Assembly (NCBI GenBank): GCA_902786975.1
Contig: CADAES010000005.1
Span: 17,530 to 81,529 of the forward strand
Reading direction: 5' to 3'
Origin: an uncultured Ruminococcus sp.
GTDB taxonomy: Bacteria; Bacillota; Clostridia; Oscillospirales; Ruminococcaceae
Length of the DNA stretch: 64,000 bases
Below are positions 1-64,000 of the stretch, one piece after another (the first letter of the stretch is position 1; every line of letters starts with the position of its first letter). The translations under genes were made by a program, and so were the position numbers. The notes under the pieces were generated by a model. It did not search any database. It saw nothing but the letters and a program-made list of their open reading frames with translations, and was not told where the DNA came from.

Positions 1-295
1 TGAATCCTTCAAACACAACAAAGTGGTTAAAATTCCAATGTATGATGCAGGGCGTCTGAATAGTTTTGAGATCCTCTGGCTCTTTTCTGTAACCGTGACA
101 TTCCAGCTTGTATTTCCTGGCACAGCGCATAATGTTCCCGGCAACGCATCCGTCACGGGAAACGCCGGTCTCGATACGCATCTGTTCAAGAGGAATATGC
201 TTGCCGAAATATGCGAAGATCATTGAAAGAGAAGCGGCACCGCACTCGGTAGACTCCATCTGATAAATAGTAGGAGTCTTTACATAATTACTCAT
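1..295 (-). CDS. NHLM-type C39 peptidase/ABC exporter, N-terminal part (cut by window edge)
   Basis: Only the first 98 codons are present; the gene continues past base 1 with no stop. The visible part is a C39 double-glycine peptidase domain, with the catalytic Cys at residue 18 in TECGAASLSMI and the catalytic His near residue 91 in NHFVVFEG. In this family the peptidase cuts the leader of a ribosomally made peptide, and the membrane and ATPase domains (expected off-window) export the core. The ATG is preceded by a strong site (GGAGGAGC). It starts 14 nt after the HlyD-type gene, as third gene of the operon. The partner adaptor resembles the NHLM family, so I infer an NHLM exporter rather than a generic ComA/LagD type. 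Confidence 0.85.
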   Translation of the reverse strand, partial: MSNYVKTPTIYQMESTECGAASLSMIFAYFGKHIPLEQMRIETGVSRDGCVAGNIMRCARKYKLECHGYRKEPEDLKTIQTPCIIHWNFNHFVVFEGF

Positions 296-309
296 AAAGC
301 TCCTCCCGT

Positions 310-1125
310 TCAGTTGCCCAAGCCGCAGAACAGCTTTGAGATCGGCGAGCTTTCGGCTGTTACGATCTTGGCTGATACAAGGGAACCGTTTGAAAGCCTC
401 GGAGCACCGTCTTTTTTACCCGACCACTTGGGATCACCGTTTTCGCTGACTATCTTGCATATCACCGCATATACCGGACCGTTTTGTAGGAATGAATCAG
501 CGAGCATATTGTTCCTGCCTGTTACAAAAGCCATATTTTCGGTATTTGCCGTATATTTGCCCACCGAAACGATCTGCGCTTCAAAATGACCGTATTTGTC
601 GGTGTCTGCCGATGACGGGAAGACAAGCACCTTCATTCCCTTATTAAGTTTCTGTGCCTGTTCAGCCGGAGCATAGCACACTATCACCTGTTCATTCTCA
701 CTTTCCGGAGCATATCTGACGGCTTCCGTTCCTACGGTAAGCATCTGACCCGATCCCGCAGTAATACGAGATACCGTCCCTGCGCAGTCAGCTTTTATAT
801 CGTGTTCTTTTCCGTCCGATCCTTTTACAGTCAAAAGGGTCTGTCCTTCGCTGACCTTATCTCCCTCTTTTACCGAAACATCTGTGACGATCCCGCTGTA
901 GTCGGAGTAATATGCTCCCGCATTTTCCGGAGCAGATACGATACCCCTCACGGTCACGGTGGTAGGAAGAGTCCCGAGTACCGACCAGACAAGCACGGCA
1001 ATTATTATTATCAGCACTCCGATCAGTGCCAGCCAGGACATCGGCGAAGAAATGACTACGGCTTTATCGAGCTGTTCCGGGTCGGAAAGCTTTTCAAGTG
1101 AAGATTTACGGTACAGATCTGCCAT
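310..1125 (-). CDS. HlyD-family NHLM bacteriocin secretion adaptor
   Basis: This 271-residue membrane-fusion protein has one N-terminal transmembrane segment (about residues 30-52), then a lipoyl/biotinyl-like half-motif (SGIVTDVSVKEGDKVSEGQ) and a beta-rich C-terminal half. That layout is the adaptor of type I-like exporters; the N-terminal sequence and short length resemble NHLM bacteriocin secretion proteins. It would sit in the membrane next to the C39 ABC exporter encoded 14 nt downstream. The start ATG has a GGGAGAG site inside the end of the sigma-factor gene, 3 nt upstream, so the three genes should be co-transcribed. The cargo peptide gene is not in the window. Confidence 0.82.
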   Translation of the reverse strand: MADLYRKSSLEKLSDPEQLDKAVVISSPMSWLALIGVLIIIIAVLVWSVLGTLPTTVTVRGIVSAPENAGAYYSDYSGIVTDVSVKEGDKVSEGQTLLTVKGSDGKEHDIKADCAGTVSRITAGSGQMLTVGTEAVRYAPESENEQVIVCYAPAEQAQKLNKGMKVLVFPSSADTDKYGHFEAQIVSVGKYTANTENMAFVTGRNNMLADSFLQNGPVYAVICKIVSENGDPKWSGKKDGAPRLSNGSLVSAKIVTAESSPISKLFCGLGN

Positions 1126-1128
1126 TTA

Positions 1129-1662
1129 TCATCTCTCCCAGATATAGTTCTTTTCTTCGTATATTTTCCGCAGGCTGTCAAGGGCTCTTGTGTGGATGAC
1201 CCTGACGTTTGCGTGAGATATATTCAGGATCTCGGCTACTTCTTTATCGGGCTTTTTCTTGAAATACTTGTATATGATAACAAGACGCTCACGGTCCTTC
1301 AAAAGCTCCAGTGCCGCAGCAAGATCCGAGTTTGCCCGTTCCATATACATAGCTTGTGTTATCTCGTCCTCAAATCCGCCGTCGGAAAGATCAACGTCGT
1401 CAATGTCCGTGGACTCTTTACGGTCACGGTAATAGTTTTTCAGACGGTTATTTATGATGACGTTCAGCCACGTTCCGAAAGAAGCTTTTTGCGGATCGAA
1501 CTCCTCAAATTTTTCATAGCAGGAAAGGAATGCTGACTGCACTATATCTTCGGCTAAGGCAGCATTGTTGATCTTGCTGAGAACGCCTCTGTATGCTTTG
1601 TCGCAGTATTTGCAGTAATACTGTTCAAATTCTTTTTCCAATGCTTCTGTCATTTTTTTCAC
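1129..1662 (-). CDS. ECF-like RNA polymerase sigma factor heading the NHLM export operon
   Basis: A 177-residue sigma-70 family protein with region 2 near residues 20-80 (AEDIVQSAFLSCYEKF, then FGTWLNVIINNRLKNYYRDR) and region 4 helix-turn-helix near 115-165 (DKEVAEILNISHANVRVIHT). It is first in an operon with the HlyD adaptor and C39 exporter, so it probably activates this peptide-export locus; its target promoter is not known. The start is uncertain: GTG at 1662 or ATG at 1653, neither with a clear ribosome site. A weak promoter (AAACAA/TTTATA at 1696-1701 and 1672-1677, read on the minus strand) would give an almost leaderless message. A stronger promoter and a leader hairpin lie further upstream. 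No anti-sigma gene is visible. Confidence 0.82.
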   Translation of the reverse strand: MKKMTEALEKEFEQYYCKYCDKAYRGVLSKINNAALAEDIVQSAFLSCYEKFEEFDPQKASFGTWLNVIINNRLKNYYRDRKESTDIDDVDLSDGGFEDEITQAMYMERANSDLAAALELLKDRERLVIIYKYFKKKPDKEVAEILNISHANVRVIHTRALDSLRKIYEEKNYIWER

Positions 1663-1703
1663 ATCATTTCATTTATATTTGCCGCCCCGAGGGCAAAACA
1701 AAA

Positions 1704-1734
1704 AGCAGTACATCCGTTTTACTGGCATACTGCT
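1704..1734 (-). terminator. Terminator-like hairpin in the leader of the sigma-factor operon
   Basis: On the minus strand AGCAGTA (1734-1728) pairs with TACTGCT (1710-1704) and is followed by TTTTTGTTTTG. It lies between the promoter at 1882-1910 and the sigma gene, so it could attenuate that transcript. Confidence 0.55.
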
Positions 1735-1881
1735 CCTATAAAAATATATTCTCTGTAATATAAATATAAAAAGGTGCTGTGCGTCAGTCTGTATGTCTGA
1801 TCATAAAGACGCCGCATTGATCTTTCAACTCTTTTCATGTAAGATTTTTATAAGAATACGTAGTCGTTTCCGGTTTGTAGT

Positions 1882-1910
1882 ATTATAACACATATATAAT
1901 AAAAAGTCAA
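1882..1910 (-). promoter_or_regulatory. Sigma-A type promoter directed at the sigma-factor/NHLM operon
   Basis: Minus strand: TTGACT (1910-1905), 17 bp, TATAAT (1887-1882). Predicted start is near 1875, giving about 210 nt of leader before the sigma gene. The 1663-2175 gap otherwise holds only the leader hairpin and the unplaced 5' region of the M23 gene. Confidence 0.7.
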
Positions 1911-2175
1911 TGTATTTCGAGGCGTTCGGGGTTTCGGGGCAGAGCATAAGGTCAGAAACATCTGATGCCGGAATAGATATCCGAAAAAATATTTATCTTT
2001 TTTCTCTTTTTGTTGTAACATCTTCTGCGAGCGTGTGTATATAGAAGCGAAAGACAAAAATCGAAAAACAGATCGAAAAAAGTTTTTCAGAAAAAATGTA
2101 ACACTTGCTCATGAGACGTGTATAACACAACAGAGAGCCGAAAGCTCCGAAAAATCAAGAAAAGAGGTAAGAATC

Positions 2176-3303
2176 ATGGAAGAAAGAAATATTTACACAA
2201 GAAAGATGCTTAAAACCTTTACTGCATTTATCATTACCCTCGCAGTAATAGCAACTCTTATCCCCGGTATGGGATTCAAGGCAGACGCAGCCTCGCTCAA
2301 AACAGCAGTTTTCCCGGTAAACAACGGAAAGAAGATCGCTTACAGTTACGGGTACTCCAAATCCTACGGCGGAAATCACAGCGGTATCGACATTCACGCC
2401 GGCAAGGACAACAGAGTTTACTGTGCAGTTTCCGGAAAGGTCATAAGCGTAAACAACAAATGCAATCATTACAGCAGCTACAACGAAAAGAGCAAGGATT
2501 ATAGGAAGTGCAATCATATCAACACCTACGGCAATTCCGTATATATCCTCGGAGATGACGGCTGGTACTACATCTACGGTCATGTTGCAAAGAACTCTAT
2601 CACCGTCAAGAAAGGTCAGAAAGTTAAAGCAGGCGTAGCAATAGCTAAGATCGGCTCGAGCGGCGCCTCCACAGGTCCTCATCTCCATTTTGAGGTAAGA
2701 AAGAAGCTCAGCTCGGCTTCCTCAAGAGTCAATGTAAACAAGAACGTTGTTTTCAATTATAAGAACGGCCCTTACTACAACGGATCTTTTGACGGAGCGC
2801 TCACGGATATAATAAAGAAATTCGCTTCGACCGATACTATCGTGAACAATAAGATATACACTATCTCTCCCGCAGCTTGCTCCAATACAGCGATCGCAGT
2901 CAACGGAACATCAAATAAGTCAAATGCATTCCTGAAAGCTTACAACAAAAACGACAAGGCTCAGCAGTGGAAAGCAGTCAAGTCCGGAAAATACTTCTTC
3001 TTTGTCAACGTTAAATCCGGAAAGTGCCTCGACGTTTCCGTAAACTCGGTAAACAGCGCCTCTAACGGAAAGAACGTATGGACATATACAAAGCAGACCT
3101 CAAAGTCTACTATCCCCACTCAGCTCTTCAAGGCAGCTTGCAAGAACAACGGTTTCAGAAGCTACTATCATGTAACGCTCTATAATACCAAGTTCAGCCT
3201 CGATGCAGCTGGAAACAGCCCGAAGAAAGGCAGCAACGTGCAGATATACAAGCTGACCGGCTCGGACAACGAAACTCAGCAGTGGATCTTCAAAGAGGTA
3301 TGA
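2176..3303 (+). CDS. Secreted M23 metallopeptidase with C-terminal ricin-type lectin domain
   Basis: The protein starts at ATG 2176 (site AGAGGTAAG); the frame is open further upstream but lacks a ribosome site. It has 375 residues: a signal peptide ending near KADA-AS, an M23 (LytM/lysostaphin-like) domain with the zinc ligands in HSGIDIHAG and the HxH of GPHLHFEV, then a ricin-B-like domain with the typical QQW triplets (AQQWKAV, TQQWIFKEV). M23 enzymes cut peptidoglycan cross-bridges or peptide stems; the lectin part would bind cell-wall or other glycans. It is monocistronic, ending at a bidirectional terminator. The substrate is not predictable from sequence. Confidence 0.88.
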   Translation: MEERNIYTRKMLKTFTAFIITLAVIATLIPGMGFKADAASLKTAVFPVNNGKKIAYSYGYSKSYGGNHSGIDIHAGKDNRVYCAVSGKVISVNNKCNHYSSYNEKSKDYRKCNHINTYGNSVYILGDDGWYYIYGHVAKNSITVKKGQKVKAGVAIAKIGSSGASTGPHLHFEVRKKLSSASSRVNVNKNVVFNYKNGPYYNGSFDGALTDIIKKFASTDTIVNNKIYTISPAACSNTAIAVNGTSNKSNAFLKAYNKNDKAQQWKAVKSGKYFFFVNVKSGKCLDVSVNSVNSASNGKNVWTYTKQTSKSTIPTQLFKAACKNNGFRSYYHVTLYNTKFSLDAAGNSPKKGSNVQIYKLTGSDNETQQWIFKEV

Positions 3304-3337
3304 CATTCCCTCGGGATCAGATCACACGAATAAAAGG

Positions 3338-3380
3338 CGGCATATTCCTTCACTTCGGCGAGGGAATATGCCGTTTGTTT
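3338..3380. terminator. Bidirectional terminator between the M23 and STAS genes
   Basis: An 11-bp perfect stem (CGGCATATTCC at 3338-3348 with GGAATATGCCG at 3363-3373) is followed by TTTG on the plus strand and by CCTTTTA on the minus strand. It serves both convergent genes. Confidence 0.85.
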
Positions 3381-3745
3381 CAGTTATCCTCTATGATCAG
3401 AATATCGGCGAGACCGGATTCGATGACCTGCATTATTTCCGGGCTGACCTTTCTTAGTATCATCTCACCGCCGTTTTCATCGGTTATCCTCTTTGCAGCC
3501 ATAAGCGAATTTAGAGCAGCTCCCCCGATATATGACACGCCGGAAAAATCTACTACGATACGTCTGAAAACGGAAAGTGCCCCGATCAGCTCATCTTCAA
3601 AATCAAAGGCAGCTTCATTTTTGATGCTCCCGGAAACGGATATTATCAGTTGGTCTTTGTCACGTTCTTCGTTTATCGACAAAAACTCCGTTCCGGAGTC
3701 ATCGGATATGATCAATGTGTTATCCTGTATCCTTCTTTTTTTCAT
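3380..3745 (-). CDS. STAS-domain protein lacking the phospho-acceptor serine
   Basis: A 121-residue protein that is almost all STAS domain. The core strand and loop read VVDFSGVSYIGGAALNSLM. In SpoIIAA-type anti-anti-sigma factors the same loop is DSSG, with the serine phosphorylated by an anti-sigma kinase; here it is GGAA. I infer a partner-binding or constitutively active STAS protein, not a phospho-switch. It is monocistronic (site AAGGAG), with no kinase or phosphatase nearby. It is therefore probably not a classic sigma-B/F module, and its partner is unknown. Confidence 0.75.
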   Translation of the reverse strand: MKKRRIQDNTLIISDDSGTEFLSINEERDKDQLIISVSGSIKNEAAFDFEDELIGALSVFRRIVVDFSGVSYIGGAALNSLMAAKRITDENGGEMILRKVSPEIMQVIESGLADILIIEDN

Positions 3746-3886
3746 TTCTTTTTCTCCTTGTAAGGCATATTGTGATACAACAGCTTTGCGGGATCTTCAA
3801 AAGCTATTATATATGAACAGGACGGATATGTCAAGGTGCATTTGGATCACTGTGATCCTGCTACTGCATATCGGGGCTTGTAAATG

Positions 3887-3921
3887 AAAAGCTCCCTGAC
3901 GCATTGTCGCATCAGGAAGCT
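3887..3921 (-). terminator. guaA terminator
   Basis: Minus strand: AGCTTCCTGATGC pairs with GCGTCAGGGAGCT (13 bp with G-U pairs), followed by TTT. It lies about 70 nt after the guaA stop. Confidence 0.8.
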
Positions 3922-3991
3922 GTTATACGCTGTATTTCTTTTGGTCCGTTAGTGGCTTGTAAGCTCTGCGGGACTACGCCTTGGAGGCTTT

Positions 3992-5533
3992 TTATTCCCA
4001 CTCGATAGTTGCGGGGGGCTTGGTCGTGATGTCGTAAACTACACGGTTGATGTTCTTTACCTCGTTTACGATACGACTTGCGCAGACCTCGAGCACCTCG
4101 TAGGGTATCCTTGCAAACTCTGCGGTCATAAAGTCTGTCGTTGTAACGGCACGCAGAGCAAGAGTGTAATCATATGTTCTGAAATCGCCCATAACGCCTA
4201 CCGAGCGCATATTCGTCAGCACTGCGAAGTACTGGTTGATGCTTCTGTCAAAGCCCGCCTTGGCGATCTCCTCACGGAAGATGAAGTCTGCGTCCTGAAG
4301 CACCTCCAGGCCCTCGTCGGTTATTTCGCCGATTATCCTTATCGCAAGTCCCGGACCCGGGAACGGCTGTCTCCAGACAAGCGTGTCCGAAAGTCCCAGC
4401 TCTGTGCCGAGCTTTCTTACCTCGTCCTTGAAAAGCATTCTAAGCGGTTCGATTATCTCTTTGAAATCGACATAGTCTGGAAGTCCGCCGACGTTGTGGT
4501 GCGACTTGATGACTGCCGCATCGCCGCAGCCCGACTCGATCACATCGGGGTAGATAGTGCCCTGTGCAAGATAGTCCACAGCGCCTATCTTTTTGGATTC
4601 CTGCTCAAAGACTCTGATAAACTCCTCGCCGATAATCTTACGCTTTGCCTCCGGCTCGCTCACGCCACGCAGCTTGTTCATAAACTGCGCCTTAGCGTTG
4701 ACACGGACAAAGTTTATATCCCAGTCCTTAAAAGCCGCCTCGACCTCGTCGCCCTCGTTTTTACGCATAAAGCCGTGGTCTACAAAGATGCAGGTCAGCT
4801 GGCTGCCGACAGCCTTTGAAAGCAGCGCCGCAGCTACCGACGAATCGACACCGCCCGAAAGTGCGAGAAGCACCTTGCCGCTGCCGACTTTTTCACGTAT
4901 CTGCTTGATAGCGGTCTGGGCATAGTTGCCCATTGTCCAGTCGCCCTTGCAGCCACAGATATTGCGGACAAAATTATATATCATATCAGTTCCGTGAACG
5001 GTGTGGTTGACCTCGGGGTGGAACTGTACAGCGTACAGCTTTTTGTCGGCGTTCGCCATACCCGCAACAGGGCAGTGATCGGTGTGAGCGGTTATCTTAA
5101 AGCCCTGCGGAATGTCGCTGATGTAGTCGGTGTGGCTCATCCAGACGGTGTTCTTTTCGCCCAGACCGGCGATATCAAACAGCGCACAGGAGCTGTCAAA
5201 CTCGGTCTCTGTCTTGCCGTACTCGCTGGATTCGCAGGTCTGCACCTTTCCGCCGAGAACGTGCGCCATAAGCTGAGAGCCATAGCAGATGCCAAGCACA
5301 GGCACGCCAAGCTCGAAAATACCCTTGTCAACGCTCGGAGCGCCCTCACCGTAAACGCTCTGCGGTCCGCCGGTGAAGATAATGCCCTTTGGAGAGAGAG
5401 ACTTTATCTCGTCAAGGGTGATCTTGTTGTAGGGCTTGACCTCGCAGTAAACGCTGCATTCACGCACACGCCTTGCGATAAGCTGGTTGTACTGTCCGCC
5501 GAAATCGAGTATCAGCACAAATTCGTGATCCAT
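3992..5533 (-). CDS. guaA: GMP synthase (glutamine-hydrolysing)
   Basis: The 513-residue protein converts XMP to GMP with glutamine and ATP. The N-terminal class I glutamine amidotransferase domain has the nucleophile in [15 protein letters not shown] (about residue 80) and the His/Glu of HPEV (about 165). Next come the ATP pyrophosphatase P-loop [11 protein letters not shown] (about 220) and the C-terminal dimerisation domain ending in [10 protein letters not shown] place the start at ATG 5533 ([16 protein letters not shown]) because AGGGGAG precedes it; a start 45 nt upstream lacks a site and adds a non-homologous leader. It has its own promoter at 5595-5622 and a terminator. No purine riboswitch aptamer is recognisable. 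Confidence 0.96.
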
Positions 5534-5568
5534 ATTTACTCCCCTTTGCAAACGGTTTGCCGAAAAAA

Positions 5569-5596
5569 ATATCAGCACCGTAAATGATGCTGATAT
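5569..5596 (-). terminator. Terminator of the DUF2085 operon, overlapping the guaA promoter
   Basis: Minus strand: ATATCAGCA (5596-5588) pairs with TGCTGATAT (5577-5569), followed by TTTTTT. The left arm reaches into the guaA -10 box, so guaA RNA would not contain the whole hairpin. It therefore fits the end of the upstream gene pair better than a guaA attenuator. Confidence 0.65.
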
Positions 5597-5622
5597 TATA
5601 ACACATATTTTTTTCGGTGCAA
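5595..5622 (-). promoter_or_regulatory. guaA promoter
   Basis: Minus strand: TTGCAC (5622-5617), 16 bp, TATAAT (5600-5595). The predicted start is near 5588, about 55 nt before the guaA ATG. Confidence 0.6.
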
Positions 5623-5686
5623 CAAAGATTTTATTAACAAAAATCTGTTTAAGGTTTATTGCTGGTCTCTTCTCGCACCACAGTTT

Positions 5687-6082
5687 CTACGGCTGAACGT
5701 TCTTTGTGCCGTCTGTTTTTGGGATAAAAATCATTTTGAGCAGCATAATATGTATTGACCACGAACCAAATCCCCCACCAAGTCCTGTTGTAAATCGTCT
5801 TTTGTTATTTGATTCTTTTATCCCTAAGAATTGCACAAACCAATCAACAAACATAACAAGCAGTAATACAAAGCTAAGAATTAGTCTTTTCTTCTTATTT
5901 TTTGTGGGAATAAGCAGAGCAAGCAATTCGCCTACCAGAACTCCACAACAACGAGCACACACGGGGAATTGATATCCTTTTAAAAAAAAGCTTCTCTCAG
6001 GGAGCTGGTGACAACCCGCATATGCTCCGAGTTGCATTGCGGTTTTCCAAGTACGAAAAAAGAGAGTTTCTGAGTTTTTCAT
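5687..6082 (-). CDS. DUF2085 family membrane protein
   Basis: The 131-residue protein carries the DUF2085 signature, CHQLPERSFFLKGYQFPVC followed by ARCCG (about residues 24-47). Two hydrophobic segments follow (LVGELLALLIP; LILSFVLLLVMFVDWFVQFLG) with a glycine-rich loop between them and the C-terminus. The conserved Cys/His pairs suggest metal binding, but the family has no known function. Its ATG overlaps the stop of the zinc-ribbon gene by one base (TAATG), which implies translational coupling. Base composition is more AT-rich than in flanking genes. Confidence 0.78.
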   Translation of the reverse strand: MKNSETLFFRTWKTAMQLGAYAGCHQLPERSFFLKGYQFPVCARCCGVLVGELLALLIPTKNKKKRLILSFVLLLVMFVDWFVQFLGIKESNNKRRFTTGLGGGFGSWSIHIMLLKMIFIPKTDGTKNVQP

Positions 6083-6339
6083 TATCGGAATTTATGTCCG
6101 CAACTCATGCAGCAATATGTTATTTGGGTTGTTGTCTTGCGAGTATCCTTAAATTTTCCTTTGGTTTTACCCATACCACACAAACCACAGAAAAAACCTA
6201 TTCCTCCCGTCAACATCATTCCGACACATGCTTTACATCCGCCAAAGCCTTTGTTGTGACGTGTGTCTATTATCTCGCCTGTTGTTATCTGCTCGCTGAC
6301 TGCTTGAATGTTTTCGCTTCCACATTTCGGACAAATCAT
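6082..6339 (-). CDS. Small zinc-ribbon protein
   Basis: The 85-residue protein has an N-terminal CPKCGSENIQAV ribbon half, a central glycine/cysteine-rich hydrophobic stretch (GGCKACVGMMLTGGIGFFCG) and a C-terminal CCMSCGHKF half. The paired CxxC motifs predict one zinc ribbon closed across a short hydrophobic hairpin. I choose ATG 6339 because GGAAAGG lies 9 nt upstream; a GTG 18 nt further up overlaps that site. Function is unknown. It is the first gene of a pair with the DUF2085 protein and has its own consensus promoter. Confidence 0.72.
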   Translation of the reverse strand: MICPKCGSENIQAVSEQITTGEIIDTRHNKGFGGCKACVGMMLTGGIGFFCGLCGMGKTKGKFKDTRKTTTQITYCCMSCGHKFR

Positions 6340-6395
6340 AATATCACGCCTTTCCACAAAATATAAAAGAAGACCAACTTAAACATCTTGTACAT

Positions 6396-6424
6396 ATTAT
6401 ACAACATAATGCAAATGATGTCAA
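6396..6424 (-). promoter_or_regulatory. Consensus promoter of the zinc-ribbon/DUF2085 pair
   Basis: Minus strand: TTGACA (6424-6419), 17 bp, TATAAT (6401-6396), a perfect sigma-A match. Confidence 0.85.
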
Positions 6425-6481
6425 TATCTTTAAGGTATATTAAATTAAATTGTATTATAATAAATTAAATATTTTTTAACT

Positions 6482-6509
6482 TTGAAATAATTGAGTTTTA
6501 TATTATAAT
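6482..6509 (+). promoter_or_regulatory. Promoter of the small Cro-type regulator
   Basis: TTGAAA (6482-6487), 16 bp, TATAAT (6504-6509), in an AT-rich divergent region. Confidence 0.7.
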
Positions 6510-6531
6510 ACTATTTGTAGGAGGTGAGAGA

Positions 6532-6756
6532 ATGAACGGCGGAAAAGTCATTATAACGCTCGATGAATACAGGCTTTCACGCGGTATAAGCAAATATAAG
6601 CTTATCAAAAACTGTAATTTAAGTCCTGCCCAGCTCAACAGCTACTGCAACAACAAGGTCGCACGCATAGACCTGCCCGTGCTCGCCCGAATATGCGATT
6701 ACCTCGAGTGCGAGATCAGCGACATCCTGAAATATGTTCCCGATAATATAGATTGA
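6532..6756 (+). CDS. Small Cro/CI-type helix-turn-helix regulator
   Basis: A 74-residue protein that consists of a single XRE/Cro fold: ISKYKLIKNCNLSPAQLNSY supplies the two DNA-contact helices, and LPVLARICDYLECEISDILKY the dimer-side helices. It has no effector domain, so it resembles small stand-alone Cro-like regulators. A strong AGGAGGTGAG site decides the start. It is divergent from the zinc-ribbon/DUF2085 pair with about 190 bp between the starts, so regulation of that pair and of itself is plausible but unproven. A terminator begins at its stop codon. Confidence 0.85.
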   Translation: MNGGKVIITLDEYRLSRGISKYKLIKNCNLSPAQLNSYCNNKVARIDLPVLARICDYLECEISDILKYVPDNID

Positions 6757-6800
6757 CCCTTTTCCAAGTCCGAAAACGGCGGGGAAAGGGTCATTTTTTT
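6754..6800 (+). terminator. Terminator of the Cro-type regulator
   Basis: TGACCCTTTTCC (starting at the stop codon) pairs with GGGAAAGGGTCA and is followed by seven T. Confidence 0.9.
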
Positions 6801-6841
6801 GCATAATTTACACTTTTGGCAGAGATATTTTAAAAAAATCC

Positions 6842-6870
6842 TTGAAATAGCGTGAGGATTGTGGTAAAAT
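6842..6870 (+). promoter_or_regulatory. Promoter of the LTA-synthase-like gene
   Basis: TTGAAA (6842-6847), 17 bp, TAAAAT (6865-6870). The leader of about 100 nt contains small inverted repeats (GTTCCT with AGGAAC) and no ORF. Confidence 0.7.
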
Positions 6871-6976
6871 AATCGTGTATTGTGTAGTTAAGGACAACTA
6901 ACATATCTGCGTTCCTTTGCGGTAGTAAGGTGCACAGGAACGGCGTTTTCCACGCATTCTTGAAAGGAGAGTAAAA

Positions 6977-9157
6977 ATGAGCGACATCAACACCACTGTG
7001 GACGAGCTTGAAAAGCCCGTTGATGCGGCGGGAGACGAGCCGGCTGAAAAAACAGACGACAAAGCCGAAGCTGTCATTTCCGAAAAATCAGACGACAACA
7101 AAAAATCAAAAAAACCCAAAAAAGAGTTCGTTCCAAGGACGGATAACAAGAATTTCTTTACAAGAGGCCTTATCCCGTCGTGGAAATATATGGGCTATGC
7201 TTTTACGATCTACGCATTCCTGGCTATCTATTTCCTGTGGGGAATGATAACGCTTCTGAAATACGGTTACGAGAGGGACGATTACAGCTGGCTTAGGTAC
7301 TGTGCGATACCTGCGGGAGTCCTTGCGGCTATCGACATATTCCAGCTTATCAGAGTTATCCTGCGCAGCCGTGGCAGCAAAAAGATAGGTGAGCCTGTCA
7401 ACAGGTTCTGGCTTGCGCTGATATTCTCGTTCAACTCGATGCTGATGCCCGACCTTATAATGGGCTCTCCCCCTGTCAAGAGAAACGTTCTTTACACGCT
7501 TCTGGGTCTTATGCTCTGCATGGCGCTGTACCTTATCGGATGTACGGTGTTCAAGAACCCCAAGGTGTGGTTCGGCATAATTAACGGATTTTTCGCATTC
7601 TACGGGTTTATGCAGTATTACATATTCCTGTTCAGAGGTGCGCCGATACAGTTTTCGGACCTGTTCAACATCGAATCGGCTAAGGAGGCAAGCGACCTTT
7701 ACAGCTTCTCGTTCGAGTGGCTGCCGCTTTATGCCGTGGCGAACGTCGGTGTGATGATATGGGTGTTCATCAAGGTCGGCATCTCGCCGATAAAGGTCAA
7801 GGCAAGGCTTATCTCCGCAGCAAGTGCGGTGACCTGCGGTATCGTGCTGGTTTTCGTGGGCAAGTTCGCTTACGATGTCGGCATAAAGAACAGGTATATC
7901 ATTATGAACTTTTCCGGAAACGAGAACAAGCTGACCTACTCAAATGTCGGCTACAATCTGATGTTCTACTTTGACGGAATGTACAACCACGTTTACGAGC
8001 CCGACGGCTATTCGGACGAAAAAGCCGAGGAGATACTTTCGCAGTACAAGACCGAAGATGTGCAAAAGGCTCAGAAGCCTATAATCATCGGCGTAATGAA
8101 CGAGTCGTTCGCCGATTACAGACACATCGGCGACCTTAAAACGAGCAAGGATTTTATGCCCTGCGTAGATGCGCTGAAAAATGAATCCGTACACGGCTAC
8201 GTTACTGTGTCGGCTTACGGCGGATATTCCTGCAACTCGGAGTATGAGTTCCTCTCGGGCAACACTATGGGTTTCCTGCCCCCGAACAGTGCGGCGTTCA
8301 CGCAGTATGTCGAGAGCAAGCAGGACAGTCTTGTTTCCTACCTGAACTCGCTGAATTACCACACGATGGCTGTAACACCCTGCCGTCCGGGTCTTTGGAA
8401 TCTTGAAAACGCATACAAGAACCTCCAGTTTGACGACGCTGTCTATAAGTGCCACGAAAAGCTCCCGGGCGTACAGAAGATAAACGCAAACATTTCAGAC
8501 AGCACTGTATTTGAGAGCATCAAGAGGACTGTCGATCTGCACAAGGACGATATCGACCCGCTGTTCATCTGGACGACGACGATGCAGAACCACGGCGAGT
8601 ACACCGACAACAACCGAAAGACCACCCCGCACAACATCGACATCGAGGGCATAAAAAACAAGGAAGCGGAGATATATCTTGACTCGATATACCTTTCGGA
8701 CAAGGCGGTCGGTGAGCTTGTGGACTATTTCCGTGACTACGACCGTGAGGTCATAATAGTTATGTTCGGCGACCATTTCCCGCACATAATGGACTTTACC
8801 GAGGAGCTTTACGGACAGGACGTTTCGACCCTTTCGATAGGCGACTATGCAAGACTGCACCAGACACCTTTCTTTATCTGGAGCAACAAGGGCGTTGAAG
8901 CTAAGGAGATAAAGCAGATAAGCCTCAACTACCTCTCAAACGAGGTGATGAAAGCCGCAGGTCTGCCGCTTGCGCCGTATCAGCAGGAGCTTGAAAAGGT
9001 GCGTGAGGAGATTCCCATTATCAGCATGTTCGGTTTTATGAATTCTGACAAAGAGTGGTTCGACATCAACGACAAGGACAAAAAGACCGACTATCTGAAA
9101 AACGAGTACAGCATAATGCAGTATTACCGCATATTCGGCAAAAAAGAAGAACAGTGA
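6977..9157 (+). CDS. LTA synthase family sulfatase-fold membrane protein
   Basis: The 726-residue protein begins with about 55 charged, Lys/Asp/Glu-rich residues, followed by about five membrane segments between residues 70 and 290, then an extracellular alkaline-phosphatase/sulfatase-fold domain. Visible family marks are the substrate-pocket region SAYGGYSCNSEYEFLSG (where LtaS has its catalytic Thr region), the WTTTMQNHGEY block and the metal-site motif MFGDHFPH. Enzymes of this family transfer glycerol-phosphate from phosphatidylglycerol to build lipoteichoic acid; some only prime the chain. The exact substrate here is inferred. RBS is GAAAGGAG. dusB follows 5 nt after the stop. Confidence 0.87.
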   Translation: MSDINTTVDELEKPVDAAGDEPAEKTDDKAEAVISEKSDDNKKSKKPKKEFVPRTDNKNFFTRGLIPSWKYMGYAFTIYAFLAIYFLWGMITLLKYGYERDDYSWLRYCAIPAGVLAAIDIFQLIRVILRSRGSKKIGEPVNRFWLALIFSFNSMLMPDLIMGSPPVKRNVLYTLLGLMLCMALYLIGCTVFKNPKVWFGIINGFFAFYGFMQYYIFLFRGAPIQFSDLFNIESAKEASDLYSFSFEWLPLYAVANVGVMIWVFIKVGISPIKVKARLISAASAVTCGIVLVFVGKFAYDVGIKNRYIIMNFSGNENKLTYSNVGYNLMFYFDGMYNHVYEPDGYSDEKAEEILSQYKTEDVQKAQKPIIIGVMNESFADYRHIGDLKTSKDFMPCVDALKNESVHGYVTVSAYGGYSCNSEYEFLSGNTMGFLPPNSAAFTQYVESKQDSLVSYLNSLNYHTMAVTPCRPGLWNLENAYKNLQFDDAVYKCHEKLPGVQKINANISDSTVFESIKRTVDLHKDDIDPLFIWTTTMQNHGEYTDNNRKTTPHNIDIEGIKNKEAEIYLDSIYLSDKAVGELVDYFRDYDREVIIVMFGDHFPHIMDFTEELYGQDVSTLSIGDYARLHQTPFFIWSNKGVEAKEIKQISLNYLSNEVMKAAGLPLAPYQQELEKVREEIPIISMFGFMNSDKEWFDINDKDKKTDYLKNEYSIMQYYRIFGKKEEQ

Positions 9158-9162
9158 CCGCT

Positions 9163-10143
9163 ATGCAGACGATAAGGATAGGAACGCTTGAAATAGAAAA
9201 GACCGCAGCACTTGCGCCTATGGCATCGGTGGCGGACAAGGCTTACAGACTTATGTGCAAGGAATATGGCGCAAGCTATCTCGTCAGCGAGATGATATCG
9301 TCAAAGGGGCTGTGTTTCGGCGACAAAAAGACCGCAAGGCTTTGCGAGATAGAACCGGAGGAAAGACCGTATGCGCTTCAGCTTTTCGGCGAGGAAAGCT
9401 ACTATATGGGCAAGGCGGCGTATATGCTGAACGAACACAGGCCCGATGTGATAGATATCAATATGGGCTGTCCCGTTCCGAAGATAGTTTCCAACGGCAG
9501 CGGCAGCGCTCTTATGAAAGATCCGCAGACTGCTTCCGATATAGCCAAAGAGGTCGTGAAAAATGCGCAGTGCCCCGTGACGGTCAAGTTCCGTGCGGGC
9601 TGGGACGAGCAGAGCAAAAACGCAGTGGAGTTCGCAAAGATCCTTGAACAGGCGGGCGTTTCGGCTATCGCTGTTCACGGCAGGACGAGGACGCAGTTCT
9701 ATTCGGGAAAAGCCGACTGGGATATAATAAAAGCCGTAAAGCAGGCGGTGAAGATACCTGTTTTCGGCAACGGCGATGTGTATGACGGCAAAAGCGCAAA
9801 GGCGATGTACGACTTTACGGGGTGCGACCTTGTGATGATAGGCAGAGGCTCTTACGGCAGACCGTGGGTGTTTGAGCAGGTGAAAAGATACCTTGAAAGC
9901 GGTGAGGTAATGCCCGAGCCCGACCTTGAAACAAAGCTTGCCGTGATGAAAAAGCACTGTGAGCTTATTTGCAGATACAAGGGCGAAAAGCAGGGTATGA
10001 AAGAGGCACGCAAGAACGTGCAGTGGTACATAAAGGGCTTAAAGGGAAGCGCAAGGCTGAGGGGCAGATGCTCCGAGCTGGTGGAGCTTTCGGACCTTGA
10101 TATGATGATAGAAGCGATACGAACGGAGAATAAAGATGAGTGA
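9163..10143 (+). CDS. dusB: tRNA-dihydrouridine synthase
   Basis: The 326-residue FMN-dependent TIM-barrel enzyme reduces specific uridines in tRNA. The DusB-type signatures are APMASVADKAYR at the N-terminus, LQLFGEE, the catalytic Cys in DINMGCPVPK (about residue 100), VHGRTRTQFYSG and FGNGDVYDG, with the MIGRGSYGRPW phosphate-binding end. I place the start at ATG 9163; a GTG at 9154 overlaps the upstream stop and is the alternative. It lies between the LTA synthase and GtrA genes, overlapping the latter by 8 nt, so the three form one operon. Confidence 0.93.
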   Translation: MQTIRIGTLEIEKTAALAPMASVADKAYRLMCKEYGASYLVSEMISSKGLCFGDKKTARLCEIEPEERPYALQLFGEESYYMGKAAYMLNEHRPDVIDINMGCPVPKIVSNGSGSALMKDPQTASDIAKEVVKNAQCPVTVKFRAGWDEQSKNAVEFAKILEQAGVSAIAVHGRTRTQFYSGKADWDIIKAVKQAVKIPVFGNGDVYDGKSAKAMYDFTGCDLVMIGRGSYGRPWVFEQVKRYLESGEVMPEPDLETKLAVMKKHCELICRYKGEKQGMKEARKNVQWYIKGLKGSARLRGRCSELVELSDLDMMIEAIRTENKDE

Positions 10144-10642
10144 ACAACAGCAGCGCCAGCCCGATATTTTTGATAAGCTGGTGCACCTTAAAATATTCCG
10201 CTGGTTCGAGCCGTTTTTCCAGAAGAACAGGGAAGTGCTGATGTATCTGTTCTTTGGTGTGCTGACCACGGCGGTCAGCTTTGTGACAGCGGGTGTTTCA
10301 AAGTATCTGTGCGAAAGTGCAGGGCTTGGCAAGGGCGCAGTTTCAAATATCAGCACGGTCATTTCGTGGATATGCGCCGTGACGTTTGCATATGTGACCA
10401 ATCGGATATGGGTGTTCGATTCAAAGGTCGAGGGCAAAAAGGGACTTTTTGCGGAAATGGTGTCGTTCTACGGCGGAAGGCTTTTCACTCTGTTTGTGGA
10501 AATGGGAATAATGTGGCTGGGCTACGACCTTATGGACATAAACTACTGGGTGACAAAGATATTCGCAAACGTCGTCGTGCTGATACTCAATTATGTTATA
10601 AGCAAACTGATCGTTTTCAAAAAGAAAGACAGCTCGGTGTGA
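10136..10642 (+). CDS. GtrA family membrane protein
   Basis: The 168-residue protein has four transmembrane helices: LMYLFFGVLTTAVSFVTAGV, VSNISTVISWICAVTFAYVT, FFAE-type third helix LFTLFVEMGIMWLGYDLM and FANVVVLILNYVISKLIVF. The NRIWVFDSK motif after helix two and the final KLIVFKK are typical of GtrA. Family members are thought to help move or use undecaprenyl-linked sugars in cell-envelope glycosylation, which fits co-transcription with an LTA-synthase-like gene. The start overlaps dusB by 8 nt, with a GGAG site inside dusB. It ends at a terminator that includes its stop codon. Confidence 0.88.
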   Translation: MSEQQQRQPDIFDKLVHLKIFRWFEPFFQKNREVLMYLFFGVLTTAVSFVTAGVSKYLCESAGLGKGAVSNISTVISWICAVTFAYVTNRIWVFDSKVEGKKGLFAEMVSFYGGRLFTLFVEMGIMWLGYDLMDINYWVTKIFANVVVLILNYVISKLIVFKKKDSSV

Positions 10643-10655
10643 GCTGTCTTTTTTT
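10626..10655 (+). terminator. Terminator of the LTA/dusB/gtrA operon (copy 1 of a duplicated terminator)
   Basis: AGACAGCTC pairs with GAGCTGTCT around a GGTGT loop, followed by a run of T. The same 26-28 bp recur exactly at 10802-10828. Confidence 0.88.
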
Positions 10656-10718
10656 ACAAGCTTTCATAATACACTTAGAACAGTGTACATATCGCACAAT
10701 AGATAAACGCTTTATTTT

Positions 10719-10753
10719 GGGGGCTTTCCGGTCGCCCCCAAGCCCCTTCGGGT
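10719..10753. repeat. 35-bp GC-rich palindromic repeat, copy 1 (R3)
   Basis: GGGGGC...GCCCCC is followed by CCCCTTCGGG. The unit matches 32 of 35 bases with 49380-49414. It sits between the two copies of the duplicated terminator. Confidence 0.7.
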
Positions 10754-10801
10754 ATAAACTTTATAGATTACATTGAGGTTTAATACCGTATCGGCAGTCT
10801 G

Positions 10802-10828
10802 AGACAGCTCGGTGTGAGCTGTCTTTTT
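10802..10828 (+). repeat. Second copy of the duplicated terminator hairpin
   Basis: AGACAGCTC-GGTGT-GAGCTGTCTTTTTT repeats the sequence at 10628-10654. About 145 bp of non-coding sequence with the R3 palindrome separates the copies. The T-rich end runs into the terminal lysine codons of the convergent K+ channel gene. Confidence 0.75.
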
Positions 10829-11791
10829 TCATTTTTTCTTTTTCTTTTTTGTCAGCTTATCGGAGCTGATAATTACTATGTCGTTCTCACGAAGCTTTGT
10901 GTTGTCGGTGGCGAGGACTGTCAGCTCGTCACGCAGGATTATATACACGTTTGTATCGTACTCCATTTTCAGCTCCGAGACTGTCAGACCTGCGAGCTTG
11001 TTTTTGTTCGTTACAAGTATCTCGCCGACCTTGTCGATATCGGGGTGTTCAACGTCGGCGTTCTGATCCTTCTGGTACTGCTCGACAAATCCTGCGCTTA
11101 TGATACCTGTGGGGATAGCGACCACTCCGACGCCGAGAAATGCTATGAATATCGCCATTATCTGACCGACGGGAGTTATCGGGTAGATGTCGCCGTAGCC
11201 GACGGTGAGCATTGCCGAGACGCTCCACCATATGCCGGAGAAGGCGTTTTCAAAAACATTCGGCTGAGCCTCGTGCTCGACGCTGTATATTCCCAGCGAC
11301 GAGGCGAGCATAAGGATAACGATTATAAAGATCGAAGAAAAGATCTGATTGCGTTTATTGTAGATTACATTTTTGATGACGTTGAACGAATCGTACTGCG
11401 AGTTTATCCTGAACAAATGGAATATCCTAACCACACGGAGCATTCTGAAAACAACGAAGCCCGTGAGGAAGAATGCGGGGATTATCGTCAGCAGATCGAC
11501 GATGCCGTCGAAGGAGAACAAAAACCTGCCGACTGCACGGAACTTGTTCTTCTCGGGGTAAAGGAAGTCTGCGGTAAAGATGCGAAGCGCATACTCCACG
11601 CAGAAAAACCCGACCGTGACATACTCGACTGTTTTGCAGATATTGTGGTAATCGGAAAGCGATGAGAACGTCTGCAAGAACATAGCGGCGATATTTGCAA
11701 ATATGACGAGCACCAGCACGATGTCAAACGCCATGCTCGGGGCATCGTCTTTTTTGCTTATCTGCATTATTTCAAAAATACGTTTTCTCAA
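10829..11791 (-). CDS. Voltage-gated-type potassium channel with TrkA-C domain
   Basis: The 320-residue six-helix channel has an S4-like segment with regularly spaced arginines (FRMLRVVRIFHLFRI, about residues 110-125), a pore loop with the K+ selectivity signature MLTVGYGD (about 200) and a cytosolic C-terminal TrkA-C-like module (GLTVSELKMEYDTNVYIILR). In related channels TrkA-C-like modules bind small ligands such as c-di-AMP or nucleotides and gate the pore; that is inference here. It begins with TTG after AGGAGGCGTGAGCG, 3 nt downstream of the CorC-like gene. The last six residues are lysines encoded in an A-rich tract shared with the terminator region. Confidence 0.88.
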   Translation of the reverse strand: MRKRIFEIMQISKKDDAPSMAFDIVLVLVIFANIAAMFLQTFSSLSDYHNICKTVEYVTVGFFCVEYALRIFTADFLYPEKNKFRAVGRFLFSFDGIVDLLTIIPAFFLTGFVVFRMLRVVRIFHLFRINSQYDSFNVIKNVIYNKRNQIFSSIFIIVILMLASSLGIYSVEHEAQPNVFENAFSGIWWSVSAMLTVGYGDIYPITPVGQIMAIFIAFLGVGVVAIPTGIISAGFVEQYQKDQNADVEHPDIDKVGEILVTNKNKLAGLTVSELKMEYDTNVYIILRDELTVLATDNTKLRENDIVIISSDKLTKKKKKK

Positions 11792-11794
11792 CGC

Positions 11795-13039
11795 TCACGC
11801 CTCCTGTTTGTGAAGCTTGATAAGAATACGGTCTATCTTCTGTTCGTCCTCCATTTTAACGGTCATCTCAAACGGCGGGCAGAGTATACACTCGTCGTTT
11901 TCGGGTATCCTGTCCAGCATATCCATTATCCAGCCGCCCATTGAGTTCATATCCGTCTGAATGGTATCCTCGTCGAGCTCCATTCTTTCGAGAAAATCCG
12001 TTACCGAAAGGTCGGGGGAGATATCGACCGTTGTATCCGAAAGCTTTACGAAGCTGGTATCGTCGCCGTCGCTCTCGTCGTATATCTCACCGACAAGCTC
12101 CTCGATGATGTCCTCGAGCGTGGCGATACCCTCCGTTCCGCCGTACTGGTCAACGACCACCGCCATATGCACCTTAGCCTTCTGCATTCTTTTGAGAGCG
12201 TCGGAGATGCGGATAGTTTCGCTGATATAGACGGGCTTTTTCATTATTTCGCTGATATCCTTTTTCTTTTTGCCGAGATAAAGCTCGAAGAAGTCCGACT
12301 GGTGTATAACGCCGACGATGTGGTCGATGTCCTTTTCGTACACGGGCAGACGGCTGTACTTTGTGGAAATGAAAAGCTCCTTGATATCCTCGAGGCTGTC
12401 GTCTATCCCGACGGCTTCGATGCTGACACGGGGAACGAGTATCTTTTCTATCCTTATCTCGTCGAATTCAAGCGCCGAGCGCACAAGGTCGGATTCCTGC
12501 TCCTCCAGCACGCCCTCGTCCTCTATCTCCTCGATTATGTATTTAAGCTCCTCCTCGGTTATCGAAGGCTCTTCCTTTTTATCTCTGCCCGCAAGCTTGG
12601 AAACGAGCTTTGTCAGTCCCGAGAATATCCATATCAGCGGTGTGATGATGAACATGAACGCTCTCAGCGGTGCAGCCATGAATATCGAGAAAGATTCGGA
12701 GTTTTCCTTTGCAAGGCTTTTGGGTATTATCTCTCCGAAGATAAGCACCAGCACGGTCATTACGAGCGTTGCAGCGCCGACGCTGGAGCTTCCGAGGTGC
12801 TTTGTGAAAAGCACTGTTGCAAGAGCTGAGGAAAGAATGTTCACAACGTTGTTGCCGATAAGTATCGCAGTCAGCGCCTTGTCGAAATTCTCGCATATAT
12901 AAAGTGCGTTGGCGGCGCTTTTGTTGCCGTCGTCTGCAAGCTTTTTGAGTCTTATCCTGTTGCATGATGAAAATGCGGTCTCTGTTGCAGAGCATATCGC
13001 AGATATGAGCAGCAGGATGAGTATTACAACAATGTCCAT
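11795..13039 (-). CDS. CNNM/CBS/CorC-domain membrane protein (HlyC/CorC family)
   Basis: The 414-residue protein has an N-terminal CNNM (DUF21) domain with about four hydrophobic segments in residues 1-150 (including IGNNVVNILSSALATVLF and LVLIFGEIIPKSLAKE), two CBS domains near 205-320 (VPRVSIEAVG; HMAVVVDQYGGTEGIATLED) and a C-terminal transporter-associated CorC_HlyC domain. Relatives act in Mg2+ or other divalent-metal efflux; the hemolysin name is historical. The ATG follows GGAGATAGAAA. The K+ channel gene lies 3 nt downstream, so the two ion-handling genes are probably co-expressed. Confidence 0.9.
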   Translation of the reverse strand: MDIVVILILLLISAICSATETAFSSCNRIRLKKLADDGNKSAANALYICENFDKALTAILIGNNVVNILSSALATVLFTKHLGSSSVGAATLVMTVLVLIFGEIIPKSLAKENSESFSIFMAAPLRAFMFIITPLIWIFSGLTKLVSKLAGRDKKEEPSITEEELKYIIEEIEDEGVLEEQESDLVRSALEFDEIRIEKILVPRVSIEAVGIDDSLEDIKELFISTKYSRLPVYEKDIDHIVGVIHQSDFFELYLGKKKKDISEIMKKPVYISETIRISDALKRMQKAKVHMAVVVDQYGGTEGIATLEDIIEELVGEIYDESDGDDTSFVKLSDTTVDISPDLSVTDFLERMELDEDTIQTDMNSMGGWIMDMLDRIPENDECILCPPFEMTVKMEDEQKIDRILIKLHKQEA

Positions 13040-13114
13040 TTTCTATCTCCAAAATCAAAGCGGTCAGCTGTCTGAAAACTATGATAACACATCTTTGTAC
13101 AAATTGCAAGACCC

Positions 13115-13140
13115 GAAAAAAGCGGAGCAAAACGCTCCGC
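13115..13140 (-). terminator. Terminator after the CapD/CpsB genes
   Basis: Minus strand: GCGGAGC-GTTTT-GCTCCGC followed by TTTTTTCGGG, directly after the CpsB gene. Confidence 0.9.
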
Positions 13141-13148
13141 CTCGGAAT

Positions 13149-13835
13149 TCAGTATTCTCTGTCAGTAGAGTCCAGCATAGCGTCGGACTGTTCTATCCAC
13201 TCGGGCTTTGCCTTTTTCAAAAGCAGGTCAAAGTTCGGCTTTCTCTCCTTTGTGTTGTGGCAGTCGCTGCCGAACACGAAATCGCTGCCGCTGCCGATGA
13301 CGCTTTTTACGAACTTTCGGGTGAAATGCGTTTCAAAAGCCTCGATGTTGAATTGGAACACGGCATTGAGTGAGAGTATCTTTTCTATCTGCTCCTTTGA
13401 AAAATCGTCGAGATACCTGTGCGGGTGAGCGATAACGGGGACAAGACCGTAGTGATAGGCGATGTTGTCTATCTCCTCGCACATCCAGCCGTGAAAGCCC
13501 GTATAGGGGAATTCGAGAAGTATGTAGTTTGTGCCCTGGTAGGCGAGCTTATCTATCCCCTCAAGCTCGGATATGTCACGCTCTATGGATATCTCTGCTC
13601 CGAGAATGATGCTGTCTATGGCGGGCTGAGCCTGCATCAGCTTTTCAAAGGCGTGCCGGCGCTTTTGCAGGAAAGCCTCGACGCTGCCCTCTCTGTGAGC
13701 ATAGAAATGCGGGGTAGCGGCGATGCGTTCAACGCCCTGCTCCTTCAGCATCTGTATCATTTTAAGTGACATCTCGACATTGCGTGAGCCGTCGTCGATG
13801 CCGGGAAGTATGTGGCTGTGATAGTCTGTAAGCAA
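13149..13835 (-). CDS. CpsB/YwqE-type PHP tyrosine-protein phosphatase
   Basis: A 228-residue PHP-fold metal-dependent phosphatase. Metal-binding motifs are DYHSHILPGIDDGSRN at the N-terminus, RIAATPHFYAHREG (about residue 40), PVIAHPHRYLDD (about 130) and FGSDCHNTKERK (about 190), the usual CpsB pattern. These enzymes dephosphorylate the tyrosine kinase that controls capsule or exopolysaccharide chain length. The start is TTG with AAGGAGAAC 7 nt upstream. It lies 27 nt after the CapD-like dehydratase, but no cognate kinase (CpsCD) is in the window. Confidence 0.92.
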   Translation of the reverse strand: MLTDYHSHILPGIDDGSRNVEMSLKMIQMLKEQGVERIAATPHFYAHREGSVEAFLQKRRHAFEKLMQAQPAIDSIILGAEISIERDISELEGIDKLAYQGTNYILLEFPYTGFHGWMCEEIDNIAYHYGLVPVIAHPHRYLDDFSKEQIEKILSLNAVFQFNIEAFETHFTRKFVKSVIGSGSDFVFGSDCHNTKERKPNFDLLLKKAKPEWIEQSDAMLDSTDREY

Positions 13836-13862
13836 TGTTTTGTTCTCCTTGAAATAGTCTGT

Positions 13863-15836
13863 CTAAACGCTGACGGTGTCCTTGTGCGATGATACGTCGG
13901 TGTCGTAGTCCTTGTAGTCGGTCTTTTTGATGACCGTTTTGCTGTTGAACTCCTCGGGCGTGGTAAAGGTCGGCACCATTTCGTGCAGAGCCTGTATTGC
14001 CACAGCCTCGTTGTTTTTCTGAGCTGCCTCCTTGAGCTTTTCGAGATTGTCGATAAAGCTGTCGGGGTCGATGTCTATCTGACTGCCGATGAATATGAGC
14101 TTGTTGGAGGTCTTTTTGAGCCCCTCCTCGTCCATAAGCAGCTCTTCCTTTATCTTTTCGCCCGGACGAAGCCCCGTGAACACTATCTTTACGTCCTCGT
14201 AAGGCTTTTTGCCGTACATTCTGATAAGGTTCTCTGCAAGAGCAACTATCCTGACGGGCTTACCCATATCCAGCACGAACACCTCGCCGCCCTTTGCGAA
14301 CGATGCCGCTTCAAGCACAAGGCTGACAGCCTCGGGGATAGTCATAAAGTATCTGATTATGTCGGGGTGGGTGACGGTAACGGGCTTGCCGTCCTCTATC
14401 TGCTTTTTGAAAAGCGGGATAACAGAGCCGTTTGACCCGAGGACGTTTCCGAAACGTGTGGTGACGAACTCGGTGGTGTTGTCCTCCTGCTTGGAAAGGT
14501 ACTGCATTATCATCTCGCAGCATCTCTTTGAAGCGCCCATTGCGTTTGTCGGGTTGACCGCCTTGTCGGTGGATATCATCACGAACTTTTTGACCTTGTG
14601 GAACTGTGCTATGGTCGCAACGTTGAACGTGCCGACAACATTGTTCTTGATAGCCTCCATAGGGGAGACCTCCATAAGCGGAACGTGCTTGTGTGCGGCT
14701 GCGTGGAAAACAAGCTCGGGCTTGTACTTTTCAAAGATCTGGTTTATCCTGAAATAGTCACGCACTGAGGCGATGAGCGTTACGAGGTTGAGCTTTGAGC
14801 CGTATTCCATAGTCAGCTCCTGCTGTATCTCGTAGGCATTGTTTTCGTAGATATCGACGATTATTACCTGCTTTGGCTCGTATTTTGCTATCTGGCGTAC
14901 CAGCTCTGAGCCGATGCTTCCGCCGCCGCCCGTAACAAGGCAGACCTTGCCTCTGATAAAGCTCTTTATGTCGTCGTTGTCAAACCTTATCGGCTCACGT
15001 CCGAGCAGATCCTCGACACGGATATCGTGTATCTGGTCAACGATACGGTTGTTCTCGTCGTTGAAAACAACGTCGCTGATGAAAGGAATGACCTTTACGG
15101 GCAGAGTTGTCTTTGAGCAGATGTCAAGGATACGCTGTCTTTCGCCTTCGGGACAGGACGGAATCGCAAAGATTATCTGCTGGATATCCTTCTCTTTGAC
15201 AAGCTGCTCGATATCATTGGACGTTCCGATGACCTCGACGCCGCAGATGACAGTGCCGAGCTTTGAAGCGTCATCGTCAACTATGCATACAGGCTCGTAG
15301 GGAGCGTCCTTTGCCTCGGGAAGCTCTCTTGTGCTGAATATCTCACGCACGATAGTTTCGCCCGCACTGCCCGCACCGATTATCATTGTGCGCTTGTAAT
15401 CAGACGAGCCCGACACCGTGGGGTGTATCTCGATGAATGTGTGCTTGAAAACAAGACGGAAAAGGCAGATAAAAATGATGGCGAACGCCCCGTGAACGAT
15501 AACAAAGACCTGGTGTATCTTCACGTTGGAAACAGCGATGATCGTGTAGGTTATCGCCTGTCCCAGAACCACACCGCCGATGCAGCTGAGGTAGTCCTTT
15601 GCGTTGAAATATCTCCAGGCACGCTTGTACGCACCGAAGATTATCAGGCAGCCTATGCAGCAGATCATGCTGATAACTATCGAAATAAAAAGCTCCTTGG
15701 AGAAAAGCGTGTAGCTGTAAGCGTGCAGACCGTTGAACAAAAAGTTGGCGGTAAGCGACGCAGCAGCTATCATAAAAGCGTCTGCAAAGGCAAGGATTAT
15801 TTTTCGGAATCTGAATTGTTTGAATACATCTTTCAT
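13863..15836 (-). CDS. CapD/FlaA1-like nucleotide-sugar 4,6-dehydratase (membrane-bound)
   Basis: The 657-residue protein has four N-terminal membrane helices (about residues 12-130), a first Rossmann-like domain (MIIGAGSAGETIVREI) and a C-terminal extended SDR domain with the NAD motif LVTGGGGSIGSELVRQ (about residue 295). The active site reads STDKAVNPTNAMGASKR: the usual YxxxK is MxxxK, as is normal in PglF/WbpM-type UDP-GlcNAc 4,6-dehydratases. It probably makes a 4-keto-6-deoxy sugar nucleotide for surface polysaccharide or glycoprotein glycans. The ATG follows AAGAGGTCAA. CpsB is immediately downstream, consistent with an envelope polysaccharide role. Confidence 0.92.
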   Translation of the reverse strand: MKDVFKQFRFRKIILAFADAFMIAAASLTANFLFNGLHAYSYTLFSKELFISIVISMICCIGCLIIFGAYKRAWRYFNAKDYLSCIGGVVLGQAITYTIIAVSNVKIHQVFVIVHGAFAIIFICLFRLVFKHTFIEIHPTVSGSSDYKRTMIIGAGSAGETIVREIFSTRELPEAKDAPYEPVCIVDDDASKLGTVICGVEVIGTSNDIEQLVKEKDIQQIIFAIPSCPEGERQRILDICSKTTLPVKVIPFISDVVFNDENNRIVDQIHDIRVEDLLGREPIRFDNDDIKSFIRGKVCLVTGGGGSIGSELVRQIAKYEPKQVIIVDIYENNAYEIQQELTMEYGSKLNLVTLIASVRDYFRINQIFEKYKPELVFHAAAHKHVPLMEVSPMEAIKNNVVGTFNVATIAQFHKVKKFVMISTDKAVNPTNAMGASKRCCEMIMQYLSKQEDNTTEFVTTRFGNVLGSNGSVIPLFKKQIEDGKPVTVTHPDIIRYFMTIPEAVSLVLEAASFAKGGEVFVLDMGKPVRIVALAENLIRMYGKKPYEDVKIVFTGLRPGEKIKEELLMDEEGLKKTSNKLIFIGSQIDIDPDSFIDNLEKLKEAAQKNNEAVAIQALHEMVPTFTTPEEFNSKTVIKKTDYKDYDTDVSSHKDTVSV

Positions 15837-15897
15837 TAAATTGACCTCTTGATAAAGTGTTTTGGCACAAATAAGATAAAAAAATCACCAAACCGTA

Positions 15898-15926
15898 TTG
15901 ACAAAACGGATAAAGAGTGATATAAT
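15898..15926 (+). promoter_or_regulatory. Consensus promoter of tRNA-Pro
   Basis: TTGACA (15898-15903), 17 bp, TATAAT (15921-15926), ending 12 bp before the tRNA 5' end. Confidence 0.92.
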
Positions 15927-15938
15927 ATACAAGCTTAA

Positions 15939-16012
15939 CGAGGTGTGGCTCAGTTTGGTAGAGCGCTGCGTTCGGGACGCAGAGGCCGTGGGTTCAAGTC
16001 CCGTCACCTCGA
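15939..16012 (+). tRNA. tRNA-Pro (anticodon CGG)
   Basis: A 74-nt cloverleaf. The acceptor CGAGGTG pairs with CACCTCG (16005-16011), followed by discriminator A. The anticodon arm is CTGCG-TTCGGGA-CGCAG, giving anticodon CGG. The T arm carries GGTTCAAGTCC. CCA is not encoded (CTAAG follows). The 3' end resembles a motif repeated in the following array. Confidence 0.96.
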
Positions 16013-16016
16013 CTAA

Positions 16017-16065
16017 GAAAATTCCGTTGCATCGAGCATTGCGAGATGTGGCGGAATTTTCTTTT
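16017..16065 (+). terminator. tRNA-Pro terminator
   Basis: GAAAATTCCG (16017-16026) pairs with CGGAATTTTC (16052-16061), followed by TTTT; an inner CATC/GATG hairpin lies between. The right half of the structure recurs at 16617-16670 without a complete left arm. Confidence 0.75.
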
Positions 16066-16140
16066 GTCGTCGACGGGACTTGTCCCCGAGTTGAACGCAG
16101 TTCAACTCGTTAGCGTGAAACATCGCAGATGTTTCACGGT
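16066..16140 (+). repeat. Short hairpin modules before the tandem repeat
   Basis: Two perfect palindromes with GCA loops: GAGTTGAAC-GCA-GTTCAACTC and GTGAAACATC-GCA-GATGTTTCAC. They join the tRNA terminator to the 220-bp repeats. No coding potential was seen. Confidence 0.6.
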
Positions 16141-16360
16141 TAGTCACCACTCGACTAAGAACAAAGTCTAAGACCTACCTAAAACCTGATGTGCCGAGGA
16201 AACCGAGGCATAACAGGAATTCTTTTTTTGTCGTGCGACGGGAGCTTGCTAACCGCTTTGACCATTGGTCAAAGCGCTGGAGAGAAGCCTGCGGCTTCTC
16301 CGCCCGGTTGAACTTTGTTCAACTCGCAAGCGACAAAAACCGCCTGCGGGTTTTGTCGGT
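16141..16360 (+). repeat. 220-bp tandem repeat unit 1 after tRNA-Pro
   Basis: The unit starts with GTCACCACTCGACTAAGA, similar to the tRNA 3' end plus flank. It contains four hairpins: CGCTTTGACC-ATT-GGTCAAAGCG, GAGAAGCC-TGC-GGCTTCTC, GGTTGAAC-TTT-GTTCAACT and a GACAAAA/TTTTGTC stem. It differs from unit 2 at about six positions. Open frames across it are repeat artefacts. Confidence 0.85.
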
Positions 16361-16580
16361 TAGTCACCACTCGACTAAGAACAAAGTCTAAGACCTACCT
16401 AAAACCTGATGTGCCGAGGAAACCGAGGCATATCAAGAATTCTTTTTTTGTCGTGCGGCGGGAGCTTGCTAACCGCTTTGACCAACGGTCAAAGCGCTGG
16501 AGAGAAGCCTGCGGCTTCTCTGCCCGGTTGAACTTTGTTCAACTCGCAAGCGACAAAAACCGCCTGCGGGTTTTGTCGGT
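16361..16580 (+). repeat. 220-bp tandem repeat unit 2 after tRNA-Pro
   Basis: Nearly identical to unit 1 and directly abutting it. One change is a hairpin loop, ATT to AAC, with the stem untouched. A third, degenerate start (GTCACTACTCGACTA) follows at 16583 and leads into a second copy of the terminator-like segment at 16617-16680. From 16740 to the ilvE promoter I see nothing recognisable. Confidence 0.85.
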
Positions 16581-16910
16581 TTGTCACTACTCGACTATAA
16601 TAACGGGTCTTTTCTTCGTTGCATCGAGCATTGCGAGATGTGGCGGAATTTTCTTTTGTCGTCGACGGGAGCTTGCTACTCGTTTTTGTTTATTCTTCCC
16701 CGAATGTGCGGGGAAATAGCAAAATGTCCAAAAGGCTAAATTTTACCTACTTATTATATACCCAAAACGTTGTATTGTCAACAATAATCAGCTTTGTATG
16801 CGCTTTTTAATCGTTTTGCACAATTTTATCAGCCAAGCCCTTTTGTTTTCGTTGTTTTAAGGCATTTCCCGTCCGAAACGAAATTTTCTTAAATTTCCCT
16901 CCCGGGGGGC

Positions 16911-16939
16911 TTGAAATTATCGCTTTAAAGTGATATAAT
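16911..16939 (+). promoter_or_regulatory. ilvE promoter
   Basis: TTGAAA (16911-16916), 17 bp, TATAAT (16934-16939). The leader is only about 30 nt, so no T-box or leader peptide fits. Confidence 0.82.
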
Positions 16940-16976
16940 AAGACAGATACTTTTTAAGGAAAGAAGGATTTTTAAA

Positions 16977-18047
16977 ATGATGGACATCAAGATCGAAAAA
17001 ACCACTGCACCCAAGGCTAAGCCGACGGACGAATCCAAGCTCGGCTTCGGTCACATCTTCACCGACCATATGTTCGTTATGAACTATGATGCGGGCAAGG
17101 GCTGGAACAACCCGAGGATCGTACCTTACGGAGATTTCCCGATCTCTCCTGCGGCTATGTGCCTGCACTACGGTCAGGAGATATTCGAGGGCCTCAAGGC
17201 TTACAGAACTGCCGATGGTACTATCCAGCTGTTCAGACCTCAGGAGAACTACAAGAGAATGAACAACTCCGCAAAGAGAATGGTCATTCCCGAGATCGAC
17301 GAGGAGTTTATGCTTTACGCAACAAAGGAGCTCGTTAAGATGGAGGCTGACTGGGTGCCGCATTCCGACGGAACATCGCTGTACATCAGACCTTTCATTT
17401 TCGCAACAGACCCCTATGTAGGCGTTAAGCCCGCAGACCACTATCTGCTGATGATAATCCTTTCGCCTTCCGGCGCTTACTATTCAACAGGCCTCAACCC
17501 TGTTAAGATCTATGTTGAAAACCAGTATGTCAGAGCTGTAAGAGGCGGAACAGGCTTTGCTAAGACTGCTGCAAACTACGCTATCTCGCTCGCAGGACAG
17601 GCTGAGGCTCACGAGCAGGACTATGAGCAGGTACTGTGGCTCGACGGTGTTGAGAGAAAGTACGTTGAGGAAGTCGGCTCGATGAACATCTTTTTCGTTA
17701 TCGACGGCGAGGTCATCACTCCGGAGCTGACAGGCTCAGTTCTCCCTGGCATTACAAGAATGTCCGCACTTGAAGTATGCAAGAGCAAGGGCTATAAGGT
17801 CAGCGAGAGAAGGATATCTATCCAGGAGATCGCTGATGCTTACGACAACGGCAAGCTCGACGAGGTGTTCGGTACAGGTACAGCCGCTGTTATCTCGCCT
17901 GTAGGTCATCTCAAGTGGGGCGACAAGGTAATGACTATCAACAATAACGAGATAGGACCTATCTCCCAGATGCTCTACGATACTATGACAGGTATCCAGT
18001 GGGGCAAGATCCCCGACAAGTTCGGCTGGATTGAGAAGATAGACTGA
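16977..18047 (+). CDS. ilvE: Branched-chain amino acid aminotransferase
   Basis: A 356-residue fold-type IV PLP enzyme interconverting Leu, Ile and Val with their 2-oxo acids. Family marks are [20 protein letters not shown] (about residue 65), the PLP-lysine region [18 protein letters not shown] (about 200), [18 protein letters not shown], and the phosphate-binding [11 protein letters not shown] and [11 protein letters not shown]. The start is the first of two adjacent ATGs, 8 nt after AAGGA. It is monocistronic, with its own promoter and a bidirectional terminator. Confidence 0.95.
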
Positions 18048-18058
18048 TTGATACAATT

Positions 18059-18089
18059 AAAAAGCTGACCGATTAGGTCAGCTTTTTTT
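18059..18089. terminator. Bidirectional terminator between ilvE and the nuclease-like gene
   Basis: AAAAAGCTGACC-GATTA-GGTCAGCTTTTTTT. The minus-strand gene's stop codon lies in the right arm. Confidence 0.9.
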
Positions 18090-19091
18090 ATATCTGCGTT
18101 TAATTTCCTCTACAAGTTTTTCGCCCGCCTTTTCGGGAACAGAGAGCATAGTTTGCATTAAAACGAAAACGTGGTCTGTTATAGTTTTCATTTCCTTTGC
18201 GCTTATCGGGTTATCTGAAAGATTAATAAACTCATTGAGATTCATATTGTACTCAAATTCTTTTTTGCCGTTCTCGTCGACTTTGTTTAAAATGCCATCT
18301 GCAATACCATAACCCACAATACCTTTTTTGCTTTCGTATAAAAAAACCGTATCATTTGCTTTGAGTTTGCTGATTTTTTCTTTGAAACCGTCATTATATG
18401 CTGCTGCTTTGTGCTTTTCAATCATATCAACGTGATGCTGTTTATTCTTACTGCGTATATCGGTATTTACAATATAATACTTGTTTTCGGGCTGGATTTT
18501 GTTTTTGTCTTTTGAATAGCCAGTAAACTCGATAAACTTTTCATCACCTATCTGATAGACAAAATAGGTTATCGCATCAATATTCAGTCCTGTTTTGCGC
18601 CAATAATTTATTGCGTTTTTAGCTTTATCATCTACGCCGTTTGTTACGATAAGGAAATGCTGTTGTGTGTTAAAGCTATCCTTATCAAGCGGAGTGTCAA
18701 GATTGAAATTACGCTGATGTGCTTCAATTAGTTCTGTTTTTTCCTCGTTGTCTTTCGTATATTCTTGATAATGAGCATTAAGGTTATCATAACAAGAATT
18801 TCCAAACTGCTGACCGTAACCCAGAACCTGAAGCAGAGTATCATCAGTTCCTTTTACGCGCTTGAGTTCAAGTATATACAAGTCACCGTTTTTATCAAGA
18901 GCCATTATGTCAGGTGCTTTTTGCCCTTTCTTTTCGGTGAAAATCGTCATAAGTTCCTCGGTGTTGATAAAGTCTTCGATATTGTTGGCAATAATGTTTT
19001 CAAGGTCTTTTTCTTTCCATTTGAAATCTTCAAGCTTTGATTGTTTGACCATTTCATATCCGCTTACTTCTTCATTGAGTTTGTACAGCAT
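18078..19091 (-). CDS. PD-(D/E)XK nuclease-like protein with possible C-terminal EVE/PUA-like domain
   Basis: I do not recognise a named gene. The 337-residue protein has an N-terminal half with a restriction-like core: helix WKEKDLENIIANNIEDFI, then APDIMALDKNGDLYILELKR (about residues 58-77), matching the PD...ExK catalytic pattern of NucS/DUF91-type nucleases. The C-terminal part (LKANDTVFLYESKKGIVGYG) resembles the beta-strand start of EVE/PUA-like domains. It is clearly more AT- and Lys/Asn-rich than its neighbours, suggesting transfer. Yet its ATG (site GGGAGGATAAA) lies 1 nt after the RluA stop, so it is translationally coupled to the pseudouridine synthase. DNA repair, defence or modified-base recognition are open options. 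Confidence 0.6.
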   Translation of the reverse strand: MLYKLNEEVSGYEMVKQSKLEDFKWKEKDLENIIANNIEDFINTEELMTIFTEKKGQKAPDIMALDKNGDLYILELKRVKGTDDTLLQVLGYGQQFGNSCYDNLNAHYQEYTKDNEEKTELIEAHQRNFNLDTPLDKDSFNTQQHFLIVTNGVDDKAKNAINYWRKTGLNIDAITYFVYQIGDEKFIEFTGYSKDKNKIQPENKYYIVNTDIRSKNKQHHVDMIEKHKAAAYNDGFKEKISKLKANDTVFLYESKKGIVGYGIADGILNKVDENGKKEFEYNMNLNEFINLSDNPISAKEMKTITDHVFVLMQTMLSVPEKAGEKLVEEIKRRYKKS

Positions 19092-19092
19092 T

Positions 19093-19950
19093 TTATCCTC
19101 CCATTATCCTTTTCATATCATCGGGCAGCGGTGCTTTCACCGTTATCCTTTCGTGTGTTACGGGGTGGGTGAAGCTGACCTCGCCGCAGTGCAGAGCCTG
19201 CCTTTTGATAAGTTCGCTCTTTTCGCCGTACATATCATCGCCGACGAGGGCGTGCCCGATATGCGCCATATGGCAGCGTATCTGGTGCGTTCTTCCCGTT
19301 TCGAGGATAAACCTGCAAAGGCTGTATTTCCCCTGCCTTTGCACGACGCAGAATGTTGTTGCGGCAAACTGTCCGTCCTCACGCACACAGCGCTTTATTA
19401 TCGAATCCCGTTCACGTGCTATGGGTGCGCATATCCTTCCGCCGCAGATGTCTGTTCCCTCGCAGATGCCGTAGTAGACCTTTTCACAATGCTTTTGCAG
19501 GGCGTTGGCACAGAATCTGCTCTTGGCGACGATGACGCACCCGCTTGTGTCACGGTCGAGGCGGTTGACGCATCTGAATACCGTGCCGGGACAATGTGCG
19601 GCAAAGAAATTTGAAAGTGTATCGCCGCGATGCTTTATCGACTCGTGGCAGGGCATCAGCGGAGGCTTGTTAAAAACGGCAAGGTGCTCGTCCTCAAACA
19701 GCACTGCAACGCTGAGCAGGGGGTTGGGCTCTGCGCCGCCCGATTCGTTTTCTGCGATGACTATCTCGTCCCCGCAGTGCAGGACATCGACTGTGCGTAT
19801 CGGCTCGCCGTTGCGGGTCATACCGCCCCGGGTCCGTTTGAGCCGTGTTATCAGCTTGCGGGAAAGTCCGTGCTCACGCAGAAGCTCCGAGAGTTTTCTT
19901 CCCTCGTCCCTTCGGGAGCAGATAAATCTTACTTGCGGTATTTTTCCCAC
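19093..19950 (-). CDS. RluA-family pseudouridine synthase
   Basis: The 285-residue RNA pseudouridine synthase has an S4-like N-terminal segment (LLREHGLSRKLITRLKR, about residues 23-40), the catalytic aspartate in CVNRLDRDTSGCVIVAK (about 125-142) and the conserved ETGRTHQIRCHMAHIGHALVG split over RTHQIRCHMAHIGH (about 230). RluA enzymes modify specific uridines in rRNA or tRNA; the target here is unknown. The start appears to be GTG within the end of the upstream membrane-protein gene (22-nt overlap). The nuclease-like gene follows after 1 nt. Confidence 0.9.
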   Translation of the reverse strand: MGKIPQVRFICSRRDEGRKLSELLREHGLSRKLITRLKRTRGGMTRNGEPIRTVDVLHCGDEIVIAENESGGAEPNPLLSVAVLFEDEHLAVFNKPPLMPCHESIKHRGDTLSNFFAAHCPGTVFRCVNRLDRDTSGCVIVAKSRFCANALQKHCEKVYYGICEGTDICGGRICAPIARERDSIIKRCVREDGQFAATTFCVVQRQGKYSLCRFILETGRTHQIRCHMAHIGHALVGDDMYGEKSELIKRQALHCGEVSFTHPVTHERITVKAPLPDDMKRIMGG

Positions 19951-20765
19951 CTTCTTATCATCGAGGGCATCTTGTCCTGCCAGTAGCTGCCCATAATGTC
20001 CTTTATCATTATGTTATACGACGCTGCCCAGAACGGGTAGATCAGAAAGAACGGATATATCATAAGAAGCAGGGGGACATATATCATAAACGACAGCAGG
20101 ACGGAGAAATACTGTCCGTAATGTCCTTCCATAAGCTTTGCGGAAAGGTCGCAGGCATCGAAGATATTAGTTCTTGGGTTGAGCGACATTATATACGGCG
20201 CAAGCGACAGCGAGGCACAGTATTTAACGAAGATGCCCAGCCAGATTATCGTGAAGCCTATGCTTATCATAAACACGAAAAGCCCCAGCGAGGTCAGCTC
20301 GTCTGTCTTGCTCAGAATGCTCCAGCGAAATATGAACGTGCCCGAAAGCACTGCTGGAACGAGCATGACGAGCTTGAGGAAATTCAGTATCAGCGAGTTG
20401 CGAAGCGATATCCGTATAAACTCGTTGGTGTGCGCAAAGATATACTGTCGGGTGGCGATACAGTCCTTATCCATAGAGATATCGACGAAAAGCCTTCGCA
20501 CGATATGCCTTTGGTAGGTGAGAAAGCTGAGTATTACCAAAGCATGTATCACCCACATCAGAGCGACCCACGGTATCTTGAAGATGTTGGTGAGGTCGTA
20601 ATAGTAACCGAGCCCGAGCTTGTCAAGAACGAGATACAGTGCAAATATCCACAGTGCGACCATACACATATTCGTAAACATCTGAAGTGTGATGCTGAGG
20701 CTGTTTCCGATATGGCCGCTGAGCGCCGAGCGTGCGGAGTTTTTTATTTCTTTGACACTGAGCAA
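19929..20765 (-). CDS. Multi-pass membrane protein, DUF975-like
   Basis: The 278-residue protein has about six hydrophobic segments and no catalytic motif. The N-terminal LLSVKEIKNSARSALSGHIG resembles the start of DUF975 proteins (a short amphipathic Arg/Lys/Ala-rich helix before the first membrane helix), but I am not certain of the family. I place the start at TTG 20765, 10 nt after AAAGGA. The frame stays open 81 nt further to an ATG, but that stretch is the heptamer repeat array and would encode an artificial Leu/Thr/Ser-rich extension. It overlaps RluA by 22 nt in the same operon. Confidence 0.65.
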   Translation of the reverse strand: MLSVKEIKNSARSALSGHIGNSLSITLQMFTNMCMVALWIFALYLVLDKLGLGYYYDLTNIFKIPWVALMWVIHALVILSFLTYQRHIVRRLFVDISMDKDCIATRQYIFAHTNEFIRISLRNSLILNFLKLVMLVPAVLSGTFIFRWSILSKTDELTSLGLFVFMISIGFTIIWLGIFVKYCASLSLAPYIMSLNPRTNIFDACDLSAKLMEGHYGQYFSVLLSFMIYVPLLLMIYPFFLIYPFWAASYNIMIKDIMGSYWQDKMPSMIRRWEKYRK

Positions 20766-20784
20766 TTCGTACCAGTCCTTTCTT

Positions 20785-20842
20785 TTAGAGGTAAGAGGTA
20801 AGAAGTAAGAGGTAAGAGAAGCGGTAAGAGAAGCGGTAAGAG
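20785..20842 (+). repeat. Heptamer array H1 (GTAAGAG-type)
   Basis: TTTTAGAG is followed by tandem GTAAGAG/GTAAGAA heptamers and two GTAAGAGAAGCG 12-mers, between the phosphoglycerate-mutase-like gene and the membrane-protein gene. On the plus strand it carries TAA in several frames; the minus strand is open. Confidence 0.8.
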
Positions 20843-20850
20843 CCAACGGC

Positions 20851-21516
20851 TCACGACGGCAGGCTGTCCTCGTCGTCGGCGTAGCTGTACGCCTCTATCT
20901 GCTCATGGGCAGGGTAAGTGCCCATTACCTCGAAAGCTTCGCTCCTTTGCCACATCGAGGCGGTGACCATGACCTCAAAGCCCTCGCCGAAATCGCAGGA
21001 ATAGTCCATCGGCTGGCGCTTGGGCACGCCGAAGCAGGAGAGCATATTCATTATTATCCCGCCGTGGGTAACGACAGCAACGTTAGTGATGCCCTCGTAC
21101 ATCATATCCGAGATTATCATCTGCAAAGCCTTATAGCAGCGGTTCACGACATCTCTGAGCGATTCGCCGTTCGGGGGCGGGTTGTCAAGACCGCCCTTGA
21201 TGAACTGCTTGTATTCGTCGGTGTCCATTATATCTGCGATCCTCTTGTTCTCAAAGTCGCCGAAATCCATTTCCACAAGCTCGGGAAGCTCAACGGTCAG
21301 CCTGTTCGGCTGGAGTATCGAAACAGTCTGCTTGCAGCGCTTCAGCGGGGAGGTGTAAACCTTCTGTGCGGGGGGGTACTCGTATTTCTCGAGCTTGTCG
21401 TAAAGCGCCTGTGCGCCCTCGCTGCTCAGAGGCAGGTCGGTGATGCCGATGTAGCGTCCGTCGGCGTTTGCCTCGGTCATTCCGTGGCGAATAAAACATA
21501 TCCTGTAACCTTTCAA
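20851..21516 (-). CDS. Histidine phosphatase (phosphoglycerate-mutase-like) protein
   Basis: The 221-residue protein has the catalytic RHG motif at the N-terminus (CFIRHGMTEANADGRYIG), TSPLKRCKQT (about residue 55), the acid residue region EMDFGDFENK (about 85) and the second catalytic His in VVTHGGIIMNML (about 150). This is the cobalamin-phosphatase/cofactor-dependent PGM-like superfamily, where the substrate cannot be told from the motifs; GpmB- or CobC-like activity are both possible. The start appears to be TTG with AAAGG 10 nt upstream. It is first in the four-gene operon ending with the nuclease-like gene. Confidence 0.88.
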   Translation of the reverse strand: MKGYRICFIRHGMTEANADGRYIGITDLPLSSEGAQALYDKLEKYEYPPAQKVYTSPLKRCKQTVSILQPNRLTVELPELVEMDFGDFENKRIADIMDTDEYKQFIKGGLDNPPPNGESLRDVVNRCYKALQMIISDMMYEGITNVAVVTHGGIIMNMLSCFGVPKRQPMDYSCDFGEGFEVMVTASMWQRSEAFEVMGTYPAHEQIEAYSYADDEDSLPS

Positions 21517-21585
21517 TCATATCAGACCTTTCGTAAAGTTAAGAATAACGGCGGTTCCCTGCCGTAATATTGGGCACTATTTCTA

Positions 21586-21614
21586 TTTACAAAACGGAAA
21601 AAATGTTGTATAAT
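21586..21614 (+). promoter_or_regulatory. Promoter of the XRE regulator (possibly also apbE-rnf)
   Basis: TTTACA (21586-21591), 17 bp, TATAAT (21609-21614). No separate promoter is obvious before apbE, so this may drive the whole cluster. Confidence 0.72.
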
Positions 21615-21659
21615 AATTCTGTATATGGTAAGTCGGAAAATGCAGGGGAGGCGTGTAAA

Positions 21660-22277
21660 ATGTCGGGCGATGCCGCAGCTTCAAGAGGCAGCGAAAAAAT
21701 GCTTGAAATAGGTGAAAAGCTTGCGGCGGTGAGAAAAGCCAGAGGGCTGACCCAGGTCGCAGCGGCGGCGAAGGTCGGCTGCACGCAGTCCTATCTTTCG
21801 GGCGTTGAAAACGGGAAAAAGGCTTTTTCGATAAGCTTTGTGCTTGAGCTGATAAAGCTTTACGGCGTGAGCTACGAAACGGTGTTCGGCGAAAACAGCG
21901 CAGACACATGGGTATTTGAAGCTCCCGAAACACAAAGCAGCGTCACCGGGGCGCTCAGCCTGCTGGAGCAGCTTGTGGAGTGCTCGGATTCGGCGGTGCT
22001 GGAAAAGGGCATAGACGAATACATAAAGCTTTGCATTTTCGGCGTTTTCAGACAGCTGTACGAAGCAAATCCCCATAACACGGCAAAAATGTTCTCGACG
22101 GACAGCCGCAGTACGACAGAGGCGATAAGCAGGCTTTCGGAAAATATGCCGCAGCTTATCGACAGTCTTATAAAGAGCTGTCACATAAGGCGTGACCGTT
22201 TTGAGCTTCCTGTTGAGAGGGGGCACGAGCTGCGCACATTCATAAGAGAATGTGAGGAGCTGCTCGGTACAGAGTAA
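21660..22277 (+). CDS. XRE-family transcriptional regulator upstream of the Rnf cluster
   Basis: The 205-residue protein has a Cro/CI helix-turn-helix at about residues 18-72 (LAAVRKARGLTQVAAAAKVG, then SYLSGVENGKKAFSISFVLE) and a roughly 130-residue helical C-terminal half with no recognised ligand domain. The start is ATG 21660, after GGGAGGCG; the frame is open 30 codons further up but overlaps the promoter. It precedes apbE by 51 nt on the same strand, so it may control rnf expression. That role is inferred from position only. Confidence 0.85.
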   Translation: MSGDAAASRGSEKMLEIGEKLAAVRKARGLTQVAAAAKVGCTQSYLSGVENGKKAFSISFVLELIKLYGVSYETVFGENSADTWVFEAPETQSSVTGALSLLEQLVECSDSAVLEKGIDEYIKLCIFGVFRQLYEANPHNTAKMFSTDSRSTTEAISRLSENMPQLIDSLIKSCHIRRDRFELPVERGHELRTFIRECEELLGTE

Positions 22278-22328
22278 GTATAACACATTTTTTCAAGCAT
22301 TTCAAGACCAATGCGGCAGGAGGCAGTA

Positions 22329-23345
22329 ATGAAAGGTCGCAGGATAAAACTGCTGGCGGTATCGTTTGCGGTGCTGGTTCTCGCAGCGGGTGCATTGATG
22401 ATGTTCCTGAAGGGGGATAAAAGCAGCGAAGCCAGGGAAAAGACTGTCTTTGCTATGGACACTGCCTGCACCGCAAGGGTGTGGGGAGCAGACCCCGAGG
22501 CTGTCACGGATGAGATAAACAGGCTGGACAGGATATTTGACTGTCACAGCGGGGAGTCGGAGATATCGAGGCTCAATTCGGACGGCGGCGGCAGGCTCTC
22601 GGCAGAGGCGGGCGAGCTTATCAAAGCGTCGCTGGAGCTTACGGGGCAGTATCCGCAGGCGGACATCTCGATAGGTGCGGTGACAAAGCTTTGGAACGTT
22701 ACGGGAAAGGACCCGAAGGTCCCCTCGGACAGCGAGATACAGCGGGCGCTGAAAAGCTGCGGCTGTGAGAACATAAAGCTTGACGGGGACAGCTGCACGC
22801 TTGAAAACAATGCACAGATAGATGTCGGCGCAGCCGCAAAGGGCTATGCGCTTGACAGGGCAAGACAGGTGCTTATCGACAGCAAAGCCGGGGCTGCGGT
22901 AGTTTCAATGGGCTCGTCGAGCCTTGTGTTCGGCAAAAAGCCCGACGCAAAGCCGTTCACCGTTGCGGTAAAGGACCCGTCGGACAAGCACAGGCTGCTT
23001 TTGAAATTCATGGCGGACGAGTGCTTTGTATCCACCTCGGGCGGCTATGAAAGATTTTTTGAGGCAGACGGAAAAAAGTATATCCACATTTTTGACAAGA
23101 CCACGGGCAGGCCTGCCGAAACGGACCTCGTCAGCGCAACTGTCATCTGCGATAACGGTCTGAAGTCCGACCAGCTCTCGACTGCCGTGTTCATCGGCGG
23201 AACGAAAAAGCTCGGCGAGTTCTTTGCGGACAAGAGCATAAAGCTCATAGCTGTCGATACCGACGGAAATATCCATATCTCAAAAGAGCTTGAGGACAAA
23301 ATTACACTTGAGGATAAACAGCATAAAATGATTGTTGAGAAATAA
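22329..23345 (+). CDS. apbE: FAD:protein FMN transferase (ApbE)
   Basis: The 338-residue protein has an N-terminal membrane anchor (LLAVSFAVLVLAAGALMMFL) without a lipobox cysteine. ApbE motifs are MDTACTARVWG, LDRIFDCHSGESEISRLN, DVGAAAKGYALDRA (about residue 170), the FAD-site region VVSMGSSSLVFGKKP and YIHIFDKTTGRPAE. ApbE covalently attaches FMN to a threonine of RnfG and RnfD outside the membrane, and rnfC follows directly. ATG 22329 is chosen because CAGGAGGCAG precedes it; an ATG 18 nt upstream overlaps that site. The Ser/Gly of the usual GGSS-like loop reads GSSS. Confidence 0.93.
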   Translation: MKGRRIKLLAVSFAVLVLAAGALMMFLKGDKSSEAREKTVFAMDTACTARVWGADPEAVTDEINRLDRIFDCHSGESEISRLNSDGGGRLSAEAGELIKASLELTGQYPQADISIGAVTKLWNVTGKDPKVPSDSEIQRALKSCGCENIKLDGDSCTLENNAQIDVGAAAKGYALDRARQVLIDSKAGAAVVSMGSSSLVFGKKPDAKPFTVAVKDPSDKHRLLLKFMADECFVSTSGGYERFFEADGKKYIHIFDKTTGRPAETDLVSATVICDNGLKSDQLSTAVFIGGTKKLGEFFADKSIKLIAVDTDGNIHISKELEDKITLEDKQHKMIVEK

Positions 23346-23364
23346 CAAGGGGGAAAGTCTTGAT

Positions 23365-24675
23365 ATGAGGCTCAGCGGCATACGCCTTGAACATAAGAAG
23401 AATACCGCTTCGTCGCAGAGCGTTCCCGCACCGATACCGAAAACGGTGAGGATAGCTATGCAGCAGTGCGCAGGTGCAGCCTGTGATGTGCTGGTGCAAA
23501 AGGGCGATAAGGTGCTCGTCGGGCAGAAGATAGGCGACAGCGGAAAATATATGTCCGTGCCCGTACATTCTTCGGTATCGGGAACGGTAACGGGGATAAG
23601 CGAGCTTCTTCAGGTCAGCGGCAGAGTCTGCAAGTGCGTTGACATCGAAACGGACGGCGAGCAGAAGGTCATTGGCGGTATCGAGCCGCCTGTTGTCAGC
23701 GACAGGGAAAGCTTCTGCGATGCGGTCAGGAACTCGGGCTGCTGCGGTCTTGGCGGAGCAGGCTTCCCCACACACGTCAAGTTCGGCTACGACGATAAGA
23801 AATTCAGCGTGGATACGCTTGTTATAAACGCTGCCGAGTGCGAGCCGTACCTTACCGGCGACCACAGAGAGATGATCGAAAATACCGACAGCATTTTCGA
23901 CGGCATCGCAAGCATAAAAAAATACCTAGGCACCGAAAACGTGTTCATCGGCATCGAGAACAACAAGCCCGACGCTATCGAGAAAATGACAAAGGCGGCT
24001 GCCGAAAGGGACAGCTCGGTAAAGGTCGTTGCGCTGAAAGCAAAGTACCCGCAGGGTGCGGAAAAGGTCATCGTTTACAACCTCACCGGCAGAGTGGTCA
24101 GGGAAGGAAAGATACCTGCTGATGTGGGAGTCATAGTGATAAACGTTTCTACCTGCGGCTTTATCGGTGACTATATGAAAACGGGTATGCCGCTTGTGAA
24201 AAAGCGCATCACCGTCAGCGGCGAGTCTGTCGGCACGCCCTGCAACGTTATCGCACCGATAGGCATCTCCTTTGAGGAGCTGCTGCGGTTTGCCGACTGC
24301 GATATGGATAAGCTGGGCAAGGTCATAACAGGCGGTCCGATGATGGGTATAGACATCTTCGATCTTACAGACCCCGTGTGCAAGACGCACAGTGCGATAC
24401 TTGCGCTCCCCAGAGAGAAAAAAGAAAGCAAGAACGTTCTCATCTCATACAAGACGCAGACAAACTGTATCCGCTGCGGAAGATGTATACAAGCCTGTCC
24501 CGTGGGACTTATGCCCACCGAGCTTGAAAAAGCCTTCGACCGCAAGGACAGGGATATGCTCAAAAGGCTGAAGGTGTCACTTTGCATGAACTGCGGCAGC
24601 TGCTCGTATGTCTGCCCCGCAAAGAGAGATCTTGCCGAGAAAAACCAGCTGGCAAAAGCCCTGCTGAGGACCTGA
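23365..24675 (+). CDS. rnfC: Rnf electron-transport complex subunit C
   Basis: The 436-residue subunit carries the NADH/FMN entry region with the glycine-rich GLGGAGFPTHVKFGYD (about residue 130) and INAAECEPYLTGDH, a barrel-sandwich-like lipoyl fold at the N-terminus (VPVHSSVSGTVTGI), and two C-terminal 4Fe-4S motifs, CIRCGRCIQACPVGL and CMNCGSCSYVCPAKRD. RnfC exchanges electrons with NAD+/NADH at the cytoplasmic face. ATG 23365 is preceded by AAGGGGG; the upstream in-frame codons overlap apbE. It is first of six rnf genes in the clostridial order C-D-G-E-A-B. Confidence 0.95.
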   Translation: MRLSGIRLEHKKNTASSQSVPAPIPKTVRIAMQQCAGAACDVLVQKGDKVLVGQKIGDSGKYMSVPVHSSVSGTVTGISELLQVSGRVCKCVDIETDGEQKVIGGIEPPVVSDRESFCDAVRNSGCCGLGGAGFPTHVKFGYDDKKFSVDTLVINAAECEPYLTGDHREMIENTDSIFDGIASIKKYLGTENVFIGIENNKPDAIEKMTKAAAERDSSVKVVALKAKYPQGAEKVIVYNLTGRVVREGKIPADVGVIVINVSTCGFIGDYMKTGMPLVKKRITVSGESVGTPCNVIAPIGISFEELLRFADCDMDKLGKVITGGPMMGIDIFDLTDPVCKTHSAILALPREKKESKNVLISYKTQTNCIRCGRCIQACPVGLMPTELEKAFDRKDRDMLKRLKVSLCMNCGSCSYVCPAKRDLAEKNQLAKALLRT

Positions 24676-24690
24676 CGAGGAGGAAGTAAT

Positions 24691-25638
24691 TTGAGTAATC
24701 TGACCGTGAGTCCCTCTCCTCATGTGAGGAGCAACCAGACCACTGCAAAGATAATGCTCCATGTTCTGATAGCCCTCGTGCCCGCAATGGTAATGTCTGC
24801 GGTGCAGTTCGGAGGCAGAGCGCTGATGCTTACGGGTGTCTGCGTGCTTTCGGCGATGCTGTGGGAAAAGCTGAGCTGCGTTATAATGAAAAGACCCGAT
24901 TCGACAGACGACCTTTCGGCTATGGTAACGGGTATGCTGCTGGCGTTCAACCTTCCGCCGAGCCTGCCCTACTGGATAGCGGTAATAGGCTCGTTCATCG
25001 CAATAGTCATCGTTAAGCAGATATTCGGCGGGCTGGGACAGAACTTCGCTAACCCCGCTATCGTGGGAAGGATAGTGCTGATGCTGTCCTTTACGAGCGA
25101 GATGACGACCTGGACGATGCCTGCGTGGAGCTCAGTCGATGTTGTCAGTGCACCGACCCCGCTGCGTGACGACAGCGGATTATACAGCTATACCGACCTG
25201 TTTTTAGGCAAGTGCCCGGGCTGTATGGGAGAGGTGTGCAAGGCGGCGCTGCTGCTTGGCGGCGTGTACCTTGTGATAATGAGGATAATACACATACACG
25301 CTCCGGTCGCTTTTGTGGGAACGGTGTTCGTGTTCTCGTGGCTTGCGGGAAAGGACCCCGTGTACCAGATACTTTCGGGCGGACTTATCTTAGGAGCTGT
25401 CTTTATGGCGACAGACTATGTCACCACGCCGATAACCCCCAAGGGCAAGGCGATATTCGGCATCGGCTGCGGAATAATAACCTGCGTGATAAGGTTTTAT
25501 GCGAACTATCCCGAGGGCGTGTCGTTTTCAATACTTATAATGAACATCGCAACTCCGTATATCGACATGGCTACACGCAAAAAGCCTGTGGGTGCGGACA
25601 GTGAGAAGAAAAAGAAGGAGGCAACGCATGAAAAGTAA
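24691..25638 (+). CDS. rnfD: Rnf electron-transport complex subunit D
   Basis: The 315-residue multi-pass membrane subunit begins MSNLTVSPSPHVRSNQTTAK, as usual for RnfD (SPSPH). It has about nine helices, and the covalent-FMN region appears as VVSAPTPLRDDSG near residue 155, with the acceptor Thr in place. The start codon is TTG, 5 nt after GAGGAGGAAG. RnfD helps carry electrons across the membrane and forms part of the ion path. It overlaps rnfG by 11 nt. The C-terminus is Lys-rich (EKKKKEATHEK) because rnfG's ribosome site is embedded there. Confidence 0.94.
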   Translation: MSNLTVSPSPHVRSNQTTAKIMLHVLIALVPAMVMSAVQFGGRALMLTGVCVLSAMLWEKLSCVIMKRPDSTDDLSAMVTGMLLAFNLPPSLPYWIAVIGSFIAIVIVKQIFGGLGQNFANPAIVGRIVLMLSFTSEMTTWTMPAWSSVDVVSAPTPLRDDSGLYSYTDLFLGKCPGCMGEVCKAALLLGGVYLVIMRIIHIHAPVAFVGTVFVFSWLAGKDPVYQILSGGLILGAVFMATDYVTTPITPKGKAIFGIGCGIITCVIRFYANYPEGVSFSILIMNIATPYIDMATRKKPVGADSEKKKKEATHEK

Positions 25639-26185
25639 GATCATGCCGCCCCTTGTGCTGACGGTGATATGCATAGTGGTCTGCGGGCTGCTGGTCATAG
25701 CTCACAACGCTTCTCACGCCGACAAGACAGGCGTTGTCACTCCCGAGATGAAAAAGGGCTGTGAGGAGATATTCGGCAAGGGCGATTACAGTATGCTTAT
25801 GAAGCAGGACGGCCACGAAAAGGAACCGGTGACGTTCGGCGTAAAGCAGGTGGACTCGGTCATTGTTGACAAGGCGAAAAAGAGATGTCTTTTCGAGCTG
25901 ACCTGCGACGGCTACGCAAAGGGAGGACTGCACCTTCTTATAGGCATTAACGACAACGGCAGCATAGAGGGAATGCATTTTCTGTCGGTCGGAGAGACTC
26001 CGGGTCTTGGCGCAAAGGCAGCCGAGAAGGACTATACCGACAAATTCAAGGGACTGAGCGTTGAGTCGGACATAGACGGCGTTGATGACCTGACTGCGGC
26101 GACCTATTCCTCAAAGGGCTTGAAAAAAGCCTGTGAGCTTGCACTCGAAACGTACAGTGTCCACAAGGGGGAGATATTCGCATGA
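25628..26185 (+). CDS. rnfG: Rnf electron-transport complex subunit G (FMN-carrying)
   Basis: The 185-residue subunit has one N-terminal membrane helix (LVLTVICIVVCGLLVIAHNA) and an extracytoplasmic FMN-binding domain (GMHFLSVGETPGLGAKA). The flavinylation motif, normally [S/T]GAT, reads DDLTAATYSSKG near residue 158, keeping the acceptor Thr but with Ala for Gly. ApbE at the head of the cluster would load the FMN. ATG 25628 follows AAGGAGG inside rnfD; the stop overlaps the rnfE start (ATGA). Confidence 0.93.
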   Translation: MKSKIMPPLVLTVICIVVCGLLVIAHNASHADKTGVVTPEMKKGCEEIFGKGDYSMLMKQDGHEKEPVTFGVKQVDSVIVDKAKKRCLFELTCDGYAKGGLHLLIGINDNGSIEGMHFLSVGETPGLGAKAAEKDYTDKFKGLSVESDIDGVDDLTAATYSSKGLKKACELALETYSVHKGEIFA

Positions 26186-26862
26186 ACGAGCAAAGAAAAG
26201 CTATTTATGAGTTCACAAAGGGAATAATAAAGGAAAACCCCGTTCTGGTCACTCTGCTGGGAATGTGCCCCACGCTTGCGGTGACAGTGCTTGCCGAAAA
26301 CGGTATAGGAATGGGGCTTGCGACGACGTTCGTTCTGGTGTGCTCAAATGCGGTGATATCGCTTCTGAAAAACGTTATCCCAAAGGCGGTGCGCCTGCCC
26401 TGCTTTATCGTTATAATAGCAGGCTTCGTTACGTTCATAGATTTTATGATGAAGGGCTATCTGCCGCAGCTGCACTCGGCGCTCGGCGTATTTTTGCAGC
26501 TGATAACGGTAAACTGCATAATCCTCGGAAGGGCGGAAGCTTTTGCCAGCCGAAACAGCATCGGCCGCTCGGTGCTTGACGGACTGGGAATGGGCATCGG
26601 CTTCACTCTCGCACTTTTTGCGATGGGCTCTGTCAGAGAGATACTCGGGCTTGGCAGCTGGTTCGGAATGAAAATACCTTACCTGTGCGACAACCCGATG
26701 ACAATATTCATAATGCCTGCGGGAGGATTTTTCGTGCTGGGCTGTCTTATCGCACTGGTGAACAAGATAGCCAACCGCAAGCCGCCTGTGGAGATATCCT
26801 GTGCAAACTGTCCCAACGCTTCGGCGTGCAAGGGTCAGTGCAAGGCTGAGGAGGGTGCGTAA
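26182..26862 (+). CDS. rnfE: Rnf electron-transport complex subunit E
   Basis: The 226-residue integral membrane subunit is homologous to RnfA, with about six helices. The conserved half-channel motif containing a Cys of the membrane 2Fe-2S site is visible as LGMCPTLAVT (about residue 26), with a second family block LITVNCIILGRAEAFASRN (about 107). The C-terminus has an extra cytosolic tail with CANCPNASACKGQC, a Cys-rich ending that could bind metal. It overlaps rnfG by 4 nt and abuts rnfA. Confidence 0.94.
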   Translation: MNEQRKAIYEFTKGIIKENPVLVTLLGMCPTLAVTVLAENGIGMGLATTFVLVCSNAVISLLKNVIPKAVRLPCFIVIIAGFVTFIDFMMKGYLPQLHSALGVFLQLITVNCIILGRAEAFASRNSIGRSVLDGLGMGIGFTLALFAMGSVREILGLGSWFGMKIPYLCDNPMTIFIMPAGGFFVLGCLIALVNKIANRKPPVEISCANCPNASACKGQCKAEEGA

Positions 26863-27432
26863 ATGACCTATATACTGATACTTGTGGGCTGTGTTTTCGT
26901 AAACAACGTCGTGCTTTCGCAGTTTATGGGGATATGTGCCTTTCTGGGCGTTTCAAAGCAGATAAAGAACTCTCTTGGAATGGGCGGTGCGGTAATTTTC
27001 GTAATGGTTTGCGCCACGGCGATAACCTATCCGCTGTATATGCTGCTTGAAAGATTTGAGATAACATATCTCAAGACGGTAGCGTTCATTCTTGTTATAG
27101 CGATGTTCGTCCAGCTTGTCGAGATAGTGATGAAAAAGAAGATGCACGCACTTTACAAGGCGCTGGGCGTGTACCTGCCGCTGATAACGACTAACTGTGC
27201 GGTGCTTGGCGTTACGCTTGGCAACATCAACAACGAGTACACCTTCCTTGAATCTATCACAAACGCTTTCGGAACGGGTATTGCGTTCACGCTTGCGCTG
27301 CTTTTGTTCAGCGGAGTGCGTTCGAGGATAGAGGGGAACGATTTTCCCGAGGCGTTCAAGGGCGTGCCCGCAACGCTTATCGCAGCTGCGATAGTTTCGG
27401 TGAGCTTTATGGGATTTACGGGAATGATGTGA
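26863..27432 (+). CDS. rnfA: Rnf electron-transport complex subunit A
   Basis: The 189-residue integral membrane subunit has six predicted helices in inverted topology to RnfE. The 2Fe-2S cysteine regions are QFMGICAFLGVSKQ (about residue 26) and PLITTNCAVLGVTLGN (about 108). Together with RnfE it makes the membrane core that moves electrons and couples to Na+ or H+ transport. The ATG begins immediately after rnfE with GGAGGGTGCG upstream. It ends 34 nt before rnfB. Confidence 0.95.
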   Translation: MTYILILVGCVFVNNVVLSQFMGICAFLGVSKQIKNSLGMGGAVIFVMVCATAITYPLYMLLERFEITYLKTVAFILVIAMFVQLVEIVMKKKMHALYKALGVYLPLITTNCAVLGVTLGNINNEYTFLESITNAFGTGIAFTLALLLFSGVRSRIEGNDFPEAFKGVPATLIAAAIVSVSFMGFTGMM

Positions 27433-27466
27433 CGGCAGCGAACTGAAAAAAGGAGAAGACCCGGGT

Positions 27467-28255
27467 ATGGATATACTAATAACTGTCGGGATATTTGCAG
27501 CGTTCGGACTGGTCGCAGGGATACTGCTGACGGTGGCGTCAAAGGTCTTTGAGGTCAAGGTGGATGAGCGCATTGAAAAAGTCAGCGAGGCTTTGCCGCA
27601 GGTCAACTGCGGTTCGTGCGGCTTTTCGGGCTGCAGCGACTACGCCGAGGCGATAGTCGAAAAGGGCGCTCGCTGCGATATGTGCAAACCCGGCGGCGAA
27701 AAGACCGCAAAGAAGATAGCGCAGATAATGGGTGTTGAGGTAAGCGTCGGTGAGCCGGAGGTAGCTTTTGTGCGATGCCACGGCGACTGCCACATAACTC
27801 CGCACAAATACGAATTCGGCGGCGTTCAGAGCTGTGCTGCCTGCAACAGGTTCTACAGCGGGAGCAAGACCTGCACCAGCGGCTGTCTGGGCTACGGCGA
27901 CTGTGTGAGCGTCTGCCCGCAGGGTGCGGTGAGCATTATCGACAGGATAGCCAAGGTGGACAAATCAAAGTGCATCGGCTGCGGACTGTGCGTAGATGCC
28001 TGTCCAAACGGGCTTATCGTAGTGCGAAAGATATCCCAGACCGTGGACGTTACCTGTTCGTCAAAGGATATCGCCAAGGTCACAAGATCGCTTTGTGAGG
28101 GCGGCTGCGTCGGCTGCAAGCTGTGCGAGAAAAACTGTGAGCAGGGAGCTATCCACGTCGTCGATAACCACGCTGTCATAGATTATGATAAGTGCAATAA
28201 CTGCGGTAAGTGCGCCGATGTCTGCAAGATCGGCTCTGTTATGCGAATAAGCTGA
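27467..28255 (+). CDS. rnfB: Rnf electron-transport complex subunit B (polyferredoxin)
   Basis: The 262-residue subunit has an N-terminal membrane anchor (ILITVGIFAAFGLVAGILL), then the 4Fe-4S domain VNCGSCGFSGCSDYAEA (about residues 46-62) and several ferredoxin-type motifs: CAACNRFYSGSKTC, CLGYGDCVSVCPQGAV, CIGCGLCVDACPNGL, CVGCKLCEKNCEQGAI and CNNCGKCADVCKIGS. RnfB accepts electrons from reduced ferredoxin. It is the last gene of the cluster; no clear terminator was found in the 124 bp before the next gene. Confidence 0.95.
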   Translation: MDILITVGIFAAFGLVAGILLTVASKVFEVKVDERIEKVSEALPQVNCGSCGFSGCSDYAEAIVEKGARCDMCKPGGEKTAKKIAQIMGVEVSVGEPEVAFVRCHGDCHITPHKYEFGGVQSCAACNRFYSGSKTCTSGCLGYGDCVSVCPQGAVSIIDRIAKVDKSKCIGCGLCVDACPNGLIVVRKISQTVDVTCSSKDIAKVTRSLCEGGCVGCKLCEKNCEQGAIHVVDNHAVIDYDKCNNCGKCADVCKIGSVMRIS

Positions 28256-28379
28256 TGTGTAAAAGCACGGCTGCGGCTGTCATTCACCACAAATAACGGA
28301 CAACTCGCCACACAAATCAGCAAAAAGGCAGAAACTGTGCTATGATATGATCAGATAAGCAGACGAGGAGGGAGAAACT

Positions 28380-29372
28380 ATGGGAAGCATACCAAAGGAC
28401 TGGCGTGATGAAGCCTATACGCTTCCGCTTGCCGATCTTAAAAGGATATATGATAAAAAGAAAAACATAAGAACGCTGACGACGTCGATACCGTTTATGA
28501 TCGCACTGATGATCCTCTTTGCAGCCAATTATCTTGTGATATTCGGAGCAGGGCTTACCGCAAGGTTGCCTGCCTGGTTCATCTTAGCGGGGCTTATTTC
28601 GATAACGGCGATGTTCCTGCGCTTCTTTTTTGGTTTTACCTACAACGGAGCTAAGGCAAACAACATGGTGCTCATAGTTTCGGGCACAGATCTGCTGATA
28701 CAGTTCGCAATAAGCTTTTGCTGTTCAAACCTTTTGTATTCTGCGCTGTCGGTCATCTTTTCGGGGTATGTGATCCTTTTGCGCCCCTATGTGCTTTCGC
28801 TGGACAGCGACATCGCCTTTCTGCGTGCGATGCCGACATTCCCGTTCAACGGCAGGGTGTCAGACCAGATGATAAATGTTGCAGAGCACAAGCGCAAACT
28901 GCAGCTTATCGAGTCTGCAAAGGGCAATATTTACAGCGACAACGCCGAGCAGATATTCGATATGCCCATGCCCGAGATGCCGCAGTACGAAAAGGGCGAC
29001 ACTCCCGAGGATTACCTGCAAAGAAAGCATATGTACATCGACGGCAAGTTCACCAGGACCTCGCTGACCGACGAGGAGTATGACAGGCAGGACGACGAGC
29101 TTTACGAGCGAAGAATGTTCACCGACAAGCAAAAGAAAGCGGCGCCGGTGCTTACGCCAAAGCCGATAGAGGACGACGGACGCTTGCAGGAGTTCGATTT
29201 TACCGACCACAGCAAGCTCAACGAAACATATCTCGTTTCACAGGACGTTTTCACCGAGGACCTTGAGCAAATACCAAGGAACAAAAAGGTGCTCAAAGAT
29301 GAGGACATCGTGCTGGCAGAGGGTATCACCGCCGATGATTTCGATTTCTCCGAACGCCTCAAGGCAGAATAA
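28380..29372 (+). CDS. Uncharacterised membrane protein with long acidic cytosolic tail
   Basis: I do not recognise the family. The 330-residue protein has about four hydrophobic segments between residues 38 and 145 (e.g. PFMIALMILFAANYLVIFG, WFILAGLISITAMFLRFFFG) followed by about 180 hydrophilic, Asp/Glu-rich residues with no repeats or enzyme motif. A strong GAGGAGGGAG site decides the start. It follows rnfB by 124 bp on the same strand; a weak -10 (TATGAT near 28339) suggests its own promoter. It shares a bidirectional terminator with glnN. Confidence 0.7.
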   Translation: MGSIPKDWRDEAYTLPLADLKRIYDKKKNIRTLTTSIPFMIALMILFAANYLVIFGAGLTARLPAWFILAGLISITAMFLRFFFGFTYNGAKANNMVLIVSGTDLLIQFAISFCCSNLLYSALSVIFSGYVILLRPYVLSLDSDIAFLRAMPTFPFNGRVSDQMINVAEHKRKLQLIESAKGNIYSDNAEQIFDMPMPEMPQYEKGDTPEDYLQRKHMYIDGKFTRTSLTDEEYDRQDDELYERRMFTDKQKKAAPVLTPKPIEDDGRLQEFDFTDHSKLNETYLVSQDVFTEDLEQIPRNKKVLKDEDIVLAEGITADDFDFSERLKAE

Positions 29373-29381
29373 ATGCAAATT

Positions 29382-29411
29382 AAAAAGACCGCACTCAGCG
29401 GTCTTTTTTTA
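29382..29411. terminator. Bidirectional terminator between the membrane protein and glnN
   Basis: AAAGACCGC-ACTCA-GCGGTCTTT, with T runs on both strands. Confidence 0.9.
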
Positions 29412-29418
29412 TCTTTAT

Positions 29419-31500
29419 TTACATTACATAGAACAGCAGCTTGCCGTAGGTCGGGTACGGCCAGTACTTTTCGCCCACGAGTGATTCGATCTCGTCTGCG
29501 GGCGCTCTCAGCTCGTTCATTGCAGGTATAACGGCATCTCTGAATGCGTTTGCCTGCTGCTTGATATCGGTGACTGCCTTTGCACCTGCCAGCGCTTGTT
29601 CAAGCTTGCCGAGGTTCTTATAGGTCTTTGCCGAAAGCTCGGACAGCCTTTTCACCATATCCGTTTCAAAGCTTACGTCGGCTCCGCAGTTCTTTGCAAG
29701 CTCGGCTGTACCTGCAAGCTCCTTTATATAGGACGCAACGGCGGGGAGGATATCCTTCTTCGCCATATCTATCATCGTTGCAGCCTCGATAGAGATCGTC
29801 TTGCTGTACTCGTCAAGCAGTATCTCGACTCTGGAATGAAGCTCTGCCTCGGTGTAAACGCCGTACTTTTCAAAAAGTGCGATGTTCTCGGGCGTTTCAA
29901 AGCAGGGGACAGCGTCGGGCGTGGTCTTGAGGTTGAGCAGACCTCTTTTTTTCGCTTCCTCACACCACTCGTCAGCATAGCCGTTGCCGTTGAAGATGAT
30001 ATTTGAATTTTCCTTGATAGTCTTTTTGATAAGGTCGTCAAGTGCGTCCTGGAAGTTATCCGCCTTTTCGAGAATGTCTGCGAACTCGTCAAAGGTCTCG
30101 GCAACGATAGTATTTATCACCGTGTTCGGACCTGCGACAGAAAGCCTTGAGCCGGGCATTCTGAACTCGAACTTGTTTCCTGTGAAAGCGAACGGCGAGG
30201 TCCTGTTCCTGTCGGTGGTATCCTTGGTGAAGTGTGGGAGAACGTCAACGCCTATCTCCATTTCGACACGCTTGCCCTCGTACTTCGTGCCCTCAACGAT
30301 AGATGTGAGTATATCGGTCAGCTCGTCGCCGAGGAATATCGAAACGATAGCCGGCGGTGCTTCGCTTGCGCCGAGGCGGTGGTCGTTGCCTGCTGAAGCG
30401 ACAGAGGCACGCAGTATATCCTGATGCTTGTTGACAGCCTTTATTATAGCTGCGAGAACGAGCAGGAACTGTGCGTTCTCAGCGGGTGTTTTTCCGGGAT
30501 TGAGCAGGTTCACTCCCGTATTTGTGGAGAGCGACCAGTTGTTGTGCTTGCCCGAGCCGTTGATGCCATCAAACGGCTTTTCGTGGAGCAGACATTTGAA
30601 GTTGTGCTTTCTTGCGGTACGCTTCATTATCTCCATTGTGAGCTGGTTGTGGTCGGTAGCGATATTAACTGTGCTGAATATCGGTGCAAGCTCGTGCTGT
30701 GCGGGAGCGACCTCGTTGTGCTTGGTCTTGGCGTAGATGCCAAGTCTCCACAGCTGCTCATCGAGGTCCTTCATATATGCGGCAACTCTTGTTTTGATGG
30801 TGCCGAAATAGTGGTCGTCAAGCTCCTGTCCCTTTGGTGCGGGTGCGCCGAACAGCGATCTTCCCGCAAAGATAAGGTCCTTTCTGTGGGAATACATCTC
30901 TCTGTCGATAAGGAAGTATTCCTGCTCTGCGCCTGCGTTTGCGATGACTCTCGTAGCGTCCGAGCCGAACAGTCTGAGTATGCGCAGCGTAGCTTTGTTG
31001 ATAGCGTCAACAGAACGCAGCAGCGGCGTTTTCTTGTCCAGCGCTTCTCCGCCGTAGGAGCAGAAAGCGGTGGGTATGCAAAGGGTATTAGCCTTGACGA
31101 ATGCATAAGATGTCGGGTCCCAGGCGGTGTAGCCTCTTGCCTCAAAGGTGCATCTCAGACCGCCGGAGGGGAAGCTTGAAGCGTCAGGCTCGCCCTTGAT
31201 AAGCTCCTTGCCCGAGAATTCCATTATGATATGACCGTCATCTGCGGGAGAGATGAAGCTGTCGAGCTTTTCAGCGGTCAGACCTGTCATCGGCTGGAAC
31301 CAGTGGGTGAAATGCGTGCAGCCCTTTTCGACAGCCCAGTCCTTCATAGCGTTCGCAACGACGTTGGCAAGCTCTATGTCAAGCGGAACGCCGTCCTCAA
31401 TGGTCTTTTTGAGCTGCTTATAGGTAGCCTTGGGGAGCCTCTCCCTCATTACCGACTCGTTGAAAACGTCCGAACCGAAAATACCGGGCACATTAGTCAT
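29419..31500 (-). CDS. glnN: Glutamine synthetase type III
   Basis: A 693-residue GSIII, the long form common in Bacteroidetes and Clostridia, making glutamine from glutamate, ammonia and ATP. Family marks are IFGSDVFNESVMRERLP at the N-terminus, the metal/ATP sites AGAEQEYFLIDREMY and QHELAPIFSTVNIATDHNQ, and the nucleotide region RTSPFAFTGNKFEFRMPGS (about 425). I choose ATG 31500, 9 nt after AAAGGA; an ATG 9 nt upstream overlaps that site. It is transcribed from a promoter at 31685-31713 through a leader of about 175 nt with strong secondary structure, so leader-based control by nitrogen status is likely. Confidence 0.94.
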   Translation of the reverse strand: MTNVPGIFGSDVFNESVMRERLPKATYKQLKKTIEDGVPLDIELANVVANAMKDWAVEKGCTHFTHWFQPMTGLTAEKLDSFISPADDGHIIMEFSGKELIKGEPDASSFPSGGLRCTFEARGYTAWDPTSYAFVKANTLCIPTAFCSYGGEALDKKTPLLRSVDAINKATLRILRLFGSDATRVIANAGAEQEYFLIDREMYSHRKDLIFAGRSLFGAPAPKGQELDDHYFGTIKTRVAAYMKDLDEQLWRLGIYAKTKHNEVAPAQHELAPIFSTVNIATDHNQLTMEIMKRTARKHNFKCLLHEKPFDGINGSGKHNNWSLSTNTGVNLLNPGKTPAENAQFLLVLAAIIKAVNKHQDILRASVASAGNDHRLGASEAPPAIVSIFLGDELTDILTSIVEGTKYEGKRVEMEIGVDVLPHFTKDTTDRNRTSPFAFTGNKFEFRMPGSRLSVAGPNTVINTIVAETFDEFADILEKADNFQDALDDLIKKTIKENSNIIFNGNGYADEWCEEAKKRGLLNLKTTPDAVPCFETPENIALFEKYGVYTEAELHSRVEILLDEYSKTISIEAATMIDMAKKDILPAVASYIKELAGTAELAKNCGADVSFETDMVKRLSELSAKTYKNLGKLEQALAGAKAVTDIKQQANAFRDAVIPAMNELRAPADEIESLVGEKYWPYPTYGKLLFYVM

Positions 31501-31528
31501 ATTATCCATTCCTTTCCCTGTTCAATAA

Positions 31529-31654
31529 GGGGCATCGCCCCGTCATTCAAGTCACGACCGGGCGTTAGCCACTTAGGGTTTCGGTGGGGGATTCATTCCC
31601 GCCACCGAAAGACTAAGATGACCGCCGCATAAGAGGCGGGGGTCATAGGTCGTG
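31529..31654 (-). promoter_or_regulatory. Structured glnN leader: candidate regulatory RNA or IS-derived palindrome
   Basis: On the minus strand CACGACC (31654-31648) closes with GGTCGTG (31559-31553). Inside are TGACC...GGTCA with CCGC/GCGG, and CTTAG enclosing the long stem TTTCGGTGG...CCACCGAAA and closing with CTAAG. Between this and the start is GGGGC-GAT-GCCCC. It begins about 24 nt after the predicted start. No known riboswitch core is recognised. The GAATGAATCCC loop also recalls IS200/IS605 end palindromes. Confidence 0.6.
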
Positions 31655-31684
31655 GTTATCAAACGATTTTACTCCACTTTATTG

Positions 31685-31713
31685 AGTATACTTTATAAAT
31701 ATGTCATTTTCAA
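31685..31713 (-). promoter_or_regulatory. glnN promoter
   Basis: Minus strand: TTGAAA (31713-31708), 17 bp, TATACT (31690-31685). Predicted start is near 31678. Confidence 0.75.
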
Positions 31714-31806
31714 GTCGTTTTTATATTTTCTTATTATACTGCAAATTCGCCTATAAATATCAGAGCTTTTTTGTTTAAAACCGACAATTTCAAAGCTGAG
31801 AGCTGT

Positions 31807-31841
31807 CTCTTATCTCTTACCTCTTACATCTTACATCTAAA
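31807..31841 (-). repeat. Heptamer array H2
   Basis: On the minus strand TTTTTAGATG is followed by TAAGATG, TAAGAGG, TAAGAGA-type heptamers. It lies after the DUF308 gene and overlaps its terminator's U run. Confidence 0.8.
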
Positions 31842-31868
31842 AAAGCGCCCCCTTTTGCAGGGACGCCT
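31839..31868 (-). terminator. Terminator after the V-ATPase/DUF308 operon
   Basis: Minus strand: GCGTCCC-TGCAAAAG-GGGGCGC (one wobble), followed by TTTTTT, 10 nt after the DUF308 stop. Confidence 0.7.
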
Positions 31869-31877
31869 TTACGGTCA

Positions 31878-32492
31878 TCAGATGTCGATGATATCGGTGC
31901 TGTCGCTTCTGCCGTCTCTTATGGCAAGCTCGGTCGAATCGCTCTTGCTTATCCTGTTGACTCTGTGAGCGATTATAGCGCAGTCGATAAGGTTCACAAG
32001 CCCTGCTGCGAACAGGCATATGCCAAGCAGTCTCATAGCCCAGCCGAACGACATCATCGGGTTGAGCACCAGAAGAATGCCCACGCCCATAGTTATCATA
32101 GCGGGAACGCCCGTGGTCTTCCACTCGGGATAGCCTGCCTTGCGCATTTTCAGAGTGCCCTGCAGGTTTACGATGCCGTTTATCAGCATATACATTCCGC
32201 TGACGATAGCAACGACCTTTGCGATGATATCCGGCTGAATGAAAACGAACACGCCTGCGGCACACAGAAGCAGTCCCGCAACAAGCTTCGCACCGTGGTC
32301 AAAAAGTCCCTCGGAGCTTTTGGTAAAGTAGATTATCAGCATCACAGCGCCGTAGCACACGAGCAGACCTGCGATGATGTAGCCGATGGTGTCGGTGAAA
32401 AATCCCGGGTCGAAAATAAGCGCTATTCCGAGCACTATGCAGAATACGGACAGCAGCCAGAAATTCTTGAAAATGTTTTTTACTGTTTGCAT
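31878..32492 (-). CDS. DUF308 (HdeD-like) membrane protein
   Basis: The 204-residue protein has six hydrophobic segments in the HdeD/DUF308 pattern, with paired helices such as LLSVFCIVLGIALIFDPGFF and AKLVAGLLLCAAGVFVFIQP each ending in a D/Q-P turn, and a polar Ser/Asp-rich tail (SKSDSTELAIRDGRSDST). HdeD was linked to acid stress in E. coli, but the wider family has no defined function. It begins 29 nt after the V-ATPase D gene (site GGGGAAC), so it may be the last gene of that operon, which would fit ion or pH homeostasis. Confidence 0.83.
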   Translation of the reverse strand: MQTVKNIFKNFWLLSVFCIVLGIALIFDPGFFTDTIGYIIAGLLVCYGAVMLIIYFTKSSEGLFDHGAKLVAGLLLCAAGVFVFIQPDIIAKVVAIVSGMYMLINGIVNLQGTLKMRKAGYPEWKTTGVPAMITMGVGILLVLNPMMSFGWAMRLLGICLFAAGLVNLIDCAIIAHRVNRISKSDSTELAIRDGRSDSTDIIDI

Positions 32493-32521
32493 GGTCAGTT
32501 CCCCTTTGCTGATTGATTTAG

Positions 32522-33148
32522 TCAGTCGTTGTTTTTCATTTTCAGTCTTGTTGCTTTGATGACCTTCAGACGTGAAAATTCCTCTCGGTCTTTTTCATCG
32601 AGTGAATCTGTGATGTATTTCACAATGTTCTGATTTCTCGGGATAATGATGTTCTGCAGGGCGTTTGCACGGCGCTGGGTCTTGCGTATCGCAACACACA
32701 GCCTGTATATCCCCGTTTCGACCTCGGCAAGCACGGCGGTCATCTCCTTCACCTTTTCAAAGGCGATGTAAGCCCTGTCCAGCGAGGAGTTCGTCCTTGC
32801 AAAGCCGTAGTATATCTTTGTCGGCTGTTTTTCAAGCGTTACCGTGGGAAGCTCAACGCCCATAACGCTCTGTGAGTTTATGCTTATACCGTTCTCGATA
32901 GGCACACACTGTGCAAACGGAGTGACGACGCCCAGCGAGATATTTGCCTGCTGAAGCGCCTTGTAAGCCTCGGAGTAGGTGCCCTCAATGGATGTACGCA
33001 GCATCTGCGCCTTGTCAACGAGCTTCATCAGCTCACGAATAAGGATATTTCGTTTTCTGTCAAGCAGGTCGTAGCCCAGCGTTGCGAGCTGCAAAGCCTT
33101 TTTTGACAGCATCAGATTGCCCTTGGTAGGGAATACCTGCTGCTCCAT
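32522..33148 (-). CDS. V-type ATP synthase subunit D
   Basis: The 208-residue central-stalk subunit is almost entirely alpha-helical. The N-terminal PTKGNLMLSKKALQLATLGYDLLDRKRNIL and the C-terminal RTQRRANALQN-type helix (CVAIRKTQRRANALQNIII) are the family marks. ATG 33148 has AAAGGCGGTGA upstream; the open frame above it is heptamer-repeat sequence. It is separated from subunit B by 343 bp holding a heptamer array and repeat R1, whereas all other genes of the operon are closely spaced. Confidence 0.93.
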   Translation of the reverse strand: MEQQVFPTKGNLMLSKKALQLATLGYDLLDRKRNILIRELMKLVDKAQMLRTSIEGTYSEAYKALQQANISLGVVTPFAQCVPIENGISINSQSVMGVELPTVTLEKQPTKIYYGFARTNSSLDRAYIAFEKVKEMTAVLAEVETGIYRLCVAIRKTQRRANALQNIIIPRNQNIVKYITDSLDEKDREEFSRLKVIKATRLKMKNND

Positions 33149-33160
33149 TGTGTCACCGCC

Positions 33161-33216
33161 TTTTAGATGTAAGATGTAAGAGGTAAGAAGCAAGATTTAG
33201 ATGTAAGATGTAAGAG
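33161..33216 (+). repeat. Heptamer array H3
   Basis: TTTTAGAT followed by GTAAGAT, GTAAGAG, GTAAGAA, GCAAGAT, then TTAGAT, GTAAGAT, GTAAGAG, inside the V-ATPase operon just upstream of subunit D. Confidence 0.85.
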
Positions 33217-33257
33217 AACGTACATAGTTCTGTTATTCTCACAGTGTTAGCCTTTGC

Positions 33258-33489
33258 TTGAAGAATAACCGAGGGTGTTCTTCTGGAAAGAAATCTCTCT
33301 GAACTCTCTCGGGTATCTCTCAGTTATTTTTCGTTATTGGGGTTGTAAACCCAAATAACGAAAAATCATTAAGAGGTTTCTGAAATGGGGATAAGCGACC
33401 TTACGGTCGCTTGCGAGGATATTCAACGAATATCCTCGGGGGCTAAAATGGCGAAGCCATTTTTGGCTTCTTCTAAAAGAGTTCCCTCC
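33258..33489 (-). repeat. Structured repeat R1, copy A
   Basis: Read on the minus strand it starts at the subunit B stop. Order: AACTCTTTT; hairpin AAAATGGC-TTC-GCCATTTT; hairpin CGAGGATATTC-GTT-GAATATCCTCG; hairpin AGCGACC-GTAA-GGTCGCT; CAGAAACCTCTTAATG; long stem ATTTTTCGTTATT...AATAACGAAAAAT; then AACTGAG...CTCGGTT closing a last arm. Copies B and C share the framework with different stem sequences. Confidence 0.85.
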
Positions 33490-33491
33490 GA

Positions 33492-34892
33492 TTACTCTCC
33501 GAACAAAGTCTTTGCTTTATCGGGGTCGTAGAACTTAGAGAGGTGTTCGTCGTCAACTCTGTCAAGCTCTGCCTTTGGCAGCGTTGACAGCAGCGACCAG
33601 CCGAGGTCGAGAGTTTCCTCTATCGACCTGTTGACATCGAAGCCCTGGTTTATGAAATGCTCCTCAAACAGCTTTCCGAAGCGCATATACGCCTTGTCGC
33701 CCTCGGAAAGCTCTTCCTCGCCGATTACCGAGGCGAGCGCTCTGGCGTCCTGTACCTTTGAGTAAGCCGCAAACAGCTGGTTTGCGCACATCGAGTGGTC
33801 TTCTCTTGTGTAGCCCTCGCCGATGCCGTCCTTCATAAGTCTTGAAAGGCTGGGCAATACAGCGACTGCGGGGTAAGTGCCTGTCTGTTCGAGGTGTCTG
33901 TCCATAACTATCTGACCCTCGGTTATGTATCCCGTAAGGTCGGGTACAGGGTGTGTGATATCGTCGTTGGGCATAGTCAGTATCGGTATCTGTGTCACCG
34001 AGCCTGTCGAGCCTTTGACTATACCGGCTCTTTCGTATATCGAAGCGAGGTCGGAATAAAGATATCCCGGATAGCCCTTTCTTCCCGGTATCTCGCCCTT
34101 TGAGGACGAGAACTCACGGCAGGCCTCTGCATAAGATGTCATATCCGTCAGTATAACGAGGATATGCATATTGTGCTCAAACGCAAGGTACTCCGCACAG
34201 GTCAGAGCGCACCTCGGGGTAAGTATCCTTTCGATGATAGGGTCGTTTGAAAGGTTGATGAACATTGCAACTCTTTCAAGAGCGCCGCTTTCCTCAAAGC
34301 TTCTTTTGAAGTAATCGGCAACGTCGTTCTTAACGCCCATTGCGCCGAACACGATACCGAAGCCCTGTCCGTTGTCGTCGGCTATCTTAGCCTGTCTTGC
34401 TATCTGCACGGCGAGCTTGTTGTGGGAAAGTCCCGAGCCTGAGAATATTGGGAGCTTCTGACCTCTGATAAGCGTCATAAGTGCGTCTATCGAGGAGATG
34501 CCCGTGTTGATGTAGTTTCTCGGATAAGTTCTCGAAACAGGGTTCAGAGGGCTTCCGTTGATGTCCTTGAACTTGTCGGGAGCGATATCGCCCAGTCCGT
34601 CTATCGGGCGGCCGGAGCCGCTGAATATCCTTCCGAGCATTTCCTTTGAAAGCCCCAGCTCCATAGGCTTTCCGCTGAATTTGGTGGTGGTGTTTGTCAG
34701 CGAAAGCCCCTTTGTGCCCTCAAAGACCTGAAGCACAGCCTTGTCCTGAGATACCTCGACGACTCTTGCGAGCCTGCGTGTGCCGTCGGAAAGGTCTATC
34801 TGTGCTATTTCGTCAAAGGCAACGTCCTTAACGCCGTCGAGCACGACCAGCGGTCCGTTTATCTCCGACAGACCTACATATTTCAGTTCCAA
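33492..34892 (-). CDS. V-type ATP synthase subunit B (regulatory)
   Basis: The 466-residue subunit is related to A but lacks a true P-loop, as expected for a non-catalytic B subunit ([18 protein letters not shown] replaces GxxGxGKT). Conserved blocks are [25 protein letters not shown] near the end and the [15 protein letters not shown] region (about residue 275). The start codon is TTG directly after the subunit A stop (TAGTTG), with GGAGGTGG 5 nt before, so it is translationally coupled to A. Repeat R1 copy A begins right after its stop. Confidence 0.95.
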
Positions 34893-36650
34893 CTATGCCA
34901 CCTCCGTCAGCTTCTCAAAGTCCGCTGCCATTTGCTTTTCGTACTCCCCGAACATCTCGGGTCTGTCGTTTGGTATATCGTATTTTATCTTGATTATCTT
35001 GTCAGACCAGCCCGTCTTGAGTATGCTGTCATACAGCACGCCGTCGGAAAGCGCCTTTTGAGCGAGCGTATAGAAATCGACGATAGTTTTCATCATCAGA
35101 TACTGCTTTTCGAGCGGAACGTAGGTGTCGTCCTTGTGGTAGGCGTTCTGCTGAAGGAAGCCTACACGCACTATCCTTGCAGTTTCTATCAGCAGCTTCT
35201 GGTCGTCGGGGAGAACGTCCGTGCCCATGAGCTTGACTATCTCCATAAGCGTATTTTCCTCAACGAGAATGCTGGATATCTGCTGGCGGACGTTCATAAA
35301 GTTCTCGTTGACGTTTTCAGTGTAGAACTTTTCGAGGTCGCCTACATACTCCGAATAGCTGGAGTTCCAGTTGATAGCGGGGTAGTGTCTTGCATAAGCC
35401 AGCGACTTGTCAAGCGCCCAGAAGCAGCGCACGAAGCGCTTTGTGTTCTGAGTTACAGGCTCGGAGAAGTCGGAGCCCTGCGGCGAGACCGCACCGATTA
35501 TCGTTACCGAGCCTTCGCTGCCGTTGAGGTTCTCAACGTAGCCCGCACGCTCGTAGAACTCGGATATCCTTGAGGGAAGATATGCGGGGAAGCCTTCCTC
35601 TGCGGGCATTTCCTCAAGACGTCCCGATATCTCACGCAAAGCCTCCGCCCAGCGTGATGTGGAGTCTGCCATTATGGCGATGTGATAGCCCATATCCCTG
35701 TAATACTCCGCAAGCGTGATGCCCGTGTATATAGATGCCTCTCTTGCTGCAACAGGCATATTTGAAGTGTTTGCGATGAGCACTGTTCTGTCGGTCAGCG
35801 GGCGCTGTGTGTGCGGGTCGATAAGCTCGGAGAACTCCTCCAGCACCTGGGTCATCTCGTTTCCACGCTCGCCGCAGCCGATGTATACGATGATGTCCGC
35901 ATCGCACCATTTTGCAAGCTGGTGCTGAGTCATCGTCTTGCCTGTACCGAATCCTCCCGGGATAGCAGCCGTACCGCCTTTTGCGATAGGCAGCACCGTG
36001 TCGATTATCCTCTGTCCCGTGATAAGCGGTCTTGTGCCGGGGAGCCTTTGTTTGCAAGGTCTCGGCGTTCTTATTGGCCATTTCTGGCACAGCGTCAGCT
36101 CCTGCTGTTCACCGCTGTCGGTCTTTATCTTCACGACTGTATCGCTGACCTTGTACTCGCCGTCGGGCGCACGCCAGATGACCTCGCCGCCCTTTGAAAG
36201 AGGCGAGAGCATACATTTGTGAGTTATGAGCTGTGTCTCGGGGCAGGTGCAGTAGATGTCGCCTGCGCTGAGCCTGTCGCCGACGTTCACGGTAATTGTG
36301 CAGGAGTATTTTTTCTGCGTGTCCACCGAGGGAACGTTTGCGCCGTCTGCGATAAATGCGCCTGAAAGCTCCTCGAGCTTTTTAAGCGGACGCTGTATCC
36401 CGTCGAAGATGTTGTCGAGTATCCCCGGTCCGAGTGTCGCACTCATAGCCGAGCCTGTGCCTTCAACGCTCTCGCCGGGCATAAGTCCCGTTGTGCCCTC
36501 ATAGACCTGTATGGTCGTAAATTCTTCGGTAACTCTGATGACCTCGCCGATAAGGCGCTTTTTGCCCACATAGACCATTTCCTGCATCGAAAATGTGCGT
36601 GAGTTTTTCACCTTTACAACAGGTCCGTTGATAGAATAAATCGTGTCCAT
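34893..36650 (-). CDS. V-type ATP synthase subunit A (catalytic)
   Basis: The 585-residue catalytic subunit has the P-loop AIPGGFGTGKTMTQHQ (about residue 235), the A-subunit-specific insertion region before it, the Walker B/arginine-finger neighbourhood MADSTSRWAEALREISGRL (about 325) and the C-terminal helical domain. I choose ATG 36650 (MDTIYSINGPVVKVKN); a TTG 12 nt upstream overlaps the AAAGG site. It is co-translated with subunit B. In this family it hydrolyses or makes ATP while H+ or Na+ crosses the membrane. Confidence 0.95.
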   Translation of the reverse strand: MDTIYSINGPVVKVKNSRTFSMQEMVYVGKKRLIGEVIRVTEEFTTIQVYEGTTGLMPGESVEGTGSAMSATLGPGILDNIFDGIQRPLKKLEELSGAFIADGANVPSVDTQKKYSCTITVNVGDRLSAGDIYCTCPETQLITHKCMLSPLSKGGEVIWRAPDGEYKVSDTVVKIKTDSGEQQELTLCQKWPIRTPRPCKQRLPGTRPLITGQRIIDTVLPIAKGGTAAIPGGFGTGKTMTQHQLAKWCDADIIVYIGCGERGNEMTQVLEEFSELIDPHTQRPLTDRTVLIANTSNMPVAAREASIYTGITLAEYYRDMGYHIAIMADSTSRWAEALREISGRLEEMPAEEGFPAYLPSRISEFYERAGYVENLNGSEGSVTIIGAVSPQGSDFSEPVTQNTKRFVRCFWALDKSLAYARHYPAINWNSSYSEYVGDLEKFYTENVNENFMNVRQQISSILVEENTLMEIVKLMGTDVLPDDQKLLIETARIVRVGFLQQNAYHKDDTYVPLEKQYLMMKTIVDFYTLAQKALSDGVLYDSILKTGWSDKIIKIKYDIPNDRPEMFGEYEKQMAADFEKLTEVA

Positions 36651-36673
36651 AAATCTGACCAATGCCTTTCAAA

Positions 36674-37315
36674 CTATATCTGTGCAAGCCCCGAGGCTTT
36701 GGGAAATCTCTCTTTTTCCTTTTCAAAGGAAGCGTCGAACGTGCAGTCGAATGCGATGTTGCAGTCCGAGAACGCTACCATCACACCGCCGAGCTTAATG
36801 TTATCGGAGCCTTGCGGTGTGAGCCTGGTGCTCTTGCAGAGCTTTGTGCCAAGCTCAAGGTCACGCTTTGCAAAATAAGCCGTGCCCTCCGAATCGGGTC
36901 TTTGTGCGGTGCACTTTTCAAGCCGTGCCTTCAGCTCGTCTGCGTATTTGTCGCTCTGACAGAACTTTTCAAGCTCAGCCTTCACATTGTCAAAAACTCT
37001 GGTCATCATTTCGTTCCTGTGTATGAGGATATTGCGCTGAGCCTCGAGTCTGCGTGAGGATACCTCACGGACTTTTTTTGCCTCGGTCTCTTTTTCCAGA
37101 GTGCCGATGATATTTAGAAGCTCGTTGTGCGTTTCCTCCCGTGCCTGCGTGAGCCGTGTCTTCTGCTCCGCCTCAGCCTGACTGATGATGGACTGAGCCT
37201 GCTGCTGAGCCTCGGAAAAAACAGCGAGCTTGAATTTATTTAGCTTTTCAGTCTCGTTTTTCATATAATGACCGCTGCCCGAAAGCAGCTCCTCCTTAGT
37301 AAGATTCGTAAACAT
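36674..37315 (-). CDS. V-type ATP synthase subunit E
   Basis: The peripheral-stalk subunit has about 213 residues. The first two thirds are an Ala/Gln/Glu-rich helix (SEAQQQAQSIISQAEAEQK) and the C-terminal part a mixed globular domain (LGGVMVAFSDCNIAFDCTF), as in NtpE. The start is uncertain. ATG 37315 has no clear ribosome site. A strong AAGGAGG lies inside the frame, about 30 nt before a second ATG (37264), separated from it by a small GCTGC/GCAGC hairpin. Translation could begin at either. It lies between F and A. Confidence 0.85.
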   Translation of the reverse strand: MFTNLTKEELLSGSGHYMKNETEKLNKFKLAVFSEAQQQAQSIISQAEAEQKTRLTQAREETHNELLNIIGTLEKETEAKKVREVSSRRLEAQRNILIHRNEMMTRVFDNVKAELEKFCQSDKYADELKARLEKCTAQRPDSEGTAYFAKRDLELGTKLCKSTRLTPQGSDNIKLGGVMVAFSDCNIAFDCTFDASFEKEKERFPKASGLAQI

Positions 37316-37333
37316 CAATGCACGGCTGACTTA

Positions 37334-37642
37334 TCACAGCTTGATGCCGACTGCCTCGGAAAGATATCTGGAAATCGTGTCGGATATCTTCGAGGTAGCG
37401 TGTCTGTCGGGTATCTCCACTATCAGCGGTGTCTTGCGGGTGAGCTTGTAGTCGTAGACCTTTTCGGCTATCTGTTTTACAGCCTTTTCGGTCATAAGCA
37501 CGATGCCCACGTCCTGCATTTTCATAGCCTCGTCAAGCGCCTGCTGAGTTTCCTCTGCGGTGTGAGTGACGATACCCTCTATGCCTGCAAGGCGCATACC
37601 CATCTGGGTGTCGATGTTGTCGCTTATAAGATAAAACTTCAT
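37334..37642 (-). CDS. V-type ATP synthase subunit F
   Basis: The 102-residue alpha/beta subunit attaches to the central stalk. Typical features are MKFYLISDNIDTQMGMRLAG at the start, VGIVLMTEKAVKQIAEKV in the middle and PLIVEIPDRHATSK before the C-terminal helix. ATG 37642 follows AAAGGACGAAAGACA; the longer open frame has no site. It lies 81 nt after subunit K and 18 nt before subunit E. Confidence 0.93.
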   Translation of the reverse strand: MKFYLISDNIDTQMGMRLAGIEGIVTHTAEETQQALDEAMKMQDVGIVLMTEKAVKQIAEKVYDYKLTRKTPLIVEIPDRHATSKISDTISRYLSEAVGIKL

Positions 37643-37723
37643 TGTCTTTCGTCCTTTTAAGCTGTCTGGTGAATAACTGCGGATACTCTTGCCCAAAAGA
37701 GTTCCCTGCGGGAAAGTCCCAAA

Positions 37724-38161
37724 CTACTTGGAAACGTTTGAGATGATAAGGATAGAGATAAGCACTCCGTACAGAGCGATACCTTCGCCGAGAACGACGA
37801 AGATGAGGGCTTTTACGAATGCCTTTGGATCCTCGGAAACGGCTCCGATAGCTGCCGGAGCGCCTGCTGCAACTGCGATGCCGGAGCCTATACACGAAAG
37901 ACCGACAGCGAGTGCGGCTGCGAGGTAGCCAAGACCCGTACCTGTGGATATAACAGCGGCAGCGCCACCCTCACCTGCGGCAGCACCGATAATGTCGCCG
38001 ATAGGAAGTATAAGAGCTATCAGCATAACGCCCGCAAAGGAGCAGAGGTTGCCGATAAATGCTTTCTTGCAAGCCTTGCCTGTTTTGAGCTTTTTAGCCA
38101 TCAGTATAAACGGAACGCACAGCAGCGCAACTGCGATGAGTGGTAAGAAATAGATAATCAT
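37724..38161 (-). CDS. V-type ATP synthase subunit K (membrane ring)
   Basis: The 145-residue proteolipid has four transmembrane helices. The ion-binding glutamate is in the last helix, VVLGEGIALYGVLISILII (about residue 125). The preceding helical hairpin has the glycine-rich CIGSGIAVAAGAPAAIGA. The first pair lacks an equivalent carboxylate, so one ion site per subunit is expected. Whether Na+ or H+ is carried cannot be settled from this alone. The site is GGAGG before ATG. Confidence 0.93.
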   Translation of the reverse strand: MIIYFLPLIAVALLCVPFILMAKKLKTGKACKKAFIGNLCSFAGVMLIALILPIGDIIGAAAGEGGAAAVISTGTGLGYLAAALAVGLSCIGSGIAVAAGAPAAIGAVSEDPKAFVKALIFVVLGEGIALYGVLISILIISNVSK

Positions 38162-38193
38162 TTTATTTTCCTCCGATCAAATAATTAATTCTT

Positions 38194-40149
38194 TTATTCG
38201 GGCGTTGCCGAGAACTTTGTTCCCACAGGCTCGAACGGTACGCCGTCGCTTTCGCTGAAACGGCTGAATATCTCGTAAAATTCCAGACGGATGATCTGAA
38301 TGGCAACTATCATTCCCTCCATTGCCATTACGAATGCGTTTCCGATGACCAGTACGACCGGCTGAGCCGCTGCGGAAGCGCCGTCCATCAGCGTCATTAC
38401 CACAAGCATCATACCTGCGTGGGAGAGCACGAAGCCTCCGACTCTGAGGAACGACATCGTGTTGGAGATGTATGAAAGCAGGAACTCGAACATCTCAAAG
38501 AAATTCTCGACGATAAATCCGCCGACCGTCATCTTTTCGTCCTCGTCAGCACTCAGTCTGAATTTTTTATACTTGACTGCTATCGAGAACGGCACACGGC
38601 AGAAGATGCACACAAGCGGTATTACTATCAGACAAAGCACGAACGGCAGGGACATTATCTTCATATCGAACATGATCGTTCCGACCAGTCCCGCAGCGAC
38701 GGAGCTGTAGAATATCAGTCCTGCGATGCCGTTGCAGCCGAATATCGCCTTTTCGTAATCCTTCTGCTTGAAGCCGACGTAGATGTTTATCAGCATCGAC
38801 ATTATTATCAGCGCAACGCCGATTCCCACGGCGGTAACGAGTATAAAGTTCGTCTGTTTAAATACCTTCAGCGGCAGGAAGTCCACACCGAGCTGTTCAT
38901 ACATCGGATCAAGCAGCTCCTCGAAGCCGAATACCGAGCCGTACAGTGTTCCGAACACCATGCTCGAAAGTCCGCAGCGCACCATCATACCGCCTGCGTT
39001 TTTGTTCAGCTTTTTGCCGACCAGCAGACCCAGCAGCACTACAAGGAAGCCCTGCCCGAGGTCGCCGAACATTATTCCGAACAGCACCGTGTATGTCACC
39101 GCAACGAATGCGGTCGGATTGAAGCCGCCGTAATTCGGCAGGCCGTACATTTCCACCAGCATATTGAACGGGCGTGTGAACCAGCTGTTTTTGAGTATCG
39201 TCGGCGGTGTGCAGTTCGCATCGGCGTCGGGCGGCATATAGGATACCACCACCGATTCAAAGCCCTGCATCAGCTCGCTGAAATGCTTTTTGTCCTTTTT
39301 GGGAACAAAGCCCTTTATGTAGAATTTCCCGCTCATAAAGCCGACCTTTTTGCGAAGCTCGAACGTTCCGTGCAGATAGCACAGTTTTGAGTAGGCTTTC
39401 AGTATCTCGTCCTTTACCTGCTGTGAGATGAGCTCCATCTGCCTGCTGCATTCGTCAGACTCCGCCTGCTGCTGTTCAAGGTCCTGCTTCAGCTTTTTCA
39501 GAGCTTTGTCCGAGTCGCCCTCGACAAAGCCCGGCAGCGTTATGCGTTCAAAGTACATCGAACGGAACAGGTCGTCGATTATCGCCTTTTCGTTCTCGGG
39601 GCAGAAATACATTCCCCAGCAGTACAGGCTCTCCGTTTCAAATGGTACGAAGAAGAAGTTTTCGTCGTAGTAGTCCAGCTTCTCCAGGTTGTCCGTCGGA
39701 AGCCTGCCTATCCTCGCTGCGACATATTTGCAGGAGAATATCTCCTTGAAGTCGCTGTTCATACCTTTGAGGTGGTCTATCTGCGTGATAGCTCCGTTCA
39801 CCTCGGATATCTTCTGCTGCGCCTGTTTGCGCCGCTGGCTTATCTCCTCAAAGCTCTGCCCTATCTCCTTTGCCCTTTGTGCGAACTCCTCGGGAGTCCT
39901 CGGGGCGTAGCCGCTGTGGTCGGTCTGTTCAAGCTCTATGCCCAGCTCCGAGGCGAGCCGTTCAAACTCCTTGAGCTGTGCGCTGTAGCCGTTTTTTTCA
40001 TTGAGCATCGTCAGCCCGTTCGCCGTGCCCACGCTTGAAAACGCAGGCTCGATGTGGAAGCAGCCGCTCTCACAGCATTTGTCAAGGCACAGATCAAGCT
40101 CGCTCATCTGACCGACGAGTGTGACAAGCTCCATCTTTTCTATACCCAC
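38194..40149 (-). CDS. V-type ATP synthase subunit I (membrane stator)
   Basis: The 651-residue subunit has a cytosolic coiled-coil N-terminal half (about residues 1-330; e.g. LKQDLEQQQAESDECSRQME) that binds the peripheral stalks. The C-terminal half has about eight membrane helices, including MFGDLGQGFLVVLLGLLVG and the segment near the end that carries the essential arginine (MVAIQIIRLEFYEIFSRF). The start is GTG with AAAGGAG 11 nt upstream. It lies 32 nt before K. Confidence 0.93.
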   Translation of the reverse strand: MGIEKMELVTLVGQMSELDLCLDKCCESGCFHIEPAFSSVGTANGLTMLNEKNGYSAQLKEFERLASELGIELEQTDHSGYAPRTPEEFAQRAKEIGQSFEEISQRRKQAQQKISEVNGAITQIDHLKGMNSDFKEIFSCKYVAARIGRLPTDNLEKLDYYDENFFFVPFETESLYCWGMYFCPENEKAIIDDLFRSMYFERITLPGFVEGDSDKALKKLKQDLEQQQAESDECSRQMELISQQVKDEILKAYSKLCYLHGTFELRKKVGFMSGKFYIKGFVPKKDKKHFSELMQGFESVVVSYMPPDADANCTPPTILKNSWFTRPFNMLVEMYGLPNYGGFNPTAFVAVTYTVLFGIMFGDLGQGFLVVLLGLLVGKKLNKNAGGMMVRCGLSSMVFGTLYGSVFGFEELLDPMYEQLGVDFLPLKVFKQTNFILVTAVGIGVALIIMSMLINIYVGFKQKDYEKAIFGCNGIAGLIFYSSVAAGLVGTIMFDMKIMSLPFVLCLIVIPLVCIFCRVPFSIAVKYKKFRLSADEDEKMTVGGFIVENFFEMFEFLLSYISNTMSFLRVGGFVLSHAGMMLVVMTLMDGASAAAQPVVLVIGNAFVMAMEGMIVAIQIIRLEFYEIFSRFSESDGVPFEPVGTKFSATPE

Positions 40150-40175
40150 TTGAGCATTTCTCCTTTCCTGATCGC

Positions 40176-41207
40176 TCAGCAGATCAGAATGTTGTTTTCG
40201 ATATATGACGGGTCAACGCCGTAGCGTATGCCCTCGATTATGTGTATGATATTTGAGGTCTCGTAGCCGCAAAGCTGCGTGAATGCGTAAAGCACGACAG
40301 GCGCATTGAAGCTCCTGTATATCTGATGCTCGAGCCTTCGGAACTTTTCACGCTGCATACCGACCTCGAGCGTGCTGACGTCGGTAAGGTCAGCCTGAGC
40401 CTCGTTTTTGTTGAGCCATTCGAGCATCTGCTCGGGCGTGTCCAGCTCGTAGTAGCTGTCAAGCTTCTTTCCGATGTTGGATATCTTTATCTGGTGTTTT
40501 TTTATCTGCTCTGCCGAGAAGCCGAAATAGGCTTTCATACGGTAGGCGTTTATCTGGTTGAGAAAGTCGATGTCCTGCTTCACCATTCGCACCACCTCAT
40601 CACTCTGGCTGTCGGGGAAGGCTTCCTCGGCATTCTTGATGATGTTGGTGTAATACTGCGTCCTCAAGCGCCTTTCGCACTCGGTGTAATCGACCGTGCC
40701 GTCGTCGGAAAGCGCCGCACGCACAAGCGTCTTGTGGTAAGGCGTTCCCCTCAGCAGCTTCATCAGTTTGTTGAAGTCGTCTGCACTGCTCAGCTCCAGC
40801 AGGTCGAGCTTGGTGTGGTTGATGACGTAGCCGGGCAGGTCGTTGAGGTAGGAACGGTCAACTCCCGTGTTTATGCTGTTTATCAGCATCAGTATACAAT
40901 CTATCTCAGTTTTTTCGATAAGAAAATCGAAAAACGGTATCTTGTCCAGCTGCTGGAACTGGCACAGTCTTATGTATGTGTCAAAGTTCTCTTTTTCAAG
41001 CAGCGTTTCAAGAAAGCCTCTGTGGACGGTGTTGGGGTCGATGTCTGCGAGAACGCTCGCAAAGCGTGGCGTTGCGGCAAGATACTCCGTTATCTCCTGC
41101 ACCGAACGCTTGGTCAGCATCTCGTGATAGTTGTCCTTTGTCAGCATTCTGCCGTGTATGGCACGTATCTTTGAAACTGTCGCATTTGACGACAGACCGT
41201 CAAGCAT
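40176..41207 (-). CDS. V-type ATP synthase subunit C
   Basis: The 343-residue, mostly helical subunit forms the funnel that docks the central stalk on the K ring. Family-like features are the N-terminal IRAIHGRMLTKDNYHEML, the repeated three-lobe helical pattern, the central DIDFLNQINAYRMKAYF and the C-terminal block YGVDPSYIENNILIC. The ATG follows AAAGGAGTGACCACCG. The gene lies 97 nt after the small stalk subunit and 26 nt before subunit I. Confidence 0.9.
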   Translation of the reverse strand: MLDGLSSNATVSKIRAIHGRMLTKDNYHEMLTKRSVQEITEYLAATPRFASVLADIDPNTVHRGFLETLLEKENFDTYIRLCQFQQLDKIPFFDFLIEKTEIDCILMLINSINTGVDRSYLNDLPGYVINHTKLDLLELSSADDFNKLMKLLRGTPYHKTLVRAALSDDGTVDYTECERRLRTQYYTNIIKNAEEAFPDSQSDEVVRMVKQDIDFLNQINAYRMKAYFGFSAEQIKKHQIKISNIGKKLDSYYELDTPEQMLEWLNKNEAQADLTDVSTLEVGMQREKFRRLEHQIYRSFNAPVVLYAFTQLCGYETSNIIHIIEGIRYGVDPSYIENNILIC

Positions 41208-41304
41208 CGGTGGTCACTCCTTTCAGAAGCGGGAACGCTTCGGTATTCACACAGGCAGCAGGCAAAACAGCGTTCTCAGCGGACGCCTTTGCCAAACGGT
41301 GCTG

Positions 41305-41613
41305 TCAGCCCGAGATTATCTTTTCGGTGATGACCTTCTCCCATTTCTTGTGCTTTGAAGCGTAAAGGTCGTCTATCTTCGCTATCTTTTCCTGTTCTTC
41401 CTTTTCGGCTTTGCTCAGCTGGGCGTCGGTCTCGGCCTTTGTCCTGGACTCCAGTTTTTTCTTGTAAGCCTGTGCCTTTTCCTCGACCTCACTGCGCATC
41501 GACGCTATCTCCGAATCGGTCTTCTGCTCAAGCTCCGCCTGTCTGCGGTGAGCTGCGATTATCTTTTCGTCAGCGAGCCTGTCCGTTTCGAGTATCTCTG
41601 AAATAATGTCCAC
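41305..41613 (-). CDS. V-type ATP synthase peripheral stalk subunit (G/H-like)
   Basis: A 102-residue single coiled-coil rich in Glu, Lys and Ala (AAHRRQAELEQKTDSEIASM). This fits the G/H peripheral-stalk partner that pairs with subunit E and opens many clostridial V-ATPase operons. Identity rests on size, coiled-coil character and position. The start is GTG after GGAAGTGATATC. It is the first gene of the operon; the upstream leader (41614-41900) is AT-rich, with several inverted repeats and no certain promoter. Confidence 0.8.
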   Translation of the reverse strand: MDIISEILETDRLADEKIIAAHRRQAELEQKTDSEIASMRSEVEEKAQAYKKKLESRTKAETDAQLSKAEKEEQEKIAKIDDLYASKHKKWEKVITEKIISG

Positions 41614-41901
41614 GATATCACTTCCGTTCCCTTTGCTGGAAAAATAAAAACTCTTAATGTTATTTTACACCTTTTTAATAAACAAAACCACCATTATATT
41701 ATTAACGAAATCGCTTTTGTAACAAATTCATTAATAAAAAGCGCTTTGTATGTGTCCGTGCTGAGACTGAAAACCCAACCGGTTGATGCCGGCGGGCAGT
41801 CAGACACAATATATAGATAAACGGCTCTGCGTCTGTGCAAAACGCACATAAAAACCCGGGGCAGATGCGGTTTTTTCTCTTGTGACAGGCTTTGTAATTG
41901 C

Positions 41902-41930
41902 TTGACAAAATTCTTCAAAAGTGTTATATT
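41902..41930 (+). promoter_or_regulatory. Promoter of the ACT-domain/hom pair
   Basis: TTGACA (41902-41907), 17 bp, TATATT (41925-41930). The leader is about 37 nt. The remaining divergent region 41614-41900 holds a GACTG...CAGTC hairpin with inner CCGG/CCGG (about 41763-41800) and no ORF. Confidence 0.82.
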
Positions 41931-41973
41931 CGTATTTATCACAAGTACATCTGTTCACAGGAGGTGGACTAAG

Positions 41974-42420
41974 TTGGCAGGCGGCGAAAACAGACTGGTG
42001 ATAGTCAGCTCCGAGGTGCTTCCCGAGGTGATAATGAAGGTGCTCGAGGCAAAGCGCATGCGGGCAAGAGGCGAGGCTTCGACCTCTGCGGAGGCTTGCA
42101 GAGCCGTAGGCATTTCAAGGGGAGCTTACTACAAATACAAGGACTGCGTGTTCAATTACGACGAGCGCCTAACCAACAATATCCTGTCGATATATTTGAT
42201 ACTGCGTGATGAAAAGGGTGTGCTGAGTTCGATAATCTCAAAGCTTTACGAGCTTGGGACGAACATACTCACCATCAATCAGAATATCCCCGTCGATTCG
42301 GTCGCAACGGTCACCGTTTCGGTGCGTTTTGACCACGGACAGTTAAGCCCCACGGAGCTTACCAGGGAGCTTTCAAAGGTCGGCGGAGTAGTAGATGTCA
42401 AGCTCATTTCGGGCGAGTGA
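41974..42420 (+). CDS. ACT-domain protein (UPF0735-like)
   Basis: The 148-residue protein has an N-terminal helix-turn-helix-like stretch (STSAEACRAVGISRGAYYKY, about residues 33-52) followed by a C-terminal ACT domain (LRDEKGVLSSIISKLYELGT). ACT domains bind amino acids. With hom 30 nt downstream, it may sense an aspartate-family amino acid and act on this operon; that is inference. The start is TTG, 7 nt after AGGAGGTGG; the open frame extends 24 codons upstream through the promoter and is not used. Confidence 0.82.
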   Translation: MAGGENRLVIVSSEVLPEVIMKVLEAKRMRARGEASTSAEACRAVGISRGAYYKYKDCVFNYDERLTNNILSIYLILRDEKGVLSSIISKLYELGTNILTINQNIPVDSVATVTVSVRFDHGQLSPTELTRELSKVGGVVDVKLISGE

Positions 42421-42450
42421 ACAAAAGTATTAGAGAGGAAAGGTCAATTT

Positions 42451-43692
42451 ATGAGCAAGGTTGCAGTAATAGGTTACGGAACGGTAGGTTCGGGAACAGT
42501 CGAGCTGTTTATGAAGAACCGTAAGTCCATTTCAAAGAAAGTGGGAAGGGACTGTGATATCAAGTATATCCTGGACCTGAGGGATTTCCCTGATTCTCCG
42601 TTTGCGGACCGTATGATAAAGGATTTTGAAACTATCCTCAACGACGACGAGGTAACGGTCGTTGCCGAGGTAGTCGGCGGAACGACTTTCGCTTACGACT
42701 ATACAAAAAGGCTGCTCGAAAAGGGCAAGAGTGTCGTAACATCGAACAAGGCTCTTGTCGCAGAAAAGGGTGCGGAGCTTATCAAACTTGCAAAGCAGCA
42801 CAAGTGCAACTATCTTTTTGAAGCCAGCGTAGGCGGCGGCATACCTATCCTCAGACCGATAAACAAATGCCTTGCGGGCAACGAGATACTCCAGATATCC
42901 GGTATCCTCAACGGCACGACCAACTTCATTCTCTCGAAGATGATAAAGGATCAGATGTCATTTGACGATGCTCTGAAAATGGCACAGGAGCTTGGCTATG
43001 CCGAGGCAGACCCTACAGCTGATGTCGAGGGAGAGGACGCATGCAGAAAGATATGCATACTCGGTTCGCTCGCATACGGCAAGCACATCTATCCCGATAT
43101 GGTGCACTGTTCGGGCATAACAAGAATAACGCTCGACGATGTTGAATATGCAGACAATGCAGGCTATGTTATAAAGCTCATCGGCTCGGTCAAGAAGCTC
43201 GATGACGGCAAGCTCAAGGCTATCGTCTGCCCAAGGTTCGTTCCAAAGTCCAACCTGCTTGCGAGCGTTGACGACGTTTACAACGCTATCAGCGTGGTCG
43301 GTGACGGCGTGGGCAACGTAATGTTCTACGGAAAGGGCGCAGGCAAGCTTCCGACGGCTTCCGCAGTTGTCGGAGATATCATCGACTGCCTCAAGCACCC
43401 GCAGACCGTCCTTGCAGTCAACTGGGAGGACAGCGCAGACAGGAGCTTTGTTGTCAACTACAAGCAGACAAATACCTCGGTATATGTAAGGATACAGGCT
43501 GATAACGCAGAGGCGCTCAAAGGCTCGCTCAGCGAGATGTTCGGCAAGCTGATGTACATCGAGAGAGCGGGCAGACCCGACAGTGAGATAGCGTTCATCA
43601 CTCCGACAATGAAGGAAGCGGATATCGACGACAACCTCACTATCCTTTCGCACTCGGCTAAGATATGCAGCAAGATAAGGATCTATCAGTAA
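42451..43692 (+). CDS. hom: Homoserine dehydrogenase
   Basis: The 413-residue enzyme reduces aspartate semialdehyde to homoserine for Thr and Met synthesis. The N-terminal NAD(P) motif is VIGYGTVGSGTVELF; the catalytic and substrate region is ISGILNGTTNFILSKM (about residue 150) with AQELGYAEADPTADVEGEDA (about 180), the homoserine dehydrogenase signature. A C-terminal ACT domain begins near residue 335 and is probably for threonine feedback. The site is GAGAGGAAAGG. No homoserine kinase or threonine synthase is adjacent. Confidence 0.95.
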   Translation: MSKVAVIGYGTVGSGTVELFMKNRKSISKKVGRDCDIKYILDLRDFPDSPFADRMIKDFETILNDDEVTVVAEVVGGTTFAYDYTKRLLEKGKSVVTSNKALVAEKGAELIKLAKQHKCNYLFEASVGGGIPILRPINKCLAGNEILQISGILNGTTNFILSKMIKDQMSFDDALKMAQELGYAEADPTADVEGEDACRKICILGSLAYGKHIYPDMVHCSGITRITLDDVEYADNAGYVIKLIGSVKKLDDGKLKAIVCPRFVPKSNLLASVDDVYNAISVVGDGVGNVMFYGKGAGKLPTASAVVGDIIDCLKHPQTVLAVNWEDSADRSFVVNYKQTNTSVYVRIQADNAEALKGSLSEMFGKLMYIERAGRPDSEIAFITPTMKEADIDDNLTILSHSAKICSKIRIYQ

Positions 43693-43702
43693 AGTAAAGT
43701 TT

Positions 43703-43738
43703 TAAGAAGCTCGGAAACCCGGGCTTCTTTTTTTTTTA
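43703..43738 (+). terminator. hom terminator
   Basis: AAGAAGCTCGG-AAAC-CCGGGCTTCTT (one bulge) followed by a long T run. Confidence 0.9.
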
Positions 43739-43903
43739 ACTACAGTAGGAAACAGCCCGTAAGCATGCTTTGAAAAGCGTCTATTTGGTTTGATATATTA
43801 ATATTATATGCACTATTAACAATAAACCATATACTTGCTTTGTTACCCTTGCACAATCAAAAACAGGGGAAACGGCGTGATTTTCTTTTTTTGAAAAAAA
43901 CAG

Positions 43904-43932
43904 TTGCAAAAGCAGTAAATGTGTGATATACT
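43904..43932 (+). promoter_or_regulatory. Promoter of the sensor-GGDEF gene
   Basis: TTGCAA (43904-43909), 17 bp, TATACT (43927-43932). The rest of 43740-44000 is AT-rich without recognisable features. Confidence 0.65.
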
Positions 43933-44011
43933 TGTAATGTTAATAATGTTTGAATATTATTGTTTATGAAATAAGAAAAACAAATAACTTGGAACGGAGG
44001 AGAACGACAAA

Positions 44012-46282
44012 ATGGGCAGACGTTTTACCATAGGTCTTGTTATAGCGAATATAGTCTCGGACCAGTTCAGCCGCAACATCGCTCAGGGTGCGATGTCAGC
44101 CGCCGAGGAGCTGGATATGAACCTCGCTATAATCCCGATGAAGTATATCGGCAGAGAGAATGCCCCCGAAAGTGCCGACGAAAAGTATGAATATATGTTC
44201 AACACTCTGCTGACGCACGTTTCTCACGAGTCGCTGGATTATATCATCATATCCACAGGCGAGATAGTATACTCCATGACCAAAGACCAGATGCTTCCCC
44301 TGCTGCAGAGCATCGGAAATACACCTGTGCTTTCGCTCGCCTCTGAGGTAGAGGGCTTTGAGAGCCTTATCTTTGACAATTCAACAGGCGTAGAGGAGGC
44401 GGTGAAGTACCTTATCAAGTCGGGCAGAAAACGCATCGGTCTGATGAAGGGCGAGCCGTACAACTACGACTGCATCGAGAGAAATGCTGCTTACAAGAAA
44501 GCACTTGAGGAGTGCGGTGTGCCGTACGACGAGAAGCTGACGATATACAACGATATGTCTACCTTCTGTCACGACCAGGTCGAAAAGCTGCTCAGCGACA
44601 ACCCGGATATGGACGCTGTCGTCTGCTGCAACGATGCGACTGCGACCACCGTTTACGAGGTGCTCGAAAAGCATAATATCACCGTCGGCGACCAGATAGC
44701 CGTTGTCGGATTTGACGACCTTCCCGTGGCACAGCATCTTGTGCCGCCGCTTGCTTCGGTCAAGGCAGATGCCGAACAGCTCGCCTACACCGCTGTAAGG
44801 AGAGCCGCTGACTATCTCAACGGAAACACCGCTTTTGTAAAGCACGAAAGAGTGCCGACCAAGTTCATGCTCAGAGAGTCCTGCTACCGCAAGGCGGAGC
44901 ACCCCGACCAGAGCTGGATATTCGACCTTCCGACCGAGAAGTGCGCAAAGGAGATACTCAAGATAGCTTATACCGATTTCGTGTCGCCCGCACAGTGGGA
45001 TGTCGCATTCAATTCCTGCGTGACCTTCCTTACCAAGGTGAACGAGGTGCTCAAAAAGCCGAGCTGCACAAGGCAGGAGATAAGTGATTTCTTTGAGACG
45101 ATAGATGTCATCTTCAGACGCAGGGACGGCTTCTTTGAGTATAACGTAAACAAGTTCCTCGGAATAGTCGATGTCGGAATGAAGCACCTTGCTCAGCAGT
45201 ACCCCGACAGGCTCGCCGATATAATCACCGTGTTCACGCATCTGTATCAGACCATCGCTTACAGTACCGAGAAGAGGAGAGCCTATGAGCACAGCCAGAG
45301 CATAGATATCGACCACCGCACCAATATCATCACCCGTGACGTTCTGATGTTTGCAACGGAAGATGTCGAGGGTGCGTGCAGCTCGATGCTCAGACAGCTC
45401 CACCAGCTGGAGATAAAAACGGCCTATATGTTCCTGCTGGATAAGCCGATGATCTGCAACCGCAGACAGGATGTCCCCGACGACGTAAGCTGGAACCTCG
45501 AAGCGTACAGCATAGGCGAGAGGGTTTTCACCGTTCCCGAGGGAAGAAAAAAGGTCGAAGCAAAGGAACTGTTCAGAAATAGTTTCATTCCGCAGGACAG
45601 GCGCTGGACAATGGTCATGACAGTGCTGTACTCCACAAACGTCCAGTACGGTCTGGCAATGTTTGAAATGGGCTTTGACTATTTCAGATATCTGGAATAC
45701 CTGACCTACCAGCTCAGCGCAGCGGTAAAGATACAGGAGCTTATCAGGACCCAGAATGAAACGCTGATGCAGCTCAACAAGATAAACATCGCTCTGCACA
45801 ATATGTCCAGCCTTGACCAGCTTACGGGTACACTTAACAGACGAGGATTCTACAACGAGGCTGCCAAGCAGTTTGAGCAGATAACCGACAGGCTGATAGT
45901 CGTGTTCGTTGACCTCGACGGTCTGAAGATGATAAATGATAATTTCGGACACTCCGAGGGTGATATCGCCATAAAGGCAGTCGCAGACTGTCTGCGTGAG
46001 GTCATCGCAGATATCGGTATTGTAGGACGTGTCGGCGGCGACGAGTTCGTTGCGATGATGCCGTCCATATTTGACAATATGAGCGAGTATGTCAGAAACA
46101 AGTGCAACGAGGTGCTCGACCAGCTCAACGAAAGACTGAAAAGACCGTACAGGATAGCTATGTCAATGGGTATCTTTGAGTGCAAGGCGAGCGAGTACAA
46201 GAGCATCGCAGAGATAATCGACAAGGCAGACTATCTGCTGTATGTCCAGAAGAGGGAAAAGAAAAAGCTGCTGGACAGTTGA
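44012..46282 (+). CDS. Cytosolic LacI-type ligand-binding domain fused to a GGDEF diguanylate cyclase
   Basis: A 756-residue protein with no signal peptide or membrane helix. Residues 1-290 form a periplasmic-binding-protein-like sensor as in LacI regulators (TIGLVIANIVSDQFSRNIAQG; GRKRIGLMKGEP; AVVCCNDATATTVYEVLEK; VVGFDDLPVAQHLVPPL), but the LacI DNA-binding headpiece is missing. A helical/GAF-like linker (about 300-590) precedes a GGDEF domain starting at DQLTGTLNRRGFYNEAAK, with the intact active site GRVGGDEFVAMM (about 672). No RxxD inhibition site is seen five residues upstream. I infer a soluble c-di-GMP synthase controlled by a small ligand, perhaps a sugar. Site CGGAGGAG; monocistronic. 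Confidence 0.88.
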   Translation: MGRRFTIGLVIANIVSDQFSRNIAQGAMSAAEELDMNLAIIPMKYIGRENAPESADEKYEYMFNTLLTHVSHESLDYIIISTGEIVYSMTKDQMLPLLQSIGNTPVLSLASEVEGFESLIFDNSTGVEEAVKYLIKSGRKRIGLMKGEPYNYDCIERNAAYKKALEECGVPYDEKLTIYNDMSTFCHDQVEKLLSDNPDMDAVVCCNDATATTVYEVLEKHNITVGDQIAVVGFDDLPVAQHLVPPLASVKADAEQLAYTAVRRAADYLNGNTAFVKHERVPTKFMLRESCYRKAEHPDQSWIFDLPTEKCAKEILKIAYTDFVSPAQWDVAFNSCVTFLTKVNEVLKKPSCTRQEISDFFETIDVIFRRRDGFFEYNVNKFLGIVDVGMKHLAQQYPDRLADIITVFTHLYQTIAYSTEKRRAYEHSQSIDIDHRTNIITRDVLMFATEDVEGACSSMLRQLHQLEIKTAYMFLLDKPMICNRRQDVPDDVSWNLEAYSIGERVFTVPEGRKKVEAKELFRNSFIPQDRRWTMVMTVLYSTNVQYGLAMFEMGFDYFRYLEYLTYQLSAAVKIQELIRTQNETLMQLNKINIALHNMSSLDQLTGTLNRRGFYNEAAKQFEQITDRLIVVFVDLDGLKMINDNFGHSEGDIAIKAVADCLREVIADIGIVGRVGGDEFVAMMPSIFDNMSEYVRNKCNEVLDQLNERLKRPYRIAMSMGIFECKASEYKSIAEIIDKADYLLYVQKREKKKLLDS

Positions 46283-46296
46283 TGAATAATGTTGTT

Positions 46297-46340
46297 AAAA
46301 AGGAACTGTTGCAGTTAAGCAGCAGTTCCTCTTGTTTTTA
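46297..46340 (+). terminator. Terminator of the sensor-GGDEF gene
   Basis: AGGAACTGTTGC pairs with GCAGCAGTTCCT (12 bp, one wobble), followed by CTTGTTTTT. Confidence 0.85.
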
Positions 46341-46348
46341 GTATGTAG

Positions 46349-46993
46349 TTACAGCTCTGTGAAATCCGCAAAGCAAAAGTCTGCGGTGCGTCTAAGCTCT
46401 GCGTGGTCGTTGGTGTAATGCGGGTTGAGCCTTGCCCCGACAGTGAAGCCGCCGAGCTTTGCCCCGCTGACGCCCTCTACGATGTCCTCTATTACCGCAC
46501 ATTCGCACGGCTCAAAGCCAAGCCCCTTTGCAGCATAAAGATAGATGTCGGGAAAGCCCTTTCCACGCTCAACGTCCTTTGTCGTGGCGAAAAAGTCAAA
46601 GTACCCGAGCATTCCGTGACGGCGAAGGACAGGCTCGTAAAGCTCCTTTGAGGAAGCAGTCGCAAGTGCGAGCTTGACACCGCTTTGGTGAAGCCTGCGC
46701 ACAAAGTCCGACGCACCGTTCACAGCAGCGATGTCGTTTGTGTAATGACGGATAGCCATGTCGTGCCAGCAGGCGCATATCTGCTCGATGCTCTCGTCAA
46801 GCGAGAAGCGCTGTCTGGTGTAGACCGCCGCCTGTGTGAAATCCATAGCGGAAACGACTTTGCCGTAATCGTCGGGAACGGCAAAGCCACGCTCACCGAG
46901 AAAGTCGGCGTCTATCTGCGCCCAGACTCCGTGCGACTCAACGAGCGTTCCGTCAAGGTCGAATATCACGCCTTTGAAATTCTTAAAGTCCAT
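46349..46993 (-). CDS. HAD-superfamily hydrolase (phosphoglucomutase/phosphatase-like)
   Basis: A 214-residue HAD with a helical cap. Motif I is VIFDLDGTLVESHG (about residue 10), motif II LALATASSKELYEPVLRR (about 113), and motifs III/IV are GFPDIYLYAAKGLGFEPCECAVIEDI split by the lysine region near 150-170. It is close in layout to beta-phosphoglucomutase and YcjU/GS1-type phosphatases; the substrate is unknown. It starts at ATG 46993. Between it and YitT lies a heptamer repeat. It may be co-transcribed with yitT and the genes upstream. Confidence 0.88.
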   Translation of the reverse strand: MDFKNFKGVIFDLDGTLVESHGVWAQIDADFLGERGFAVPDDYGKVVSAMDFTQAAVYTRQRFSLDESIEQICACWHDMAIRHYTNDIAAVNGASDFVRRLHQSGVKLALATASSKELYEPVLRRHGMLGYFDFFATTKDVERGKGFPDIYLYAAKGLGFEPCECAVIEDIVEGVSGAKLGGFTVGARLNPHYTNDHAELRRTADFCFADFTEL

Positions 46994-47045
46994 ATCCTAT
47001 CATTCCCTGTCTTTTATCTCCGAAAGAGCTGATGCCGGCGCCCCG

Positions 47046-47082
47046 ATCTCTTACATCTTACCTCTTACATCTTACTTCTGAA
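47046..47082 (-). repeat. Heptamer array H4, supplying the YitT stop codon
   Basis: On the minus strand TTTCAGAAG is followed by TAAGATG, TAAGAGG, TAAGATG, TAAGAGA. The first TAA is the stop codon of the YitT gene, and its last two codons (Gln-Lys) are repeat sequence. Confidence 0.8.
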
Positions 47083-47923
47083 AGCCCTCTCCGTATATCT
47101 CGTTTGTATCGAGCACGAGCATAAACGCCTTGCTGTCGGTGCGCTCGGCAAGCCTTCGCACAGTTTGCAGGCGGTGCTTTTTCACGGCGCACATCAGTAT
47201 ACTTGCGTTAAGCTCTGAGTAGCCTGTCCTTACGCTGATGACCGTGCAGCCGACATTTGCGTCCGAAAGAAGCCGGGGGAGAAGCACCTTTGTCTTATCG
47301 GTGACTATCAGCACCAGCTTGCCCTTGTCGGACGAGTAAAGCACGCTGTCAAGCGCTTTTGAGAACACGAAAAGTCCGATGAATGCGTACATCGAAAGGG
47401 TCAGGCTGTTGAAAACGATGCCGCCCGCGATGCACACGCTGCCGTCTGCCGCAAGGAATATCCGCCCTGTGCGCAGGTGCGGGAAACGCCGCAGGATAAG
47501 CTTTGTGACAATGTCCGTTCCGCCGGTCGTCGCACCCGAAAGGAACACGAGTGCGCACCCCAGACCCATTGCCGCACCGCCGAAAAGTGCAGCGAGCAGC
47601 GGGTCGTTAGTCAGCGGCGGCAAAAGAGCGCACCTGTCCGCTGTCAGTCCGCAGACGGCTATAGCTGCCGCCGTGTGCAGCACGAATCTCCTGCCGAAAA
47701 CGAACGCCGAGATGACCAGCAGCGGAACGTTCAGAAGCATCGTGTACGTTCCCACGCCCAGCGGGTACAAGCGGTCGAGCATTACCGAGATGCCTGCGAT
47801 ACCGCCCGCAGCAAGCCTGTTCGGACTTAGAAACAGTCCCAGCGCACCACCGAATATGATGCTACCGCCGACGAGAAATATCCCGCTTGTCACTCTGCCC
47901 TTTGCAAGCCTGTAAATATCCAT
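47072..47923 (-). CDS. YitT family membrane protein
   Basis: The 283-residue protein has five to six hydrophobic segments in the YitT/DUF161 domain (residues 10-190; GGIAGISVMLDRLYPLGVG and LSGATTGGTDIVTKLILRR are typical) followed by a C-terminal cytosolic DUF2179 domain (SELNASILMCAVKKHRL). Function is unknown across the family; transport has been proposed. The site is AAAGAGGCG before ATG. Its stop codon comes from a heptamer repeat, suggesting that the original 3' end was replaced or trimmed by repeat insertion. Confidence 0.88.
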   Translation of the reverse strand: MDIYRLAKGRVTSGIFLVGGSIIFGGALGLFLSPNRLAAGGIAGISVMLDRLYPLGVGTYTMLLNVPLLVISAFVFGRRFVLHTAAAIAVCGLTADRCALLPPLTNDPLLAALFGGAAMGLGCALVFLSGATTGGTDIVTKLILRRFPHLRTGRIFLAADGSVCIAGGIVFNSLTLSMYAFIGLFVFSKALDSVLYSSDKGKLVLIVTDKTKVLLPRLLSDANVGCTVISVRTGYSELNASILMCAVKKHRLQTVRRLAERTDSKAFMLVLDTNEIYGEGFQK

Positions 47924-47976
47924 TAAAACGCCTCTTTCAGAGTATTCTGAAATTAGCTTTCCACGCCTTTGCGCAG

Positions 47977-48360
47977 TTATTCAAACCAAGGATAGCTGAC
48001 CGTTCTGAAGCCGCCCTTTGACGTCATTTTCAGATAGTACGTTTCGATGCCGCCGACAAGCTGTCCGCCCTGCAAAAGCACCTCGTTTGACAGGCTTGCT
48101 GACTGTGTGCTCGCAAAGACGCTGTAAATGTTGTCATTGAGATCAAGCATTATCTGCTCGCCGTTTTTGATGCGTGCGCCGTTTGCGTCCAGTATAGCAG
48201 CGTCGATGCGGTATATCGGCTGCCCGAAAGCGTCGTGCTCGCAGAGGTCGCCGTCCAGTCCGAACTGCTGCATGAACGCCTGTTTTGAGCCGGGTATCAC
48301 CCAGTAGGGCATAAGAGCCGAGGCAAGCTTTTTCTCTCTTGTGACGATGATACGCTTCAT
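47977..48360 (-). CDS. Hypothetical protein co-translated with the C_GCAxxG_C_C protein
   Basis: A 127-residue soluble protein that I do not recognise. It begins MKRIIVTREKKLASALMPYW, has a short beta-rich pattern through the middle (DAFGQPIYRIDAAILDANG; QIMLDLNDNIYSVFAS) and ends in an aromatic tail (FRTVSYPWFE). No transmembrane segment, signal or metal motif is seen. Its ATG overlaps the stop of the redox-type gene by 4 nt (ATGA), so the two products are probably made together and may act together. Confidence 0.7.
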   Translation of the reverse strand: MKRIIVTREKKLASALMPYWVIPGSKQAFMQQFGLDGDLCEHDAFGQPIYRIDAAILDANGARIKNGEQIMLDLNDNIYSVFASTQSASLSNEVLLQGGQLVGGIETYYLKMTSKGGFRTVSYPWFE

Positions 48361-48824
48361 TGCTGCGCCTCGATGAATTCGCCCAGCAGTCCCGCCGAAA
48401 GCTCGATAAGCTCCTTGCAGGGGCGCTTTTTGTAATACTCGTTCGTTCTTGCCGAAGGTGTCGGCTCGCTTGCGCCCGACAGCCCGAGCATATCACGGCA
48501 GACGATGCTGTCAAAGCCGTTCTCCTGCTTGAAGCGTGCGGCAAAGGCTTGTATCAGCTTGTAAAGCTCCGTTTTTGCGGCGGTGTCCGAAGCGTCGGTA
48601 TAGCCGTATTTGTAAGACAGCACCATAAACGCACCCGATACCGAGCCGCACACCTCACGCAGTCTGCCCATGCCGCCGCCGAAGCCGCTTGAGATGCGCA
48701 GGGCAGTATCTCTGTCAAGTCCTATGTCCTCCGCCCACGCCGCTATTACCGACTGCGAGCAGTTGTAGCCCTGCATAAAAAGCTCACCTGCAAGACTCGC
48801 TTTGTCATTATTAAACTGTTTCAT
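48357..48824 (-). CDS. C_GCAxxG_C_C family redox-type protein
   Basis: The 155-residue protein is named after its cysteine pattern. The visible cysteines are QGYNCSQSVIAAW (about residue 22), EVCGSVSGAFMVLSYKYG (about 60, here GS in place of GA), IVCRDMLGL (about 108) and RPCKELI (about 134). The glycine-rich SSGFGGGMGRL precedes the second Cys. Members are thought to bind metal or act in redox reactions and often sit near oxidoreductases. The site is AAGGAG before ATG. Repeat R2 copy 1 begins 19 nt upstream and forms its 5' region. Confidence 0.88.
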   Translation of the reverse strand: MKQFNNDKASLAGELFMQGYNCSQSVIAAWAEDIGLDRDTALRISSGFGGGMGRLREVCGSVSGAFMVLSYKYGYTDASDTAAKTELYKLIQAFAARFKQENGFDSIVCRDMLGLSGASEPTPSARTNEYYKKRPCKELIELSAGLLGEFIEAQQ

Positions 48825-48842
48825 ATTTACTCCTTGTTTATG

Positions 48843-49063
48843 TAAATCAGAATTTGTGCACGGCGTGCACCACGCTTGTCCGTCGCATATCAGTTTGAGA
48901 GAACAGCTGCCTTTGTGTCGCTCCGGGTTTTCATTTTGTTAGTATGGTATAATAATAACAGGTTTTTTCTTGTCCCAAAGTAACCGTTACCACGGTTACT
49001 TAAGAGAATGGCAAAGCCATTCTCTGCCTTATTTCTCGTAAAAAAAGGTGGCGGGTCAAGGGC
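48843..49063 (-). repeat. Repeat R2, copy 1 (with inserted hairpin module)
   Basis: About 120 bp (48843-48965) match 63841-63963 at roughly 93 percent by eye. They include the GTGCAC/GTGCAC palindrome and CAGCTGCCTTTGTGTCGCTC. A further shared end is CTCGTAAAAAAAGGTGGCGGG. Between them copy 1 has extra hairpins, AAGTAACCG-TTACCA-CGGTTACTT and GAGAATGGC-AAA-GCCATTCTC. It lies just upstream of a minus-strand start codon. Confidence 0.8.
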
Positions 49064-49170
49064 GGCGCCCTTGTCGCTCTCCGCAGAGAGCGAAAGTCCC
49101 TTACATCGTGCGCTCCGCATAGGACGTGAACAACCGAACAGCAAGCTGTTCGCTCCAGAGGGGCATGCCC
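49064..49170. repeat. Cluster of short palindromic modules
   Basis: AAGGGC-GGC-GCCCTT, CTCTC-CGCA-GAGAG, GAACAGC-AA-GCTGTTC and GGGGC-AT-GCCCC follow each other within about 100 bp. No coding potential was seen. Confidence 0.6.
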
Positions 49171-49277
49171 TTTTAGAGGTCAGAAGAAAAGAAACAAGAA
49201 GCAAGAATGTTTGGCGGCAAGTATGTCTGATAAAATCCATTTTCTTACCTCTTGCATCTTACATCTTGCTTCTAAAA
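49171..49277. repeat. Heptamer arrays H5, degenerate inverted pair
   Basis: TTTTAGAGGTCAGAAG... at 49171-49205 and its inverted counterpart CTTACCTC...CTTCTAAAA at 49244-49277 flank about 40 bp. GGGGC-type palindromes bracket the pair. Confidence 0.6.
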
Positions 49278-49379
49278 GGGGAGGGCTGCCCCTTGTTCCG
49301 TGTAGAACTCTTTTTCTTCAAGCCATTATGGCTTGACGTTCGAGCGTTGAACCTGAACTTATTTAATATAGCCTCCTTA

Positions 49380-49414
49380 GGGGGCTTTCCGATCGCCCCC
49401 ATACCCCTTCGGGT
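49380..49414. repeat. 35-bp GC-rich palindromic repeat, copy 2 (R3)
   Basis: Matches 32 of 35 bases with 10719-10753 (GGGGGC...GCCCCC, CCCCTTCGGG). From 49415 to the promoter at 49562 only AT-rich sequence is seen. Confidence 0.7.
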
Positions 49415-49561
49415 GCACAACTATTAATTTGATAATAATAGTTTAATTTCTGATTTATTATACCACAAATCGCTTTGCTTTTCAAGGCTATTATTCTGCT
49501 CGTTGTGTAAAGTGTACAAATTTAGTATAGTATTTTGTGATAATTGTTGCTTAAAACTTCA

Positions 49562-49590
49562 TTGACAAAAAGGTAAAAATCAAGTATAAT
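49562..49590 (+). promoter_or_regulatory. Promoter of the reverse rubrerythrin gene
   Basis: TTGACA (49562-49567), 17 bp, TATAAT (49585-49590), a perfect match. Confidence 0.88.
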
Positions 49591-49650
49591 AGACTTGTGC
49601 AAAAAGGTATGCTTTTTCACGCAAATTACAGCTTATGGGAGGTATAAATT

Positions 49651-50196
49651 ATGTCAAAATTCGTATGTTCGGTATGCGGTTATATCTATGAGGGCGAGCA
49701 GCCCCCCGAGAAGTGCCCACAGTGCGGCGTTCCGGGTTCAAAGTTCAACAAGGTCGAGGAAGAGAAGATAATGTGGGCTGACGAGCACAAGCTCGGCTCT
49801 GCTCAGGGTCTTGACGAGGAGATAGTTCAGGGTCTGCGTGACAACTTCAACGGTGAGTGCAGCGAGGTAGGTATGTATCTTGCTATGGCGAGAGTGGCTT
49901 ACAGAGAGGGCTACCCCGAGGTAGGAATGTACTATGAAAAGGCTGCTTTCGAGGAGGCAGAGCACGCTGCCAAGTTCGCAGAGCTGCTCGGCGAGGTCGT
50001 TACACCGTCCACAAAGAAGAACCTCGAGCTTAGATATATGGCTGAGAACGGTGCCTGCGAGGGCAAGATGAAAATTGCTAAAAAGGCTAAGGAGCTCGGA
50101 TACGACGCTATCCACGATACCGTTCACGAAATGGCTAAGGACGAAGCAAGACATGGCTGTGCCTTCAAAGGTCTGCTCGATAGATATTTCAAGTAA
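49651..50196 (+). CDS. Reverse rubrerythrin (NADH peroxidase-type)
   Basis: The 181-residue protein carries its rubredoxin domain at the N-terminus ([20 protein letters not shown], residues 5-24) and the ferritin-like di-iron domain after it: [35 protein letters not shown] and [15 protein letters not shown]. This order is reversed relative to classical rubrerythrin and matches the oxygen- and peroxide-reducing reverse rubrerythrins of clostridia, which are strongly induced by oxygen. The site is GGGAGG, from a perfect sigma-A promoter. R1 copy B begins 9 nt after its stop. NADH dependence is inferred from the family. Confidence 0.95.
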
Positions 50197-50204
50197 TGTT
50201 ATTG

Positions 50205-50436
50205 AGGGGAACTCTTTTGGAAGAAGCGTAACACGTGGTAACGGTTACTCTGTTCCCCCGAGGATACCCAACGGGTATCCTCGCCAGCGACCGCAGGTCG
50301 CTGACCAAACATCCCCTCAGAAACCTCTTAATGATTTTTCGATATCAGGAGACAAGCCCCTGATATCGAAAAATGAGCAGGAAATTTCCAAGAGAGACTG
50401 TGAGGAATTATTCTCTTAGAAGAACTGTCCTCAGCA
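50205..50436 (+). repeat. Structured repeat R1, copy B
   Basis: Order: GAACTCTTTTGGAAGAAG; hairpin GTAAC...GTTAC; hairpin CGAGGATACCC-AAC-GGGTATCCTCG; hairpin AGCGACC-GCA-GGTCGCT; CAGAAACCTCTTAATG; stem ATTTTTCGATATCAGG...CCTGATATCGAAAAAT; AAGAGAGACTG; AGAAGAACTGTCCTCAG. Compared with copy A, two stem pairs in the second hairpin changed from T-A to C-G on both sides. Confidence 0.88.
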
Positions 50437-50462
50437 GCACAGCTTAAATATCCATTCAACTG

Positions 50463-50487
50463 ACCGGTCGAAATGACCGGTTTTTTT
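50463..50487 (+). terminator. Terminator after R1 copy B
   Basis: ACCGGTC-GAAAT-GACCGGT followed by seven T. It would end the rubrerythrin transcript beyond R1. Confidence 0.88.
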
Positions 50488-50594
50488 GTGCCTGTTGCAT
50501 ACAATAAAGCGTTTCATTTTGTGCAAAGCTACAAACTTAAAAATGTTTTGCACAGTTTCGGGCTTCTCAATCGTTATATATAAGAGCAGAGATA

Positions 50595-50623
50595 TTGACA
50601 TATTTTTGCTCGGGCAGTATAAT
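50595..50623 (+). promoter_or_regulatory. Promoter of the small membrane-anchored protein gene
   Basis: TTGACA (50595-50600), 17 bp, TATAAT (50618-50623), 29 bp before the start codon. Confidence 0.88.
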
Positions 50624-50651
50624 ACAGAACAAGGAAAGGGCGGGAGCGCTG

Positions 50652-51248
50652 ATGAGCGAGAGAACAAAGAACATAATAGCGGCTGTATGTGTGTTTATCC
50701 TGTTGATACCGGTCGGCTTTATTGTATTTATCAATATCGTTTTTTATTCAGGATCAAGCCACGATACGATAAAGACCGTGCTCGGTGACAGATTTGGGGT
50801 AGACTATGACCATTACAAATGCGACAGCACGGTCACTTGTAAGGATTCCGATCTGAATTGGAAATGCGGCGGAAGAATAAGCGAGGGCGATTTTATACCG
50901 CTGGCGTACACCGATTCGCTGACGGTATATGAATTAAAATCAAGTTTTATTTTCAATGACGGAAGCGGTTTTAAGATATTTGACGATAAGACCATTGATG
51001 CTCACCCCGAGGTCGCCGAGATAGTGAAGGGAAACCTGCTGTCCGATTACAGCAATTTTACAAGCAATGCAGGATTTTTTCTGAAAAGCAGCAAGTACAA
51101 AAATGAGACCGAGCAGATGATAGAAAAGCTCAAGCAGAAAAAATACGACGAACTGGAAGAATACGGTCTGACCGAAGAGGTCATCAATGACGGGACGACA
51201 GTTGAACTTTTAGAATATGAAATGTCACACCCGAGGTACGATCGTTGA
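50652..51248 (+). CDS. Uncharacterised membrane-anchored extracytoplasmic protein
   Basis: A 198-residue protein of a family I do not recognise. One N-terminal transmembrane helix (IIAAVCVFILLIPVGFIVFI, about residues 7-26) leads to a polar, probably extracytoplasmic domain of about 170 residues with two nearby cysteines (KCDSTVTCKD) and a Glu/Lys-rich helical end. There is no lipobox. ATG 50652 is chosen because the longer frame begins inside the -35 box. It has its own promoter and is followed, after 90 bp, by the antiporter gene with a separate promoter. Confidence 0.7.
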   Translation: MSERTKNIIAAVCVFILLIPVGFIVFINIVFYSGSSHDTIKTVLGDRFGVDYDHYKCDSTVTCKDSDLNWKCGGRISEGDFIPLAYTDSLTVYELKSSFIFNDGSGFKIFDDKTIDAHPEVAEIVKGNLLSDYSNFTSNAGFFLKSSKYKNETEQMIEKLKQKKYDELEEYGLTEEVINDGTTVELLEYEMSHPRYDR

Positions 51249-51265
51249 CTTTGCGCATATTTCTA

Positions 51266-51294
51266 TTGACTTTTACTGCGGATAGGGATATAAT
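51266..51294 (+). promoter_or_regulatory. Promoter of the Ca2+/Na+ antiporter gene
   Basis: TTGACT (51266-51271), 17 bp, TATAAT (51289-51294). Confidence 0.85.
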
Positions 51295-51339
51295 ATCCTT
51301 GTTCGCAGTTTTTGCGTAAGAAAGGAAAGACAAAACAAA

Positions 51340-52320
51340 ATGATGTGGGTAGGTATCTATGCCGCACTTGCGGTATGCGTTGTATTTTTATCTATCAAGC
51401 TGGCAAACTATGTTGACCTCATCGACAAAAAGACAGACCTGTCGGGAGCGTTCATAGGTGGTGTTATACTTGCCGCAGTAACCAGTCTGCCCGAGCTTTT
51501 CACCTCTATCTCGGCGGTGCTTTTCGTAAAGCAGCCTGACCTGGTAATGGGTAACATCCTCGGAAGCAACCTGTTCAATATGTGTATTTTCGGCGGTGCT
51601 GCACTTATTGCTGCCAAGTCGCTTTGCAAGTCTACTATCGGCAACAGCCACCTCAAAACGACGGTCATCACGTTCGTTATGTTCGCTATAATGCTGCTGC
51701 CCGTTGTATTCAAAAAAGACTACACGGTAGTCGGGATAAGCGTATATTCTATTATCCTGCTTGTGCTTTACGCTTGCTCTATCAAGTTTATGGCGGGCGA
51801 CAGTGCCGAAAGCGAGGGCGAGGACACCAGCGACCTTACGCTCAAACAGATAATCATCAGATTTATCATAATGGCTGTGCTGCTGGTAACAGCGTCTATC
51901 TTCATCACCGTCGCAGCTGACCACCTCTCCGAAGAATTCAACCTCGGCAAGACCGTCGGCGGTGCGCTGTTCCTCGGTGTAGCTACCTCGCTGCCTGAGC
52001 TTACCTCGTCTATCGCACTTATCCGCAAGGGCAACTTCAACGCCTGCGCAGGAAATGTTATGGGCAGCGGTGTGTTCAATTTCTGCATAATCTCCGTGGC
52101 AGATATCCTCTACAGAGGCGGCTCTGTCTATATCTCAAACGACAAGTCAAGCTCGTATCTCAATATCTTCGGTCTCGCTGCAACAGCTGTCGTGGGCGCA
52201 ATACTCATAATGAAACAGCGTAAAAAAGACAGCGAAAACGCAGGACTCAAGCTTTTCTATCGCCTCGGCGGACTGTGTATCCTCGGCTGCTATGCCGCAT
52301 TCTTGATCCTCTCAAACTGA
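51340..52320 (+). CDS. CaCA-family sodium/calcium antiporter
   Basis: The 326-residue protein has ten predicted membrane helices in two inverted halves. Each half carries an alpha-repeat: GGVILAAVTSLPELFTSISA with GNILGSNLFNM (about residues 40-85), and FLGVATSLPELTSSIALIRK with GNVMGSGVFNF (about 205-250). The glutamates of the SLPE motifs are the ion ligands. It exchanges Na+ for Ca2+ or a similar cation; direction and ion are inferred. It is monocistronic, with R1 copy C starting 25 nt after its stop. Confidence 0.92.
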   Translation: MMWVGIYAALAVCVVFLSIKLANYVDLIDKKTDLSGAFIGGVILAAVTSLPELFTSISAVLFVKQPDLVMGNILGSNLFNMCIFGGAALIAAKSLCKSTIGNSHLKTTVITFVMFAIMLLPVVFKKDYTVVGISVYSIILLVLYACSIKFMAGDSAESEGEDTSDLTLKQIIIRFIIMAVLLVTASIFITVAADHLSEEFNLGKTVGGALFLGVATSLPELTSSIALIRKGNFNACAGNVMGSGVFNFCIISVADILYRGGSVYISNDKSSSYLNIFGLAATAVVGAILIMKQRKKDSENAGLKLFYRLGGLCILGCYAAFLILSN

Positions 52321-52344
52321 TCGTTATATGTTCGGTAAATAATT

Positions 52345-52506
52345 GGGGAAAACTCTTTTGGAGAAGAGTTTTCCCCAAACCCTTTTCAGAAACCTTTTAA
52401 TGATTTTTGTAGAATAGGGCTTGAAAGCCCTATTCTACAAAAATAACTGAGAGATATCCAAGAGAGTTCAGGAAGATTCTTTTCAGAAGAATTATCCTCA
52501 GTTATC
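52345..52506 (+). repeat. Structured repeat R1, copy C (short form)
   Basis: A single hairpin, GGGGAAAACTC...GAGTTTTCCCC, replaces the three 5' hairpins of copies A and B. The 3' part is kept: CAGAAACCTTTTAATG; stem ATTTTTGTAGAATAGGGCT...AGCCCTATTCTACAAAAAT; AACTGAG...CTCAGTT closing arm. The stem sequence is unrelated to those in A and B beyond ATTTTT/AAAAAT. Confidence 0.88.
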
Positions 52507-52550
52507 GGTCGATATGTCACAGCAAGAGATCTGACTAAGCGGGGCAAAAG

Positions 52551-52577
52551 AAAAGCCCGCAGATGCGGGCTGTTTTC
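52551..52577. terminator. Bidirectional terminator between the antiporter and Rrf2 genes
   Basis: AGCCCGCA-GA-TGCGGGCT, followed by GTTTTC on the plus strand and TTTTCTTTTG on the minus strand. Confidence 0.85.
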
Positions 52578-53001
52578 ATATTATGTAGTCATAATCTACC
52601 TTTGTGTTCAGCAGGTCGGCAAGTGTTATTGCGGAAAAGTATTCCTTGATTATCCTGTAATAACCCTGCCACACGGGGAGCGTTCTGCACTGTGCCGAGC
52701 GTGAGCACTGCTCGACGTCCTCTTTAAGGCACTCCACAGGCGCAAGGTCGCCCTCTGCGGTCAAAAGTATCTCCCACAGCGTATATCTGTCAGGCTCCTT
52801 TGTCAGCCTGTACCCGCCGCCTTTGCCGTGCAGGCTGTCTATCAGCCCCGCTTCCTTCAGCGGCGGCAGCAGCCTTTCGATATATTTCAGCGATATGTTC
52901 TGGCGCTTTGCGACTTCCTTCATCGGGATAAAGCTGCCGTTGCGGTGCTCTGCAAGGTCTATAAGTATCCTCAGCGAATAGCGTCCTTTGGTCGATATCA
53001 T
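52576..53001 (-). CDS. Rrf2-family transcriptional regulator with three-cysteine cluster site
   Basis: The 141-residue regulator has a winged helix at the N-terminus (MISTKGRYSLRILIDLAEH; SLKYIERLLPPLKEAGLIDS; GKGGGYRLTK) and, near residues 95-112, three cysteines (VECLKEDVEQCSRSAQCRTL), the spacing used by IscR-like members to bind an Fe-S cluster. ATG 53001 follows GGAGGGAG. Its promoter overlaps a perfect inverted repeat, so it probably represses itself. No isc/suf or cysteine-biosynthesis gene is adjacent, so the regulon is not visible here. Confidence 0.9.
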   Translation of the reverse strand: MISTKGRYSLRILIDLAEHRNGSFIPMKEVAKRQNISLKYIERLLPPLKEAGLIDSLHGKGGGYRLTKEPDRYTLWEILLTAEGDLAPVECLKEDVEQCSRSAQCRTLPVWQGYYRIIKEYFSAITLADLLNTKVDYDYII

Positions 53002-53019
53002 AAGCTCCCTCCGTTCATT

Positions 53020-53040
53020 TACCAACTTGGTAGGTTGGTA
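53020..53040. promoter_or_regulatory. Rrf2 operator (inverted repeat)
   Basis: TACCAAC-TTGGTAG-GTTGGTA, just downstream of the Rrf2 -10 box and upstream of its ribosome site. The position fits repressor autoregulation. Confidence 0.75.
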
Positions 53041-53042
53041 TT

Positions 53043-53071
53043 AGTTTAACACAAACGGAGAAAAAAGTCAA
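53043..53071 (-). promoter_or_regulatory. Promoter of the Rrf2 gene
   Basis: Minus strand: TTGACT (53071-53066), 17 bp, TAAACT (53048-53043). Confidence 0.72.
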
Positions 53072-53173
53072 GAGCGATTTTTCGGGCGATACCGCACAGC
53101 CGTTGCGGTGGTGCCTTTACAACTTGACTGTATATGTTCACGCAAAAAGCTATGAATTTTGTCAAAACGTACA

Positions 53174-53202
53174 TTGAAATTTTGCCGCTTCAATGGTATA
53201 AT
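53174..53202 (+). promoter_or_regulatory. purC promoter
   Basis: TTGAAA (53174-53179), 17 bp, TATAAT (53197-53202). The leader of about 130 nt has GC-rich tracts and GGAG/CTCC pairing but no recognised purine or PRPP aptamer. Confidence 0.8.
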
Positions 53203-53341
53203 CTTAAATGTTAAATGCAAATACTGTGTATCCTCCGTGGTGCGCAGGGAGCAGGGCGGGAGTGCAAATCGTTTTTTGAAGGCTCCTGCACAGGCTGTAC
53301 AGACAGGGAAAAGGAATCTTAATATACTGGAGGTAATCAAT

Positions 53342-54184
53342 ATGGAAAAAATAATTTCGGGCAAGGTTCGTGAGGTCTACGACACCGGGAAGGACGAGCT
53401 TATCATCGTCACCACCGACAGGATATCCGCCTTTGACGTTATCCTTGACAGCGAGATACCCAACAAGGGTGTGAACCTCACACAGATAGCTAACTTCTGG
53501 TTCGACTACACAAAGGACATCGTTAAAAACCACATCGTTTCGACCAAGCAGGAGGATATGGGTCCGGAGTTCGCAGATGCTTACTTCAAGGACAGAACCA
53601 TCAAGGTCAAGAAGCTAAAGATGCTGCCTTACGAGGTAATTGTCAGGGGCTATCTTTTCGGCAGTATGTGGAACGCATACAAGGCAGGCGAGGCTTTCTG
53701 CGGTGCTGCTTTCGAGGGAGAGCATCAGCTTGCAGAAAAGCTTGAAACGCCAATCGTTACGCCTTCGACCAAGAGCAGTGAGGGCCACGACATAAACATC
53801 ACCCGTGAGGAGATGGCTCAGGGCGTGGGCGAGGAGCTTGCACAGAAGATATTTGACATTTCTATCGCACTTTACAACAAGTGCTACGACTACGCTCTGA
53901 CAAAGGGCATCATTATTGCCGATACAAAGTTCGAGTTCGGTCTTGACGAGAACGGTGAGCTGGTGCTTGCAGACGAGATGTTCACTCCCGATTCCAGCCG
54001 TTTCTGGAACGCACAGGAGTACAAGGTAGGCGAGTCTCCGAAGTCCTACGACAAGCAGTTCGTCCGTGACTGGCTTATAGCAAACGACCTCAAGGGCGTT
54101 GAGCCTGCGCCGAAGCTCCCCGACGATATCGTAGCAAAGACAGCTGCGCTTTACGACGAGTGCAGAAGCAAGATCACGGGCTGA
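53342..54184 (+). CDS. purC: SAICAR synthetase
   Basis: A 280-residue phosphoribosylaminoimidazole-succinocarboxamide synthase, joining CAIR and aspartate with ATP in purine synthesis. Conserved blocks are GKVREVYDTGKDELIIVTTD at the N-terminus, PYEVIVRGYLFGSMWNAYK (about residue 97), TPSTKSSEGHDINIT (about 140) and the metal/ATP region LADEMFTPDSSRFW (about 215). ATG 53342 is preceded by TGGAGG. It stands alone, without other pur genes. A weak hairpin (CGAGCCG...CGGCTCG) follows at 54202-54231. Confidence 0.96.
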   Translation: MEKIISGKVREVYDTGKDELIIVTTDRISAFDVILDSEIPNKGVNLTQIANFWFDYTKDIVKNHIVSTKQEDMGPEFADAYFKDRTIKVKKLKMLPYEVIVRGYLFGSMWNAYKAGEAFCGAAFEGEHQLAEKLETPIVTPSTKSSEGHDINITREEMAQGVGEELAQKIFDISIALYNKCYDYALTKGIIIADTKFEFGLDENGELVLADEMFTPDSSRFWNAQEYKVGESPKSYDKQFVRDWLIANDLKGVEPAPKLPDDIVAKTAALYDECRSKITG

Positions 54185-54327
54185 GAATTAAAATGATTAC
54201 ACCGAGCCGTTTCAAACAAGATCGGCTCGATTCGTTTACAGTCTGTTCAAAATTCATCAAATGAATATTTACACAAGGATATTATAATTATTTCCAAATC
54301 TATGTTGTATCAAATAGGAGTTATAAT

Positions 54328-55827
54328 ATGAAGAAGAGGATATTGTCCGCTGTTATTGCAGTTTGTATGATGATAAGCATTGCAGGCTGCAGTGAGCAGG
54401 AAATGGGCGAAGAAAACGTTTCTCAGGCACAGACATCAGATATCGTGGAGAGTCAGCCCGATGAATCTGTATCTGACACAACGACTACAACCACAACGAC
54501 TACAACCACAACGTCAGTCACAGAGGCTGAAACACAGCGCCGGGCGAGCGACGACGGAGAGTTTAAGTCGGTAAACTATGAACAGGTGTTCAACTCGTGC
54601 GAAAAGTGCACAGCCCTGCTTAAAAAAAGGTTTGAGTACGAGGAACTTATAGATAGAATATATAAGGAGTACAAGACACTTTCCCAATCGGAATTCAATA
54701 GTATTCAGACAAAGACATATCAGCTGTTTAAAGAGCTGTCAAGCGGAATGAACCATGATTGCAGCGCAAAAACAGAGTTTGTTAATAATTATCCGTATGC
54801 GATCGGTACATCAAAAGGATTGTATACCGGATACTGGAAGGGCAGCGGACCTGTCGGAAACGGTAAGTATATTGGTATACCGCTGGACGCTTCCCAGTCG
54901 GGTTTGACTATAGATTATAGCTATTCTTATAAAGGCAACTGGAAAAACGGGCTTCCCGACGGCTACGGAGATCAGACCAGTGATATGACTGTGGATTACG
55001 GCAATTATACCATTGCTTACACTTTAAGATACAAGGGTGGAATGAAAGAAGCTTTCCGAAACGGCAGAGGGACTATTTATTATATCTATGATGTTCAGGT
55101 GAGTCCGGATCAGTCGGAAAAGTTGTATTATTATTTTGACGAGGCAACATTCACAAACAACTTGCTTCAGCAGGAAATAAATTATTACGCCTATGATGGT
55201 TCGGGCAATATGTTCCAGACCGGAACGGCAAAAAGTGATGCAGCCTTTTCTGCAGAAAGGTTTCCCGATTACCCGGCGATGCCGAATATGGTACCGGTGT
55301 ATAATATTGATAACGAAGCCGATGACACACTGCAGACCCAGACCGAGCAGGTAACGCAGAATACACAAAGGCAGACAGTTACACAGAGAACGACAACTAC
55401 AAAGAAGCCTGCCGTTACTACTAAAAAGGCGGCAACGGGCAATAATAAAAACACCGTTTCAAAAAACAGCTCTAAGGGAAAGGAACTTCTAAAGAAAGGT
55501 GCAATAGTGTTAGGTGCCGTGGGAGCTACATACTTTAGCATAAAGGCTCTCACCAACTCTATTAAAAACGATAAGGCAAATTTTGAAAAGTGGAGTAAGG
55601 ATAGTGAGGAGCAATCCCGAAAAAATATAGATGATAGTCTGCAAAAGGCTAAAGCAGAACAAGAAAAAGCGCAAAAGATGGGACAATACTACCAGAATCA
55701 ACAGAAGATCGATAGCTATAAGGGTGAATATGACGTACAATTAAGAAATGGCATGAATAAGAACAGCCCGGAAATGATTAAGCTGTGGAAAAAAGGATAT
55801 GGTCAGAGTAATCCTTATCCATATTAA
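54328..55827 (+). CDS. Lipoprotein with MORN-like repeats and Thr-rich linkers
   Basis: The 499-residue protein begins with a type II signal peptide (lipobox SIAGC, Cys21). A 12-residue poly-Thr stretch near 51-62, encoded by a near-regular ACN repeat, leads to a domain of about 250 residues with MORN-like motifs (YKGNWKNGLPDGYGDQ; GYWKGSGPVGNGKYIG). A second Thr/Lys-rich linker (TTTTKKPAVTTKKAATG) then leads to a short hydrophobic segment (KGAIVLGAVGATYFSIKAL, about 392-410) and a charged, Gln/Lys-rich coiled-coil tail. The second membrane segment after a lipid anchor is odd. It is more AT-rich than its neighbours. Function unknown; a surface or envelope role is inferred. Confidence 0.75.
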   Translation: MKKRILSAVIAVCMMISIAGCSEQEMGEENVSQAQTSDIVESQPDESVSDTTTTTTTTTTTTSVTEAETQRRASDDGEFKSVNYEQVFNSCEKCTALLKKRFEYEELIDRIYKEYKTLSQSEFNSIQTKTYQLFKELSSGMNHDCSAKTEFVNNYPYAIGTSKGLYTGYWKGSGPVGNGKYIGIPLDASQSGLTIDYSYSYKGNWKNGLPDGYGDQTSDMTVDYGNYTIAYTLRYKGGMKEAFRNGRGTIYYIYDVQVSPDQSEKLYYYFDEATFTNNLLQQEINYYAYDGSGNMFQTGTAKSDAAFSAERFPDYPAMPNMVPVYNIDNEADDTLQTQTEQVTQNTQRQTVTQRTTTTKKPAVTTKKAATGNNKNTVSKNSSKGKELLKKGAIVLGAVGATYFSIKALTNSIKNDKANFEKWSKDSEEQSRKNIDDSLQKAKAEQEKAQKMGQYYQNQQKIDSYKGEYDVQLRNGMNKNSPEMIKLWKKGYGQSNPYPY

Positions 55828-55854
55828 AATCGGCATACGCCTATACTGTTTAAC

Positions 55855-55885
55855 AAAAACCCCCACATTGCTGGGGGTTTTGCTT
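55855..55885 (+). terminator. Terminator of the MORN-like lipoprotein gene
   Basis: AAAACCCCC-ACATTG-CTGGGGGTTTT followed by GCTTTG. Confidence 0.88.
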
Positions 55886-55929
55886 TGCCGGAAAATGTTG
55901 GATATGTGGGTGAAATATCGGACTTTTTG

Positions 55930-55958
55930 TTGACAAGAGGGTAAAAAGGTGCTATATT
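55930..55958 (+). promoter_or_regulatory. Promoter of a putative small RNA
   Basis: TTGACA (55930-55935), 17 bp, TATATT (55953-55958). It reads into a region with no gene. Confidence 0.75.
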
Positions 55959-55964
55959 AAACGG

Positions 55965-56100
55965 ACAAGAATTCTCCGGAAATGCAGGAATATTACAGAA
56001 ATGGTAGGATACCCAACTGATGATGGGATCGTTGAAAAATTTATAGTGTGACATCTTCAAGATATGACCCGGGGCAACTTTTGCCCCGGGTTTTGTATTT
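55965..56100 (+). ncRNA. Putative small RNA or attenuated leader upstream of the ABC transporter
   Basis: A unit of about 130 nt runs from the predicted start to a strong terminator (CCCGGGGCAA-CTT-TTGCCCCGGG, then TTTTGTATTT, 56068-56100). It includes a GATACCC...GGGATC hairpin and the palindrome ATCTTCAAGAT. The longest internal frames are 12 and 16 codons without good ribosome sites. The next gene starts 98 nt later and may have its own weak promoter (56139-56166), so this is either a free sRNA or an attenuator. Confidence 0.6.
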
Positions 56101-56103
56101 GAT

Positions 56104-56166
56104 GGTTATTTCTAAAGAAATCTTTAGGTTTTCTTGATTTGTCCTTTTAGGTGTATAGGTTATGAT
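56104..56166 (+). promoter_or_regulatory. Weak promoter and palindrome before the ABC transporter genes
   Basis: CTAAAG-AAAT-CTTTAG (about 56112-56127) is a perfect palindrome and possible response-regulator or repressor site. TTGTCC (56139) and TATGAT (56161-56166) form a weak promoter. Confidence 0.45.
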
Positions 56167-56197
56167 ATAGACAACAACAAAACAAGGAGGCAGCAAA

Positions 56198-57115
56198 ATG
56201 ACAAACTACATATTAAAAACACAATCGCTCTCAAAGCATTTCGGAAAGTTTGCAGCAAACGAAAGCATTTCCGTTGGCATAAGAAAAGGTGCTATCTACG
56301 GTCTGGTAGGACGCAACGGCGCAGGCAAGACGACTTTTATGAAAATGATCTGCTCGCTGTCGTCACCCACCTCGGGAAGCTTTGAGCTTTGCGGGCAGAG
56401 CTATCCGCATCTTGGCAGCGCAAGAGCAAAGATCGGAAACCTTATCGAAGACCCGGGCATCTATGCAAATATGTCCGCCTACGACAATCTCAAGGCAAAG
56501 GGCAAGCTCTACGGCGGTGTGGATAAAGAAAAGATAAACGATATTATCAGGATCGTCGGACTTGAAAAGGCAGGCAAAAAGCACGCAGGCAAGTTCTCGC
56601 TGGGAATGAAGCAGCGTCTTGGCATAGCTCTTGCGCTTATAGGCGATCCCGAGGTACTGGTGCTTGACGAGCCGATAAACGGGCTTGACCCGGCGGGAGT
56701 TGCCGAGATAAGAGAAACGCTGCAAAGGCTCAACCACGAAAGAGGCATAACGATAATCATATCCAGCCATATCCTTGGCGAGCTTTCAAAGCTTTGCACC
56801 GACTACGGATTTATCGACAGGGGAATGCTCATCAAAGAGATCACGAGCGATCGGCTCGGAGCCGACTGTACCGATTACATCAGGCTGCTTGTCGACGACA
56901 CCGACAAGGCAAAAAAAGTGCTTGGAAGCCTCGGCGTAGCAGACGTCACCGACGGCGACACGGGCGAGCTTCGCATCGTCGGTATGACCGCAGGCACAAA
57001 CGAGATCGTTGAAGCTATGGTGCTCAACAAGGTTAAAGTCTATGAGATATCCAAGCAGGGCACAGACCTTGAGGGATACTACCTCAATATGCTTGGAAAT
57101 GGAAGGGAGTCGTAA
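56198..57115 (+). CDS. ABC transporter ATP-binding protein (BcrA-like)
   Basis: The 305-residue ATPase has Walker A GLVGRNGAGKTTFMKMI (about residue 33), the signature FSLGMKQRLGIALAL (about 132) and Walker B VLVLDEPINGLDPAGV (about 152), then a C-terminal extension of about 90 residues. The sequence pattern (KTQSLSKHFGKFAANESISV; LIEDPGIYANMSAYDNL) is that of BcrA/lantibiotic-immunity ATPases. Its permease is encoded 2 nt downstream and a two-component system follows, the usual arrangement for antimicrobial-peptide resistance. Site GGAGG before ATG. Confidence 0.9.
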   Translation: MTNYILKTQSLSKHFGKFAANESISVGIRKGAIYGLVGRNGAGKTTFMKMICSLSSPTSGSFELCGQSYPHLGSARAKIGNLIEDPGIYANMSAYDNLKAKGKLYGGVDKEKINDIIRIVGLEKAGKKHAGKFSLGMKQRLGIALALIGDPEVLVLDEPINGLDPAGVAEIRETLQRLNHERGITIIISSHILGELSKLCTDYGFIDRGMLIKEITSDRLGADCTDYIRLLVDDTDKAKKVLGSLGVADVTDGDTGELRIVGMTAGTNEIVEAMVLNKVKVYEISKQGTDLEGYYLNMLGNGRES

Positions 57116-57117
57116 TT

Positions 57118-57873
57118 ATGTTTGGAAATCTAAGTCTTGATATGTTCGTGCTCAGAAAGAAAAAGTCCACCTATTTTACAGCGCTGCTCGTGCTTGCAAG
57201 CGTGCTGCTGACATCTATGATCGCAAAGTTTTCTACCTTCCCGCCCGAGAACCAGCCCGATACATCGTTCACAGGGATATTCATATCCGGCACGGTGCTG
57301 TCGCTGCTGTTCATCAGCATATTCTATGTGATGTACTTAGGCTCAGACCTTAAAAACGGCTTTATCAAAAACACCGCAGGTACAGTAAAAAGCCGTATGA
57401 GCTATATTCTCTCAAAGCAGCTCGTCCTTGCGGTCTATACACTGGCAGGCATCGCCGTTTTGTCGCTCGGCTCGCTCCTGTGCGCAGTCATCTTCTTTGA
57501 CGGCACAAAAGGCTTCGAGGCAGCACAGTTCATCAGACACATCGCTGTTTTGTATCTGCTGTTCATCGGTCTTTCTTCATTCGTCACATTCCTCGTGTTC
57601 GCATTACGCAATACCACCGCACCTATGATAATCACCCTTCTGCTCACAAGCGGTACGGTAAAGAGCCTTATCTACAGTCCTATCGAGACGCTTCTCGATA
57701 AGGCAGGCATCAAGTTCGAGTTCAGCTACATCTCCGTTACAGCGAATTTAATGAACCTCAGAACTGACTCATCGTCCAGGGAAATGCTCATCGCCTGCGC
57801 AGTCGGGGCAGCATACATCATCGTTTTCAACGTCCTCACAAAAATAGTGATGGACAAAAAGGATATCGCTTGA
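57118..57873 (+). CDS. ABC-2 type permease (BcrB-like)
   Basis: The 251-residue permease has six hydrophobic segments (e.g. STYFTALLVLASVLLTSMIA, FTGIFISGTVLSLLFISIFY, LYLLFIGLSSFVTFLVFAL) in the ABC-2 layout of bacitracin or lantibiotic exporters. It forms a transporter with the ATPase encoded immediately upstream (2-nt gap, site AAGGGAG). The substrate is unknown; a cell-wall-active peptide is the likely guess from context. It is followed by a GGGGGAGCTCTG-CCA-CAGAGCTTTCCCC hairpin. Confidence 0.82.
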   Translation: MFGNLSLDMFVLRKKKSTYFTALLVLASVLLTSMIAKFSTFPPENQPDTSFTGIFISGTVLSLLFISIFYVMYLGSDLKNGFIKNTAGTVKSRMSYILSKQLVLAVYTLAGIAVLSLGSLLCAVIFFDGTKGFEAAQFIRHIAVLYLLFIGLSSFVTFLVFALRNTTAPMIITLLLTSGTVKSLIYSPIETLLDKAGIKFEFSYISVTANLMNLRTDSSSREMLIACAVGAAYIIVFNVLTKIVMDKKDIA

Positions 57874-57894
57874 TAGACCTTTTACATACATCGG

Positions 57895-57935
57895 GGGGAG
57901 CTCTGCCACAGAGCTTTCCCCTGTACCTCTTTTAT
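57895..57935 (+). terminator. Hairpin after the ABC permease gene (weak terminator)
   Basis: GGGGGAGCTCTG (57894-57905), loop CCA, CAGAGCTTTCCCC (57909-57921), then TGTACCTCTTTT. The T run is delayed, so termination may be partial. Confidence 0.5.
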
Positions 57936-57941
57936 CCGTAA

Positions 57942-57971
57942 TTGACAATAGGCGCTGTGCTGTGATATAAT
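57942..57971 (+). promoter_or_regulatory. Promoter of the two-component system
   Basis: TTGACA (57942-57947), 18 bp, TATAAT (57966-57971), 61 bp before the response regulator start. Confidence 0.78.
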
Positions 57972-58032
57972 TACCAAAACCGCTATCAGAACTTAGCACA
58001 GGATATTCGGGGAACAGTTGAGGAGAATATAA

Positions 58033-58722
58033 ATGGAGAACGACTACATTCTTATCATTGACGATGACAGCGATATCCGCAATCTTATCGGCATATACCT
58101 TGAAAACGAGGGCTACAAATACATCAAATGCGACAATGCAGTATCCGCACTTGAAGCTGTGCAGACCACAAAGGTCGCACTGATACTGCTTGATGTGATG
58201 ATGCCGCAAATGGACGGCATAACCGCCTGCATGAAGCTGAGGGAAAAGACAAACGCACCGATAATCTTTATCTCTGCCAAGAGCGAGGATACGGATATCG
58301 TCAACGGGCTTATGTCGGGCGGCGACGATTACGTTACCAAGCCGTTCAGCCCCGTTCAGCTTATGACGAGGGTAAAGGCACAGCTCAGACGTTACCGTCA
58401 GTACAGCCCCTCGCAGCAGCAAAGCCCGAAGACCACCCTTGAATTTGAGGACCTCACAGTCGATACCGTATCACGTCAGGTATGGGTCAACGGCGTGCTC
58501 ACCGAGCTGACCGTCAAGGAGTACGAGATACTCGAGCTGCTTTTGCGCAACAAGGGCATAGTTCTGTCGATAAAGCGCATCTATGAGGCTGTGTGGCACG
58601 AGGAGTTCTACGCCGCTGAAAATACAGTTATGATGCATATTGCTAACCTTCGTAAAAAGCTTTCACCCGACGGCAGCAAGACCTACATCAAGACCGTCTG
58701 GGGCAGGGGGTACAGGATATGA
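58033..58722 (+). CDS. OmpR-family response regulator
   Basis: The 229-residue regulator has a receiver domain with the acidic pair IIDDDSD, the phospho-acceptor Asp in LLDVMMPQMDG (about residue 55), the Ser of ISAKSED and the Lys of YVTKPFSP (about 105). The C-terminal winged-helix domain includes ELTVKEYEILELLLRNKG and NTVMMHIANLRKKL. Site TTGAGGAG. Its stop overlaps the kinase start (ATGA). It is likely to control the neighbouring ABC transporter. Confidence 0.95.
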   Translation: MENDYILIIDDDSDIRNLIGIYLENEGYKYIKCDNAVSALEAVQTTKVALILLDVMMPQMDGITACMKLREKTNAPIIFISAKSEDTDIVNGLMSGGDDYVTKPFSPVQLMTRVKAQLRRYRQYSPSQQQSPKTTLEFEDLTVDTVSRQVWVNGVLTELTVKEYEILELLLRNKGIVLSIKRIYEAVWHEEFYAAENTVMMHIANLRKKLSPDGSKTYIKTVWGRGYRI

Positions 58723-60017
58723 AAAAACTACGGCAAAAGCTGCACAGTGTCGGCTTTGTCTACATCGTCGGCGGTCTGATACTAAGCGGTGCGGCAGCGC
58801 TGCTGCTTATTGCAATAGCATCGAGCGCATCGCACTATCTTTTTGAAGACAGCAAATCAAAGCGCCTGCTGATATTCATTCCTGCGTGTGTGGTAGCTTT
58901 CGTTCTATTCGTGCTGCTTGAAAAGCATTTCATCAGCCGAAAGTTCAGAAAGCTGAGCAACTATTATGCCATGGCGTCGGTAATAGCGTTCGTTGCGGCA
59001 CTTTTGGTCATGGATATCATAGATATAGTCCTTGAAAGGTTCAAGATAACCGACAACTATGAAGACCACACGGCAAAGGAATTGTTTATTGCAATGGCAG
59101 CTCTGAGCATACTGCTTGCAGCGGGCATAAGCTCGTTCGCAGTGATGTTCAGACTGATGACGAAAAACAAGTCCGAATATATCAGCTATATCTGCGACGG
59201 CGTCGGCAGGCTTGCGGACGATACAGAGGGAGTCGTTATTGAGGAAAAGGGCAGTGACGAGCTTGAAAAGATAAGTGCGAGCATCAACAAGATGTCGCAG
59301 GAGCTTAACGAAAAGCGCCGCCGTGAGCGTGAGCTCGAGGCACAGCGAAGCGAGCTCATCACCAATGTTTCCCACGACCTCAGAAGTCCGCTGACCTCAA
59401 TAATCGGCTATGTCCGCCTGCTCAAAGAGAACGGCTGCAAGGACGAGCAGAAGTTCAGCGAGTATATCGAGGTCACGGACAGACGGCTGCAGGGCTTGAA
59501 AAAGCTCGTTGACGAGCTGTTTGAGCTGACAAAGCTCGATTCGCCCGACTTTACGATGAACTTTGAGGCGGGAGATGTCACAGGCCTGGTCAAGCAGTTC
59601 GGCTTTGAAATGGGTATGATACTCGGACAGCAGGGCTTTACGCTTGAATGTGATATCGACGATGAGCCGTTTGAGATGCAGCTCGACCACGAGCGCCTTG
59701 CACGGGTGATGAACAACCTCTTTGCCAACGCCGCAAAGTATGCCGAGCCGAATACGGCTGTCAGGCTGTCGAGCAAGGTCAGCGGCAGTGGGATAAATAT
59801 CTGCCTTTCCAACCGCATCGCAGACGGCAGGCAGGCAGATACCTCAAGTATGTTCGACAGGTTTTACAAGGACGACCGTTCCCGCAGTGATACCTCCGGA
59901 GCAGGCCTGGGACTTGCGATAGCCAAGCGTATAGTAGAGCTTCACGGAGGCAGCATCTCCGCCGCTGCCGACAGCGGTATGATAACCTTTACCGTCACGC
60001 TCACCCGCAGCAGCTGA
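58719..60017 (+). CDS. Sensor histidine kinase (VanS-like layout)
   Basis: The 432-residue kinase has four hydrophobic segments in the first about 145 residues with only short external loops, then a HAMP-like helical linker. The dimerisation/phosphorylation helix has the conserved His in ITNVSHDLRSPLTSIIGYV (about residue 215), and the ATPase domain shows the N box NNLFANAAKYAEPNT and G boxes SGAGLGLAIAKRIVELHGG. The short loops suggest intramembrane sensing, as in kinases that work with peptide-sensing ABC transporters. It overlaps the regulator gene by 4 nt. Confidence 0.94.
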   Translation: MKKLRQKLHSVGFVYIVGGLILSGAAALLLIAIASSASHYLFEDSKSKRLLIFIPACVVAFVLFVLLEKHFISRKFRKLSNYYAMASVIAFVAALLVMDIIDIVLERFKITDNYEDHTAKELFIAMAALSILLAAGISSFAVMFRLMTKNKSEYISYICDGVGRLADDTEGVVIEEKGSDELEKISASINKMSQELNEKRRRERELEAQRSELITNVSHDLRSPLTSIIGYVRLLKENGCKDEQKFSEYIEVTDRRLQGLKKLVDELFELTKLDSPDFTMNFEAGDVTGLVKQFGFEMGMILGQQGFTLECDIDDEPFEMQLDHERLARVMNNLFANAAKYAEPNTAVRLSSKVSGSGINICLSNRIADGRQADTSSMFDRFYKDDRSRSDTSGAGLGLAIAKRIVELHGGSISAAADSGMITFTVTLTRSS

Positions 60018-60060
60018 ACAAGGCTTTACCGCAGATACAGCCATAAACTCAATACATAAC

Positions 60061-60100
60061 AACAAAGCTCCTTTGCACACAGCAAGGGGGCTTTGTTCGT
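60061..60100 (+). terminator. Terminator of the two-component operon
   Basis: AACAAAGCTCCTTTGC pairs with GCAAGGGGGCTTTGTT (one mismatch and a bulge). Downstream, TGGGCGG (60152-60158) and CCGCCCA (60209-60215) enclose a TTCCT/AGGAA stem of unknown role. Nothing else is seen up to 60233. Confidence 0.75.
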
Positions 60101-60233
60101 CCTATCCGGTTTATCACTTACTGTTGCAGGATATGCAGATGCATAGCCGAATGGGCGGAAGCGAGCGAACGTTCCTGCTTTTGCCTGCGGCTTAGGAAAT
60201 CATTGGCACCGCCCAAAAATAATGGCTTTTGTG

Positions 60234-60262
60234 TTGACAAAGGGCGAAAAAAATGATATAAT
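60234..60262 (+). promoter_or_regulatory. Promoter of the CWB2/transglutaminase gene
   Basis: TTGACA (60234-60239), 17 bp, TATAAT (60257-60262), a perfect match. Confidence 0.9.
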
Positions 60263-60327
60263 AACTTTACATTGTGTAAATAGACAAAAAAACAGATAAA
60301 ACGTCTAAATTTTTGGAGTGGATACTA

Positions 60328-62406
60328 ATGCTTAAAAAAATGATCTCGGCAGTCTCTGCTGCGGTCGTTGCCCTCGGCTTCGCTGTCGGTGCGCAGTCGG
60401 GTGCTTTCGGTCTGCAGGGAACTGTCGCCGGTGCGGCTAATACTTCCGCACAGTCGACCTACATACTTCCAACGACTCGTATCAGCGGCAACAACAGATA
60501 CGATACCGCCGTTGCCTGCTCGAAAAAGGCTTTCCCAAAGGGAGCAGCAACGGTCATAATCGCAAGCGGTACAGGCTATGCCGATGCACTTTCGGGCTCA
60601 GCCCTTGCAAGCTCGGCTAATGCTCCGGTGCTTCTTGCTGCACCTTCGGGGCTTACCGACACGACTATCAAGGAGATTCAGAGGCTCAAAGCCAAGAACG
60701 TTATCATTCTCGGCGGCAAAAATGCCGTTACCACCGAGGTCGAGTTCCAGCTCACGGGCGTCAGACCCCAGGATCCCGAACCCGATAAGGACAAGAATGA
60801 CGGTAAGAATGAGTCCGAGCAGAAGCAGACCGAACAGAAGCAGAACGAGCAGAAGCAGTCTGTTGCGGCGGCCCCCAAGAATGCAAAGACACAGACTAAG
60901 ACTACCGACAAGAAGTCGAGCATTCTTGACATGAAGCTCAATGTTGAGCGTATACAGGGCGAGAACAGATACGAGACCGCCCTGCTCACAGCCCAGGAAA
61001 CTCAGAAGAAGCTGAAAAAGACCCCCGATACACTGTTTTTCGTAAGCGGCAGCGTTTTCCCCGATGCGCTTTCGATAGCCCCGATTTCGGGTATGCTCAA
61101 CGCTTCGATACTCTACGTTGACAAGTCGGGCAAGCTCGACGCCAAGACCGTTGAGTACCTGAAGCTCTCAAAGGGCAAGGTAAAGAAGGCTTATGTCATC
61201 GGCGGAGCGAACGTTATCGGCAATGCTGTCTTCAACCAGCTCAAGCCATATATCCCGAGCTGTACCAGGATCTGCGGAAAAGACAGATACGATACTAACC
61301 TTAAAGTAATAAAGGCTTTTGAAAAGCGGTTTTCAGGCAAGGATATATATATCGCAGCAGGAAAGAGCTACCCCGACGCACTTGCGGGAAGCATGAACGC
61401 TAAGCTCAGCAAAACACCGCTTATGCTTGTGGGTGATACCTTTACCGACCAGCAGAAGAATTATATCAAGCAGCGCAGCACTCAGGACCTCAAGATACTC
61501 GGCGGTGAGGCTACCGTCAACGAGGGTACGGTAACATCGCTGTTCAGCTTCGTCGAGCCGCAATTCACAATGCTCAACTTCGGCGATATGATATCCCTTA
61601 CTTGGCAGGAGGTACGTTCTGCAAGCGCTTACGAGCTTTACAGAAACGGCAAGCTCATAAAGAGGATCACCGACCTTTCGATAACCTCCTATACCGATAC
61701 AGGCCTTAAAGCGAGCCGGGATTATAACTACATGCTCCGCTTTGTTTACAAGAGCAAGTCCAAGAACATCTATAACAGAGATTTTACACAGTCGTCCAGC
61801 GAGTACCACGCAGTTCTGAACTCGGTAACTCATTCACCGAGGTCTACTATGGTCACCGAGAACGCACAGCCCGCAAGGAGCACATATTCGTCCTACAACA
61901 TCATGCTTCTCAAAACAGGCGACTGGGCAACGCTTGACAAATTTGCAAAGACACATTTCACAAAGGATATGACCAATGCCGACAAGGTGGCTTATACGCT
62001 TAAATGGATAAACCGCAACGTTTGGTACGGAACTGTCCAGGACGGCGGCTGGGCTATACTTCTGCAGATGTGCAGGAACGGAACGTTCTCGTATGTAAAC
62101 TGCATCTTCAATAAGAAGATAGGACAGTGCAACTGCTATAACGGCGCACTCGTTTCGATGATGCTGTATCTGGGCTACGATGCTCACCTTGTTATGGGTC
62201 ACAGAGGCGTTGCAAACAGCAGGGGCGCTATCGTTTCAAGATGGCAGCATTTCTGGGGCGAGGTAGTCATCAACGGACAGACCTATGTAATGGAAGCCGG
62301 AAACTACGGCGAGGACGGCGACTGGATGTATATCTGCCAGAGATACAGAAATGTCGATACCCCGACCAAGGGCTACATCAAAAACCACAGGGTAATGATG
62401 ACGTAG
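60328..62406 (+). CDS. Secreted CWB2 cell-wall-binding protein with transglutaminase-like domain
   Basis: The 692-residue protein has a signal peptide (MISAVSAAVVALGFAVGAQS) and three CWB2 (cell wall binding repeat 2) modules, each with an R-Y-[DE]-T block and a PDAL-type block (RISGNNRYDTAVA...YADALSGSAL; RIQGENRYETALL...FPDALSIAP; RICGKDRYDTNLK...YPDALAGSM). A Lys/Gln/Glu-rich linker separates the first two. Next are a fibronectin-III-like domain (about 415-495) and a C-terminal transglutaminase-like domain with Cys in IGQCNCYNGALVSM, His in RWQHFWGEVVING and an acidic residue in YVMEAGNYGED. CWB2 triplets bind anionic wall polymers. The catalytic domain may be a protease or cross-linker. 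Start ATG 60328 after GGAGTGG. Confidence 0.9.
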   Translation: MLKKMISAVSAAVVALGFAVGAQSGAFGLQGTVAGAANTSAQSTYILPTTRISGNNRYDTAVACSKKAFPKGAATVIIASGTGYADALSGSALASSANAPVLLAAPSGLTDTTIKEIQRLKAKNVIILGGKNAVTTEVEFQLTGVRPQDPEPDKDKNDGKNESEQKQTEQKQNEQKQSVAAAPKNAKTQTKTTDKKSSILDMKLNVERIQGENRYETALLTAQETQKKLKKTPDTLFFVSGSVFPDALSIAPISGMLNASILYVDKSGKLDAKTVEYLKLSKGKVKKAYVIGGANVIGNAVFNQLKPYIPSCTRICGKDRYDTNLKVIKAFEKRFSGKDIYIAAGKSYPDALAGSMNAKLSKTPLMLVGDTFTDQQKNYIKQRSTQDLKILGGEATVNEGTVTSLFSFVEPQFTMLNFGDMISLTWQEVRSASAYELYRNGKLIKRITDLSITSYTDTGLKASRDYNYMLRFVYKSKSKNIYNRDFTQSSSEYHAVLNSVTHSPRSTMVTENAQPARSTYSSYNIMLLKTGDWATLDKFAKTHFTKDMTNADKVAYTLKWINRNVWYGTVQDGGWAILLQMCRNGTFSYVNCIFNKKIGQCNCYNGALVSMMLYLGYDAHLVMGHRGVANSRGAIVSRWQHFWGEVVINGQTYVMEAGNYGEDGDWMYICQRYRNVDTPTKGYIKNHRVMMT

Positions 62407-62488
62407 GGCGCTCAAAGCTCATACGGCACAAAAAAACAAGCCCGCAGTGCTGCGGAGCTTGCCTTGTAAAATAGGATATGCAAAATCA

Positions 62489-62524
62489 TGACCCGGAGGG
62501 AACAGCCTTCCGGGTCTTTCTTTG
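62489..62524 (+). terminator. Terminator after the CWB2 gene
   Basis: GACCCGGAGG-GAACAG-CCTTCCGGGTC followed by TTTCTTTG. A second imperfect hairpin (CAAGCCCGCAG...CTGCGGAGCTTG) lies at 62438-62463. Confidence 0.8.
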
Positions 62525-62544
62525 TCTGTAAAAACGTCGTGCGC

Positions 62545-63801
62545 TCAGACCTTGAAGCCTTCTGCCAGATGATATACCTTGACATCGACCAGCGCATCGA
62601 CAAGGATACCGTCGGCGGTGTATTCCTCGCTGAATATCCTGCCCTCAGCCCTCACCGTGCTCAGCAGCCCCGCCTTGTCAAACGGAACGAGCAGCCTGCA
62701 CCTTATGCACGACTGCGGCAAAGCCTTCTGCACCGCCACGAGCAGTTCGGCGATGCCCGTGCCGTTCTTAGCGGACATCTTAACGGTGTTTTCCTGCTTG
62801 GATATGTCCAGCTCGTCGATGTACGGCACCTTGTCGCACTTGTTGAGCACCGTGACAACGGGTATCCCCGCACAGCCAAGCTCGTTGAGCAGCTCGTTCG
62901 TGACCTGCACCTGCTGGGCACAGTCCTCTGCGGAAGCGTCGCAGACGTGTATTATGACGTCGGCGTTTGCGGCTTCCTCCAGCGTTGACTTGAACGCCTC
63001 GACAAGCTGGTGCGGCAGACGTCTGATAAGACCGACGGTGTCAACAAGAGTAACGCTGCGCCCGTCGGGAAGCTCTATCGCCCGTGAGGTCGTTTCCAGT
63101 GTTGCGAACAGCTTGTTTTCCGCAAGCACTCCTGCCTGCGTCAGAGTGTTGAGCAGAGTTGACTTTCCGACGTTTGTGTAGCCGACAATCGCAGCGACGA
63201 GCACATTGTCCTTCTTGCGGCGCTTGCGGAGCATATCCCGGTGCTTTGCTATCTCTTCAAGCTCGGCGGAAAGCTTCTCGATGCGGCTGCGTATGTGCCT
63301 CTTGTCCGTTTCGAGCTTTGTTTCGCCGGGACCTCTCGTGCCTATGCCTCCTCCGAGCCTTGAAAGGTCCGCGCCCTTTCCCGCAAGTCTCGGCAGACGG
63401 TACTTGTTCTGGGCTATCTCGACCTGAAGGCGTCCCTCGTGGGTCGTCGCCCTCTGTGCGAAAATATCGAGTATCAGCATCGTGCGGTCTATCGTGAAAA
63501 CGTCGCAGACCTTTTCGATGTTTCGTATCTGTGTCGCTGTCAGCTCGCAGTCAAAGACTATCCTGTTCACGCCGAGCTGTGCGCAGAGCTCCGCCATTTC
63601 TTCAAGCCTGCCCGCACCGATGCAGCTTGCGCTGTCATAGGACGGACGCTTCTGAACGACCCTTGCAGCGACCTCGCCGCCGGCTGTGCGCACAAGCTCC
63701 TCGAGCTCGTCCAGCGACACCCCGACATCGTAAGAGCCGGTATCGACAGCCGCAAGCAAGACCCGGTCAGGTGCAATTATGTTTTCTATCATTTCAGGCA
63801 T
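62545..63801 (-). CDS. hflX: Ribosome-associated GTPase HflX
   Basis: The 418-residue GTPase rescues or splits stalled ribosomes. The N-terminal HflX domain includes the glycine-rich segment GKGADLSRLGGGIGTRGPGE (about residues 140-160). G1 is AIVGYTNVGKSTLLN (about 205), G3 LVDTVGLIRRLPHQ (about 250), G4 TVLNKCDKVP and G5 MSAKNGTGI. ATG 63801 has GATGAGG upstream. It converges on the CWB2 gene. The upstream 5' region consists largely of repeat R2 copy 2. Confidence 0.95.
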   Translation of the reverse strand: MPEMIENIIAPDRVLLAAVDTGSYDVGVSLDELEELVRTAGGEVAARVVQKRPSYDSASCIGAGRLEEMAELCAQLGVNRIVFDCELTATQIRNIEKVCDVFTIDRTMLILDIFAQRATTHEGRLQVEIAQNKYRLPRLAGKGADLSRLGGGIGTRGPGETKLETDKRHIRSRIEKLSAELEEIAKHRDMLRKRRKKDNVLVAAIVGYTNVGKSTLLNTLTQAGVLAENKLFATLETTSRAIELPDGRSVTLVDTVGLIRRLPHQLVEAFKSTLEEAANADVIIHVCDASAEDCAQQVQVTNELLNELGCAGIPVVTVLNKCDKVPYIDELDISKQENTVKMSAKNGTGIAELLVAVQKALPQSCIRCRLLVPFDKAGLLSTVRAEGRIFSEEYTADGILVDALVDVKVYHLAEGFKV

Positions 63802-63840
63802 AAATATTACCTCATCGTTTTTATTTTTTTATCTCTGCGG

Positions 63841-64000
63841 TAAATCAGAATTTGTGCACAGCGTGCACCACGCTTGTCCGTCGCATATCAGTATGAGATG
63901 GCAGCTGCCTTTGTGTCGCTCCGGGCTTTCATTTGGTGAGTATGGTTTAATAATAACAGGTTTTTTCGTCCACCTTTTTCTCGTAAAAAAAGGTGGCGGG
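63841..64000 (-). repeat. Repeat R2, copy 2 (runs to the window edge)
   Basis: Matches 48843-49063 without the inserted hairpins. The shared core has GTGCAC...GTGCAC and GGCAGCTGCC. The distal part forms the hairpin CCACCTTTTT-CTCGT-AAAAAAAGGTGG (about 63970-63997). It begins 40 nt upstream of the hflX start, in the same relation to a start codon as copy 1. Confidence 0.8.

What the first reader, a model, noticed from the sequence alone, without database searches (positions are those of the whole stretch)
50205..50436. R1: a repeated intergenic RNA-like element with covarying stems, always after a stop codon
Three copies (33258-33489 minus, 50205-50436 plus, 52345-52506 plus) share fixed single-stranded words (CAGAAACCTCTTAATG; AAGAGAG; AGAAGAA) around hairpins whose sequences differ but stay complementary. 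The main stem has ATTTTT/AAAAAT ends, yet the inner arms are unrelated: CGTTATT, CGATATCAGG and GTAGAATAGGGCT, each with its own perfect complement. In the second hairpin of copies A and B two pairs changed on both sides (ATTC/GAAT versus ACCC/GGGT). All three copies begin 2-25 nt after a stop codon, in the sense direction of the upstream gene (atpB, rubrerythrin, antiporter). This suggests selection for RNA structure at mRNA 3' ends, or a mobile element with that insertion preference. I know no family that matches.
Basis: seen in the sequence. Interest (0 to 1): 0.85.

Follow-up and report, generated by a model that had tools for sequence, protein, structure and literature searches.

The report
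Hairpin-swapping mobile repeats in Ruminococcus
The three structured repeats are copies of a short, non-coding, palindromic mobile DNA element found dozens of times per genome in some Ruminococcus; its hairpins appear to be replaced or kept matched at the DNA level, so matching stems here do not by themselves prove a working RNA.

Summary
In detail: three copies with conserved words and hairpins that differ in sequence yet stay complementary. A covariance model finds 39 distinct places in this genome and matches 17 of 25 genomes of the genus, 0 of 16 others. The element is mobile: for 13 copies, relatives lacked it in 36 of 50 orthologous comparisons and had it in 10. In one relative the copies are TA-flanked units with terminal inverted repeats; 368-bp units at four sites are 88-99.5% identical, and one insertion site has a single TA in three relatives that lack it. 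In R. albus-like genomes many copies sit inside terminator-like dyads. 'Always after a stop codon' does not generalise: 23 of 34 copies have a same-strand gene on the left. Covariation is strong, but G-U wobbles are not favoured (14 against 57 A-C), orthologous copies differ in the central hairpin in 9 of 10 readable pairs, and homologous loops occur in both orientations. This points to DNA-level arm correction and cassette exchange rather than RNA selection. Best reading: an orphan MITE family, undescribed as far as my searches show, with an exchangeable multi-hairpin interior. No IS630-type transposase was found; the mobiliser is unknown.

The parts
33258..33491 (-). Copy A, long form (first hairpin replaced by a chain of hairpin modules), between V-ATPase subunit B and D genes on the same strand
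   Evidence: (R1 113.8 bits at 33268-33392); no R1 at this place in 4 of 4 relatives compared, two of which (G009, G004) carry a different insert there
33326..33366 (-). Copy A central hairpin H2 (ATTTTTCGTTATTTGGG..CCCCAATAACGAAAAAT)
   Evidence: read directly; helix counted
33367..33382 (-). Copy A core word CAGAAACCTCTTAATG
50205..50436 (+). Copy B, long form, after a rubrerythrin gene
   Evidence: (99.8 bits); same site occupied in G009 with a different central hairpin
50318..50333 (+). Copy B core word
50334..50374 (+). Copy B central hairpin H2 (ATTTTTCGATATCAGG..CCTGATATCGAAAAAT)
52320..52342 (+). Copy C left outer arm (partial P1)
   Evidence: pairs with the right outer arm in the predicted fold
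52343..52378 (+). Copy C first hairpin H1 in its short form (TTGGGGAAAACTCTTTTGGAGAAGAGTTTTCCCCAA)
   Evidence: read; folds as a hairpin on the minus strand, pairs with H3 instead in the plus-strand minimum
52387..52402 (+). Copy C core word CAGAAACCTTTTAATG
52403..52444 (+). Copy C central hairpin H2
   Evidence: (114.4 bits)
52470..52498 (+). Copy C third hairpin H3
   Evidence: read; hairpin on the minus strand
52502..52518 (+). Copy C right outer arm (partial P1)

Best explanation
R1 is a family of non-autonomous palindromic mobile elements (MITE type) of the genus Ruminococcus. A complete copy starts and ends at a TA. It has long terminal inverted repeats (outer arms, P1) and inside them a first hairpin H1, a central hairpin H2 and a third hairpin H3; H1 and H3 are inverted relatives of each other. 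Shown: multi-copy, confined to one genus among the genomes searched, presence/absence at orthologous sites, discrete TA-flanked units, a single TA at one empty site in three relatives, and in R. albus-like genomes frequent position within a terminator-like dyad. Inferred: a transposase acting in trans, now missing or not recognised, moved it by TA-targeted insertion. Covariation of the stems is best explained by DNA events in the palindrome (template-switch correction of one arm by the other, loop inversion) and by exchange of whole hairpin cassettes between copies through the conserved words. The words would stay conserved because they flank the exchanged hairpins and form part of the terminal repeat. 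The window copies are old or truncated members without intact outer ends.
For: 39 places at E up to 1 in the own genome, 35 at E up to 0.01; 17 of 25 genus genomes and 0 of 16 others. Orthologous sites: 10 occupied, 36 without R1, 3 with an H1-like hairpin only, 1 contig end, of 50 comparisons for 13 of 14 copies; all 10 occupied sites have the own orientation. Units TAAATCAGAATTT...AAATTCTGATTTA: 368 bp at four sites (L383, L388, L392, L393), pairwise identity 88-99.5%, each with one R1 core; 486 bp at two sites, 94% alike, each with two R1 cores. The empty site of L374 aligns through one TA in L442, L443 and L444. Flank complementarity in R. albus-like genomes: at 40-75 nt outside H1 matched mean 12.6 against mismatched 5.5, 19 of 33 above the 99th percentile; at 50-85 nt 10 of 33. 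Orthologous copies with a different H2: 9 of 10 readable pairs, copy B included; one of the nine (L050/L326) differs only in part. Loop inversion: 12 inverted against 13 same-orientation pairs among 13 distinct loops more than 75% alike. Wobble test: 14 GU against 57 AC in 80 stems, 12 against 27 distinct contexts. Modules differ at one shared site: L010 long, G009 L342 short.
Against: No transposase partner found: DDE_3 (PF13358) above cut-off in 0 of 25 genus genomes, and no copy with an internal transposase gene was seen. The three window copies lack intact terminal repeats and a demonstrable TA duplication. The TA duplication rests on one site compared with three relatives at 70-77% identity; a second comparison (L368 against L445) did not resolve it. 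Different H2 hairpins at one site could also come from independent insertions at a preferred site: left junctions of the L019 orthologues differ. Homogenisation was inferred from patterns, not observed between strains. Stem and loop counts treat related copies as separate; the 13 loops fall into a few homology groups.
Confidence: 0.65

Rival explanations
1. A cis-acting structured RNA (terminator or 3'-end stabiliser) whose stems are kept by selection at the RNA level and which spreads because it is useful.
For: Strong covariation; strong predicted folding of copy C on both strands, z -8.64 and -7.46, and of a full R. albus-like element, z -17.35; in R. albus-like genomes the elements lie in terminator-like dyads, with A-runs on both sides in 13 of 19 G002 copies.
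Against: Copy A and the L010 copy lie between same-strand genes that are close neighbours in G006. 11 of 34 copies have an opposite-strand gene on the left. GU cells are fewer than AC cells on the sense strand of the central stem, although this would fit selection on the other strand. Central hairpins differ at the same site between relatives in 9 of 10 readable pairs.
Confidence: 0.17
2. A single-strand-folding mobile element moved by a hairpin-recognising recombinase (IS200/IS605 Y1 type, or an attC-like process), where structure rather than sequence is the recognition signal.
For: Structure conserved with variable sequence; position inside palindromes in R. albus-like genomes.
Against: Clear terminal inverted repeats with TA at both ends are not typical of IS200/IS605 (recalled). 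Y1_Tnp was not found in 3 of the 11 genomes that carry R1 (G001, G006, G010; completeness 85, 91 and 70).
Confidence: 0.13
3. A trans-acting small RNA or self-cleaving RNA present in many copies.
For: Conserved words between variable stems recall ribozyme cores (impression only).
Against: No Rfam match at gathering thresholds. The word next to the stem covaries with its partner in 65 of 85 copies. Copies in G008 are discrete TA-bounded DNA units, and modules differ between orthologous copies.
Confidence: 0.05

Closest known systems
Bacterial MITEs, in particular TA-ended ones such as Correia/NEMIS (PMC2229807, passages seen; the table row for Correia/NEMIS shows TIR, TSD and terminal TA; the ERIC row was cut off in what I saw)
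   Same: Short, intergenic, without a transposase gene, terminal inverted repeats, TA at the ends, transcripts predicted to fold strongly
   Different: About 300-530 bp with outer arms against about 100-200 bp in that paper; several hairpins inside the repeats; central hairpin different in most copies
BOX / RUP / SPRITE elements of Streptococcus pneumoniae (PMC10969869, passages seen; 'Ruminococcus' and 'Clostridi' have 0 occurrences in its main text)
   Same: Multi-copy intergenic elements that cluster, insert into one another or look like terminators; BOX modularity is recalled
   Different: No sequence relation tested; here outer arms give TA-bounded units in G008
REP palindromes (PMC3733652, search listing and start of abstract only)
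   Same: Multi-copy extragenic palindromes
   Different: REPs are 20-40 bp by that abstract; R1 is far larger and bounded by terminal repeats
Template-switch evolution of hairpins (PMC8794818, outline with abstract seen; PMC8604942, start of abstract in a search listing)
   Same: Multi-base compensatory change, arm homogenisation and spacer inversion as mutation patterns
   Different: Described there for RNA genes and coding genes; here it would act on a mobile repeat, together with cassette exchange between copies

Membership tests
MITE | Short, multi-copy and without a transposase gene | tested here: met
   39 places; R1-containing units of 368-529 bp in G008; no ORF of 80 aa or more lies wholly inside copies A, B or C
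MITE | Terminal inverted repeats | tested here: met
   Met in G008 and G022 copies; partial in window copy C, absent on the left of copy A
MITE | Target-site duplication | tested here: inconclusive
   TA at both ends of most paired units and one TA at the empty site of one insertion in three relatives; a second site did not resolve; not shown for the window copies
MITE | Mobility (presence/absence at orthologous sites) | tested here: met
   36 without R1, 10 occupied of 50 comparisons
IS630 / Tc1-mariner MITE | TA target duplication | tested here: inconclusive
   As above
IS630 / Tc1-mariner MITE | A DDE_3 transposase with the same terminal repeats in the genome or relatives | tested here: not met
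   0 of 25 genus genomes above the PF13358 cut-off; two sub-threshold matches only
IS200/IS605-derived palindromic element | Y1_Tnp present wherever the element is | tested here: not met
   Not found in 3 of 11 R1-carrying genomes of that call; those assemblies are incomplete
Intrinsic terminator | GC-rich stem followed at once by a U-run, after a gene end | tested here: not met
   Not met for window copies (read); met by the flanks of many R. albus-like copies
Rfam RNA family | Score at or above a family's gathering threshold | tested here: not met
   Only a tRNA in the window; none in seven loci; below-threshold matches are mostly microRNA-like stem matches

The most novel reading that the evidence does not exclude
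R1 is a mobile element built to carry exchangeable hairpins: the conserved words act as recombination joints, and hairpin cassettes are swapped among dozens of copies, inverted, and kept perfectly paired by a dedicated or hijacked recombination process, possibly acting on folded single strands that target the loops of terminator hairpins. This would be a new mode of mobile-element evolution in bacteria, with an unknown enzyme.
Probability: 0.15. Interest if true: 0.8.

Novelty: new variant of a known kind. Interest (0 to 1): 0.5.

Why it matters
It adds a large repeat family, undescribed as far as my searches show, to a genus of fibre-degrading gut bacteria. It may also be a counter-example to 'covarying stems prove a functional RNA': here paired changes occur in a mobile palindrome, with loop inversion and different hairpins at shared sites. 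RNA discovery pipelines that rank candidates by covariation would score such elements highly. Position inside terminator dyads in R. albus-like genomes also gives a testable case of how terminators shelter mobile DNA.

Tried and rejected
Rejected: a known RNA family. An intrinsic terminator as the identity of the window copies. Strict sense-strand 3'-UTR placement. A phage or plasmid vehicle: one R. albus-like copy found no match in the plasmid or phage collections (the window's own type was not tried there), and one viral-contig pattern hit scored only 22.3 bits with R1. Three pattern hits in distant genomes (L116, L145, L155) scored 20.7-26.1 bits over short stretches and are taken as chance. 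A 970-bp pair of ends in L399 encloses a membrane-protein-like ORF, not a transposase (identity judged by eye). Y1_Tnp and DDE_3 did not give a partner; open frames in L458 and L459 did not look like a transposase (by eye, not searched). Antisense R1 hits overlapping a copy come from the dyad symmetry of the element and were not counted.

Limits. In one search only 150 of 595 first-look candidates were scored and only 87 per genome, so counts are lower bounds. The helix count used 19 of the 23 pattern loci (L015, L016, L022 and L023 left out as truncated, spurious or cut). The context table used 34 of 39 places and simple ORF calls. The orthologue test used 14 own copies, of which L015 gave no relative; 'empty' there means no R1 core within about 620 bases, so another insert can be present, as for copy A in G009 and G004. 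The wobble test used 80 stems with distinct 5' arms out of 98 copies collected; 5 of the 98 lacked a recognised H1. For other helices it gave 2 GU against 4 AC (H1, 20 copies) and 145 GU against 153 AC with 96 other mismatches (outer arms, 33 R. albus-like copies), that is, no asymmetry. Loops were parsed in 14 of 42 oriented R. albus-like elements. In one search one of 11 pairs (L330) could not be read at a contig end. Terminator-like flanks were judged by eye. Literature: seven paper searches listed no paper whose title or abstract start describes this element; no bioRxiv preprints and few subscription papers are held.

Full report
Observation. The three copies are real and lie where stated. 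Copy A is on the minus strand between V-ATPase B and D genes, copy B follows a rubrerythrin gene, copy C follows a Na/Ca-exchanger-type gene and faces an Rrf2-type regulator gene. No Rfam family reaches its threshold there; below-threshold hits are mostly long-stem matches to microRNA families.

Family. The core word occurs at 23 places with up to 2 mismatches in the own genome, one of them (L022) a chance match in coding sequence by eye. A covariance model (R1) built from 19 copies finds 68 hits at E up to 1, which I count as 39 distinct places (35 at E up to 0.01), the rest being antisense shadows of the same copies. In 41 genomes it matches 17, all among the 25 of the same genus, with none in 16 genomes of other genera; 8 of the 25 have no match. 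A scan of genome contigs for a core pattern found 59 stretches, 56 in records titled Ruminococcus, Clostridiales or Clostridia and three elsewhere; those three score only 20.7-26.1 bits with R1. Contigs of the relative G008 have the same lengths as contigs of Ruminococcus sp. FC2018. G022 has a 3,685,408-base contig, which I recall as the size of the R. albus 7 chromosome; that name comes from no call, and 'R. albus-like' below rests on it.

Anatomy. Short forms have a hairpin H1, a pyrimidine-rich word, a central hairpin H2, a purine-rich word and a hairpin H3. Long forms replace H1 by a chain of hairpin modules. In R. albus-like genomes the same plan is clearer: H1 and H3 are inverted relatives of each other, and outer arms form long terminal inverted repeats. 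The triplet before H2 goes with a fixed triplet after it in 65 of 85 distinct copies, so the words are in part an interrupted continuation of the helix. Copy C folds on the plus strand as one near-continuous rod in which H1 pairs with H3 (z -8.64) and on the minus strand with separate H1, H2 and H3 (z -7.46). A full R. albus-like copy has z -17.35.

Mobility. For 14 own copies I searched flanks in six relatives. The compact table gives 50 comparisons for 13 copies: 10 occupied, 36 without R1, 3 with an H1-like hairpin only, 1 at a contig end. All 10 occupied sites carry the element in the own orientation, which suggests shared ancestral insertions. Copy A is absent in 4 of 4 relatives; in G006 the two ATPase genes are 36 bp apart, in G016 a simple repeat tract lies between them, and in G009 and G004 a different insert does. 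The site of copy C carries a plain terminator after the exchanger gene in G016, G012, G008, G004 and G020, followed in G004 and G020 by an R1-like fragment; G006 has an extra ORF before such a terminator, and G009 has two R1 copies there.

Ends. In G008 copies are bounded by TAAATCAGAATTT and its complement, with unrelated flanks. The 368-bp units at four sites are 88-99.5% identical and hold one R1 core each; the 486-bp units at two sites are 94% alike and hold two R1 cores in opposite orientation. The joined flanks of one insertion (L374, a 529-bp unit with one R1 core) align through a single TA in three relatives at 70-77% identity; a second site (L368) did not align cleanly at the junction. 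R. albus-like copies are also bounded by TA in many cases (TA-AGGGC...GCCCT-TA, by eye). Other elements in the same genomes share the AATCAGAATTT ends but have different interiors. The window copies lack intact ends, so the duplication is not shown for them.

Target. In R. albus-like genomes the flanks of many copies are complementary to each other, often with A-runs outside, as if the element had entered the loop of a terminator. At 40-75 nt outside H1 the matched left-right score is 12.6 against 5.5 for mismatched pairs, with 19 of 33 above the 99th percentile; at 45-80 nt 15 of 33, at 50-85 nt 10 of 33, and at 60-95 nt 3 of 33. A-runs on both sides are seen in 13 of 19 G002 copies. For one G022 site (L208), three of the seven orthologous loci, those in G002, G017 and G014, have a plain terminator before the same next gene (by eye). 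In the own genome the picture is looser: the left neighbour is on the element's strand in 23 of 34 copies and the right neighbour in 19 of 34.

Why the stems covary. Covariation is far above shuffles and slid controls. Four results argue that this is mainly a DNA effect. First, among 80 distinct central stems G-U cells number 14 and A-C cells 57 (12 and 27 distinct contexts), so sense-strand wobble is not favoured. Selection on the other strand would also give this, related copies inflate the counts, and the outer arms of R. albus-like copies show no asymmetry (145 against 153). Second, homologous loops of R. albus-like copies occur in both orientations: 12 inverted and 13 same-orientation pairs above 75% identity among 13 distinct loops. 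Third, orthologous copies at one site have different H2 hairpins in 9 of 10 readable pairs, one of them (L050/L326) only in part, while L010/L342 is identical; for copy B neighbouring modules are identical in G009 while H2 differs. Independent insertions at one site are an alternative here. Fourth, the left and right outer arms of one copy resemble each other more than arms of different copies (5-45 nt: 14.9 against 7.8), although only 1 of 33 exceeded the 99th percentile there, probably because subfamilies share arms. Template switching is a published mechanism for such changes (PMC8794818, outline with abstract; PMC8604942, start of abstract in a search listing).

Mobiliser. DDE_3 (IS630/Tc1 type) is above cut-off in 0 of 25 genus genomes. 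Y1_Tnp is present in 15 of 25 genomes but was not found in three R1 carriers. The enzyme is unknown.

Verdict. A mobile, TA-bounded, palindromic, non-autonomous element family of Ruminococcus, closest to bacterial MITEs with TA ends (PMC2229807 and PMC10969869, passages seen), with an unusual exchangeable multi-hairpin interior. RNA function is possible at single sites but is not needed to explain the covariation.

Noticed in passing
window 49651-52320; L222, L223, L224, L132: Rubrerythrin and exchanger genes are convergent in G016, G006 and G004, but in tandem with copies B and C behind them in the own genome and in G009; an inversion with R1 copies near its ends is possible.
   Followed up: partly
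window 33140-33230; L339: A simple TCTTACATCTTACCTC-like repeat tract lies between copy A and the ATPase D gene and at the same place in G016; a similar tract follows the L008 copy.
   Followed up: no
L343, L361: At the copy A site G009 and G004 carry a different, module-rich insert of a few hundred bases instead of R1, so this operon gap is reused by several repeat families.
   Followed up: no
L379, L391, L382: Other TIR elements (178, 174 and 571 bp) share the AATCAGAATTT ends with R1 units but have no R1 core in the one checked (L382) and different interiors by eye, which suggests one mobiliser for several families.
   Followed up: partly
L399 638-1608: A 970-bp stretch in G008 with R1-type ends encloses an ORF that looks like a multi-pass membrane protein (288 aa); chance or a captured gene.
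   Followed up: no
L327, L329: At the L013 site two relatives carry a terminator-like hairpin with a T-run that resembles R1's first hairpin H1; either a remnant or a possible source of H1.
   Followed up: no
L286-L290, L263; starts of many G012 and G016 contigs: Contigs often end inside or beside these elements, so copy numbers in draft genomes are probably underestimates.
   Followed up: no
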